A DNA stretch of 40,634 nucleotides, from assembly GCA_028714235.1 (NCBI GenBank), contig JAQTMQ010000009.1, forward strand, positions 1 through 40,634, given 5' to 3'. Positions 1 through 40,634 of this stretch are shown here, piece by piece. Source of the DNA: Candidatus Iainarchaeum sp. (GTDB lineage Archaea > Micrarchaeota > Micrarchaeia > Burarchaeales > Fermentimicrarchaeaceae). The first letter of the stretch is position 1; each line of letters starts with the position of its first letter. The translations under genes were made by a program, and so were the position numbers. The notes under the pieces are model-generated. The model saw only the letters and a program-made list of their open reading frames with translations. It did not search any database and had not been told where the DNA came from.

Positions 1-1
1 G

Positions 2-2200
2 CTCGCGTGCTTCGAGCCCGCCATAGACTACGTGGTCGTCAAGATTCCGCGCTGGCCTTTCGACAAGATGCCGGAAGCCGTGCGCAGGATTGGGACGCAG
101 ATGAAGAGCACGGGCGAAGTGATGGCGATTGGGCGCACGTTTGAGGAGGCGCTCCAGAAGGCCGTGCGCTCGCTTGAAGTCAAGAAGTCGGGCCTGGAGC
201 TTGACGCGAAAACGGATTGGGCCGACCGGGAAACCGTGCTGGGCCTCCTCAAGGTGCCTACGGACAAGCGGCTTTACGCGGTTTACGCCGCGATAGGCCT
301 GGGGATGGCGAACGAAGAGATTTCGGAAGCGTCGAAAATCAACCCGTGGTTCATAGAAAAAATCCGGCAGGTTTCCGCGACCGAAGCGAGGCTCAAGGCG
401 GCCGGAGCGAAGGCGCTTGAGAGCGCAGAACTGCTGTTCGAGGCGAAAAGGAAAGGGTTTTCGGACGCGCAGCTTGCGAGAATCACTGGGAGAAGCGAGG
501 AGGAAGCGAGGAAGGCGCGCGCGAAACTGGGAATCAGGCCGGTCTACAAGATGGTGGACACGTGCGCGGCGGAATTCGAGGCGCGCACGCCCTACTATTA
601 TTCCACTTACGAGAGCGAGGACGAGTCGGGGCCGGAAGAGAAGAGGAAGGTGATAGTCATCGGCTCCGGGCCCATCCGCATCGGGCAGGGCATCGAGTTC
701 GACTACTGCTGCTGCCATGCCGCCTTCGCGCTCCGCGAGGCCGGAGTGCAGTCCATCATGATAAACAACAACCCGGAGACCATCTCAACCGACTTCGACT
801 CAAGCGACAAGCTTTACTTCGAGCCGCTCACCTTCGAGGACGTGATGGAAGTCATCGAGAACGAGAAGCCCGAGGGCGTAATCGTCCAGTTCGGGGGCCA
901 GACGAGCATCAACCTCGCCGAGCGGCTCCAGGCCGAGGGGGTCAGGATTCTCGGGACTCAGGTGGAGGGAATAGACGTCGCCGAGGACCGCGAGCGGTTC
1001 AGGGAGCTCTTGAGGGAGCTCAAGATTCCGCAGCCGGCGAACGGGACCGCGCGCAACCGCGAGGAAGCCCTCCGCGTCGCGGAGCGGGTCACGTACCCGG
1101 TGGTCGTGAGGCCGAGCTACGTGATTGCCGGGCGCGCGATGCAGATTGTCTACGATGCGGAGGAGCTCGAGAAGTACATCAGCGAGGCGGTGGACGTCTC
1201 GGAAAACAAGCCCGTGCTGATTGACAAGTACATAGAGGAAGCCGTGGAATGCGAGATTGACGGGGTTTCGGACAGGTCGCGCCTCTTCATCGCCGGGATT
1301 ATGGAGCACATAGAGAGGGCGGGAGTGCACTCCGGGGACGCGAGCTGCGTGGTGCCGCCAATCACGCTTCCCAAGAAGACGCAGGAAACGATTGTGGACT
1401 ACTCGGAGAGGATTTCCAGGGCCTTGAACAACATCGGGGCAATAAACGTCCAGTTCGCGGTCCAGAACGGGAACGTTTTCGTGCTCGAGGCGAACCCGCG
1501 CGCGTCCCGCACCATGCCGTTCCTCTCCAAGGTGACCGGCATCCAAATCGTGAAGATTGCGACGAAAGTCTTGCTTGGCGGGACGCTTGACTCGCTCGGC
1601 ATGCCCAAAGGCGTGCCCCAACCCAGGTATTATTCGGTGAAAAGCCCGGTCTTCCCGTTCCTCAAGCTCCCCGGGACGGACATCGCGCTCGGGCCCGAGA
1701 TGAAGAGCACCGGGGAGAGCATGGGGATAGACCTGGATTTCGGGAGGGCGTACTACAAGTCCATGCTTTCAGCGGGAGTCAACATCTTCACGAAAGGCCG
1801 GGTGGCGCTCACCCTAAACCCGGGCGACAAGCGCCATGCGCCGGAAATCGCGCGCGAATTCCATTCGCTCGGCTTCGAGCTGTACGCGACCGACGGCACC
1901 GCCGCGGCAATCGGGAACGCGGCGCCCGTGACAATCGTCAAGAAGGTGAGCGAGGGCGCGGAAAACATCGTCGAGATGATCCGGGACGGAGAGATAGACA
2001 TGGTCGTGAACACGCCGACCAAGGGCAAGCGCTCCTTCACTGACGGGTTCAAGATAAGGCGCGCGGCGATAGAGTCCGGCGTGCCCGTCATCACCACCCT
2101 TGAGGCCGCGCGCGGAATCATAAGCGCCGTGAACGCGAAGAAGAACGCGGAGTTCACGGTGCAGCCGCTTTCAAGCTACTACCTGCGCGAAAAGCTCTGA
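2..2200 (+). CDS. carB: Carbamoyl-phosphate synthase large subunit, 3' part
   Basis: This is the large subunit that makes carbamoyl phosphate from bicarbonate, ammonia and two ATP for pyrimidine and arginine synthesis. The gene runs in from the left edge. The reading frame is open from base 2 and the first codons already read CarB sequence (ACFEPAIDYVVVKIPRWPFDK), so the GTG at 32 is not a start. About 732 of the usual 1,070 or so residues are present. They cover the end of the first ATP-grasp half, the oligomerisation region, a second ATP-grasp half that opens with VIVIGSGPIRIGQGIEFDY and holds the EANPRASRTMPF motif, and a C-terminal MGS-like allosteric domain ending SSYYLREKL. No frameshift is seen. 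It is convergent with the HAD gene, with 39 bases between the stops. Confidence 0.97.
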   Translation, partial: LACFEPAIDYVVVKIPRWPFDKMPEAVRRIGTQMKSTGEVMAIGRTFEEALQKAVRSLEVKKSGLELDAKTDWADRETVLGLLKVPTDKRLYAVYAAIGLGMANEEISEASKINPWFIEKIRQVSATEARLKAAGAKALESAELLFEAKRKGFSDAQLARITGRSEEEARKARAKLGIRPVYKMVDTCAAEFEARTPYYYSTYESEDESGPEEKRKVIVIGSGPIRIGQGIEFDYCCCHAAFALREAGVQSIMINNNPETISTDFDSSDKLYFEPLTFEDVMEVIENEKPEGVIVQFGGQTSINLAERLQAEGVRILGTQVEGIDVAEDRERFRELLRELKIPQPANGTARNREEALRVAERVTYPVVVRPSYVIAGRAMQIVYDAEELEKYISEAVDVSENKPVLIDKYIEEAVECEIDGVSDRSRLFIAGIMEHIERAGVHSGDASCVVPPITLPKKTQETIVDYSERISRALNNIGAINVQFAVQNGNVFVLEANPRASRTMPFLSKVTGIQIVKIATKVLLGGTLDSLGMPKGVPQPRYYSVKSPVFPFLKLPGTDIALGPEMKSTGESMGIDLDFGRAYYKSMLSAGVNIFTKGRVALTLNPGDKRHAPEIAREFHSLGFELYATDGTAAAIGNAAPVTIVKKVSEGAENIVEMIRDGEIDMVVNTPTKGKRSFTDGFKIRRAAIESGVPVITTLEAARGIISAVNAKKNAEFTVQPLSSYYLREKL

Positions 2201-2239
2201 GGCGCGCGCCCCGGGCGCGGGAGAAGGCGCAAAAAAGCG

Positions 2240-2881
2240 TCACAAGAGAACCTGCATGACCGAGTTCACGTCCTGGCAGAGGAAGTCGGGCCCGGCTTCC
2301 GCGATTTTTTTCGGCGGGTGCTTGCCCGTCGCGACGCCCATCGTCGCAACCCCCGCCCTCTTGCCCGCGATTACGTCCTCCACCATGTCGCCCACGTACA
2401 TCGCCTCGGAGGGCTTCGCCCTCATCGCCCCGAGCGCGTAGACTATCCCTTTCGGCGAAGGCTTGAAGTCGGGAATCTCGTCCGCCGTGACCACTATCTT
2501 GAACATCTTGGAGATGCCGCGCTCCCGGATTTCCTTCCTTATCCTGACGCCCGAGCCGTTCGACACTATGCCCATCCGGATGCCCTTCCTGTGGAGGGCG
2601 AACAGCAGCTTTTTCGCGCCCGGGACGAGCCGAATCTCCTTTTCCGCGTCGTTGTACATCCGCAGCCAGACCCTGTCCGCGTTTTCGAACTCGGAGCGCG
2701 GGATGCCCTTCTTCGCGTAATATTCGTGGTAGTCCGCGGTGAACTCTTCGCGGAACTTCTTCCACGGCACGTCCGGAATCCCGTAAATCTTGAAGAGGTG
2801 GCGGTAAATGCCGTACGAGAGCCTGGCCGTGTCGACGAGCGTGCCGTCCCAGTCGAAGATGACGGTCTTGATGCGCGCCAT
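2240..2881 (-). CDS. HAD-superfamily phosphatase
   Basis: A 213-residue haloacid-dehalogenase-type hydrolase of the phosphoglycolate phosphatase / PpaX-like subgroup. All four HAD motifs are visible: DWDGTLVD with nucleophile Asp10 and acid Asp12, SNGS at 107-110, Lys140 in DFKPSPKG, and GDMVEDV at 164-170. Residues 15-90 form a helical cap of the usual C1 size. The substrate cannot be read from the sequence; the family acts on phosphorylated sugars, nucleotides or pyrophosphate. The ATG at 2881 lies about 27 bases from the centre of a TATA element at 2904-2912, which suggests a leaderless mRNA. The gene is divergent from the small unknown at 2945. Confidence 0.9.
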   Translation of the reverse strand: MARIKTVIFDWDGTLVDTARLSYGIYRHLFKIYGIPDVPWKKFREEFTADYHEYYAKKGIPRSEFENADRVWLRMYNDAEKEIRLVPGAKKLLFALHRKGIRMGIVSNGSGVRIRKEIRERGISKMFKIVVTADEIPDFKPSPKGIVYALGAMRAKPSEAMYVGDMVEDVIAGKRAGVATMGVATGKHPPKKIAEAGPDFLCQDVNSVMQVLL

Positions 2882-2903
2882 GCACTTGCTTTCGGCGAAA
2901 ATG

Positions 2904-2912
2904 TTTTTATAC
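2904..2912. promoter_or_regulatory. TATA element serving both directions
   Basis: The sequence tttttatac reads as a TATA box on either strand. Leftward it predicts a transcript start at the ATG at 2881. Rightward it predicts a start near 2935, just before the ATG at 2945. No second AT-rich element lies in the 63-base gap. Confidence 0.55.
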
Positions 2913-2944
2913 CCCCTGCAACTGAAAGAGAGCGGCGGTCAGTT

Positions 2945-3268
2945 ATGGCGGAACCGGTTTGCGGCATGAGCCAGGACGAGTTTTACGAGGCCCTGGTTTC
3001 GTTCGGCGTCCCCGGAAACGACGCCTCCCTAATCGGCTACGGCGCGCTCAAGAAGAAGTCGTTCACGTGGCAGAACGACGAATCCGTTTCCGAGTCCGCG
3101 GTGGGCGCGGCAAACGAGTTCCTCGCGAAAAACAACGCGGGGATAAGGGTTTCCGTCTTCTCGGGCAAGTGGGGGAAAACGGTCTGGGAAATCACGGTGA
3201 CCGAGCCGCAGGCCGTGCGCGCCCAGCCGGCGGGCGGAGTGCCGGGCCACATATCGCTCCCCTTCTAG
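2945..3268 (+). CDS. Small conserved-looking protein of unknown function
   Basis: A 107-residue protein that I do not recognise. Its acidic N-terminal half (MAEPVCGMSQDEFYEAL) looks helical. The middle (GIRVSVFSGKWGKTVWEITV) looks like two beta strands with a tryptophan-rich turn, and the tail is proline and glycine rich. There is no signal peptide or membrane segment. The ATG at 2945 is favoured because the rightward TATA element at 2904-2912 places the transcript start about 10 bases before it. The longer open frame upstream lies antisense to the HAD gene and is a shadow. The gene is convergent with purP, with 9 bases between the stops. Confidence 0.7.
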   Translation: MAEPVCGMSQDEFYEALVSFGVPGNDASLIGYGALKKKSFTWQNDESVSESAVGAANEFLAKNNAGIRVSVFSGKWGKTVWEITVTEPQAVRAQPAGGVPGHISLPF

Positions 3269-3277
3269 GGCGGCGGC

Positions 3278-4372
3278 TCAGTAGACTATCTTTTGGAGGG
3301 CGTTTTTCTGTGCCGCGACCTTGATTTCGCGCGCAATCCTCCGCCCGGTCCCCATGCCGCCCTCGTCCCCGAAAATGTAGCACGAGTACTGCGAGCCGCG
3401 CGGGTAGATGTTCGTGCCCGCGACGATGCGCGCCGACACCTCGAAAACCTTGAGCCTGAAGTTCTCGTCGATAATCATTTCCACGCAGAAGGGGCCGTAG
3501 ATGCCGCCGAAAAGCCGGAACGAGGACTCCACCACCCTTTTCCCGACCTCGAGCACGTCGTCGAGAAGCGATTCCCGCATTATGACGGGCGAGTTGCCCA
3601 CGACCGTGTAGCTCGGCTCCACCTTGAGCCCCACGCTCATCGGCCGGTAGATTTCGTCAACGTTGCTTTCCATGCGCTTGTCGAGGCCGAGCATTTCGAG
3701 CCTGCCTTCCGCGCACTTGAAGCCGTCCTTCGCGAAAGGCGTGTAAAAGTAGTGCGGGTAGACGCGCACGCCGGTCAGGTACTCCTGGATGACCGCGTTC
3801 CTCACGTCGGATTCGGTGATTGCGCCCGCCTTGAGCATCGCGCCCGACTTGGCCTCGAACTCCTCCTGGCTTGAGACCACGAAGTATCCCCTGCCCCCGC
3901 GCGCGCCCGGGAACTTCACGATGCTCGGCTTCCTGATTCTCCCCGGCGCGTACGATTCGGGCATCGAGCAGCCGGCTTCCCCGAGCCACTCGAGCATCTT
4001 CCTGCGGTCCGCCTCCCAGAGGAGGACGCGCCGGTTGCCGAAAAACGGGAGCCGCATCGAGCCGATTTTTTCGCCGATGTATTCCACCGCGGAGCCGTGC
4101 GGGATGAAAATCGCGTTCTCTTCCGCGAGCTTTTCCGCCACCTCGCCAGCGTCCTCGTACCGGTCTACGAAAACGTATTCGCCGGGCTTCGCGAGCGGGA
4201 AGGCGTCGTAGCGCGCGCGGTTCTTCTTCTTGCATATCCCGACGGTTTTCAGGCCTTCGAGGCGCGCGCCGTAGAAAAGCTGGAGCGCGGAATGCGAGCA
4301 CAGCGCCGCGACCTTCAGGTCCTTCCTGTCGTACCCGGAGAGAATCCGGTCAATCTCCTTCTTCGCAATCAT
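3278..4372 (-). CDS. purP: FAICAR synthetase PurP (canonical-looking copy)
   Basis: PurP is the archaeal ATP- and formate-dependent enzyme that converts AICAR to FAICAR, the penultimate step of IMP synthesis. This copy has 364 residues, close to the family length of about 360. It shows the N-terminal CSHSALQLFYGARLEG segment, the ATP-grasp body with KFPGARGGRGYFVV, and the C-terminal GPFCVEMIID and FEVSARIVAGTN metal/ATP-binding stretch followed by GRRIAREIK, as in well-studied PurP proteins. The ATG at 4372 overlaps the upstream paralogue's stop as ATGA, which fixes the start and implies translational coupling. The open frame extends a further 306 bases upstream, but that part overlaps the other purP and is not coding. 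Confidence 0.93.
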   Translation of the reverse strand: MIAKKEIDRILSGYDRKDLKVAALCSHSALQLFYGARLEGLKTVGICKKKNRARYDAFPLAKPGEYVFVDRYEDAGEVAEKLAEENAIFIPHGSAVEYIGEKIGSMRLPFFGNRRVLLWEADRRKMLEWLGEAGCSMPESYAPGRIRKPSIVKFPGARGGRGYFVVSSQEEFEAKSGAMLKAGAITESDVRNAVIQEYLTGVRVYPHYFYTPFAKDGFKCAEGRLEMLGLDKRMESNVDEIYRPMSVGLKVEPSYTVVGNSPVIMRESLLDDVLEVGKRVVESSFRLFGGIYGPFCVEMIIDENFRLKVFEVSARIVAGTNIYPRGSQYSCYIFGDEGGMGTGRRIAREIKVAAQKNALQKIVY

Positions 4373-5496
4373 GTGACTACATCCCCGAGCTTGCGTTCCG
4401 CCGACGCGGAGCTCAACTCCATCGCAATCCGCCTGCCCACGCTCACGGGCTCCCCGAAAAGGTATTCCGTGTAAGGCGTGAACCTCGTGCCGGGGCTGCC
4501 GGGAACCCGGAGGCTCACGTCGAAAACCACGGGTTCCTCGCCGCCCTCCTCCGGAACGATTGCGCCCTGCAGGGCGAACGGGCCGATTATCCCGGGAGGA
4601 TAAAGTTTTTTGGACGCCTTCACGAACGCCTCGCCAATCCCGAACACCTTCTCGAGAAGCGACTCGCGAAGCGTGCACGCGATGTGCCCAACTTCGATTT
4701 GCTTCACGCGCGCGTGGGAAAGGATTTCCGCCTGCTCCGGGGCGGGAAGCCGGAGGATGCCGTCAAGGTTCGTCTGCCTCCGCGTGTCCGTGCCCAGCAG
4801 CTCGAGCTCGCCGCGCATCGGCGAATAGAAGAAGTTGAAGTTGTAATGCGCGCCCAAAACGTATTCCTCGATGACCGCGCCCCGGATTCCCTCTTCCGTC
4901 GCAACCCCCTTCCCGACCATTTCAGCCGCCTTCCTCCTGAATTCCTCCGGGGAGGAAACCGTGAAGAAGGCGCGCTCGTACCCCCTTTTAGCCTCCGGCG
5001 CCTTCACGATGGCGAGGCGGTCAACGTCCTCCGGGCGCGCGAAGCGCTTGGGCGTCCGGATTTTCGCCGCGGCAAGCAGGTCGTACTGGTTGGGCTTCGC
5101 GGTCCGCTCCTCCGCGCGGAGCAGCTGGCGCGAGCCGAAAATCGGGACCCTGAAACCGTTTTCTATCCCGTCGTAGCCCACGTAGACCTCGAAGGAGCGG
5201 TGGGGAACGAAGATTGCCCTCTCGTCCCTCAGGCGCTTCGTTATCGCCGGCTTCAGGACGTCCCTGAAGCTGTCAAGCAGGATTATCTCGTCAACGCAGC
5301 CGCGGCCGCCCCCGGACTTGAAGTATTTCGCGTAGGTCTCCTCGCGGCCCCTCTCGCAGACCACGATTGACTTGAAGCCCTCCGCCTTCGCGCCGCTTGA
5401 GATGTCGAGCGCCGAATGCGAGCCGAGGCATGCAACGGAGAGGCTTTCGTCCCCGTAGCCCGTCGCGATGGCTGCGGCTTCCTTGCGGGAAATCAT
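4369..5496 (-). CDS. PurP-family paralogue (formate-AICAR ligase-like)
   Basis: A 375-residue ATP-grasp protein of the PurP family, first gene of a two-gene operon with the canonical purP. It keeps the overall layout: CLGSHSALDISSGAKAEGF near the start, VKAPEAKRGYERAFFTV as the glycine-rich ATP loop region, and GPFALQGAIVP. In place of the FEVSAR...GTN stretch it has FDVSLRVPGSPGTRFTPYTE. Multiple PurP paralogues are known in archaea, and this version resembles the second type. Whether it makes FAICAR, acts on another ribonucleotide or forms a complex with its partner cannot be decided here. The ATG at 5496 lies about 43 bases from a TATA element at 5534-5543, leaving a short leader. Confidence 0.85.
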   Translation of the reverse strand: MISRKEAAAIATGYGDESLSVACLGSHSALDISSGAKAEGFKSIVVCERGREETYAKYFKSGGGRGCVDEIILLDSFRDVLKPAITKRLRDERAIFVPHRSFEVYVGYDGIENGFRVPIFGSRQLLRAEERTAKPNQYDLLAAAKIRTPKRFARPEDVDRLAIVKAPEAKRGYERAFFTVSSPEEFRRKAAEMVGKGVATEEGIRGAVIEEYVLGAHYNFNFFYSPMRGELELLGTDTRRQTNLDGILRLPAPEQAEILSHARVKQIEVGHIACTLRESLLEKVFGIGEAFVKASKKLYPPGIIGPFALQGAIVPEEGGEEPVVFDVSLRVPGSPGTRFTPYTEYLFGEPVSVGRRIAMELSSASAERKLGDVVT

Positions 5497-5533
5497 TTGC
5501 GCCCACCCTCCATGGAGTCTTTGACCCTGCAGG

Positions 5534-5543
5534 ATTTAAAAAA
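5534..5543. promoter_or_regulatory. TATA element between purP operon and 5566 gene
   Basis: The run atttaaaaaa is an archaeal TATA box on both strands. Rightward it predicts a transcript start at about 5565, making the ATG at 5566 leaderless. Leftward it predicts a start near 5512, with about 16 bases of leader before the purP-type ATG at 5496. Confidence 0.55.
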
Positions 5544-5565
5544 GCCCTTCATCATTGATTAACGC

Positions 5566-6276
5566 ATGATGGCCGAAATCCCCCAGGCAAGGGAAGACCG
5601 CGCGCCCCACGCCCCACGCGGGCAAAAAAAATTCTCGGAAACCGTTTACCTCGACTCCTACGACGACCTGTTCTCCGACTTCGATTACGGGCCCTACGAG
5701 GCGCGCAGGGTTTCCGACGACTTCCTCCGCGAGCTTGAGACGCGCTTCAAGTACGTCCGCCAGGGCAAGGTCGACCTGCTGCTCGTGGTCCCGGACGGGG
5801 AGCGCGACCGGGAAGTCGAGGTGAGGGCAAGGAAGCGGCTCAAGCAGGTGTTCGCCGCGAAAGCCAATGCCGCCGACGCGCACCTGCACCAGTTCAGGAG
5901 AAGCGGCATATTCTATGCGGCGGTCGGCTCGGGAGTCCTTGTGCTTTCGTGGGCGCTCGCGTCCATATTCGCCGGCCCGCAGGCGCCCCTGTTCAGCCTC
6001 GCGAGCGTGGTAATCACCCCGGCGGGATGGTTTTGGGGGGTGAAAGGGCTTGAACGCCTTTTCGACATCCCGGCCGAGTTCTCCAGGAAAAGAAGCCTTT
6101 ACGCCCTCTTCTCGGACGCGACAATCTCGTTTGACGAGGCGTCAAACATACCGTCCCCCATCCGGGAGCTTTGCGACACGAAAGCCGTTGCGCAGGCGCC
6201 ACCCGAAGCAGGGAAAGAGCGGGAACGCGTCCCGCCTGACGTTCAGCAAGAGCAGCAGCCGTCGCTCCCGTCCTGA
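5566..6276 (+). CDS. Membrane protein of unknown function with two helices
   Basis: A 236-residue protein. Residues 25-60 hold an acidic motif, YLDSYDDLFSDFDYGPYEAR, followed by SDDFLRELETRF. Uncharacterised proteins with a similar N-terminal motif and a C-terminal membrane pair occur in many prokaryotes, as far as I recall. Residues 65-100 look like a beta-alpha unit (VDLLLVVPDGERDREVEVRA). Two hydrophobic helices follow: one around FYAAVGSGVLVLSWALASIF and one around LFSLASVVITPAGWFW. The tail is hydrophilic and rich in glutamine and proline. An ATGATG doublet starts the gene; the first ATG at 5566 fits the TATA spacing. It is convergent with the next gene. Confidence 0.75.
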   Translation: MMAEIPQAREDRAPHAPRGQKKFSETVYLDSYDDLFSDFDYGPYEARRVSDDFLRELETRFKYVRQGKVDLLLVVPDGERDREVEVRARKRLKQVFAAKANAADAHLHQFRRSGIFYAAVGSGVLVLSWALASIFAGPQAPLFSLASVVITPAGWFWGVKGLERLFDIPAEFSRKRSLYALFSDATISFDEASNIPSPIRELCDTKAVAQAPPEAGKERERVPPDVQQEQQPSLPS

Positions 6277-6309
6277 AGCCCCCTGCCATTTTCCTCTATT
6301 TTTTCCGAT

Positions 6310-7077
6310 TCAGCCCGAAAGCCTTGACGCGAGCATCGCCCCGATTGCGCCGAAAACCGGGAAGATTACGAGGAACAGCACGAGTTTTCCGCCGACCGAG
6401 AAAACGTTGAGGTTCGGGTCAACGACCATCACCTGCAAAAGCAGGTTCGCGGAGTCGGCGCCAAGCCCGTAAGAGGTCAGCACGCCCGCCATCTGGTTCC
6501 AGAACGTGATGCCCGAAAAAGCGCTGAAGATGAACGCTATCCCCGCCCCGAAAACGCCGCTTAGCGCGCCAGTCTTGACCGCGTCCAGCTGCCCAATCCT
6601 CGCGCTCCCCCCGATTCTCGTGCTTTCCTTGAGAAGCAGCGTGTAAGCGGAAACCGCGCCCCCGAGCGCCATCCAGGCGACGCAGGCGAAATTGAGGACC
6701 GGAATCCCGGAAGGCGTGCCGCTCACGATTCCGCCAATCACGGCCGGAACCAGCATTGCCTTGAAGTCGACGGGAATGAGCCTCCTCGGAGCGAAAGGCC
6801 GTTCTGGCGCGCGCGCAGGCGCGGCATGCCTTGCGGCCGGGCGCGGAGGCGCCTGCAGCTGAATTTTGGGCGCCGGGGCCCCCTCTTCCCCGAAGGCGGC
6901 CTCCGGATGGGCGGAAACGCCGGCTTCCTTCGCCTCCCTCGCCGCCGGGCTCATTTTCGCGTGCTTGTCGCAGTAAAGGAAGTCGCCGATTTCTATCGCG
7001 CAATCCTCGCACAGCCCCCTGCTGCAGACCTTGCACAGCCCTACGGCCTCCTTTTCGGGGTGAAGATAGCAATGCAT
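6310..7077 (-). CDS. B-box-type zinc finger membrane protein
   Basis: A 255-residue protein with an N-terminal B-box-like zinc finger (Cys3, His6, Cys15, Cys18, Cys23, Cys26, Cys36, His39; for example LCKVCSRGLCEDC). A long alanine/proline/arginine linker follows (about residues 40-100), then a hydrophobic C-terminal domain. That domain has about four membrane segments, around LVPAVIGGIVSG, VLNFACVAWMALGGAVSAYT, GALSGVFGAGIAFIFSAF and LVLFLVIFPVFGAIGAMLA. Similar finger-plus-membrane proteins are common in archaea without an assigned role; the finger would sit in the cytoplasm. The ATG at 7077 is about 50 bases from a TATA-like element at 7122-7130. Confidence 0.8.
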   Translation of the reverse strand: MHCYLHPEKEAVGLCKVCSRGLCEDCAIEIGDFLYCDKHAKMSPAAREAKEAGVSAHPEAAFGEEGAPAPKIQLQAPPRPAARHAAPARAPERPFAPRRLIPVDFKAMLVPAVIGGIVSGTPSGIPVLNFACVAWMALGGAVSAYTLLLKESTRIGGSARIGQLDAVKTGALSGVFGAGIAFIFSAFSGITFWNQMAGVLTSYGLGADSANLLLQVMVVDPNLNVFSVGGKLVLFLVIFPVFGAIGAMLASRLSG

Positions 7078-7121
7078 GCCTGACTCACTCTCGCCCTGCG
7101 GGTTTAGTATTCAAGGCGGCT

Positions 7122-7130
7122 GCTTTAAAG
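7122..7130 (-). promoter_or_regulatory. Probable TATA element for the B-box protein
   Basis: On the minus strand the sequence ctttaaagc lies about 51 bases before the ATG at 7077. It would give a transcript start near 7101 and a leader of about 24 bases. The stretch lies just before the end of the phosphoribosyltransferase gene. Confidence 0.35.
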
Positions 7131-7148
7131 CTTTTGCGGATGCTTCGG

Positions 7149-7643
7149 CTAGCGTTTTTTGCGCAAATCGCGCTCCGTCTCGCGCTTCTCCCAAGGGTAG
7201 ACTATCCATTCCGCCGCCTTTTCAGCGAAAAAATCGGGTTTCACCACCGACCCCGGCTTGAAATGCAGGGTCGCAACGCGGACGTCCCTTGCGGCGGAAA
7301 GCAGCCCGAGCGCGACCCGAAGGCTTTTCCCGGTGTCCGCGATGTCGTCCACCACGAGGAGGCGCTTCCCCTCGATGCCTTCGCGCGGGATTGCCTGGAA
7401 AACGAGCGGCTTGCCCCGGGTCCTTCCCACGCTCTCGTAATACTTTATGCAGATTGAAAGCGCGACGCCTATGCCGAGAACGTCCGCGACGACGCGCGCG
7501 GGAACCCAGCCGCCACGCCCGATGCCCACGACCGCGTCCGGCTTAAACCCGCTCTTCCTCGCCTGCGAGGCGACGTTTTCCGCGAGCCGCTCGGCCTCCT
7601 CCCACGAAATCCGCCTCAATTTCAGCCCTTTCTTCACCGCCAT
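7149..7643 (-). CDS. Purine-type phosphoribosyltransferase
   Basis: A 164-residue type I phosphoribosyltransferase, probably a purine salvage enzyme joining a base to PRPP (xanthine/guanine/hypoxanthine type). The PRPP loop VVDDIADTGKS is at 97-107, with two acidic residues then TGKS. The PPi loop region VVGIGRGGWVPARV is at about 38-51, and the short C-terminal hood reads EWIVYPWE, common in archaeal Gpt-like enzymes. Base specificity cannot be read reliably. The ATG at 7643 is chosen over a TTG at 7676, because the TATA element at 7680-7688 puts the transcript start near 7658, downstream of the TTG. The purP genes are close by, so this may be the salvage counterpart of IMP synthesis. Confidence 0.87.
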   Translation of the reverse strand: MAVKKGLKLRRISWEEAERLAENVASQARKSGFKPDAVVGIGRGGWVPARVVADVLGIGVALSICIKYYESVGRTRGKPLVFQAIPREGIEGKRLLVVDDIADTGKSLRVALGLLSAARDVRVATLHFKPGSVVKPDFFAEKAAEWIVYPWEKRETERDLRKKR

Positions 7644-7679
7644 CCGGAAAACCCTCAGGGAAAGGTTGGACCCCAACTC

Positions 7680-7688
7680 TTTTTATTT
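7680..7688. promoter_or_regulatory. TATA element between phosphoribosyltransferase and tRNA-Arg
   Basis: The run tttttattt can serve both sides. On the minus strand it gives a start near 7658 for the phosphoribosyltransferase (ATG 7643). On the plus strand it gives a start near 7711, eight bases before the mature tRNA 5' end at 7719. A second AT-rich stretch (ccttaaacg, 7693-7702) is too close to the tRNA to fit as its TATA box. Confidence 0.45.
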
Positions 7689-7718
7689 GTGTTTCCTTAA
7701 ACGATACTGCCTGAAATT

Positions 7719-7922
7719 GGGCTCGTAGCTCAGCTTGGATAGAGCGGCGCCCTCCTATTAAACGGAAAAGCTTGGCTTTTCCTCCGGACAGAAAACTCCG
7801 GAAGCAACGTAGAAACCGACGCTCTGCGCGGGAGCGCGCCCCTTTTGGCTGGCGCGCGACCAAGCATCGGGGGTTTCTCGGGAGTAAGGCGAAGGTCGGG
7901 AGTTCAAATCTCCCCGGGCCCG
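7719..7922 (+). tRNA. tRNA-Arg(CCT) with intron
   Basis: Exons 7719-7757 and 7887-7922 fold to a 75-base cloverleaf. The acceptor is GGGCTCG/CGGGCCC with G73. The D-arm GCTC/GAGC has loop AGCTTGGATA. The anticodon stem is GCGCC/GGCGA, with a G-A mismatch at 27-43, and the anticodon is CCT (7754-7756). The T-arm is GGGAG-TTCAAAT-CTCCC. The intron sits at the canonical site after position 37. CCA is not encoded directly after G73 (the bases there are TCCA). This tRNA would read the arginine codon AGG. Confidence 0.9.
7758..7886 (+). other. 129-nt intron in tRNA-Arg at position 37/38
   Basis: Exon bases CTCC (7752-7755) pair with intron bases GGAG (7881-7884), leaving three-base bulges TA^T and TA^A, the geometry cut by archaeal tRNA splicing endonuclease. 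The inner helix is imperfect, so this is a relaxed bulge-helix-bulge. Inside are a perfect 8-bp hairpin (7764-7771 with 7775-7782, loop TTG), a 6-bp hairpin (TCCGGA at 7783-7788 with TCCGGA at 7797-7802), a 7-bp stem (7811-7817 with 7872-7878) and, enclosed by it, a GCGCGCC/GGCGCGC stem (7834-7840 with 7851-7857). I see no open frame or C/D box motif. Confidence 0.82.
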
Positions 7923-7929
7923 TCCAGTC

Positions 7930-7934
7930 TTTTT
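7930..7934 (+). terminator. Short T-run after tRNA-Arg
   Basis: Five thymines follow the tRNA 3' end by seven bases, a minimal archaeal terminator. The next gene starts only 14 bases further on, so read-through is likely. Confidence 0.3.
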
Positions 7935-7947
7935 CAGCGGTCGTCTA

Positions 7948-8709
7948 ATGGCAATGGATTTGCTTGACGCGCTTCGCGCGGCGGTTTCCGATTCGGTCAG
8001 GGGAAAGCGCGCCGCGGGAGTCCTGTTTTCCGGCGGGCTTGACAGCTCCGTCCTCGCGTTCCTCGCCGGGGAATGCAACCCCGCCACGCTGCTTTACGCC
8101 GCGGGAGTCAAGGGCTCCGAGGACCTGGCCGAAGCAGGGGCGGTCGCGAGGCTGCTCGGGATGGAGTTGCGCGAAGTGGTTTTGGGCGACGCGGACTTGG
8201 CGCGCCTGTTCCGCGAAGCGGGGGAAATCACCGGCGAAAAAAACGTGATGAAGCTGGAGCTCGCCCTCGCCCTGCTCGCGCTGTGCGGGAAGGCGAAGGC
8301 GGACGGAGTCAAAACCCTGCTTTCGGGTTCCGGGGCGGAAGAGCTGTTTTTGGGCTACGCGTACCACTTGGCCGAAAAGAACCGGGGGGGCGACCTGGAG
8401 GCGCTCCGGAAAAGCGAGCTTGCCGGGCTCCGGGGGAAAGACCTGTCGCGCGGCGAAAAGGTCGCGGAACGCTGCGGCGTGACCCTCCTCCTGCCGTTCC
8501 TTGACGCGCGCGTCGTTTCCTCGGCGCTCTCGGTTCCCGCCCAAAGGAATTTCGGGCGCGGCGAAAACAAGCTCGTCTTGCGGGATGCGGCGAGGCGCCT
8601 GGGCGTCCCGGAAAAGGCGTGCTCGCGGCCGAAGCGGGCGATGCAGTACGGCTCCGGCGTGCACGCCCGCCTCCGCGCGCTGCTCCGAACGAATGCGATA
8701 AACCCTTAA
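7948..8709 (+). CDS. Stand-alone asparagine-synthetase-type ATP-PPase
   Basis: A 253-residue protein matching the C-terminal AMP-forming domain of asparagine synthetase B. The PP-loop SGGLDSS is at 28-34. The domain continues with LLSGSGAEELFLGY, typical of the (G/A)xGADELF region, then LPFLDARVVSSALSVP and a late RPKRAMQYGSG. The N-terminal class II glutaminase domain (start Met-Cys) is absent, and no such gene is seen nearby. The enzyme would need free ammonia, a separate amidotransferase or a different nucleophile. The open frame begins 25 bases after tRNA-Arg, so it may be co-transcribed with the tRNA. The first ATG is at 7948; another in frame follows at 7954. Confidence 0.85.
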   Translation: MAMDLLDALRAAVSDSVRGKRAAGVLFSGGLDSSVLAFLAGECNPATLLYAAGVKGSEDLAEAGAVARLLGMELREVVLGDADLARLFREAGEITGEKNVMKLELALALLALCGKAKADGVKTLLSGSGAEELFLGYAYHLAEKNRGGDLEALRKSELAGLRGKDLSRGEKVAERCGVTLLLPFLDARVVSSALSVPAQRNFGRGENKLVLRDAARRLGVPEKACSRPKRAMQYGSGVHARLRALLRTNAINP

Positions 8710-8712
8710 AAA
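8706..8712 (+). promoter_or_regulatory. TATA-like element for the 8751 gene
   Basis: The run ttaaaaa overlaps the stop of the preceding gene and would set a transcript start near 8735, between the ATP-PPase and the membrane-anchored thioredoxin-like gene. Confidence 0.4.
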
Positions 8713-8750
8713 CCGGCGGTGCAAAACTTTTGAGCGGATTCGTGGACGCC

Positions 8751-9428
8751 ATGGACGAAAACGGTGACGGGGAAGAGGCGGGAAAAGGCGAAGTGGAGAT
8801 TCTGGGGATAATTTTCCCGAGGTGGGTCGCGCTACTCGCTGCCATCCTGCTCCTGGCCGCCCTCCTGCTGCTCCTCATGTACCTTCCCTCGGCGCTGTCG
8901 GCAGGCCGTTCCAGCCCCCCGGCGGCCGGGAACGTGGCCGGGGCGGCGTCGCCCTCCCCGGTTCCAACCCCGCAGCAAACGAATTTTTCGGTCAGCCCGC
9001 TCACCATCACTTACGCGGTTGACTCCGTGCCCACCCTGGTTTTCGGGTGCAGCCTGATGCGGGTCGGCACTTGGGCGGACCTTGAGTACATGGGGCTTGT
9101 TTCGCCCGGCATGGAAAGGCAGGGGATACTCAACGCGCTCTGCCAGGCGACGGGCAGGACGGTTTTCTGCGGGGAAAGCACGCAGGAGGCCGAGCCGGGC
9201 GTTTACGACACGGGCATGCCGGACTGCTTCAACGCGACCGGAAAAATCCCGGTCATCGCGTTCCATTCCCCGTCATGCCCGGGATGCGCGGCGCAGAAGC
9301 CCGTGCTCCAGGCATTGATGCGGGATTTCGGCGGCGAGCTTGAGATGCGGTACGTTTGCGCGCCGATAGACCAAAACGATTCCGCGCTCTGCGCCTCGGC
9401 CGTGGGCGCCGGGCAGTTTGACGAATGA
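8751..9428 (+). CDS. Membrane-anchored thioredoxin-like protein, unusual domain order
   Basis: A 225-residue protein. An acidic cytoplasmic start is followed by one membrane helix (WVALLAAILLLAALLLLLMY), a Ser/Pro linker and an extracytoplasmic domain. Near the front of that domain is VPTLVFGCSLMRVG, which resembles the cis-proline strand found late in DsbA/thioredoxin folds. Later comes IPVIAFHSPSCPGCAAQ with the redox pair Cys176 and Cys179, normally found early, then a helix and RYVCAP. The protein stops soon after, at GAGQFDE. The order is therefore reversed relative to ordinary thioredoxins. The ATG at 8751 is used; a GTG at 8742 is also compatible with the TATA element. The neighbour at 9457 shares the VFGC motif. 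Confidence 0.75.
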   Translation: MDENGDGEEAGKGEVEILGIIFPRWVALLAAILLLAALLLLLMYLPSALSAGRSSPPAAGNVAGAASPSPVPTPQQTNFSVSPLTITYAVDSVPTLVFGCSLMRVGTWADLEYMGLVSPGMERQGILNALCQATGRTVFCGESTQEAEPGVYDTGMPDCFNATGKIPVIAFHSPSCPGCAAQKPVLQALMRDFGGELEMRYVCAPIDQNDSALCASAVGAGQFDE

Positions 9429-9456
9429 CGCTTGGCTCGCTTAAGGGGGTTTTTTG

Positions 9457-10488
9457 ATGGAAGGCAACGCTTCGGACGACAGCCGCAGGGGCGCGGGATT
9501 GAAGGCGGCCGTGCCTTACGCGGCGCTTGCCGTGTCTCTGGTTGCGTTGCTCATGCTCGCTTGCGTGATTCTCGGCGCGGCCGCCGGCCCGGGCCCGGGC
9601 GCGACGCCCACCCCGACTCCCGCGCCTACGGGGGAACCGGGTCCGCACGCGACGCCGGTCCATTCGCTTGGCGAGGCGAAAAAATACGTCGCGCGGGTGA
9701 TGGCGAGCTACAGCGACATGATTTACGCGGAAGTCCCGACGCCCGCGTTCAACCCGGCGGACGGGCAGTGGGAGGCCGTCGTGACGATGTACAGGAACAA
9801 CGTCACGCAGCGCGCCTTCCTGAAGATAAACGATTCGCCGGCCTTGCTGCTCGACAAGGCGTACCTCGAGGGGCCCAAGCCGCCCCTCATCTCGGAAAAC
9901 TGGGTCGTCGCGAACGGCACGCTTAGGATTGCCGGAAAGATTGCGTGCACGCCGGACGCGGGCTGCGGCAACGAGACGTGCGTGTGGGAGTTCGCGGACC
10001 CGTACGACAGGTTCAGCATCGCGGCCGAGGACAGGATGGACGCGTTCGTCGCCGCGCACAACGACACGGTTTCGTTCACCTACCGGGTCCTGCTCGCGCA
10101 GTCGCTCATCCTTGAGAACAGCTACGGGCGCGTTGACGTGGAAAGGATTTCGTACTACTTCGTCTGCGCCCAGGAGCAGGGGCTGCTTGCGCCGCTGAAG
10201 CGGTGCGCGCTCGGCAGGTACAGGGAGAAAGGCGTTGACGCCCCGCTTTCCGAAGCCGAGCTCGACGCCTGCCTTCCGGAAGGGCTGGACAGCGGGGCGT
10301 TCGGCTCGTGCGTCGAAACGGCTTACGCGCGCATCGCTTCCGACAAGACGCTTGCGGAAACGTACCTTGGCGTGAATTCGCTTACCACTCCGAGCGTGGT
10401 TTTCGGCTGCCAGTACCGGGTGCACCCGTCCTACCTTGAAGTCGGGTTCTGCGCGGTGAGCCCGGACGCGCACTGCCAGGCAGATTGA
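9457..10488 (+). CDS. Membrane-anchored DsbA/thioredoxin-like protein
   Basis: A 343-residue protein with an N-terminal membrane helix (YAALAVSLVALLMLACVIL) and a Pro/Thr-rich linker. The exported domain is cysteine rich. The C-terminal half looks like the helical part of a DsbA-type fold (YYFVCAQEQGLLAPLKRC, DACLPEGLDSG). It ends with TPSVVFGCQYRVHPSYLEVG, a cis-proline-type strand like VPTLVFGC in the gene before. No clean CxxC active site is seen, so it may be a non-catalytic or divergent thiol protein. The ATG at 9457 follows a good ribosome site, aaggggg at 9443-9449; the TTG just before it is rejected. It probably forms an operon with the 8751 gene (28 bases between them). Confidence 0.7.
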   Translation: MEGNASDDSRRGAGLKAAVPYAALAVSLVALLMLACVILGAAAGPGPGATPTPTPAPTGEPGPHATPVHSLGEAKKYVARVMASYSDMIYAEVPTPAFNPADGQWEAVVTMYRNNVTQRAFLKINDSPALLLDKAYLEGPKPPLISENWVVANGTLRIAGKIACTPDAGCGNETCVWEFADPYDRFSIAAEDRMDAFVAAHNDTVSFTYRVLLAQSLILENSYGRVDVERISYYFVCAQEQGLLAPLKRCALGRYREKGVDAPLSEAELDACLPEGLDSGAFGSCVETAYARIASDKTLAETYLGVNSLTTPSVVFGCQYRVHPSYLEVGFCAVSPDAHCQAD

Positions 10489-10504
10489 AAGGGGCGGGCT
10501 TGCC

Positions 10505-11182
10505 TCAGGCGTCGAGGGCCTCTATCAGCTCGTTCAAGTCCACTTCGGTGTTCACGCAGCCGGACTTGCGGAGCATGACCGCATGCAGCGGCGCGGAATT
10601 TCCCTTGAACGCGTCCGAGGCGAGCTGGATTTCCTTGTAGCACGCCACGCCCACGATTGCCTTGGGCTTGATTCTCGCGGCGATGTTGACGACCTGCGAG
10701 CCGCCGCCCACCATGTACCACTTCATGCCGCGCTTCTCGCATTCCGCGGTGATTTTCGCGATCACGCAGGCGCCGCATTTCCTGCAGTGGTAGCCGTCCT
10801 CGTCGACTTCCGCCCTGCACGCCTTCGCGTTCCGGAGGCAGTGCGGGATGAACACGACGCGCTCGCTTTTCGGGACGCGCGCGAAAAGCTCCTTGCTGAT
10901 GTTGTTCTGCACCTGGACCGTGGTGTAATGCACCCACTTCTCGTCCACGACGCCCGTCTTCTTGACGACGTCCTCCACGATGGTGCTCGCGGGAGTGTTC
11001 AGCCCGACCATGAGCGCCCTCGAAATCAGCGACTTTATGCGGCGCCGCATGTCGTCGACGTCCTCTTTCACGCCGACCTTCACTTCCCTCTTCTCCGGGG
11101 CGGCCGCCGGCACGGGGCCCCCGGCCTCCGCTACGCCGACCACGGTAACGGATTCCTCGCGCAATATTTCTTCTTCCGCCAT
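10505..11182 (-). CDS. DUF116 family protein
   Basis: A 225-residue protein matching the DUF116 family of archaea and some bacteria, whose role is not established. Characteristic elements are FIPHCLRNAKACRA, the cysteine cluster YHCRKCGACVIAKITAECEK, the glycine-rich MVGGGSQVVN, VGVACYKEI, and the closing KSGCVNTEVDLNELIEAL. The conserved cysteines suggest a metal or Fe-S site. Residues 1-45 are a variable acidic, alanine/proline-rich extension. It lies six bases downstream of fibrillarin on the same strand and so is probably in the same transcript. It is convergent with the DsbA-like gene. Confidence 0.87.
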   Translation of the reverse strand: MAEEEILREESVTVVGVAEAGGPVPAAAPEKREVKVGVKEDVDDMRRRIKSLISRALMVGLNTPASTIVEDVVKKTGVVDEKWVHYTTVQVQNNISKELFARVPKSERVVFIPHCLRNAKACRAEVDEDGYHCRKCGACVIAKITAECEKRGMKWYMVGGGSQVVNIAARIKPKAIVGVACYKEIQLASDAFKGNSAPLHAVMLRKSGCVNTEVDLNELIEALDA

Positions 11183-11188
11183 CGCAAA

Positions 11189-11854
11189 TCAACCCTTGAA
11201 GGACAGGTGCAGGAACAGGTGGTGCCTGTCGAACGGCTCGAGCCCGAGCCTCTGCCTCACCTCAAACGCGGCCGAAAGCCGCCCGATTGCCTCCTCGTAG
11301 ACCTCGGAGGGCCGCCTTGAGACGTCGATGCTTTGCGCCTTGACCGCCATGAGCGCGCTCCCTCCCGCCTTCAGGAACATGCGCGCGTTCGAAAGCATTA
11401 TCTCGGCTTGCGACGGGTCGGCTACGTCCTCGTAAATTATGTCCACTTTTCCCTTAATATATTCCGCGTACTGCCCGGGCTGCCTCGCGTCGCCCATTAT
11501 CGGGACCATGTTCTCGCGCGCCATCGCGACGTTCAGGAGGTCGCGCATCGAGCGCGGCGCGAACTCGACGCAGTAGACCGCGCCCTTCGGCCCCACGATG
11601 TCGGAAACGTGGCTCGCCGTCGTGCCGCTCGCCGCGCCGAGGTAGAGGACCCTTGAGCCGGGGGCGACCGGAAGCACGCCCAGGCCCTTGAGGATTGCGG
11701 CGGAAAGCTTGCTCCTGAACGGGTCCCACGAGCGGTATTCCGCGCCCCTTTCGGAGTACAGCCGCTCTCCGTAAACGCGCCTTCCGGGCGCGAGGCTCTT
11801 CGTCGCGAGCATGCCGCGGAAACGGTACACGCCGGGAAATTTTTCTTCTGGCAA
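11189..11854 (-). CDS. flpA: Fibrillarin (C/D box snoRNP 2'-O-methyltransferase)
   Basis: The SAM-dependent methyltransferase of archaeal C/D ribonucleoproteins, which adds 2'-O-methyl groups to rRNA and tRNA under guide RNAs. Family signatures are clear: ATKSLAPGRRVYGERL, YRSWDPFRSKLSAAILKGL, the SAM loop VLYLGAASGTTASHVSDIVG, VYCVEFAPRSMRDLL, and IYEDVADPSQAEIML. The start is taken as TTG at 11854, giving 221 residues (MPEEKFPGVYRF...), with a GGAG about ten bases upstream. The first ATG (11812) would remove part of the conserved N-terminal strand. Further extension runs through tRNA-Lys and is not coding. Nop5, the usual neighbour, is not in this window. Confidence 0.92.
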   Translation of the reverse strand: MPEEKFPGVYRFRGMLATKSLAPGRRVYGERLYSERGAEYRSWDPFRSKLSAAILKGLGVLPVAPGSRVLYLGAASGTTASHVSDIVGPKGAVYCVEFAPRSMRDLLNVAMARENMVPIMGDARQPGQYAEYIKGKVDIIYEDVADPSQAEIMLSNARMFLKAGGSALMAVKAQSIDVSRRPSEVYEEAIGRLSAAFEVRQRLGLEPFDRHHLFLHLSFKG

Positions 11855-11880
11855 GGCATTCCAACTCCGGTAAGCGAAAA

Positions 11881-12031
11881 CGGGCCCGAGGGGATTTCCA
11901 TTCGTCCAAACCGTTTCGGGGGGTTTGGGCGGTGACGGACTAAGGGGGCGAAGCCCCCTTTGGCTGTCAATTTGAACCCCTGGCTTGCGGATTAAAAGTC
12001 CGCCACTCTGGCCAAGCTGAGTTACGGGCCC
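11881..12031 (-). tRNA. tRNA-Lys(TTT) with T-loop intron
   Basis: On the minus strand, exons 12031-11971 and 11894-11881 give a 75-base tRNA. The acceptor is GGGCCCG/CGGGCCC with G73. The D-arm ACTC/GAGT has loop AGCTTGGCCA. The anticodon stem GCGGA/TCCGC is perfect with anticodon TTT. The variable loop is AAGCC, and the T-arm is AGGGG-TTCAAAT-CCCCT. The T-arm closes only if 76 bases are removed from inside the T-loop. The anticodon loop itself is uninterrupted. Four thymines follow the 3' end. Confidence 0.9.
11895..11970 (-). other. 76-nt non-canonical intron at T-loop position 59/60
   Basis: The four bases AAAT occur at both ends, so the exact cut is ambiguous by a few bases. The best bulge-helix-bulge uses the T-stem as outer helix, TTCA (11976-11973) paired with TGGA (11901-11898) as the 4-bp middle helix with one wobble, and bulges AA^T on both sides. 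This places the intron between positions 59 and 60, a site known for archaeal non-canonical tRNA introns. Inside is a strong hairpin AAGGGGG-CTTCG-CCCCCTT (11942-11960) and a CCAAAC/GTTTGG stem. Confidence 0.8.
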
Positions 12032-12058
12032 GCCGCGGGGTAAAGTTGCCCACCCTGA

Positions 12059-12066
12059 ATTTAAAA
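12059..12066. promoter_or_regulatory. TATA element between tRNA-Lys and the 12090 gene
   Basis: The run atttaaaa reads as a TATA box both ways. Leftward the predicted start is about 12037, six bases before the tRNA-Lys 5' end. Rightward it is about 12088, making the ATG at 12090 leaderless. Confidence 0.55.
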
Positions 12067-12089
12067 GCCATGCGGGCAAATAATTGGCG

Positions 12090-12320
12090 ATGCTCCTGTA
12101 TTTTTACGACTTGAAGCTGCGCGTGAAGGACTACAACAAGCTGAAGCGCAGGTTCTACTACCATCTGGCGCGCTCCAGGCTCTCGTTCAAGCCGTGGAAG
12201 ACGAAGTCCGTGCTCCTCGTTGACGACGGGCTTGAGGCGGACGCGGACGCGTTTTTCAGGAAGTGGAGGCCGCACATCGTGTGCTTCAAGGCGCGCACGG
12301 ACGGGCTCGAGCGGCTTTGA
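12090..12320 (+). CDS. Small basic alpha/beta protein, unknown function
   Basis: A 76-residue protein I do not recognise. It opens with a strand (MLLYFYDLKL), then a strongly basic helix (YNKLKRRFYYHLARSR), a strand (KSVLLVDDG), an acidic-to-basic helix (ADADAFFRKWR) and a strand (HIVCFKART). This beta-alpha-beta order suggests a small ferredoxin-like fold and the basic helix suggests nucleic-acid contact; both are inference only. The ATG at 12090 fits a leaderless transcript from the TATA element at 12059-12066, so the TTG at 12084 is not used. It starts 58 bases from the tRNA-Lys 5' end on the opposite strand. Confidence 0.65.
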   Translation: MLLYFYDLKLRVKDYNKLKRRFYYHLARSRLSFKPWKTKSVLLVDDGLEADADAFFRKWRPHIVCFKARTDGLERL

Positions 12321-12341
12321 GCCGGCGCGTGGCGGCGGATA

Positions 12342-12350
12342 GTTTTTTTA
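12342..12350 (+). promoter_or_regulatory. TATA element for the PAS protein
   Basis: The run gttttttta precedes the ATG at 12388 by 38 bases, predicting a leader of about 15 bases. Confidence 0.45.
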
Positions 12351-12387
12351 AGGAGCGCGGGCCAACGTTAAACGCAGGGGCAATTGC

Positions 12388-13263
12388 ATGGGTGACGGCG
12401 AAGAGATTTACGTGCACGCCAAGGAGTTCGAGGCGCTTTTTGAGAACGCGGGCGACGCCCTGTTCGTGCTTGATGAAACGGGGAGGTTCACGTGGTGCAA
12501 CAAGGTCGCGCTTGACACGCTCGGCTTCGCGGAGCAGGAGCTGGTCGGAAAGGAGTTCGCCCGCATCATTTCTCCCGAAAGCGTAGAAAAGGCGAAGCAG
12601 GAGTTCGCCGTCCACATGCTGGGAAAATCGACCAAGCCGTACGAGCTTGCGGTCGTGACGCGGAAAGGCCGGAAGCTCCCCATTGAAGTCAATTCGGTCC
12701 CGGTCTTCGTCCGCGGAAAGGCGTCAGGGGTCGTGGGGATGGCGAGGAACCTCACGGAAATGAAAAAAATCGAGGCCGAGCTGGAGGAAAGCCGCGAGGA
12801 GTACTGCACGGTCCTGGAGACCACGGGCACGGCGGTGATGCTTAGCGATGAGGACATGACGATATCCCGCGTCAACGGCAGGTTCACGGAACTCACGGGG
12901 TATTCGAAGGAGGAGGTCGAGGGGAGGAAGAAGTGGAGCGAGTTGGTCGCTTCCCCGAGCGAACTGGAAAGGATGAAGGTGTACCACAAGCGCAGGATGG
13001 CGAACCCGGGCTCGGCCCCGAAAAGCTACCATTTCAGCCTGGTTGACAAGCAGGGCAACGTGAAGAACGTGCTCATCAGCGTCGAAGTCGTGCCCGGGAC
13101 GAGGAAAAGCGTTTCCTCGATGATTGACGTCACCGAGAGGAAGAGGGTTGAGGACGCAATCAAGAGCATGCACGAGGAGAGGGACAGGGAGCTCGGCAGG
13201 CTGAAGGCCCGCGTTGCGGAGCTTGAAGCCGAAAGGAGGAAGGAGGGGGCTAGCCGCTCCTGA
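12388..13263 (+). CDS. Double PAS-domain signalling protein without an output domain
   Basis: A 291-residue soluble protein. PAS domain 1 spans about residues 12-125 (FEALFENAGDALFVLDETGR, LGFAEQELVGK, closing GVVGMARNLTEMKK). PAS domain 2 spans about 135-255 (TAVMLSDEDMTISRVNGRF, ELTGYSKEEVEGR, closing SMIDVTERKRVED). A charged coiled coil of some 35 residues ends the protein. No histidine kinase, GGDEF or DNA-binding domain is present, so it must act through a partner. Neither PAS core shows an obvious haem or flavin cysteine, so the ligand is unknown. The gene overlaps the convergent MetRS gene by 14 bases at the 3' ends. Confidence 0.88.
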   Translation: MGDGEEIYVHAKEFEALFENAGDALFVLDETGRFTWCNKVALDTLGFAEQELVGKEFARIISPESVEKAKQEFAVHMLGKSTKPYELAVVTRKGRKLPIEVNSVPVFVRGKASGVVGMARNLTEMKKIEAELEESREEYCTVLETTGTAVMLSDEDMTISRVNGRFTELTGYSKEEVEGRKKWSELVASPSELERMKVYHKRRMANPGSAPKSYHFSLVDKQGNVKNVLISVEVVPGTRKSVSSMIDVTERKRVEDAIKSMHEERDRELGRLKARVAELEAERRKEGASRS

Positions 13264-14911
13264 GCGCGGCCTCCATTTCCGCAACCTTCTCGTCGCCCAC
13301 TTTCTCGAACAGGGGCTTTGCCTCCTTGAGCTCCGCCCCCGGCGCGAGGAGCTCGCGGGCCGCATCCTCCCACGCGGGCCTGCCCGCTTCCAGGCCGAGC
13401 AATTCCGCAATCTTTTTCGCCGTGAACGGGAGGAAGGGCGAGCAGAGGATTGAGAGCGCGGCCACTCCGCGCAGGCAGACGTAAATGCAGTTCCCGGCCT
13501 TCGCCGCGTCCTTCTCCTTCCACGGCTCCTTGTCCGAAAGGTACTTGTTGAATTCCGCGGAAAGCGCGAGCAGCTCCTCCTGCGCCTTCCTTAGCTCGAT
13601 TGAGTCGAGGAGCCGGCCAATCGACTCTTTCCTTTCCTCCAAATGCAAGAGCATTTCCTTGTCGCGCGCGTCCAGGCCCTCCGGCTTTGGGACCTTCGAG
13701 CCGCATATTTTTTTCGAGAGGACGAGCGTGCGGTGGATGAAGTTGCCGAAGTTGGCTACGAGCTCGTTGTTGATTTTCTGCTGGAAGTCCTTCCAGTAGA
13801 AGTCCGCGTCCTGCACGTCGTAGCCGGTGATGGCGGTCTCGTAGTAGCGGAGATAGTCTGGCGGGAACTCGCGGAGGAACGACTCGAGGGAAACGAACCA
13901 GTTCCTGCTTTTCGAGAACTTCCTGCCTTCGAGGTTCAGGTAGCCGCGCGTGGGAATCGCGAACGGGAGGTTATACCCCCCGACTCCCATGAGCATCGCG
14001 GGCCAGAAGAGGTAGTGGTGGTAAACGATGTCTTTCCCTATGAAGTGGTAGATTCTCGTCTCCGGGTTCTGCCAGTAGTCCTCCCACTTCCTCCCGCTTG
14101 CCTTCGCCCACGCTTTCGTGGACGAGACGTATCCTATGGGCGCGTCAAACCAGACGTAGAACACCTTGCCCGTTTCCCCCGGGACGGGAACGCCCCACTC
14201 CATGTCGCGCGAAATGTCCCAGTCAGCCAAGCCCTCCTTCACCCAGTTGGAGACGTAGTTCACGACTTCTTCCTGCAGCTCCTTGTTTTCCCCGAGCCAC
14301 TTGGCGAGCTTTACCGAGAAGGCGGAAAGCTTGAGGAAGTAGTGGAGGGACGTCCTCCGGACGGGCGGGGTCTTGCACGTGATGCACCTGGGCTTCAGGA
14401 GCTCTCCCGCGTGAAGCGCCCTGCCGCACGCCTCGCAGTAATCCGAGTAAACCCCTTCCGCCGCGCAATGCGGGCAGGTCCCGACGACGAAGCGGTCGGG
14501 AAGGAAGCGGCTGCAGCTCGTGCAGTACGGCGCCTCCACCTCTTTCGTGTAGATGAAGCCGTTCTTCTTGAGCCCGTCGTAGAAGGCCTGCGTCGTCTCC
14601 CTGTTTTCCACGCTGCTCGTCCTGTGGAACACGTCGAAGGAGAAGCCGAGCTGCCTGAACTCGGACTCGTCTTTTGCGTGGTACCCGTCCACGAACTCCT
14701 GCGGCTTGAGGCCCGCCTTCTCGGCGGCCGCGACCACGGGCGTGCCGTGCTCGTCGGTCGCGCAAACGTAGACCGCGTCCCTTCCCCTGAGGCGCTGGTA
14801 TCGCGCGAAAACGTCCGCGGGAAGGTAGGTGGAGCGTATGTGCCCCAGGTGAAGCGGCCCGTTCGCGTAAGGCAGGGCAGCGGTAATGAGAATCCTTTCC
14901 AGAAAAACCAC
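13250..14911 (-). CDS. metG: Methionyl-tRNA synthetase
   Basis: A class I synthetase of 553 residues that charges tRNA-Met. The HIGH motif appears as PYANGPLHLGHIRSTYLPAD. The KMSKS loop is KFSKS, in LEGRKFSKSRNW. Four CxxC pairs lie between them (CTSC, CPHC, CEAC, CITC), the double zinc knuckle of the archaeal and E. coli type. The all-alpha anticodon-binding domain follows. The C-terminal EMAP-like tRNA-binding domain found in many MetRS proteins is absent; archaea often encode it separately. The start is GTG at 14911; no ATG fits before the conserved ILITAALPYANG. TrpRS ends 33 bases upstream, so the two are probably co-transcribed. Confidence 0.95.
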   Translation of the reverse strand: MVFLERILITAALPYANGPLHLGHIRSTYLPADVFARYQRLRGRDAVYVCATDEHGTPVVAAAEKAGLKPQEFVDGYHAKDESEFRQLGFSFDVFHRTSSVENRETTQAFYDGLKKNGFIYTKEVEAPYCTSCSRFLPDRFVVGTCPHCAAEGVYSDYCEACGRALHAGELLKPRCITCKTPPVRRTSLHYFLKLSAFSVKLAKWLGENKELQEEVVNYVSNWVKEGLADWDISRDMEWGVPVPGETGKVFYVWFDAPIGYVSSTKAWAKASGRKWEDYWQNPETRIYHFIGKDIVYHHYLFWPAMLMGVGGYNLPFAIPTRGYLNLEGRKFSKSRNWFVSLESFLREFPPDYLRYYETAITGYDVQDADFYWKDFQQKINNELVANFGNFIHRTLVLSKKICGSKVPKPEGLDARDKEMLLHLEERKESIGRLLDSIELRKAQEELLALSAEFNKYLSDKEPWKEKDAAKAGNCIYVCLRGVAALSILCSPFLPFTAKKIAELLGLEAGRPAWEDAARELLAPGAELKEAKPLFEKVGDEKVAEMEAALRSG

Positions 14912-14944
14912 CTTTGAAGGAAAAGATTGGGGGGTTTCGGGTTT

Positions 14945-16063
14945 TTAACTGCGCTTCTTTCCCTGCGCTTCAAGGATTTGGCGCGCTTTGGGCTCGAGCT
15001 TGCCCTTCTTTTTCTGGTGGGCTTTCAGGAAGTCGCGCACGCGGCACGCGAGCTCGCCCTTGCAGTCGCCGCACATGAGCTTACCGCCCCTGCACGCGTG
15101 GAAGCGCTCCGAGAGCTTCTTGTCGTCCTCCTCGAAATGGAATTTGTAGAGCTCGAACACCACGCACTTCTCTATTTCGCCGCCCAGCCTCCTCTGCTCG
15201 GAAAGCGTCGCCCTGCCGCCGGTGAGCGCGTTCAGCGCCTTCCTGTGGGCGGCTTCCGGGTCGTCGGCGAGCGTGAGCATGGATTGCGGGTCGCGCTTTC
15301 CCATCTTCGTTTCCCCGTTGAGCGAGCGCGAGAACTGGTGGTAGGTCGCGCTCGGCAGCCGGAAGCCGTAGTCGGGCTGGAATTTTGCCGCGAGGTCGCG
15401 CGTGAGCCGGATGTGCGGGTCCTGGTCAACGCCCACGGGCACGACCACGTTCTTCGGGCCCCCGAACCCGGGCATCTGGGGGAGGAGGATGTCGCCCGCC
15501 TGCGTGAGGGTGGAGAAATACAGCCCCACGTTCCTGTCGCCGTAAAGCGCCTGCAGGGTGGCGTTCGTCGTCCTCCTCGCGAAAAGGTACGCGAGGTTCA
15601 TCACCGTCTTCTCCTCGCTTTGCTCGTAAACGTAGGCGTTCTTCGGGTCCAGGCCGAGCGCGAGGACGTCGGCGACGTTGGAAACCGCGTTTTCGCGGCT
15701 TTCCTTGAGCGTCAGGCCGTTGTCCGCGTACGCCTCAAGGTTCGCGACGCAGTAGAACACCCTTGCGCCGAATTCCTTCTGGAAGAAGATGAGCTCTTCG
15801 GCGGTAAGCTTGCTTCCGAGGTGGAGCTCGCCGCTCGGCTTGATTCCGCTCATCGCGGCAACCGGCTCCTTCCTGCCCGCCGAATCCACGAACTTGCCGA
15901 GGTCGCGGTGCGCGAAGACTATCCCGCGCCTGAAAAGCCGGCTTGGCGCGCGAATCCCGGCCAGCACCGAATCGCCAATCTCGCTCAAGCCGAACTCCGT
16001 GAAGAGCTTCGCGTAGTCGCCGAGAAGCTCGTTTCCCCAAGGGTCTATTTTTTCGTCAGCCAT
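14945..16063 (-). CDS. trpS: Tryptophanyl-tRNA synthetase
   Basis: A 372-residue class I synthetase of the archaeal/eukaryotic TrpRS type. The N-terminal extension contains IDPWG, typical of this type. The HIGH-like motif is SGIKPSGELHLGSKLTAEE. The active-site signature VPVGVDQDPHIRLTRDLA is intact, and the KMSKS-equivalent loop is KMGKRDPQS rather than the more usual KMSxS. A Cys-rich C-terminal segment (HACRGGKLMCGDCKGELAC) may bind zinc. The ATG at 16063 is chosen, with a purine-rich gagtgg upstream. A GTG at 16081, overlapping the Hsp20 stop as GTGA, is a possible alternative and would add six residues. Confidence 0.94.
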   Translation of the reverse strand: MADEKIDPWGNELLGDYAKLFTEFGLSEIGDSVLAGIRAPSRLFRRGIVFAHRDLGKFVDSAGRKEPVAAMSGIKPSGELHLGSKLTAEELIFFQKEFGARVFYCVANLEAYADNGLTLKESRENAVSNVADVLALGLDPKNAYVYEQSEEKTVMNLAYLFARRTTNATLQALYGDRNVGLYFSTLTQAGDILLPQMPGFGGPKNVVVPVGVDQDPHIRLTRDLAAKFQPDYGFRLPSATYHQFSRSLNGETKMGKRDPQSMLTLADDPEAAHRKALNALTGGRATLSEQRRLGGEIEKCVVFELYKFHFEEDDKKLSERFHACRGGKLMCGDCKGELACRVRDFLKAHQKKKGKLEPKARQILEAQGKKRS

Positions 16064-16077
16064 CGTTCCACTCTGTT

Positions 16078-16587
16078 TCACTCGATTTTCAGCGCGGTTG
16101 CGCGGGGCTTGCTCGACTTCACCTTCTTGAGGACGACTTCGAGCACGCCGTTCTTGTACGATGCTTTGGCGCCCCCGGTTTTAACCTTTGCCGGCAGCTC
16201 GACCTCCCGGTAATACCTCGCCTCGCCGCCGCTGCCCGCTTCGACGACCATCACGTTTCCCGAAATCTTGAGGCGCACGTCCTTTTTCTCGACGCCCGGA
16301 AGCTCGGCCATCACTGTCACGTCGGCACGCCGCTCTATCAGGTCCACGAGCGGCTCGCGGGCGTCGCCCGCCGCCGCCCCGCCCGCCCTGGCCGCGGCCT
16401 TCACGTTCCCGAACTCCTCAATTACCGGCTCGCCTTCAGGGCCCACGCGGACGTTGAAGCCGTAGACGAGCGGCCTGCCTTCCTTCAGGCGCCCGTAGTC
16501 AAAATCGCGGAGCATGCGCTCCATTTCGTCCTGGAGGCGGTGGAAGTCGCCGAAGAAATCCGGAAGGCCCTTTTTCCCCCTCGCCAT
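16078..16587 (-). CDS. Small heat-shock protein, Hsp20/alpha-crystallin family
   Basis: A 169-residue chaperone that holds unfolding proteins. The N-terminal region (LPDFFGDFHRLQDEMERMLR) is the usual amphipathic arm. The alpha-crystallin domain starts near DLIERRADVTVMAELPGVEK, continues with VRLKISGNVMVVEA and ends with the family signature ASYKNGVLEVVLKK. The tail is short, with the closing ATALKIE possibly supplying the I/V-x-I/V-type contact. The ATG at 16587 is 13 bases from the upstream stop; the longer frame upstream overlaps the previous gene. Its position before trpS and metG suggests a shared transcript. Confidence 0.93.
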   Translation of the reverse strand: MARGKKGLPDFFGDFHRLQDEMERMLRDFDYGRLKEGRPLVYGFNVRVGPEGEPVIEEFGNVKAAARAGGAAAGDAREPLVDLIERRADVTVMAELPGVEKKDVRLKISGNVMVVEAGSGGEARYYREVELPAKVKTGGAKASYKNGVLEVVLKKVKSSKPRATALKIE

Positions 16588-16600
16588 GCCCGCGCCACCG

Positions 16601-17125
16601 TCACTTGTTTTCCTCTTGCGCGCCCGGAGCGCCCGCGCCCTCAAGCAGCTTTTTTCCCATGGCTATGCGAGCGGCCTGCTGCTTCTTGAACTCCTCCTTC
16701 TCCGACTCGCCCATCGCCTGCGTGAGCGCGTATTGCGCGAACTCCTGGCCGATTTGCGAGATGTTCAGGAGCACGCCCTGCGCCTCGCCAAGCGACAGCA
16801 CGATTTTGTCGGGCCGCATGACTTCCACGCCAATCGGGCCGTAATGGATTGCGACCGCCACGAGGACGGCGAAGCTCTTCGCGAGCAGAGTGACTTCCGC
16901 CCCGGAAGTCCACATCCCCTCGAACTCGATGGGCTCGCTGATTTCGCCTGCGGTGGCGATTATCCCCGGCTCCTTGTTTATCTTCGCGACGAGCTCGGCC
17001 AGTGCTGCCTGCACCGTCCCCTTGTCGTTTGAGGAAACGTCGAAGTACATTACGGAGACGATGGCGCCGCGGCGCACCGCGTCGTCAAGCACGTCTTCCG
17101 GAGTCTGCCTGCTTTCGCCAGCCAT
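16601..17125 (-). CDS. Archaeal protein of unknown function
   Basis: A 174-residue protein that looks conserved but that I cannot name. It has an alpha/beta N-terminal half (RRGAIVSVMYFDVSSNDKG, a helix, then EPGIIATAGEISEPIEFEG). A middle helix-strand unit follows (LLAKSFAVLVAVAIHYGPIG, VEVMRPDKIVLSLGEAQ), then a helical C-terminal end rich in Glu and Lys. It has no cysteines and no membrane segment long enough to be certain. The start codon lies four bases after the zinc-ribbon stop, and the stop is 13 bases before hsp20, so the three are probably translated from one mRNA. Confidence 0.75.
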   Translation of the reverse strand: MAGESRQTPEDVLDDAVRRGAIVSVMYFDVSSNDKGTVQAALAELVAKINKEPGIIATAGEISEPIEFEGMWTSGAEVTLLAKSFAVLVAVAIHYGPIGVEVMRPDKIVLSLGEAQGVLLNISQIGQEFAQYALTQAMGESEKEEFKKQQAARIAMGKKLLEGAGAPGAQEENK

Positions 17126-17129
17126 GAAA

Positions 17130-17315
17130 TCACTTCGCGCCCCGGGCTTCCGGGGCCACCTGCCTCAGCATCCCGCGCTCCACGACAAACCGGTGCCCGG
17201 AGTCGTACTCGCACACGAGAGCGTCGCCCGCCTTCCCCGAAAGCCTGACCGAGAAGCCCTTCTCGCGGTAGCATTTCGGGCATGCGTGCAAAATGTCGTC
17301 TCCAATAACAGTCAT
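17130..17315 (-). CDS. Small zinc-ribbon-like protein
   Basis: A 61-residue protein with CPKC at about residues 12-15, followed by a beta hairpin (GFSVRLSGKAGDALVC) and CEYDSGHRFVVERGML, where a third cysteine and a histidine could complete a zinc site. The pattern resembles minimal zinc ribbons that bind nucleic acid or serve as small subunits, but the family is not identified. It is first in a leftward run ending with metG. A TATA element at 17364-17372 lies about 52 bases before its ATG. Confidence 0.7.
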   Translation of the reverse strand: MTVIGDDILHACPKCYREKGFSVRLSGKAGDALVCEYDSGHRFVVERGMLRQVAPEARGAK

Positions 17316-17363
17316 GCTCGACCACCTGATGAGCCTGGAACCCGATGGTTTAGGCAGGGCGCA

Positions 17364-17372
17364 CTATAAAAT
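17364..17372 (-). promoter_or_regulatory. TATA element for the zinc-ribbon - hsp20 - trpS - metG run
   Basis: On the minus strand the sequence is attttatag, predicting a start near 17341 and a 26-base leader before the ATG at 17315. It lies in the 77-base gap after top6A, so it separates two leftward transcription units. Confidence 0.5.
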
Positions 17373-17392
17373 GGTTGCAGGAGCCTTCCCGG

Positions 17393-18502
17393 TCAGGGCA
17401 GGAACTTCTTTTTCCCCATCTTTTCCCGCAGGTATTCGCCGACGAAGGAAAGCCTCTGCCCCTGGAGCGCGTCCTGCTCGATTTTCCTCCTCGACTTTAT
17501 GACTGCCTTGAGCTCGACCACCCACTCCTTGTGCCTCGCAATCCAGGGGTAGGCGAGCATCTCCTCCGCGCGCTTGACGTCAACGTCCTTCGCCTTTATG
17601 GTGAGCTTGTTCAGGAAGTCGTAGTCCTTCAGGTCCTGCATTGTCATGCCGATGAAGCGCGCCTCCGGCGTCGCGATGTCGTTCGCGAGGTAGGCGAGGT
17701 TTATGGAGCCCGTCTTAATCGCCCAGTAGATGTACCAGCCCCACGCGTCGTTGTCCGTGAAGACGATTACGGGCAGCTTCCTGTTCGCAAGCTTCCTGAT
17801 GAGGCGCCTGCAGCCCCTGCTCGCCTGCCCTTTCGGCGTGACGAGGATGCAGTTCTCCTTCTTCCAGAACTTGTCCTCGTTGAGCCGCTGCCAGAGCGCG
17901 TCCTTTTCCACCACGAGCACCCAGTCCGCGTCCACGGAAACGAAGTCCATCCCGTTGTCCACGTCGGAAGGCACCATCCAGCCGCTCCTGCCCTGCTTGG
18001 CGCAGTCAATCTCCGTCTTCTCGCCGCCGAACTTGTCCATGAGCACCATGCTTCCCGCGACCACGCCCTTCCTGTCCGTGTTCAGGTTCAGGTCCTCGCG
18101 CTTCAGCTTCAGCGCGACCTCCAAGTCCTCTATGAGCGGGTTGCTTTCCTCCTGCTCGCTGAAAAGCTCCTCGTCGAACTCCTCGCCGAGCGAATACTTC
18201 AGCTGGTAGAACAGGCCCCTGATGGACGCGTGCGCATCCTCCTCCAAAAACTTCTTGCACCTGCTCGCGACCGCGACGGTCTGCATGAACTTCTTCGCCT
18301 GCGCGACGTTCACGAACGTCCTGCTCTCCGTGTTCGGGCCGAGGCGGAGGCACCCTATCGCCTCGTCGTACAGGATGTTGCTTTTAGAGCGCAGCGCGGT
18401 GTCAAACGTGGGCGAGTCGCCTCTCTCCACCTCGCCCACCATCTTCGCGCCCAGCGACTCGAGCTTCCCGAGAGCGGGCTTCCTTTCCGTTGCCGCAGCC
18501 AT
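17393..18502 (-). CDS. top6A: DNA topoisomerase VI subunit A
   Basis: The Spo11-like cutting subunit of the type IIB topoisomerase, 369 residues, which forms a covalent 5' link to DNA through tyrosine. The catalytic tyrosine lies in SIRGLFYQLKYSL, on the winged-helix domain. The Toprim domain shows VLVVEKDALWQRL (acidic residue) and VIVFTDNDAWGWYIYWAIK, where the usual DGDPYG reads DNDAWG. The closing KEWVVELKAVIKSRRKIEQDAL is typical. The ATG at 18502 is preceded by ggag eight bases upstream, inside the end of top6B. A GTG at 18511 overlapping the top6B stop is the alternative. It partners with top6B immediately upstream. Confidence 0.95.
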   Translation of the reverse strand: MAAATERKPALGKLESLGAKMVGEVERGDSPTFDTALRSKSNILYDEAIGCLRLGPNTESRTFVNVAQAKKFMQTVAVASRCKKFLEEDAHASIRGLFYQLKYSLGEEFDEELFSEQEESNPLIEDLEVALKLKREDLNLNTDRKGVVAGSMVLMDKFGGEKTEIDCAKQGRSGWMVPSDVDNGMDFVSVDADWVLVVEKDALWQRLNEDKFWKKENCILVTPKGQASRGCRRLIRKLANRKLPVIVFTDNDAWGWYIYWAIKTGSINLAYLANDIATPEARFIGMTMQDLKDYDFLNKLTIKAKDVDVKRAEEMLAYPWIARHKEWVVELKAVIKSRRKIEQDALQGQRLSFVGEYLREKMGKKKFLP

Positions 18503-18507
18503 GAAAA

Positions 18508-20223
18508 TCACTCCTCTTCGTCCTCGCCGTTCCCGTTCTCCGCCTTCCCGGCCTTCCCGCCCGGCTTCTCTGGCGCGCAGTTAGCGGAGGCGTCCGCCTC
18601 CTCTTCCGCCTCGCCGAGAGTCAGCTGGGAGTACTTGGATTCGACTATCGAGGTGAGCCTCTCCTGGAGCTTCTTCGCGTTCCCCTTCCCGGAAAGCGAG
18701 ACAAGGTCCTGCGCGAACTGCGGGATGTAGCGGAGGATTGCCTTCTTCTTCACCTCCCTGTTCCTTTCGCGTAGGCGGCCGTGGAGGAAAAGCTGCATCC
18801 TGCGCGCGGCGTCCATGACCGCGAGCCGCACCTCCTCAACCACTTCCTCCTCGTCGGAAATCGCCTGCTTTCCCGCGCCGGTGTAGGGCACGTGCACCGA
18901 AACCAGGTTGACGAAAACCGAGACCGGCTCGTTGTCGAAATCACGGATGTCGTACCGCTTCCAGTCCATCCCCTTCACGGCCGAGGTAATCGCGCATCCG
19001 CCGGCGTCGAACAGGAGCGGGACGCGGTTCGCGAAACGCATTATCACGCCCGAGGTGCCGCCGTCCGCCTTCCTGCACCCCGAATTCCCCCCGTACGCGA
19101 TTGCCGCCTCCACCATGAACGGGATGCCGCCCCTGAAGACCTTCGGCCTCCTCTCGGTGACGGAGGTAAACTCGGGGTTGAAAATGTTCTTGAGCGCCTT
19201 CTCTACCTGCTCCGGCCCGATGGGGCGCAGCGCGTCGGTTTCCGGCGCGACCCATTTCAGCCGCTTGAACGACTCCACGAGCCGCTCCGCCTCCTCCCAT
19301 TTCAGGGCCCTCGGCGCGAGGCCCATGACGCGCTCCGCCGCGTCCTCGGCATCCGTTTCAAGCGCCTCGCTGTCCCTCTCCTTGACTATCTTCGCGTACT
19401 CCGACTTCACTTCCGCGGCCTTTCCCTGCGAGAAGCGCGAAAACGCGTTCACGAGGAAAACGGAAAGCTTTTTTTCCTGCGTCGCGCCCGCGTACTCGAG
19501 GAGGTCGTGGACGGTTATCCCAAGGGGATGCGGCTGGATTTCCGCGGGCCGCCCGGGGACGAGTTCGGACGCGCGCGGGAAAAGCACGCGCTCGCCAGTC
19601 GGCTCGATGAAGCGTATCTGGGCGTGCGGGTTCGCGAGCGCCGTCCTCTTCACGTACTCGAAAGGCGAATACTCGCTCCGGTCGTACTTGACGTCCCCGA
19701 AGATTGCGACCACCTTGAGGCCCCGGTAGTTTTCCTCCACGTCCCTGTCGTTCGCGACAATCGGCTTGTTCGCCTTGAAATCAATCGAAAGCTCGCCCTC
19801 GTACGCCTTGCCGTCGCCAAGGCCGGTCTTGAAGTAAACCGGCTTTCCGGTCGTAATCTGCGAGTACATCACCGCGCCCGACGCACCGATTCCCTGCTGG
19901 CCGCGCTGCTGCATGAAGCGGTGGAACTTCGTTCCCGCAAGCATCTGGCCGAGCGCTTTCGCGACGAGCTTTTTCGGCAGGCCCGGGCCGTTGTCCTCAA
20001 TCGTGAGGACCACGTGGCCGTCCGGGTGCTGCTCGATTTGCACCAGGATGTCGGGAAGGATGCCAGCCTCCTCGCACGCGTCCAGGCTGTTCGTCACGAA
20101 CTCGTGGACGAGCGTCGTAAGCGAGCGCACCTTGCCCGAAAAGCCGAGCATCTGCCGGTTCTTCTTGAAGAATTCGGCGATGGAATGCTCGCGGAAACTG
20201 CCTGAAGCGTCTGCCAAACTCAT
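18508..20223 (-). CDS. top6B: DNA topoisomerase VI subunit B
   Basis: The GHKL-type ATPase subunit of topoisomerase VI, 571 residues, which forms an A2B2 enzyme that relaxes and decatenates DNA. The Bergerat fold is clear: LVHEFVTNSLDACEEAGILP (Asn for Mg), IEDNGPGLPKK and the ATP lid QRGQQGIGASGAVMYSQ. The helix-two-turns-helix and transducer regions follow, with the family stretch PFMVEAAIAYGG and RFANRVPLLFDAGGCAI. The transducer helix is followed by an acidic Glu/Gly-rich tail of about 35 residues. It starts at ATG 20223, overlapping the KH-gene stop as ATGA. Confidence 0.96.
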   Translation of the reverse strand: MSLADASGSFREHSIAEFFKKNRQMLGFSGKVRSLTTLVHEFVTNSLDACEEAGILPDILVQIEQHPDGHVVLTIEDNGPGLPKKLVAKALGQMLAGTKFHRFMQQRGQQGIGASGAVMYSQITTGKPVYFKTGLGDGKAYEGELSIDFKANKPIVANDRDVEENYRGLKVVAIFGDVKYDRSEYSPFEYVKRTALANPHAQIRFIEPTGERVLFPRASELVPGRPAEIQPHPLGITVHDLLEYAGATQEKKLSVFLVNAFSRFSQGKAAEVKSEYAKIVKERDSEALETDAEDAAERVMGLAPRALKWEEAERLVESFKRLKWVAPETDALRPIGPEQVEKALKNIFNPEFTSVTERRPKVFRGGIPFMVEAAIAYGGNSGCRKADGGTSGVIMRFANRVPLLFDAGGCAITSAVKGMDWKRYDIRDFDNEPVSVFVNLVSVHVPYTGAGKQAISDEEEVVEEVRLAVMDAARRMQLFLHGRLRERNREVKKKAILRYIPQFAQDLVSLSGKGNAKKLQERLTSIVESKYSQLTLGEAEEEADASANCAPEKPGGKAGKAENGNGEDEEE

Positions 20224-20786
20224 TCACCCCTGCATTCTCCCTCGCCCGCCGCCGGCTCCCACATGTGGGCGATGCGCTCCTCCTTCATCCGCTTGCGGCC
20301 GTGCTCGAGCAGGCGGTAAACGAAGGAGTGCGGCTTGCCCTCGAGCAGCCGCGAAATCGCCTCCGCCGCAAGCCCCACCTCGTCAAGCAGGCCGATGAGC
20401 GAGACCGTGGAGCCGTAAACGCTCATCTTCACGCACGCGCAGCTTTCTATCATGCGCTTCGTCTTCCCCTCCTCGCCTATGACGCGCGCCTTCTGCCTCG
20501 CGACCGCCTTGTCCGAGCCGAGTACGTCCTTCAGGTCTATGACCTTCAGGTAATAGTCGCCTTCCGCGAGCTTCAGGGAATCGTCGGGGCTGAAGCCGCG
20601 CCCTATCGCCTTCACCACGTCCTTTGCCACGAACTCGTTGTAAGGGTCGGCCGCGGAAATCTCGACCAGCCCCTCCTCGTCAACGCTGAGCCGGACGCCC
20701 GCCTTCCGCTCGAGTCGCCTCTTCGCCTCCCCCTTCTGCCCGATGAGGACGGCAATCCTCTCCTGCGGAATGCGCACGCTCTCCAT
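20220..20786 (-). CDS. KH-domain RNA-binding protein, Dim2/Pno1-like
   Basis: A 188-residue archaeal relative of eukaryotic Pno1/Dim2, which binds the 3' end of small-subunit rRNA during maturation. KH domain 1 holds IAVLIGQKGEAKRRLERKAG (GxxG loop), and KH domain 2 holds ARVIGEEGKTKRMIESCACV, the signature of this family, followed by GLAAEAISRLLEGKPHSFVY. The link KH - top6B - top6A is common in archaea, often with the Rio1 kinase upstream; Rio1 is not seen here. The ATG at 20786 has a strong ggagg about nine bases upstream and a TATA element at 20818-20829. Confidence 0.9.
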   Translation of the reverse strand: MESVRIPQERIAVLIGQKGEAKRRLERKAGVRLSVDEEGLVEISAADPYNEFVAKDVVKAIGRGFSPDDSLKLAEGDYYLKVIDLKDVLGSDKAVARQKARVIGEEGKTKRMIESCACVKMSVYGSTVSLIGLLDEVGLAAEAISRLLEGKPHSFVYRLLEHGRKRMKEERIAHMWEPAAGEGECRGE

Positions 20787-20817
20787 AAACAGTCGCCTCC
20801 ATTTTTTTGGGTGCGAC

Positions 20818-20829
20818 TAATTAATAAAT
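20818..20829. promoter_or_regulatory. TATA element between the KH - top6 operon and pcm
   Basis: The run taattaataaat can serve both directions. Rightward, the predicted start coincides with the ATG of pcm at 20851 (leaderless). Leftward, it predicts a start near 20798, close to the KH gene's ggagg ribosome site. Confidence 0.55.
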
Positions 20830-20850
20830 GCGATTAAGCCACATTTCCGC

Positions 20851-21501
20851 ATGGCGGCTTCCAACGCGGAGATGGTTTCCGGGCTGCGCGCGCAGGGCTT
20901 CGCGACGCCGCGCGTCGCCGAGGCGATGCTGAAGGTGGACAGGCTGCTTTTCATGCCCGAGCGCTTCCGGCAGTACGCTTACGCGGACTACCCGGTTCCC
21001 ATCGGCTTCGGGCAGACGATTTCCGCGCCCGGCGTCGTCGCGATAATGTCAAGCGAGCTCGACGTGCAGCCCGGGATGAGCGTGCTCGAGGTCGGCACCG
21101 GCTCAGGCTACCAGGCGGCAATCCTCGCCGAGCTCGCCGGAAGCCGGGGCAAGGTTTTTTCCATCGAGCGGATTCCGGAGGCGCGCGGGCTCGCGAAAGA
21201 CAACCTCGCGAAATCCGGGCACGCGGGCATCCGGCTTTTCGTGGGGGACGGAAGCATGGGGCTGCCCGGTGAGGCGCCGTTTGACCGGATTATCGTCACC
21301 GCGGCCTCGCCCGCGGTTCCCCCGGCGCTCGTGGCGCAGCTCAAGGACGGCGGCAAGCTCGTGATTCCGGTCGGCTCGGCTTACTCGCAGGAGCTCGTGC
21401 TCGTTGAAAAGCGGGGCGGCGACGTTTCCGAGAGGCGGCTTCTTCCCGTCGTATTCGTTCCCCTCATCGGCGAGCACGGGTTCGTCGGGGAAAAGGCGTA
21501 G
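20851..21501 (+). CDS. pcm: Protein-L-isoaspartate O-methyltransferase
   Basis: A SAM-dependent repair enzyme of 216 residues that methylates isoaspartate residues in aged proteins. The family start (VSGLRAQGFATPRVAEAMLK, FMPERFRQYAYADYPVPIG) and QTISAPGVVAIM precede the SAM loop VLEVGTGSGYQAAILAEL. FDRIIVTAASPAVPPALVAQ and the LVIPVGSAYSQELVLV strand follow. Length and motifs are all standard. The ATG at 20851 is leaderless by TATA spacing. It is convergent with aglB, with nine bases between the stops. Confidence 0.96.
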   Translation: MAASNAEMVSGLRAQGFATPRVAEAMLKVDRLLFMPERFRQYAYADYPVPIGFGQTISAPGVVAIMSSELDVQPGMSVLEVGTGSGYQAAILAELAGSRGKVFSIERIPEARGLAKDNLAKSGHAGIRLFVGDGSMGLPGEAPFDRIIVTAASPAVPPALVAQLKDGGKLVIPVGSAYSQELVLVEKRGGDVSERRLLPVVFVPLIGEHGFVGEKA

Positions 21502-21510
21502 CCGCGCACG

Positions 21511-24081
21511 CTAATTTTTCGCCATGATTATCGTGTCCGAGGCGTCGCCGCCCTCCGGGTACGCCTGCGTGAAGCCGGGCAGCTCGCGCAGGTAAAAGCC
21601 GCGGTAAAAGTTGGAGGAATACGCCTGTCCGGGAGCCTGTGAAACCGAGCCCCGGCCGTAAAGCACCAGCAGCACCGAGGCGGCGCCTTGGCCCGAGCCG
21701 GTTTTCCCGACGGACTGGAGGCCCGCGTCAACCGGCGTCCCGTCGAGCGAGTAGACCTGCGCGCCTCCCCCGCCCGCGGACGGGGCGGACACGCAGTACG
21801 TGTTGTTGTAGCTTGACTTGAGCCGCATGGGCGAGCCGGTGACGTTCGCGCACCGGGGCACTTCGGCGTTCAGCGGGAGGTAGAGGTACTCGAATTGCAG
21901 GCGCTTCTCGCACTCCGACTTTTGCGCGGAGAAGGGCGCGCTTGTCTCTCCGCGCGCGGTGCACGCGAGGTATGAAACCGCGTCCCACTTGGCGAGCTCG
22001 CCCGAGGTTACGTACAGGTATCGCGCGCCGCCCTCCTCCATGAGGCTTGCGAGCTTGCTTGAATCGCCTGAAGCGAGCGCGTCTGCGGCCGAGAGGACGG
22101 TTGCGGGGTAGTAAAGGTCGCCGCGAATCACGGTTTTCGCCTGGCCGAGGTAGTTAATCCAGTGGCCGTAATCCCACCACGAGAGCACGCTTGAGCCGCC
22201 CGCGTTCGCCTCAATCCAGTCCATCGCGCTAACCGTGCCCGAACCGATTTTGTAGCATTCGAGGAGGTACGCCGTGCGCTTGGTCGCGTTCGCGAGTTTC
22301 GCGCAGTCGAGGGCCCCGCCGGTCATGAATGCGGGGTCGCGCGACGCGCCGAGGTCGCCGTAAATCCATGCGAGCTGCGCGAAGGCGAGCAGGGCGCCGA
22401 CGGACGCCACCATGAGCGGAAGGCGCAGGGAAAGCGGCCTTCCTGCTTCAACTTTGTCTGCGGTGCCTTCGCCGATGTCAAGGGAAAACTGGAGGGGCGG
22501 CGGCCTGCTTTTTTCGGCTATCGCTCCGGCGAACTTTGCCGCCTCGCCAAGCGCGGCGGACACGATGACCGCGAGCGCGAGCGCGAGGTGGACGACGAAT
22601 TTTTCCCGCTGGTAGCCGAAGTAGGCGAGGGGCAGGGAGAGCGCGAGCACGAGCAGCGCGGCCTTGGAGCCGCGGTAAAGCGCGGCGAAGACGAGGAGGA
22701 TCGCGGACGAGGCGAGAAGCAGGTTTTGCAGTCCCGCGGAGCCTACGGCGATGCCGAGGAAGCCCAGGTAGAGCCGGAGGTTTTGCGGGGCCGCGCTTTC
22801 CTCGGCGACCGTCGTGAAGAGGCCGGGCGTTTCGCCGAAAAACCTCTGCTCCGCGACGTAGCGGAAAAGGTACGGGCCCGCGGGCGTGGCGAGCAGCGCG
22901 GCCGCGGCGAGTGCGGCGAGAATCGCGCAGTACCGGAGGCGCTTCCCGCGCGCGTCCGCGGCAAGCGAGACCGCCCATGCGGCGGCGGGGAAAGCGAAGG
23001 CCGCGCAGCTGATTATGAGGGGCGTGAAGCCGGGAGAGCGATAGGGAAGCATGACGAGGAAGGCGGCGACGCCGCCGGCGGCGATGATGGCGTAATCCTC
23101 AACGAATTCCCCGCCTATCCTGTTTCCGGAGAGGATTTTGCGCGCGGATTCGGCGAGCGCCATCGCCGCGAAGACGCCGAGGGCGAGAACGTCCTGCTTT
23201 GAGCCCGCCACCGCGCCGAAGAGCGCGAGCGCGCACAGGAAGGCGTTCGCCTTGCCGCCGTTTTTTAGGTAGCCCGCGTACGCGGCCGCGAAGAAGAGCA
23301 GGGCGAAAAGCCCCCACGGCTGCTGCTCGAAGCCGCCTGCCTGGAAGTTGTAGATTATTTCGGGCGTGAAGGCGACGAGCCATGCGGCGAGGACGCCCCA
23401 TTTCGGCCCCCATTCGCGCGAAACCAGGAGGAAAGCCATGAGGCAGGCAAGCGCGCCCACGATTGGAGGATAAACGGACGAGGCGAGGTAGAAGCCGGTT
23501 TTGTCGAACGGGGAGCCGAAGCCGGAAACCTCGAAGGTTTGCGCCTGCAGGTAAAGCGTCAGGGGGCGCTCGCGGTGGGTGGATAACTGGGGAGCCCATG
23601 CGAGGTCGTCGGATGCCGGGATGCCGCCGTCCTGGACGATGAATTGCGCGGCCCTCAGGTAGTAGTAGGGGTCGGCTTCGAAAACGAAGGGCTGCGCGCT
23701 CGTGGAGCGGAGCGCGAAAGCGGAGGCGACGATGGCGGCGAGGGCGAGCCAGTGCCAGTTTTCCTTCGCGAGCGCGGCCGCGTCCTCGCCGGTTGCGGGA
23801 AGCCGGAAGCCGGAGAGCGCCTTGGAGCGAATGCAGAGGAACGCGCCCGCGAACAGTGCGGCGAGCGAGTTGAACGCGGCGACCTCGAAGGAGAAAGGTA
23901 TTCCGAGAAGCGACTCGGCGAAACCGAGCGACGGGACCGCCACGAGCCCCGCGCCCGCCCCGAGTATCGCGGCCTCGCCGCGGGAGGCGCCCAGTTTTTT
24001 CGCGAAGGGGAGCGCGAGCAGCACCCCCGGCAGGATGGCTGAAAGAATCATCGCTGCTGCCGCGAAGGCGTAGTCAATCAT
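21511..24081 (-). CDS. aglB: Oligosaccharyltransferase AglB/STT3
   Basis: The membrane enzyme that moves a lipid-linked glycan onto Asn in N-x-S/T sequons of exported proteins. It has 856 residues. The N-terminal GT-C membrane domain has about a dozen helices, with the acidic motif EADPYYYLRAAQ (Asp137) and a TVAEE segment near residue 427 that matches the TIxE/SVSE position. The soluble C-terminal domain carries SVLSWWDYGHWINYLGQ, with WWDYG at 635-639, the sequon-binding signature. The ATG at 24081 overlaps the epimerase stop as ATGA, which fixes the start; the extra 414 bases of open frame upstream lie inside wecB and are not coding. Substrates may include the sequon-rich protease at 36955. 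Confidence 0.95.
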   Translation of the reverse strand: MIDYAFAAAAMILSAILPGVLLALPFAKKLGASRGEAAILGAGAGLVAVPSLGFAESLLGIPFSFEVAAFNSLAALFAGAFLCIRSKALSGFRLPATGEDAAALAKENWHWLALAAIVASAFALRSTSAQPFVFEADPYYYLRAAQFIVQDGGIPASDDLAWAPQLSTHRERPLTLYLQAQTFEVSGFGSPFDKTGFYLASSVYPPIVGALACLMAFLLVSREWGPKWGVLAAWLVAFTPEIIYNFQAGGFEQQPWGLFALLFFAAAYAGYLKNGGKANAFLCALALFGAVAGSKQDVLALGVFAAMALAESARKILSGNRIGGEFVEDYAIIAAGGVAAFLVMLPYRSPGFTPLIISCAAFAFPAAAWAVSLAADARGKRLRYCAILAALAAAALLATPAGPYLFRYVAEQRFFGETPGLFTTVAEESAAPQNLRLYLGFLGIAVGSAGLQNLLLASSAILLVFAALYRGSKAALLVLALSLPLAYFGYQREKFVVHLALALAVIVSAALGEAAKFAGAIAEKSRPPPLQFSLDIGEGTADKVEAGRPLSLRLPLMVASVGALLAFAQLAWIYGDLGASRDPAFMTGGALDCAKLANATKRTAYLLECYKIGSGTVSAMDWIEANAGGSSVLSWWDYGHWINYLGQAKTVIRGDLYYPATVLSAADALASGDSSKLASLMEEGGARYLYVTSGELAKWDAVSYLACTARGETSAPFSAQKSECEKRLQFEYLYLPLNAEVPRCANVTGSPMRLKSSYNNTYCVSAPSAGGGGAQVYSLDGTPVDAGLQSVGKTGSGQGAASVLLVLYGRGSVSQAPGQAYSSNFYRGFYLRELPGFTQAYPEGGDASDTIIMAKN

Positions 24082-25190
24082 TCGGCTTTCGCTCCCGACA
24101 AAATCCTGATTATGCGCGCGCTCGCCCTGCCGTCCCCGTAAGGCGAGGGAATCCTTGAGAGCCTTGACGAGAGGGCGCGGTAGTCTCCGAGAATCCTTTT
24201 CGCGCCCGAGAGGATTTTTTTCTTGTCGCAGCCCACGAGCTCCCCGAACGTGCCGAGGATTTCGGGGCGCTCCGTGTTGTCGCGCGCGACGAGGACGGGC
24301 TTCTTGTAGACCGTGCATTCCTCCTGGACGCCCCCGGAATCGGTTATGATGAATTTCGAGTTCGCCGAAAGGGAGAGGAAGTCGAAGTAGCCGGCCGGCT
24401 TCGTGAGCATTATGTTTCCCGCCTTTGCGATGCGCGGCATAAGGCCGAATTCCCTCAGGCGCTTCGCGCTCCGCGGGTGGATGGGGTAAACGCACGCCAG
24501 CGGCAGCTCGGCAAGCGCCCCGACGAGGCCGGAGAGGCGCGCCCTGCTGTCAACGTTTTCCTCGCGGTGGGCGGTCACGAGGACGTATTCCCCCTTCTTG
24601 AGCCCGAGGGAGTTGAGCGCATGGGATTTCCCCGCGATTTTGAGCGCGTGCCGGGTCGCCTCCACAATCGTGTTGCCGACCAGGAATATTTTTTCTTCCG
24701 GAATGCCTTCGCGGCAAAGGTTTTCGGCCGCGGCGCGCGTGGGGGCGAAGCAGTAGTCCGAAACCTGGTCCGCGAGGACACGGTTTGTTTCCTCGGGCAT
24801 GCCGCGCCAGAAGCTTCGTATGCCCGCTTCCACGTGGGCGAACGGGACGTGGAGTTTCGAGGATGCGAGCGCGGCCGCAAGCACCGTGTCCGTGTCGCCC
24901 TGCGCGACCACGACGTCGGGCTTCTCCTTCACGAGGAGGCGCTCTATTGCTATCATCGCGTTGCCCGTGGTTTCCGCGTGCGTTCCCGAGCCGACGCCGA
25001 GGTTGGCCCCGGGCTGCGGCAGGCCGAGCTCTTCCAGGAATCGCTGGCTCAGGTCGTAGTCGTAATGCTGGCCGGTGTGAACGAGCGCGAGCCTGATGCC
25101 CGGCTGCCGCTGGGCGTGCAGGATGACTTGGGAGAGCTTGATTATCTCGGGCCGCGTGCCGAAAACGATTGCGAGCTTCAAGGCGTGCAC
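24078..25190 (-). CDS. wecB: UDP-N-acetylglucosamine 2-epimerase
   Basis: A 370-residue non-hydrolysing epimerase that interconverts UDP-GlcNAc and UDP-ManNAc, feeding ManNAc-type sugars into surface glycans. Family motifs are intact: FGTRPEIIKLSQVI, HTGQHYDYDLSQRF, VVAQGDTDTVLAA, HVEAGIRSF, the PEETNRVLADQVSDY stretch, LVTAHREENVD and FIITDSGGVQEECTVYKKPV. The start is GTG at 25190; a TTG at 25181 would also match the family start (MKLAIVFGTRPE) and fits the TATA element at 25203-25212 and the aagga at 25192-25196 better. It forms an operon with aglB (ATGA overlap) and is divergent from the GT2 gene. Confidence 0.94.
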   Translation of the reverse strand: MHALKLAIVFGTRPEIIKLSQVILHAQRQPGIRLALVHTGQHYDYDLSQRFLEELGLPQPGANLGVGSGTHAETTGNAMIAIERLLVKEKPDVVVAQGDTDTVLAAALASSKLHVPFAHVEAGIRSFWRGMPEETNRVLADQVSDYCFAPTRAAAENLCREGIPEEKIFLVGNTIVEATRHALKIAGKSHALNSLGLKKGEYVLVTAHREENVDSRARLSGLVGALAELPLACVYPIHPRSAKRLREFGLMPRIAKAGNIMLTKPAGYFDFLSLSANSKFIITDSGGVQEECTVYKKPVLVARDNTERPEILGTFGELVGCDKKKILSGAKRILGDYRALSSRLSRIPSPYGDGRASARIIRILSGAKAE

Positions 25191-25202
25191 TTCCTTGACA
25201 GC

Positions 25203-25226
25203 TTTTTATTTGACTGGATTTAAATC
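25203..25226. promoter_or_regulatory. Paired TATA elements between wecB and the GT2 gene
   Basis: Two AT-rich elements lie 44 bases apart from start to start: tttttattt at 25203-25211 and the palindrome ggatttaaatcc at 25216-25227. The first predicts a rightward start at the ATG at 25234 (leaderless) and a leftward start near 25182. The second predicts a leftward start near 25195. Confidence 0.5.
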
Positions 25227-25233
25227 CGCTACC

Positions 25234-26097
25234 ATGCGCCCGAGGATGAGCGTCGTCATCGCGAACTGTAACGGGAAGAGCATGCTGCGCCCGTGCCTGT
25301 CCGCGCTCGCAAAGCACGGCAAGGGAGTTGAGGTAATCGTCGTGGACAACGGCTCGAGCGACGGCAGCAGGCAGATGGTTGAAGACCTGTTTCCCGGAGT
25401 CGTGCTTGAAAAGAACAGGGAAAACATGGGTTTCGCGAAGGCGAGCAACCAGGGAATACGGCGCGCAAGCGGGGAATTCGTCGTCCTGATGAATAACGAC
25501 GTTGAAGTCGGGCCCGGCTGGCAGGCCGGCCTGCTCGACGCCGCGAGGCAGGGGAAGGCCGGGATTGCGGGCGGAAAGCTCCTTTTCCCGGACGGGAGAA
25601 TCCAGCACGCGGGCTGCATGGTGCGGCCGTGGGGCATCGAAAGAATTGGCTACGGCGAAAGGGACGACGGCAGGTTTGACGCGCGGCGCGAGGTTGATTA
25701 CGTCACGGGCGCGCTCATGCTCGTCAAGCGGGAAGTGATTGAAAAAATCGGCTTGCTTGACGAAGAGTTCTCGCCGGCGTACTACGAGGAAACCGATTAC
25801 TGCTGGCGCGCGAGGAAAGCGGGCTTCAGGGTCGTCTACGCGCCGGAAACCGTCGCAATCCACGGGGAATCCGGGACCTCGGCTGGGCTTGGCGGCAGGT
25901 TTTACCTGCGCGAAAAAAACCGCGTGAGGTTCATGCTCAAAAACTACCCGGTGGGCTGGCTTTTGGCTGCCGCGCCGTTCGAGTTCGCGCGCTTCCTCGC
26001 CTCGTTTCCCCTGCTGAGGACGGGCTCCTTCTTGCGCGCGTATTGCCACAATTTTTCGCGCCTGCCGGGGATACTTGAAGCGCGGCAAACTGCCTGA
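25234..26097 (+). CDS. Family 2 glycosyltransferase
   Basis: A 287-residue GT-A-fold enzyme of the rhamnosyltransferase-like GT2 group. The start SVVIANCNGKSMLRPCL is the nucleotide-binding strand. VIVVDNGSSDGS is the hallmark loop and MNNDVEVGPGW gives the metal-binding DxD-type motif. VTGALMLVKREVIEKIGLLD and YYEETDYCWRARKAGF hold the acceptor and base residues. The C-terminus is amphipathic (VGWLLAAAPFEFARFLASF), suggesting membrane association. It probably adds one sugar to a lipid-linked glycan on the cytoplasmic face. The ATG at 25234 fits a leaderless transcript; a second ATG at 25246 is possible. Confidence 0.92.
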   Translation: MRPRMSVVIANCNGKSMLRPCLSALAKHGKGVEVIVVDNGSSDGSRQMVEDLFPGVVLEKNRENMGFAKASNQGIRRASGEFVVLMNNDVEVGPGWQAGLLDAARQGKAGIAGGKLLFPDGRIQHAGCMVRPWGIERIGYGERDDGRFDARREVDYVTGALMLVKREVIEKIGLLDEEFSPAYYEETDYCWRARKAGFRVVYAPETVAIHGESGTSAGLGGRFYLREKNRVRFMLKNYPVGWLLAAAPFEFARFLASFPLLRTGSFLRAYCHNFSRLPGILEARQTA

Positions 26098-26121
26098 CGC
26101 GGGCGCGGCCCCCGCCATATG

Positions 26122-26130
26122 TTATTAAAA
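26122..26130 (+). promoter_or_regulatory. TATA element for the GT4 gene
   Basis: The run ttattaaaa precedes the ATG at 26177 by about 50 bases, predicting a start near 26152 and a leader of about 25 bases that contains an aggag at 26156-26160. Confidence 0.45.
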
Positions 26131-26176
26131 CGGGCTAACAGGAAAGAATTCAAGCAGGAGTCCAGGTTGGTTTCTG

Positions 26177-27334
26177 ATGAGGCTCGCAATCTGCCACCCG
26201 TTCCTTTACGTCAAAGGCGGCGCCGAGCGCGTCGTGCTCAAGATAGCAAAGCACTTTGACGCGAAAATCTATTGCGCGCTTTACGAGCCGGAGAAGACGT
26301 TTCCCGAGTTCGGGGACTGCGACATAGAGGTCCTAAAGACGCGCTTCTTCAGGTACATGCCCGGGGGGGTGCCCATCCGGGTGAGGCACGCGGTCGCGGC
26401 GGGAAGGATTTTTTACCACAAGGTGCTCCCGGGGGATTACGACGTCATCAACGCGCAGGGGACGCCCTCGGAGTGGATTCGGCACTACAATTCGCCCGTC
26501 GTGTGGTATTCGCATTCGCCGAACAGGGAGGCGTTCGACCTCTACGAGGCGAGGATGAAGGGGCGACGGCTCCACGAGAAGGCGCTTTACTGGGGGTGCC
26601 TGCAGGCGTACAGGCTCCTTGAGAACAGGACGGTGCCGAAAATCGAGCGCATTTTCGCGAACAGCGCGAACACGCAGTGGAGGCTCAAGCACTACCTTGG
26701 CGTCGAGTCCGAGGTGCTGCATCCCGGCGTGGACGCGGAAAACTATTACTGCGCGGAGTACAGGGAGTTCTTCTTTTACCCTTCGAGGATTACCCCGGAG
26801 AAGCGGTTCGAGTACGCGATTGACGCGTTCCGGGAGTTCAGGAAGTCAAGCCCGAGGTTCAGGGACTGGAAGCTCGTGATTGCGGGCTCGCTTTTCGCCG
26901 ACAGGCCGGAGCACGCGGCGTACTACGAGTGGCTCAAGAACTACCTCGGGAGCGACGGGAGAATCGTGGTGGACGCGGACCAGGAGCGGCTTTCCTCGCT
27001 TTACGCGCGCTGTTTCGCGGTCCTCTACTCGCCGATGAACGAGGACTTCGGCATCGTGCCGCTTGAGGCGCTCTCGTCAGAAAAGCCGGTGATTTCGGTG
27101 AACGAGGGCGGCCCGAAGGAGGTCGTTTCCGACGGGGAGAACGGCTTCCTCGTTAATTCGCCCGGGGAGATGGCCGAAAAAATGGCGTTCCTCGCCGAAA
27201 GGCCGGAGCTCGCCGAGGAGATGGGGAAAAACGGCAGGCGGCTCGTTGAAACCAGGTTCACGTGGAAGGCGTTCCTGGACAGGTTCGAGGCGGTGTGCAG
27301 AAAAGTCAAAAAGCTGGATGCACCGCCCGCGTGA
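26177..27334 (+). CDS. Family 4 glycosyltransferase
   Basis: A 385-residue GT-B-fold glycosyltransferase. The glycine-rich N-terminal loop is FLYVKGGAERVVLKIA, the acceptor region includes VVWYSHSPNREAFDLYE, and the interdomain FANSANTQWRLKHYLG leads to VLHPGVD. The donor-binding half has FFFYPSRITPEKRFEYAIDA, LVIAGSL and NEDFGIVPLEALSSEKPVIS, the ExxxxxxxE motif of retaining GT4 enzymes. It would act in the cytoplasm on a growing lipid-linked glycan. It is followed 29 bases later by a GT-C gene on the same strand, so the two are probably co-transcribed. Confidence 0.93.
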   Translation: MRLAICHPFLYVKGGAERVVLKIAKHFDAKIYCALYEPEKTFPEFGDCDIEVLKTRFFRYMPGGVPIRVRHAVAAGRIFYHKVLPGDYDVINAQGTPSEWIRHYNSPVVWYSHSPNREAFDLYEARMKGRRLHEKALYWGCLQAYRLLENRTVPKIERIFANSANTQWRLKHYLGVESEVLHPGVDAENYYCAEYREFFFYPSRITPEKRFEYAIDAFREFRKSSPRFRDWKLVIAGSLFADRPEHAAYYEWLKNYLGSDGRIVVDADQERLSSLYARCFAVLYSPMNEDFGIVPLEALSSEKPVISVNEGGPKEVVSDGENGFLVNSPGEMAEKMAFLAERPELAEEMGKNGRRLVETRFTWKAFLDRFEAVCRKVKKLDAPPA

Positions 27335-27363
27335 TTCCCTTGGATTCCTGAAGGTTGAGAGGC

Positions 27364-29160
27364 ATGCATTACGACGGGGTAAATGCGGGAAAACTGGGAG
27401 CCGGCGCCATCATTTTGCTGCTGGTGGCTTTCCAAGTGCCGGCCCTGGGGGCAAGCTTCAGCTGCGGGGAAAGCGCGGAGGAATCGAATTTTTCGGTTGC
27501 GAGCGGGGGCACGGTTTTCAACGTGACCTGCGCGAAAAATTTCGCGGAAGTCGTGTTTGAGCTTCCGGAAAATGCGGGAAACGCGAGCATAGAGGCGCAT
27601 TTGCGGGACAGCAACGCCGCCAAGCTCGTCCTCGTTGACAAGCAGTTCGCTTTCCCGGCCGCGACTGATGCGGAGGGAAGAGTCGGGCTTAGCAGGGAAT
27701 TCAGGGAGGGAAACCACACCGTCACCTTTTTGGATGCGGATCGGACGCTGCCGGACTGGTTTTACGGAAGGCTTGACCACGTTTTGGGCGAGTGGTACGC
27801 GCTTCCGGCGCTCGCGCTCGCCGCGCTCGGTTACGCTGCCGTCCTATTCCTGCTTTTCAAGCGCGGCGAATGGCGGAAACCCCTTGCCCCGGGCCCGCCG
27901 ACGGCGCCTGCAGAACAGCCCGGGCGGATTACGGGATACCACGTTCTCGGCATTCTCCTCGCGCTCGTGCTCGCGGCGGTTTACGTGAACACGGTTTGGC
28001 AGGAGTTCTCGGTTGGCTGGGAAACGCCGTTCTCCGAGGCGCGTTGGGGCACGGGCCAGGTCCTTTATCTTGACAGGTATCATGAGGCCGCGAAGCATTC
28101 GCAGCTTTTTTTGAGCTGGACGGACCCGGACTTTGAAGTGATGACCGACCAGATGATTCACACGTGGGCGGGATGGCTTTACGCAAACGGGCTCGACCCG
28201 TCCGCGCTCAACCCGCAGCACCCGCCCCTCGCGAAATACCTTTTCGGGTATTCGGCCGCCGCCTTCGGCAAGCCCGCGCTGCCTTCGCTGCTCGCCGGGC
28301 TTTTGTCCATACCGTTGCTGCTTTACCTGTCGTGGCGGATAATCCGGAACCCGTTTTGGGCTTTCGTTGCGACTCTCACGTTTTCCACGAGCTCGATTTT
28401 CCTGTCTTACGCCACCCAGACCTACCTTGAGGCGCTGGTCCTGCTCTGGATGCTGCTCGCGGTCTTTCTCATCGTGAAAATCAATGATTCGCGCAAAACC
28501 CCGCACGGCCTGCTCTTGGCCCTCGCGGTTCTTGCAGGCTTCGGGATTGCGATGAAATGGTCGCTCGTGGCCATCCTGCCCCTCGCGGCCGCGTTCATGT
28601 GGGCGGCCGGAAAACGGGAATGGGCGCTTGAGTTCGTGGCGCTCGCGCCGCTCGCGGCGATTCCGTACCTGGTTGCGTACTCCGCTTATTTCGGGGGCGG
28701 GCACACGCTCCTTGACTTCGCGAGATTCCAGGCGGGCACGGCCGCGTATTGGATTGCCATCGGCAGCACTTCGGGCGTGCCTCCGTTGAGCGTGTGGCAG
28801 ATACTTTTCACGGGCTATGCCGCGTACGGGGCGTACCACGTGGGCAATTGGAACCCGTCCTGGGCGGTTTTCGGGGCGTCCGCGTTCGCGGGCGCGGCGT
28901 ACTGCTTGCTGAAGCGGGACAGGATGCTCATTTTGGCGGTCCTGTGGTTCTTCGCGTACATGCTTTTCTTCAGCACCGGCCCGACTTGGGACAGGTACAT
29001 CCTTCCCGCCTTGCCGGCCGCAATCATAATCTTCTTTTACCTGGCAAACGACCTGCTACGCCGGGCCATGGGCGCCGCCGTCCTCGCCCCCGCGAGAAAC
29101 CTTTTCCGCGGCCTGCAGCCCCTGGCGGATGGAATCCTCGACGCTCCGCTCCGGAAATGA
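27364..29160 (+). CDS. GT-C membrane glycosyltransferase, GT39/ArnT-like
   Basis: A 598-residue polytopic protein. A signal-type N-terminal helix (AGAIILLLVAFQVPALG) is followed by an exported beta-rich region of about 110 residues with several N-x-S/T sites, then about ten membrane helices. The loop with NPQHPPLAKYLFGYS matches the HPPL region of PMT/ArnT-type enzymes, which use polyprenyl-phosphate sugars outside the membrane. TFSTSSIFLSYATQTYLEAL and TGPTWDRYILPALPA are also typical. The donor and acceptor are unknown. The ATG at 27364 is preferred to a TTG at 27355, which would sit right on the purine-rich ribosome site. The 3' end overlaps the convergent oxidoreductase gene by 105 bases. 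Confidence 0.85.
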   Translation: MHYDGVNAGKLGAGAIILLLVAFQVPALGASFSCGESAEESNFSVASGGTVFNVTCAKNFAEVVFELPENAGNASIEAHLRDSNAAKLVLVDKQFAFPAATDAEGRVGLSREFREGNHTVTFLDADRTLPDWFYGRLDHVLGEWYALPALALAALGYAAVLFLLFKRGEWRKPLAPGPPTAPAEQPGRITGYHVLGILLALVLAAVYVNTVWQEFSVGWETPFSEARWGTGQVLYLDRYHEAAKHSQLFLSWTDPDFEVMTDQMIHTWAGWLYANGLDPSALNPQHPPLAKYLFGYSAAAFGKPALPSLLAGLLSIPLLLYLSWRIIRNPFWAFVATLTFSTSSIFLSYATQTYLEALVLLWMLLAVFLIVKINDSRKTPHGLLLALAVLAGFGIAMKWSLVAILPLAAAFMWAAGKREWALEFVALAPLAAIPYLVAYSAYFGGGHTLLDFARFQAGTAAYWIAIGSTSGVPPLSVWQILFTGYAAYGAYHVGNWNPSWAVFGASAFAGAAYCLLKRDRMLILAVLWFFAYMLFFSTGPTWDRYILPALPAAIIIFFYLANDLLRRAMGAAVLAPARNLFRGLQPLADGILDAPLRK

Positions 29161-30396
29161 GCGCATCATGCCGGCAAGGTGAATCCCCCGGACGCTGCCG
29201 GGAACGGAGTTCAGCTTCTCGAGATAGCCGACCTCATAGATGGGTGCGGCGTGCTTCTCGCGCGCCATGCGCCACCAGTTGACGTCGGAACCGGAAAACG
29301 GGAGAATCTTCCGCAGTTCGCCGAGCATCAGCTCCGCGATTTCCGCGTCGGTTTTCCGTTCGGCTTCACGCTGCCAGTTTTGCACGTACAGCGGGACGTA
29401 AAGAAGGTGCTCGGCAGCTTTCATGCCCGCGGGCGTCTGGAAATTCGTGTGCTCGATTACCGCCCCGAGCGGGGAATCGCCGCTTTTTATGTTCAGCCAG
29501 TATGTGCCGTCCTTGAGCAGCGGGCGTTTCAGGCTCAAAAGCATGCAGAGGACGCCTTGGTAGCGGATGCTTTCAAGCAGCTTCGCGACGTTTTTCCCGG
29601 GTTTCGCAAGCGAAACGACGGCTTGGGGCGGGAGGGTGCTTATCGCGGCACTTGCGCGAAATTCGCCTTCCGGTGTCTCAATGCGGAGCTCGGGCGGCTC
29701 GCCGCTGATGGCTGCCGCCTCTTCGCCGAACCTGAATTCGGCGCCGTTCCGCTGCGCTTCAAGGACGAGCCTCGAGATTATCTCCGAATAGCTGTTTCTG
29801 GGATAGCCGAGCCCTTCTCCCCCAAGTCCCCTGTGCGACCTGAACCTTATCCGCCCCATGAGCCATGCCGCGGAAACCTTTCCCGCGTTCTCGCCGTACT
29901 TGCTTCTCAGAAGCGGCTCGAAAAAGTTTTCGTAAGCCCGCTCGCCAAGGCTCCCCTTCACCCATGCCTCGGCGGATGTTTTGTCAAGCTTTTCGACGTC
30001 CTGGTCCAAAAACCGGCTTTGGAGCACGGTCATGCCGAGCCGCATCTTGTCAAGAAGGCCGAGGCCGGGAAAGCGCCCTATCTCTACGACGGAATCCATC
30101 TTGTATGCCCGCTTTCCGAGCAGGTAGGCGGTGGAGGCCTTCCGCCATTCAAGCCGCGAAAGCAACCCTAGCTCGCGCATGAGTCCGCGGGTCGTGGCGT
30201 CGCTGCCCGATAGGTGGTGGTAGAACCGTTCTATGCTGTAGCCGTTAACGCGGTAGCAGCTTGAAAGGCCTCCCGCCTCGCCCTTTTTCTCGAAAACCAG
30301 GACTTTGAAGCCCTTCTTCGCAAGCGAATGCGCTGCGCTCAGGCCGGTGAATCCGGCTCCGAGCACCGCAATGGGTAAATCCCGCTTCGTCCGCAC
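29056..30396 (-). CDS. FAD-dependent oxidoreductase, amine-oxidase / UDP-galactopyranose-mutase-like
   Basis: A 446-residue flavoprotein. The dinucleotide-binding start is IAVLGAGFTGLSAAHSLAKK followed by VLVFEKKGEAGGLSS. The middle has FYHHLSGSDATTRGLMRELG and FFEPLLRSKYGENAGKVSAA, seen in glycan-cluster relatives of protoporphyrinogen oxidase and UDP-galactopyranose mutase. The C-terminal FAD motif is GIHLAGMMRSFPERSVEDSI. It may modify a nucleotide sugar or a lipid carrier; the reaction is not known. The GTG at 30396 is used, with a TATA element at 30419-30427 that makes it leaderless. The last 105 bases overlap the GT-C gene in antisense, and the conserved FAD motif lies in that overlap. 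Confidence 0.88.
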   Translation of the reverse strand: MRTKRDLPIAVLGAGFTGLSAAHSLAKKGFKVLVFEKKGEAGGLSSCYRVNGYSIERFYHHLSGSDATTRGLMRELGLLSRLEWRKASTAYLLGKRAYKMDSVVEIGRFPGLGLLDKMRLGMTVLQSRFLDQDVEKLDKTSAEAWVKGSLGERAYENFFEPLLRSKYGENAGKVSAAWLMGRIRFRSHRGLGGEGLGYPRNSYSEIISRLVLEAQRNGAEFRFGEEAAAISGEPPELRIETPEGEFRASAAISTLPPQAVVSLAKPGKNVAKLLESIRYQGVLCMLLSLKRPLLKDGTYWLNIKSGDSPLGAVIEHTNFQTPAGMKAAEHLLYVPLYVQNWQREAERKTDAEIAELMLGELRKILPFSGSDVNWWRMAREKHAAPIYEVGYLEKLNSVPGSVRGIHLAGMMRSFPERSVEDSIRQGLQAAEKVSRGGEDGGAHGPA

Positions 30397-30418
30397 GGTC
30401 AGGCTTGGATGCGCGGAT

Positions 30419-30427
30419 GTATTTAAT
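30419..30427 (-). promoter_or_regulatory. TATA element for the FAD oxidoreductase
   Basis: On the minus strand the sequence is attaaatac, about 27 bases before the GTG at 30396. The predicted transcript starts at the start codon. Confidence 0.5.
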
Positions 30428-30479
30428 GGATTACCGCGCCCGGAGGAGGGGTTCGCGGATGGGGATGGACCGGGATTAT

Positions 30480-30488
30480 CTTAATTAA
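30480..30488 (+). promoter_or_regulatory. TATA element for the 30512 gene
   Basis: The run cttaattaa lies about 28 bases before the ATG at 30512, predicting a leaderless or nearly leaderless transcript. Here the two divergent genes have separate TATA boxes, unlike several other gaps in the window. Confidence 0.5.
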
Positions 30489-30511
30489 CACCGCGGGGGG
30501 AATAACGGTTT

Positions 30512-32296
30512 ATGGCGTTGCTTGCCCTTCTGGGCTTGGTTTGCCTGCTGGCTTTGCCCGGAATGCCTTTTGCGTTCGCCATCTTGAAGCGGGACGATTC
30601 CATCGCCCGGAAAATCGCGCTTGGCGCGCAGTTGAGCCTTGGCTTCAACACGCTGCTGCTGTTCCTGGTCGGCGTCCTGTTGGCGGGCATGACCTGGCTT
30701 TTCATCCCGCTTTACTTAATCGCATCGGCCATCGGGGTACGGCTCGCGTCGCAGGGAGGCTTCGCGTTCAAGTTCCCGCCGCTGCGTTTCCCCGTGCCCG
30801 AATGGCAGCATCTGGCGGCCCTTTTCTGCATTGCCGTAATCGCCCTCGAGTTTTATTACTCGGCTTTCTTCCCGTTTTACTCCTGGGACGCAATTGCAAG
30901 CTATAACCGATGGGCTTCCGCGATATTCGAGTCGGGCGGGGCGCAACTCTTCCAGCCTTATCCCGAGCTCGTGCCAATCGCGTACGCTTTCCCTTACTTC
31001 GCAGCAGGGGCGGTGGCGCAAAACTATGCGCATGCGCTTTCATGGGTTGCGGGCACGCTCGCGCTTTTTTACGCGTACGAGACGGCGAAAAAGTTTTCCG
31101 CAAACGGGTGGCTCGCGGTATTCCTCGCCCTGGCCATTCCCGAGTTCATCTACCTCTACAATTCGGGGTATGCGGACACGTTCATGGCGGCGTTTGTCTC
31201 CTCGGGCGCATATTACGCGCTTGAATCGCTGGAAGGGAAAGGCGGGAAGCCCGCCCTGATTTCAGGGGCGCTGTTCGGGCTTGCCGCGTTCTCGAAGCCG
31301 CAGGGCCTCTTCCTGCTGTTCATCGTCCCATCCGCTTACGCCGCGGCCTGGGCATATTCAAAATGGCGGAAACTCGCAAGCGGCGCGCCCGCCTCGTGCG
31401 CGCTTTCGCTCGCCTCCTTCGCCGCGGTCGCGTCGCCGTGGTACGCCGCGGCGGTGGCGCTTGCGCCCGGCTTTTTCAGCCGCCAGCTTTCGCTTTCCCA
31501 GCTTGGCACGGACGCCGGCGCCTCGCTTCCGGGCCTGCCGGGAAACCCGCTGTTCAGGCCGGCTTTTGTCGTGCAAAACTTTGCGGAGGCGTACAAGTAC
31601 GACGTCCAGTGGTGGCTTGCCGCCCTGCTCTTGTGCGGCTTCCTCGCGTTTGCGGCGGGCGAGCTCGCGCGGAAACGCCAGCCGTCCCCGGCGAAGCTGT
31701 TTGCGGCGGCTTTCGCCGCGCTTTCGCTTGCGTTCTGGATTGGATTCATGTCGTTTGAGTTCCGACAGTTCGCGTTCGCCCTCCCCTTGTTCGCCTCGCT
31801 TGGCGCAGCCGGCATCGCTTGCGCGGCATCCAAGCTTGCCGGCCCCTCCCGCATCGCATTGTTCGCGGCCGTTGGAGCCCTGCTCCTTTTCACCGTCCCG
31901 TTCACGCTCCATGCGGCGTCAACCGGCAAGACGATTGGCCTCGTACGGTTCGACCCCGCCTGGGGGCTGGGAAACGCGTTCGCGAGCGACGACGAAAAAT
32001 TGCTGCATTCGCTGGGCGACGTGTACGACATGACGATGTACATCCGGGCGAACGCGCTTGACGGCAGGGACACCCTGGTTTCGGACCCGAGGATGCTTTC
32101 AATGCTTGACATGAAAACGAGGTATGCGGGCGCCGCGCAGGCGGGGAGCGAAGAGCTCGCGGGCCTGAGGTACGTCGTGATTGGCAGCCGGGCGGGGTTG
32201 TCGCCCGAGCTTTCCGCCGCCCTCAACCGCAGCTCCACGAAGCTCGTGTACTCCGCGGGTCCGTACCAGCTTTTCGAGTTGAATTCCACCGGTTGA
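30512..32296 (+). CDS. Polytopic GT-C-type glycosyltransferase
   Basis: A 594-residue membrane protein with about 12 hydrophobic helices starting at residue 2 (ALLALLGLVCLLALPGMPFA). The first long outer loop holds FYSWDAIASYNRWASAIFES, with an acidic residue where GT-C enzymes place the catalytic acid, and then YPELVPIAYAFPYFAAGAV. Helices continue to about residue 480. A short exported C-terminal domain of about 110 residues follows (DVYDMTMYIRANALDGRDTL), resembling the soluble tails of GT39/GT83-like proteins. The donor is probably a polyprenyl-phosphate sugar, by family analogy. The ATG at 30512 is leaderless. It ends four bases from the convergent fused glycosyltransferase gene. Confidence 0.8.
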   Translation: MALLALLGLVCLLALPGMPFAFAILKRDDSIARKIALGAQLSLGFNTLLLFLVGVLLAGMTWLFIPLYLIASAIGVRLASQGGFAFKFPPLRFPVPEWQHLAALFCIAVIALEFYYSAFFPFYSWDAIASYNRWASAIFESGGAQLFQPYPELVPIAYAFPYFAAGAVAQNYAHALSWVAGTLALFYAYETAKKFSANGWLAVFLALAIPEFIYLYNSGYADTFMAAFVSSGAYYALESLEGKGGKPALISGALFGLAAFSKPQGLFLLFIVPSAYAAAWAYSKWRKLASGAPASCALSLASFAAVASPWYAAAVALAPGFFSRQLSLSQLGTDAGASLPGLPGNPLFRPAFVVQNFAEAYKYDVQWWLAALLLCGFLAFAAGELARKRQPSPAKLFAAAFAALSLAFWIGFMSFEFRQFAFALPLFASLGAAGIACAASKLAGPSRIALFAAVGALLLFTVPFTLHAASTGKTIGLVRFDPAWGLGNAFASDDEKLLHSLGDVYDMTMYIRANALDGRDTLVSDPRMLSMLDMKTRYAGAAQAGSEELAGLRYVVIGSRAGLSPELSAALNRSSTKLVYSAGPYQLFELNSTG

Positions 32297-32300
32297 ATTT

Positions 32301-34892
32301 TCAGCGGCTGCGGCGGAGCAGGGCGAGCCTGCGGATTTCCACCTTCCCGCGCGGGCGCCCGGAATAGCTGTTCAGGGTGACGGAAAGCGAGGGAAACGGG
32401 CAAGGCAAGTCAAACGCCACCTCGTTCACGCCACCCGAAAGCGACTGCGAGAGGAACGGGTTGCCCGGGCTCGGGTGGACCGAGAATCCCACCTGCAGGC
32501 CGGGTTTTTGGGCGGCCAATTCCGCCTCGATGCGGTAAACGAAGCCGGGCCGGCTGTCATGGAGCTTGAAGGTGTGGCTTGAATAGGAGTCGGGGCGCGT
32601 CACGCGCAGCTCTATCGGCTGCCCTATCGGCGCGCGGTATGCTTCCACCCATTTGGCGGCTTTTGCGCCGCCATGCAGCCTGGATTCAACGGCGCGCAGC
32701 TCGCTTCGCTGCATGCCCGATGCCTTCAGCGCCGCCACGAACCGCGAATCCCAGGTCTTGTCCTCAAGGAACCCGTCAATTTCCTTCAGGTCCGGCTTTG
32801 ACTTCAGCGCCTCGTCAAGCCCGCGGACGAACTCTTCCCGGTCTCCGGCAAGCGCGACCCCGGGGAAGCCCTCAAGCTCGGGGAGGTGCGTGGATACGAC
32901 GGGCTTTCCTCCCGCGAGGTACTCGAAGACCTTGACCGGGTTCACGGATTTGGTGAGCCGGCTTTCGCGGAACAGGATTGTGGCCACGTCGAAATTCGCG
33001 AGGTACCGGGGAAGCTCCGCGTAAGGCTTTTCCCCGAGGTAATGAACGTTGCGAAGCCTCTCGATTCGCTTGCGGTACGGCTCGTAAAGCGTGCCTATCA
33101 GGACGAAGTTGTACCGCGGCCTCGCGCGCGCCGCGAACTCGAGCAGGTCGAGGTCAAACCAGTTCCAGATTGCGCCGTAATAGCCTATCACGGGCTTCCC
33201 CGGCTTGGGCATGTCCCGGGGGCGGCCGAGCCTGCCTCTTGCCGCGGCGAACATCCCGTAATCGACTCCGTTCGGGACCAGGGCCGCGTTCCTGTTGAAC
33301 TTCCTCGCGCGCTCGAAAAGCGGCTTCGCGGTCGCGAGGACCAGGTCCGCGTTCTCCAGCAGGTAGCCTTCGCCGCTGGTGAAATAGGATGGGGATTCCG
33401 CGAACTCGCCCACTTCGTCCACCATGTCGTAGACGATGTAGTACCCGAGCTTCTTGAACAGGGGGATGAATTGGGAGAGGTAAGGCGTCTGGTAGACGAC
33501 AGTCTTTTTCCTCGAACCGGAATACTCCGAGAATTTGCGCATGTACTGCCTCAGCGCCGGCTCGCCCCCGCCCAGAAGGTGGAGCCTCTCCTCGGAAAAC
33601 TTGCGGACCCGGTGGTAAACCCCGAGAAGCCCGGCCTTGAGCATGAACGCGCGCAGCGCGGAAACCTGCCGGGCCGTGGGCGGCGAGTGCTTCGCGTCCG
33701 TGGCGAACTGGAACGGGTTGGATTTTATCTCCGGGTACCACACCTCAAGATTTTTCTCTGGGAAGCCGTTGGGCGCGTGCAGCTCGGGCTCGACGTACAG
33801 CACGCTCGCGCCCGCTTCCGCGAAAAGCCTGGCGAAATGGTGTATACGCTGGTGGAGCGGGAAATGCCATGAAATCGACGGGATGATTACGACGCTCATG
33901 AATTCGCTGCGGACCATGCGGCTCGGGCGCGCGTTTCTCAGGGGCAGGTTCGAGTTGTACGAGTTTTTCTTGTTCATGAAGCCGACGTCCCGCCTGCGGG
34001 CCGCAATCGTGCCTGCCGCGTGCAAGGCGTTCCAGGCCACGGCCTCCCACATGAAGCGCGCGTCGTTCTCCCGGCCTGCGAGCGCGTACGCGGTCTTGCC
34101 GAGCAGCTCTAAAGCATGCGAGGCGAGGAAGCCGGGAAGGAAGGCGTAATCGAAGTTCTTCAGGGCGAAGCGCAGCCGGTTGCGCGCCATCATGCGCGCG
34201 TTGAAGTCGGACGACACCTGGTTTGAGGACGACATGAACCTGTGCCACGCCATCGCGCCCGGCTCGTAGGCGACTTCGTAGCCTGCGCGAATCATGCGCG
34301 CGGCCCAGTCCGTGTCCTCGTAATAGGCGAAGTAGGCGGGGTCGAACGCCCCGAGCCGCCGTATGACCTCGCGCTTAACCATCATCGCGCAGCCGGCCGC
34401 GTAGTCAACCGGGCCCGCTGGGCGCTCGTCCGTGAAGTTGAACGCCTTGGCCGTGCGCGCGTCCACCCTAGTCCAGCTGGACGAGATGGCGTCGGACTCG
34501 CAGTAAGCCGGGTTTTCGTCGTTCCACTCGTAAACCTTTGCGCCGACCGCGCCGGCTGCGGGGTTTTTCCTGAAGGCGCCGAGCATCCTGCGGACGATTC
34601 CGCGGTCAACGACCATGTCGTTGTTGAGCAGGAGCACGTAGTCGCCTTTCGCCGCGTAAATGCCCTGGTTGCATCCGCCCGCGAACCCGGCGTTCGCGCC
34701 CATCCGGAGCACCTTGACTCCGGGGAAGTTGGCGCGCACGAGCTTCACGCTGCCGTCGCTTGAGCCGTTGTCCACCATGATTCGCTCGAGGCGGGACTCG
34801 GGGTAATCAAGGTCCTCAAGGGACGCGAAGAAGTCCCTTAGGTGGCACTCGCCGTTCCAATTCACCGTCACGATTGAGACTTTCGGAAGCAT
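32301..34892 (-). CDS. Fused glycosyltransferase: GT2 + GT4 + beta-sandwich domain
   Basis: An 863-residue single open frame with three parts. Residues 1-310 are a GT2 enzyme (VSIVTVNWNGECHLRDF, VDNGSSDGS at 40-48, NND at 90-92, YYEDTDWAARMIRAGY). Residues 330-730 are a GT-B enzyme of the GT4/GT1 kind (VIIPSISWHFPLHQRIHHFA, VIGYYGAIWNWFDLDLLEF, VNPVKVFEYLAGGKPVVS). Residues 770-863 are a beta-sandwich resembling carbohydrate-binding modules. An internal Met332 (CAT at 33897-33899) could mark the old start of the second gene, but no ribosome site precedes it, so this looks like a true fusion. It would add two sugars in sequence. A TATA element at 34924-34933 precedes the ATG at 34892. Confidence 0.9.
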   Translation of the reverse strand: MLPKVSIVTVNWNGECHLRDFFASLEDLDYPESRLERIMVDNGSSDGSVKLVRANFPGVKVLRMGANAGFAGGCNQGIYAAKGDYVLLLNNDMVVDRGIVRRMLGAFRKNPAAGAVGAKVYEWNDENPAYCESDAISSSWTRVDARTAKAFNFTDERPAGPVDYAAGCAMMVKREVIRRLGAFDPAYFAYYEDTDWAARMIRAGYEVAYEPGAMAWHRFMSSSNQVSSDFNARMMARNRLRFALKNFDYAFLPGFLASHALELLGKTAYALAGRENDARFMWEAVAWNALHAAGTIAARRRDVGFMNKKNSYNSNLPLRNARPSRMVRSEFMSVVIIPSISWHFPLHQRIHHFARLFAEAGASVLYVEPELHAPNGFPEKNLEVWYPEIKSNPFQFATDAKHSPPTARQVSALRAFMLKAGLLGVYHRVRKFSEERLHLLGGGEPALRQYMRKFSEYSGSRKKTVVYQTPYLSQFIPLFKKLGYYIVYDMVDEVGEFAESPSYFTSGEGYLLENADLVLATAKPLFERARKFNRNAALVPNGVDYGMFAAARGRLGRPRDMPKPGKPVIGYYGAIWNWFDLDLLEFAARARPRYNFVLIGTLYEPYRKRIERLRNVHYLGEKPYAELPRYLANFDVATILFRESRLTKSVNPVKVFEYLAGGKPVVSTHLPELEGFPGVALAGDREEFVRGLDEALKSKPDLKEIDGFLEDKTWDSRFVAALKASGMQRSELRAVESRLHGGAKAAKWVEAYRAPIGQPIELRVTRPDSYSSHTFKLHDSRPGFVYRIEAELAAQKPGLQVGFSVHPSPGNPFLSQSLSGGVNEVAFDLPCPFPSLSVTLNSYSGRPRGKVEIRRLALLRRSR

Positions 34893-34923
34893 CAGCTATA
34901 CCATCGCCCATTGCTCGGTTCAA

Positions 34924-34933
34924 CATTAATAAA
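34924..34933 (-). promoter_or_regulatory. TATA element for the fused glycosyltransferase
   Basis: On the minus strand the sequence is tttattaatg, predicting a start near 34903 and an 11-base leader. Confidence 0.45.
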
Positions 34934-34970
34934 GGCGGTGCGCACGGCGGTGGATTTGTTCGTTGGATAA

Positions 34971-34980
34971 TTTTAATATT
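34971..34980 (+). promoter_or_regulatory. TATA element for the phosphodiesterase
   Basis: The run ttttaatatt is centred about 25 bases before the ATG at 35000, predicting a leaderless mRNA. It supports that ATG over the upstream in-frame ATG at 34874. Confidence 0.5.
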
Positions 34981-34999
34981 ACGCCGCCTAAAAGAGGGC

Positions 35000-36943
35000 A
35001 TGGACGAAAAAAGGCGCGTTTTCCTTCTTGGCTTGGACGGCGGCGACCTGGAGCTCGTTAAAAAGTTTGTTTCCGAGGGTCATTTGCCTAACTTCGCCGG
35101 GATAATGGCCGGGGGCATGGCGGAACCGCTTGAAAGCGTCATCCCCAATTCCACGCCCCCCGCATGGACCACCGTGATTACGGGAAAAAACCCGGGGAAG
35201 CATGGCGTTTATGCCTTCCTGAGGCGCAAGCCGGACTCGTATGAGAATACGTGGAGCCTTGGGACGGGGAGCTGCAAAAGCCTCTTCGCGATACTCAGCG
35301 GCGCGGGAAGGAAGGTCGTGGCGGTCGACGTCCCGATGACGTACCCGCCGGAGGAGGTGAATGGCGCGATGGTCTCGGGTTTCGGGACGCCGAACGTTGA
35401 AAGCGCGTTCGTGCACCCGCCTGAGCTCAAGGAGGCGGTCCTGGCCGCATCAGGCACCCCGTACATGATTGACGTCGTCCTTCCCGACATGGAATCCCAT
35501 GACAAGACCGCGGTGGAGAAATTCATTCGCGACACGGGCAACGTTGCCGAGCAGCGCATGCGCATCGCGGACATGCTGATGGACAAGGTTGACTGGGATT
35601 TGTTCATGCTTGTAATAACGGGCACGGACCGAATCTCGCACGCGTTCTGGAAGCACATGGACGAGACGCATCCCCGCCACGAGCCCGAATCCGGATACAA
35701 GAACGAGATACGCGACTTTTATGCCCGGGTTGACGGCTATCTGGGCAGGCTTTTGGGGAAGCTGGACGATGAAAGCATCCTGATGGTATGCTCGGACCAC
35801 GGCTCGAAAGCGTCATACGGCTCCTTCGACTTGGCCAGCTGGCTGGTGGACGCCGGCTTCATCAAAGCCGTGGGGAAAGTGAGCGCCCTGCCGGAAAAAA
35901 TCCGCTGCCCGGACGGCAGCATGAACCCGGTTTTTGCGGTGGAGCAGCGCGAATCGTCGGAAGTCCGGATTTTCGACGGCGTGGACGGGAAGCTGGCCGA
36001 GCTGGAAACGTCCGCCGCAGACACGTTCTCGGGCATCACGCTCAACCTGTCCGGGCTCGAGCTGGATTCCGGCTACACCCTCGAGGTGGAGGCGAGAGGC
36101 TCAAAACCGGGCATGCTGTTCGAGTTCGTTGAGGATAGCGGCGGCAGCGCGCCCGCGCTGCACCCGCGCGCGCTGGGCGACCAGTACTTTGAATACAAGT
36201 GCAATTTTACCCCCCGGAAAGAATCATTGCAGTTCGCGCTGCGAAACTCTTCTTACGGCGGAAACCCGGCGGGCGTCGTCACCATCAAGGGCATCCAGCT
36301 AAGGTGCGGCTTCCACTGGAAAGAGTGCGTTGCCTACCGGGTGCCCACGCTGCCCGGCGTTTACCTGAACGTCGTCGGCCGGGAACCGCACGGCGCGGTG
36401 CCGTTGGAGGATTACGAGCGCGTGCGCAACTCAATCATGGACAGGCTGAATGCCGTGCGATGCGAGAAAACGGGCTCGCCCCTTTTGCGCGTATTCAAGC
36501 GCGAGGAATTGTATGCGGGCGAAAAGCTCGCCGAAGCGCCGGACATCATGGCCATACCCGAAATATTTCCCGGCGCGGCAAGCAAATACATCGTAATCCC
36601 GAGGGGATGGAGCGGGATGCACCGCCACCACGGACTGCTCATCGTGTTCGGTCCAGGGACGGCGCACAGGGTGGCGCCGTCCCTGCTTGAGAAGCTCCTG
36701 GTCCGGCTTGGCTTAAGGAAGGGCAGGACGCCGCAACTCGCGGACATCGCCCCGACCGTATTGTCCGCGCTCTCCGTACCCATCCCGCCCGGCATGGACG
36801 GGCGGCCGTTGTTTGACTTCAAGGCAAGCGCTGCCCCCGCGGGAAAGCGGCATGCCGGGAATGCGGCGAAAACCCGGGCGATGTACGACGACGAGGACGC
36901 GGCGCTGGAAGAAAGGCTGAAAAAACTGGGGTACATGGACTAG
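35000..36943 (+). CDS. Type I phosphodiesterase / alkaline-phosphatase superfamily, with inserted beta-sandwich
   Basis: A 647-residue metal-dependent hydrolase of the PF01663 type. Metal and nucleophile motifs are visible: FLLGLDGGDLELVKKF, STPPAWTTVITGKNPGKHG (Thr nucleophile region), TGTDRISHAFWKHMD, MVCSDHGSK and MHRHHGLLIVFGPG. Between about residues 320 and 435 the catalytic fold is interrupted by a beta-rich segment (GYTLEVEARGSKPGMLFEF to VVTIKGIQLRCGF) that resembles the C-terminal domain of the divergently encoded fused glycosyltransferase. There is no signal peptide, so it is probably cytoplasmic. It may cleave or transfer a phospho-linked group on a glycan or lipid carrier; the substrate is unknown. 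Confidence 0.87.
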   Translation: MDEKRRVFLLGLDGGDLELVKKFVSEGHLPNFAGIMAGGMAEPLESVIPNSTPPAWTTVITGKNPGKHGVYAFLRRKPDSYENTWSLGTGSCKSLFAILSGAGRKVVAVDVPMTYPPEEVNGAMVSGFGTPNVESAFVHPPELKEAVLAASGTPYMIDVVLPDMESHDKTAVEKFIRDTGNVAEQRMRIADMLMDKVDWDLFMLVITGTDRISHAFWKHMDETHPRHEPESGYKNEIRDFYARVDGYLGRLLGKLDDESILMVCSDHGSKASYGSFDLASWLVDAGFIKAVGKVSALPEKIRCPDGSMNPVFAVEQRESSEVRIFDGVDGKLAELETSAADTFSGITLNLSGLELDSGYTLEVEARGSKPGMLFEFVEDSGGSAPALHPRALGDQYFEYKCNFTPRKESLQFALRNSSYGGNPAGVVTIKGIQLRCGFHWKECVAYRVPTLPGVYLNVVGREPHGAVPLEDYERVRNSIMDRLNAVRCEKTGSPLLRVFKREELYAGEKLAEAPDIMAIPEIFPGAASKYIVIPRGWSGMHRHHGLLIVFGPGTAHRVAPSLLEKLLVRLGLRKGRTPQLADIAPTVLSALSVPIPPGMDGRPLFDFKASAAPAGKRHAGNAAKTRAMYDDEDAALEERLKKLGYMD

Positions 36944-36954
36944 TGCGGCTGAAC

Positions 36955-39900
36955 TCACCTTCCGCGCGCCAGCATGTCGTTGTCGCCGAACGGGTTGCCC
37001 TGCCACACGTAGCCGAACTGGCCGGGCACTGGGTATATCTGTGCGGTGGCCGAGGTGCTCACCGTGAATTCTGGTCCGGAAGGCAGCACGTACCCGTAAA
37101 TCCCGTAAACGCCGCTCCTGTTGTCGTGCCACACGATTGTCGTACCGTACATCCTTGGCCAGCGGTGGTCAACGGAGGGGTCGTCCGTTATCCTGATTTC
37201 GGTGTTATTCGTGAGGTTGTAGGCGAATATGTCGAAGCTGCCGGACCTGTTCTCGAACCATGCCACGATGTCCCGGTAGACGTCCGGCCTCTTTTGGACG
37301 TTAGCGCTCGGCGATACGGTGAAGTTGGCGCCGTTCGAGAGATTGTACCCCTTGATGTTCATGACCCCGGACGTGTTGTCTTCAAAAACGACGAGGGGGC
37401 CGTAAATGGCCGGGAACAACTGCCGATTCGCGTCGGAAGTGACGTTGAAAATCGAGGCGTCGGACGCGTTGTACGCGAGTATGTTGTAGACGCCGTTCCT
37501 CACGCCGTAGGCGACTGCGATGTCACCGTAGACGTCCGGGGTATCTTGCGCGCCCGGAAGCACGAAAACGCCGAATTCGGTGCCGTTCGTCAAGTTCTTG
37601 CCGTAGATGTCCCAGTTGCCGTTGCGCCGGTCAACCCAGACCACCACATCCTCGTAGACCGCTGGGTCCCCTTGGAAGCGTATCGCGGTAGAGATAGGGA
37701 ACTCGGTGCCGTTGCCCAGGTTGTAGCCGTACACGTCCCACTGCCCGCTTCGCTTGTCGGCCCATGCCGCAATGCCACCCCACATGTCAATCGTGGATTG
37801 CGACGCCTTGTTTACGGTCAGCGGGGAATCGCCTCCCCCGCCGGTGACCAAGTTGAACGTGCCGTTGCCGCTGAAGCGCTTTACGGCGATGTAATGGACG
37901 CCCGTGTATGACGGGGTGTGGTTTATCTGGTCCATTTCGCCGACGCCGTTGGTGCTGCGGCTCAAGAGGATGGGGGAACCGTTCTCGTCGCCCGTGACGT
38001 TGTAAAGGTACAAGTCGAAGTCCGCGCCATCCGGGGAAGTCAGGTTGAACTGGTACTCGACCGACTCGTTCATGTAAACCCTTCTCGCCCACGCGCGCTT
38101 CTCGAACGCGGCGCCGCCGAGGTAATCGCTTCCGTTGGAGATGTTCACCGGAAGGTTTTGCACCACCGCCTCGATTGCCGCGTCGCCGTTCACGCGGCCG
38201 AAGCCCTCGTCTACGTCCCGGCCGCCCGCGTCAAACGTAGGGTCGCCGCCGGTATCCTCAACGTGCTCGCGCAGCCTACCGGTCTCGCTCGCCGTGAGCA
38301 GGAGGATGTTCTTCACCTGCAGCGCCTCCGCCTCGGTGTAGCCCCATGCCGTGTTGTTGTTGAACTCGATAGCCTGGATAACGAGCGCCGCGAGCCCCGC
38401 GACGTGGGGAGCGGCCATGGAGGTTCCCTGCATTACGATGTAGTCGTCGAGCGTTTCGTCCTTGAAAGGCGTGTAGCAGGCCGAGGAGTCGCACACGTAG
38501 TCGCCCTCGTTGGAGTCCACGGACAGGATTTCGCCCAAGTTGCTCCATGACGCCAAGCTGGTCCGCACGGAGCCACCGGGAGCCGCGACGTCGGGCTTCG
38601 CCTGCCCGGGCAGGGCTTCGGAACTGTAATACGTGACGTTGTCGTTGTCGTCGATTGCGGCGACCGTTATCGTCTTGTTCGCTTGCGCCGGGCTGCCCAG
38701 GCCGGTGGACGGATAGCGGTTTCCTGCAGAAACCGCGATGACCATCCCGTTCTCCACTATGCGTTCAACGGCCGCATTCTCGGCCGGGTCGGAAGACGAT
38801 TTGCCGAGGCTCATTGAGACCACGCGGATGCGGTAAGTGTCCCTGTTTGCGACAATCCAGTCGAGCCCGGCGATGACGTCCTCTGTCCAGCCCGAGCCGG
38901 TGTCGTCCAGCACGCGCACCCCCACGAGCTTCTGGTCCGGCGCGACTCCGGAGAACCGGTTGAAGCCGTCGCCAACCGCCGTTGCGGGGTAGGCGTAGGA
39001 CATCGTGAAATCGTAATAGGTCGCCCCTTCGTCGTTGCACGCAAGGACGTAATAAGTGCCGTTCGCGGCCGCGTAATAGTAAGTGACGATGGTCGCGAAA
39101 CCCGAAATGCCGGTCGTCGAGTTCCGGGCGACAAGCGACAAGCCGCTGTCCCAGATTTCGATGGACGCGTTCCCCCCGGGAGCCGAGTTGTTGTCGGTGA
39201 CGTTCATGCGGGCGGTAACCAGGCCCGGGGCGCTGGTAACGTTGAACAGCCAGTAATAGCAATACCCGTCGTCGCCGGGCAGGTAGTCGTACACCGTTTC
39301 GGTAACCGAAGTGCTCGTGTTCCCGCTTGCCGCGCCCCTGCCCGTGGCCGTTCCCGAGCAATGCGACCCGTGCCCGGCGAGATCCCAGGGCGTAGGGTGC
39401 TCGTCGCCCGCGATCTCGTCGTCCCAGCCCACAATCTTCGTCGCGTCCGTTACCGCGCCCCAGCCCGAGGCCGAAACGTTGACGTACGTCCCGAGGTCGG
39501 CGTGCGAGTCGTCCATGCCCGTGTCTATGACCGCGAGGCTCGCGTTCTTCGCGCCCCTGAAGCCGCCGAGGTTGCCGCTGCTGTTCCAGACGGCGGCGCG
39601 CACGTTCATTTGCCGCGTGGAAGTCTCGAGGAGGGCATGCGTTTGCCGCGATTCCTCGATTACGTTGAATCTGCCGGACTCGGAGGAGGCGAAAGGCCGG
39701 ACGGAGGTGTACGGAAGGAAGCCCGAGAAGCCGTCAATCGCGTTAGAGTAGACGTGGGTGACTTCGCCGCCAGCCGCCCTGAAGTTTTCGAGGTCGAGCT
39801 CCGTAACCGGGTGCTTCAGCCAGACGATGACGGGCACGCGGTTTCCCGACGCCCGGAGCGCCGAAGCGGAAGGCGTTTCGAGCGCGTCGTCAACGCCGTT

Positions 39901-40047
39901 CCCGTCCGAGTCCGCGAAAACGTCGGCGGGCCTGTCCGCCGGGCCGGCGGCCTTGTCCGGGATGGGGGAGCCGGGGAGCATGCCGGCCGCGAAAACGGCT
40001 CCGGCCAGGCACAGGAGAATGCAGACTGCAAGCAAACCGGTTTTCAT
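36955..40047 (-). CDS. Secreted subtilisin-family (S8) protease with propeller-like tail
   Basis: A 1,030-residue exported serine protease. A signal peptide (LLAVCILLCLAGAVFAAG) is followed by an Asp-rich stretch (DSDGNGVDDALETP) and a propeptide-like region. The catalytic triad is Asp175 (VIDTGMDDSHADLG), His226 (GHGSHCSGTATGRG) and Ser543 (QGTSMAAPHVAGLAAL), with SAGN supplying the oxyanion Asn. A beta-rich insert of about 110 residues splits the domain just after His226. A pre-peptidase-C-like beta domain follows (about 640-750), then six 40-residue repeats plus a partial one. About 33 N-x-S/T sequons are present. The ATG at 40047 overlaps the ABC ATPase stop as ATGA. Confidence 0.93.
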   Translation of the reverse strand: MKTGLLAVCILLCLAGAVFAAGMLPGSPIPDKAAGPADRPADVFADSDGNGVDDALETPSASALRASGNRVPVIVWLKHPVTELDLENFRAAGGEVTHVYSNAIDGFSGFLPYTSVRPFASSESGRFNVIEESRQTHALLETSTRQMNVRAAVWNSSGNLGGFRGAKNASLAVIDTGMDDSHADLGTYVNVSASGWGAVTDATKIVGWDDEIAGDEHPTPWDLAGHGSHCSGTATGRGAASGNTSTSVTETVYDYLPGDDGYCYYWLFNVTSAPGLVTARMNVTDNNSAPGGNASIEIWDSGLSLVARNSTTGISGFATIVTYYYAAANGTYYVLACNDEGATYYDFTMSYAYPATAVGDGFNRFSGVAPDQKLVGVRVLDDTGSGWTEDVIAGLDWIVANRDTYRIRVVSMSLGKSSSDPAENAAVERIVENGMVIAVSAGNRYPSTGLGSPAQANKTITVAAIDDNDNVTYYSSEALPGQAKPDVAAPGGSVRTSLASWSNLGEILSVDSNEGDYVCDSSACYTPFKDETLDDYIVMQGTSMAAPHVAGLAALVIQAIEFNNNTAWGYTEAEALQVKNILLLTASETGRLREHVEDTGGDPTFDAGGRDVDEGFGRVNGDAAIEAVVQNLPVNISNGSDYLGGAAFEKRAWARRVYMNESVEYQFNLTSPDGADFDLYLYNVTGDENGSPILLSRSTNGVGEMDQINHTPSYTGVHYIAVKRFSGNGTFNLVTGGGGDSPLTVNKASQSTIDMWGGIAAWADKRSGQWDVYGYNLGNGTEFPISTAIRFQGDPAVYEDVVVWVDRRNGNWDIYGKNLTNGTEFGVFVLPGAQDTPDVYGDIAVAYGVRNGVYNILAYNASDASIFNVTSDANRQLFPAIYGPLVVFEDNTSGVMNIKGYNLSNGANFTVSPSANVQKRPDVYRDIVAWFENRSGSFDIFAYNLTNNTEIRITDDPSVDHRWPRMYGTTIVWHDNRSGVYGIYGYVLPSGPEFTVSTSATAQIYPVPGQFGYVWQGNPFGDNDMLARGR
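36958..37800 (-). repeat. Six-to-seven-fold protein repeat, propeller-like
   Basis: At the C-terminus of the protease about six repeats of 40-45 residues recur, each with a pattern like YxDIVxWxDxRSGxxDIYGYNLxNGTEF, and a shorter last one. Such repeats (TolB/WD40-like) commonly form beta-propellers; with the partial unit the count would be seven. Most repeats contain one or two N-glycosylation sequons in the same place (the NLTNGTEF position). No DNA-level identity long enough to suggest recent duplication is obvious. Confidence 0.75.
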
Positions 40048-40634
40048 GGCGACCCCCCGCGCGGTTTTACGCCCGGCGGCGCCGGGCATTTTCCCGCTTC
40101 CAGTTTCGAGCCGTCATGCAAGGGCGTCCGGCTTGACTCCTCGCGCCTCAGAAGCGACTCGTACTCGCCCACGACCTCGTCGCTGGGCCCGCATGAAGTA
40201 ATCCTCCCGTGGCTTAATAAAACCGAGTTTTCGCAGAGCTGCTTCACCTGGTCCGCCTGGTGGGAAACGAATACGATGGTTTTCCCGGAGTTCCAGAGCT
40301 CGTTCATGCGCTCAAGCGATTTTTTCTTGAACGCGACGTCGCCGACCGCGAGCACCTCGTCTATGAGGAGGATGTCCGGGTCGGTCATTATCGCGGTGGA
40401 GAACGCGAGCCGCATCACCATCCCCGATGAGTAGTCCTTCAGGGGCAGGTCCATGAACTCGTCGAGCTCGGCGAAGCCGACGATTTCGTCGTACTTCGCG
40501 TTCACCTGCCTTTTCGTGAGCCCCATGATTGAGCCGTAAAGGTAAACGTTCTCGCGCCCGGAAAGCTCGGACTGGAATCCGACTCCGAGCTCTATGAAGG
40601 GCATTATCCTGCCTGTCGCCCTCACCGGGCCGGT
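40044..40634 (-). CDS. Polysaccharide-export ABC transporter ATPase (Wzt/TagH-like), 3' part
   Basis: The gene runs off the right edge; 196 residues of the C-terminal part are visible and the reading frame is open to base 40634. The order is typical of O-antigen/teichoic-acid exporters: FIELGVGFQSELSGRENVYL after the Q-loop, the signature YSSGMVMRLAFSTAI, Walker B DPDILLIDEVLAVGD, the D-loop region FKKKSLERM, and the switch histidine in VFVSHQADQ. The Walker A motif lies outside the window. A short proline/glycine-rich C-terminus is present instead of the long carbohydrate-binding domain of some Wzt proteins. It overlaps the protease start by four bases. It probably drives flipping of a lipid-linked glycan. 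Confidence 0.92.
   Translation of the reverse strand, partial: TGPVRATGRIMPFIELGVGFQSELSGRENVYLYGSIMGLTKRQVNAKYDEIVGFAELDEFMDLPLKDYSSGMVMRLAFSTAIMTDPDILLIDEVLAVGDVAFKKKSLERMNELWNSGKTIVFVSHQADQVKQLCENSVLLSHGRITSCGPSDEVVGEYESLLRREESSRTPLHDGSKLEAGKCPAPPGVKPRGGSP

Follow-up and report, generated by a model that had tools for sequence, protein, structure and literature searches.

The 40,634-nucleotide stretch of DNA analysed here (the window) encodes on its minus strand, from position 12031 to 11881, a tRNA-Lys(TTT) which is interrupted in its T-loop and reads GGGCCCG...CTTTTAA...AGGGGTTCAAA[76 nt]TCCCCTCGGGCCCG. The reading that we favour, and hold with reasonable confidence, is that this is a functional gene carrying a bulge-helix-bulge (BHB) intron, and that the core of this intron is a copy of a dispersed, mobile-like element, E1, which would be spliced out by an endonuclease of the epsilon2 type. 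The T-loop intron itself is of a known kind. What is new is a phylum-restricted, structured core that is found both inside and outside tRNA genes and is accompanied by insertion-like repeats.

An earlier note on this DNA had placed a 76-nt intron at 59/60 of the tRNA, and this position is borne out by our analysis. When positions 11970-11895 are left out, the acceptor stem forms 7/7 pairs, the anticodon stem 5/5 and the T-stem 5/5, with a T-loop of TTCAAAT; the T-stem AGGGG/CCCCT pairs only once the intron is taken out. The predicted spliced junction reads TTCAAATCCCC, and ARAGORN calls a tRNA-Lys(ttt) from the intron-removed gene. As the note had anticipated, standard searches miss the gene because the intron interrupts the tRNA: ARAGORN reported no tRNA in the window and none in the unspliced gene, and Rfam gave no match in the window at its gathering cut-off, with RF00005 reaching 24.8 bits at the gene against a cut-off of 29. 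Annotation of tRNAs in Micrarchaeota therefore misses or truncates genes. A second intact tRNA-Lys(TTT) gene, which with this copy unexpressed would in the note's view have spoken against the reading, was not found in the 91.8%-complete genome, where the stretches around matches were read and the tRNA list is partial.

The BHB drawn in the earlier note, with a TTCA/TGGA helix and AA^T bulges, is recovered as the RNAfold minimum of the T-arm plus intron, which contains the T-stem, this helix and two 3-nt bulges (z = -2.64; 1/200 shuffles as good). It is a relaxed BHB, in which the inner helix h' is substituted by a two-hairpin junction made up of the E1 hairpin and of CCAAACC paired with GGTTTGG. 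A restored cloverleaf, together with two 3-nt bulges and a 4-bp helix, identifies an archaeal BHB tRNA intron at a non-canonical position, and from the sequence we infer that the gene is functional and that its intron is excised by the host's epsilon2 endonuclease. The features are collected in Table 1.

Table 1. Features of the interrupted tRNA-Lys(TTT) gene and its surroundings, in window coordinates
Feature	Position	Strand	Basis
Whole pre-tRNA, tRNA-Lys(TTT) with T-loop intron	11881..12031	-	Sequence; ARAGORN on spliced form; RF00005 24.8 bits at 12031-11973
5' exon, acceptor 5' strand to nucleotide 59, ending ...GGGGTTCAAA	11971..12031	-	Sequence
Intron, 76 nt, at 59/60	11895..11970	-	T-stem closure only without intron
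3' exon TCCCCTCGGGCCCG	11881..11894	-	Sequence
BHB middle helix, exon side TTCA (nt 54-57), then bulge AA^T	11973..11976	-	Splice geometry, RNAfold
BHB middle helix, intron side TGGA, then bulge AA^T	11897..11900	-	Splice geometry, RNAfold
E1 core (TGACAGCCAAAGGGGGC..CCCCCTTAGTCCGTCACCGCCCAAACCCCC): hairpin P1 with conserved mismatched segment, and conserved CCGCCCAAACCCC strand	11919..11969	-	Covariance model, covariation
Putative TATA-like promoter GGCTTTTAAATT, ~30 nt upstream of tRNA	12058..12069	-	Sequence, by eye
Fibrillarin gene, just downstream of tRNA	11189..11851	-	Pfam PF01269 3.5e-84

The same splice geometry recurs across the class, from which we collected 26 T-loop introns; in 23 of them all 4 bp of the middle helix form in the register predicted. 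A cut at 59/60 fits 20 of these introns (4 bp in 17, 3 bp in three) and a cut at 58/59 fits the other six, all with 4 bp. Given a chance of ~1/64 per register that a random tetramer fits, and allowing a factor of two since the register was picked after the sequences had been viewed, this corresponds to P ~6e-32 for 26 introns that are not all independent. This genome alone has at least seven T-loop introns, in the tRNAs Lys(TTT), Lys(CTT), Arg(TCT), Gly(TCC), Gly(CCC) and Arg(GCG) and in a tRNA at G000:C6, and its relatives carry more, so that the rarity outside Crenarchaeota which the earlier note had ascribed to such introns does not extend to this setting. The introns of Gly(TCC) and Gly(CCC) are identical to each other, and tRNA-Arg(TCT) (L107; G000:C17, about 18290-18480) apparently has two introns, at 29/30 and, with E1, at 59/60. 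Position 59/60 is among those known for non-canonical archaeal tRNA introns (PMC4090602). Our intron resembles these in its T-loop position, its BHB junction and its need for an endonuclease of broad specificity, but differs in that it holds a conserved, covarying element which is also present outside tRNA genes.

The type of endonuclease, which the note had expected to be informative, proved to be so. The host genome (1.04 Mb in 43 contigs) is that of a Micrarchaeota relative, in agreement with the suspicion that it was not crenarchaeal, and it encodes a single EndA of 388 aa on a contig other than that of the tRNA. Residues 18-388 align with the epsilon2 endonuclease of ARMAN-2 (4fz2, E=6.7e-137), the catalytic domain lies mid-chain (205-288), and Y235, H250, K280/281 and the loop lysine K160 align with ARMAN-2, in which the catalytic residues are Y236, H251 and K282 and the loop lysine is K161 (PMC6379350). 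One chain of ~390 aa with alphaN, alpha and betaC units, carrying the catalytic Tyr/His/Lys and the loop lysine, is the hallmark of an epsilon2 enzyme. By sequence, the only splicing endonuclease of this genome is of the broad-specificity ARMAN-2 type, and it differs from the ARMAN-2 enzyme (4fz2; PMC12397907, PMC6379350) in sequence divergence only. Epsilon2 enzymes are reported to cleave non-canonical introns (PMC4033280; PMC12397907), and a T-loop intron is therefore unsurprising in a genome where this is the sole endonuclease. The epsilon protein was matched in 26 of the 28 class genomes tested, full-length or near full-length in most (the two without a match are 77% and 55% complete), which would permit T-loop introns across the lineage.

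The core of the intron, E1, has the form NNNCAGCCCAAGGGGG-loop-CCCCCTTAGTCCGN'N'N'ACCGCCCAAACCCCC and is a structured element some 50 nt long, to which covariance model R1 gives 79.3 bits at the tRNA-Lys(TTT) intron (11914-11971). In an alignment of 58 distinct copies fitted to the model, 96.8% of the paired cells hold standard pairs and there are 97 double-sided changes, a number equalled in 0 of 500 shuffles and set against 0-20 in slid controls. A MAFFT alignment (A2) gives a like result; it replaced an alignment, A1, that misplaced copies with long loops. E1 is a covarying structure. Even within its mismatched segment one pair varies between G-C, A-U and C-G, whilst the unpaired stretches AGTCC and CCGCCCAAACCCC are invariant and the loop length and 3' flank vary freely. 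In some copies (L097, L098, L120, L122, L130, L132, L135 and L138) the first hairpin is separated from the CCGCCCAAACCCC strand by one or two additional hairpins. Searched with Rfam at E up to 1, the E1 loci matched tRNA models only.

Within this genome E1 occupies T-loop introns of three tRNAs, Lys(TTT), Lys(CTT) and Arg(TCT), and several tRNA isotypes carry E1 introns in G136 and G215. Transposition of tRNA introns would be expected to leave homologous introns in more than one tRNA gene of a genome, and this pattern is present. A 22-nt E1 pattern matched six of 60 genomes, this one included, and its reversed control none of 60. When 84,980 genomes were scanned for exact matches, almost all fell in Micrarchaeota, those elsewhere having a low score or lacking the left half. 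Of 295 class genomes, 23 contain E1 according to the covariance model, with 1-13 copies per genome and E-values to 1e-18, and it was not detected in the remaining 272; a phylum-wide search returned nearly the same genomes, with no gain. E1 was not found in any of seven same-family relatives searched. Matches in viral contigs (<=19.4 bits) and in bacterial genomes (<=23.4 bits) were rejected as chance.

We examined 74 copies, of which 18 lie in tRNA T-loops and 56 elsewhere, 53 of the latter outside long ORFs. The upstream neighbour is on the same strand in 24 cases and on the opposite strand in 29, with no overall strand preference. None of the examined copies lies in a tRNA in the two richest genomes, G086 (13 copies) and G069 (nine). 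In T-loop introns the 5' end of E1 coincides with the 5' splice site, and free copies are without the intron's 3' GGTTTG..TGAAAA part. Seven free copies (L081, L087, L089, L119, L036, L097 and L140) begin no more than 3 nt from where an ORF on the same strand has its stop codon, this codon often being E1's own TGA.

Signs of insertion accompany some of these copies. Direct repeats of 21-50 nt flank 11 of the 74, the left repeat ending 0-7 nt from the 5' end of E1 in one run and 0-6 nt in another with different windows, and score 16-40 against 11 for the 99% level of swapped flanks; three pairs are exact (33, 38 and 40 nt). Two copies above the threshold, L121 and L128, one from each run, score 13-13.5 and were left out of the 11. 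In five copies (L082, L100, L114, L123 and L127) the repeat consists of part of a tRNA gene, and the tRNA sequence runs on past the right repeat. Flanking direct repeats were absent from the T-loop copies. Among free copies with repeats, no two have the same sequence from E1 to the right-hand repeat, which leaves the 3' end of the unit undefined. An intronless counterpart of our gene is found in G002, of the same family, where an uninterrupted tRNA-Lys(TTT), 88% identical, is followed by a fibrillarin-like start (L171; recognised by eye).

Candidates for the mover of E1 were also considered. Y1_Tnp and RVT_1 had no matches in this genome. A Y1 transposase occurs in 8 of 22 genomes with E1 and in 1 of 22 without (p = 0.02, the genomes being related and not independent), and RVT_1 in 6 of 22 and 2 of 22, respectively; E1 was absent beside the transposase and reverse transcriptase genes examined in relatives. 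We consequently rejected an IS200/IS605 or REP-like element moved by a Y1 transposase; a reverse transcriptase likewise showed no link to E1 at the loci examined. As to features of a retroelement, the variable 21-50 nt repeats are seen, and the difference in RVT_1 has p = 0.24.

Other explanations of E1 need to be weighed against a mobile element. The one we take most seriously, although we consider it unlikely, is that E1 spread mainly by copying of introns between tRNA genes, either by recombination or by way of reverse-spliced RNA, as has been suggested for Thermoproteales, with the copies outside tRNAs being stray excised introns. The coincidence of its 5' end with the T-loop 5' splice site and the related introns held by several tRNAs of one genome are in line with this, but the absence of tRNA copies among those examined in G086 and G069, the genomes with most copies, and the lack of the 3' part of the intron in free copies are not, and recombination between tRNAs is not expected to give long direct repeats. 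Guide RNAs are carried by archaeal tRNA introns, and E1 might accordingly be a functional small RNA, guide or regulatory, made from tRNA introns as host transcripts and from stand-alone genes. Whilst strong covariation and the invariant unpaired stretches are what such an RNA might show, we regard this as improbable, and more so than copying between tRNAs, given that E1 is missing from most class genomes, including all the same-family relatives searched, that its copy number ranges from 0 to 13, that its loop and 3' flank are free to vary, that direct repeats flank some copies and that Rfam finds only tRNA there.

Seven of the 56 non-tRNA copies begin where an ORF on their own strand has its stop codon, which could hint at a terminator of transcription, or a 3'-end element, passed on together with its genes; the near-even split of neighbour strands and the presence of E1 inside tRNA genes make this very improbable. 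Hardest to sustain is the view that this is an ordinary BHB tRNA intron and that E1 matches elsewhere are chance GC-rich hairpins. Introns at 59/60 are indeed known (PMC4090602) and epsilon2 enzymes do accept non-canonical introns (PMC4033280), but the blank reversed control, the E-values of the covariance model search and the near-confinement of exact matches to Micrarchaeota already contradict a chance hairpin.

E1 is thus best read as a dispersed element, probably mobile, which would be kept in tRNA genes since the epsilon2 endonuclease can splice it out. Its mobile-like traits are its many copies, its patchy occurrence, the lack of relation among the sites it occupies, the long direct repeats at some copies and the intronless orthologous site. 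Units of E1 would insert at many unrelated sites, and one landing in the sense direction after TTCAA(A) of a T-loop would be spliceable as a BHB intron; removal by EndA and a ligase would then let the insertion persist, and sense T-loop copies may survive for this reason. That E1 transposes by way of an insertion machinery, and that the free copy came first and the intron later, we infer from the copies and their surroundings. E1 is not required for a T-loop intron, because introns free of it occupy the same 59/60 position in Gly(TCC), Gly(CCC) and Arg(GCG) here (L004, L005 and L009) and in tRNA-Lys of G038 and G030 (L176 and L181); it is therefore one source among others.

For the origin of non-canonical archaeal introns, E1 suggests one concrete way in which tRNA introns could come about. 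As copies of the intron core lie outside tRNA genes too, some of them bearing marks of insertion, and as an orthologue lacks the intron, intron gain becomes directly testable. In its account of Thermoproteales, PMC4090602 gives intron transposition as inferred and its mechanism as unknown. The 2010 study of that transposition, as cited in PMC4090602 and PMC4033280, resembles our case in that several tRNA genes of a single genome have similar introns; set against what is cited of it, the phylum and enzyme type here are different, and free copies, some with 21-50 nt repeats, provide a candidate source and an insertion mark. In the model put forward for tRNA disruption by a mobile element in Caldiarchaeum (PMC3293823), a tRNA fragment, an insert and an intact tRNA likewise follow one another, and tRNA sequence forms direct repeats, although the insert there is plasmid-like and has a gene for a recombinase and the unit here has no reading frame of its own.

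A broader proposal can be put forward tentatively, as one that we would rate slightly more doubtful than probable. Micrarchaeota may contain families of very small, structured mobile elements, E1 and the E2 described below, which would insert with long target duplications and a preference for tRNA genes and would become introns because an epsilon2 endonuclease removes them. Such elements would be to archaea what introners are to eukaryotes, and non-canonical tRNA introns would arise from them directly. Eukaryotic introners are mobile elements that produce spliceosomal introns. The shared idea is that of insertions removed as introns, but the setting here is archaeal, with BHB splicing by a protein endonuclease and no spliceosome, and the likeness is an analogy only.

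A second dispersed element, E2 (AACCCTTTT-loop-AAAAGCGTTNACGGAAAA), was also observed, in anticodon-loop, D-loop and T-loop tRNA introns as well as outside tRNAs. Its pattern has 12 matches in this genome (G000; e.g. C14:2898, C34:1825 and C6:38726; loci L014, L022 and L164) and 24 in G002. Two copies, L149 and L153, lie inside rRNA-like sequence (..GAGTCCGTGAAA^CAACCC..) and are possibly rRNA introns.
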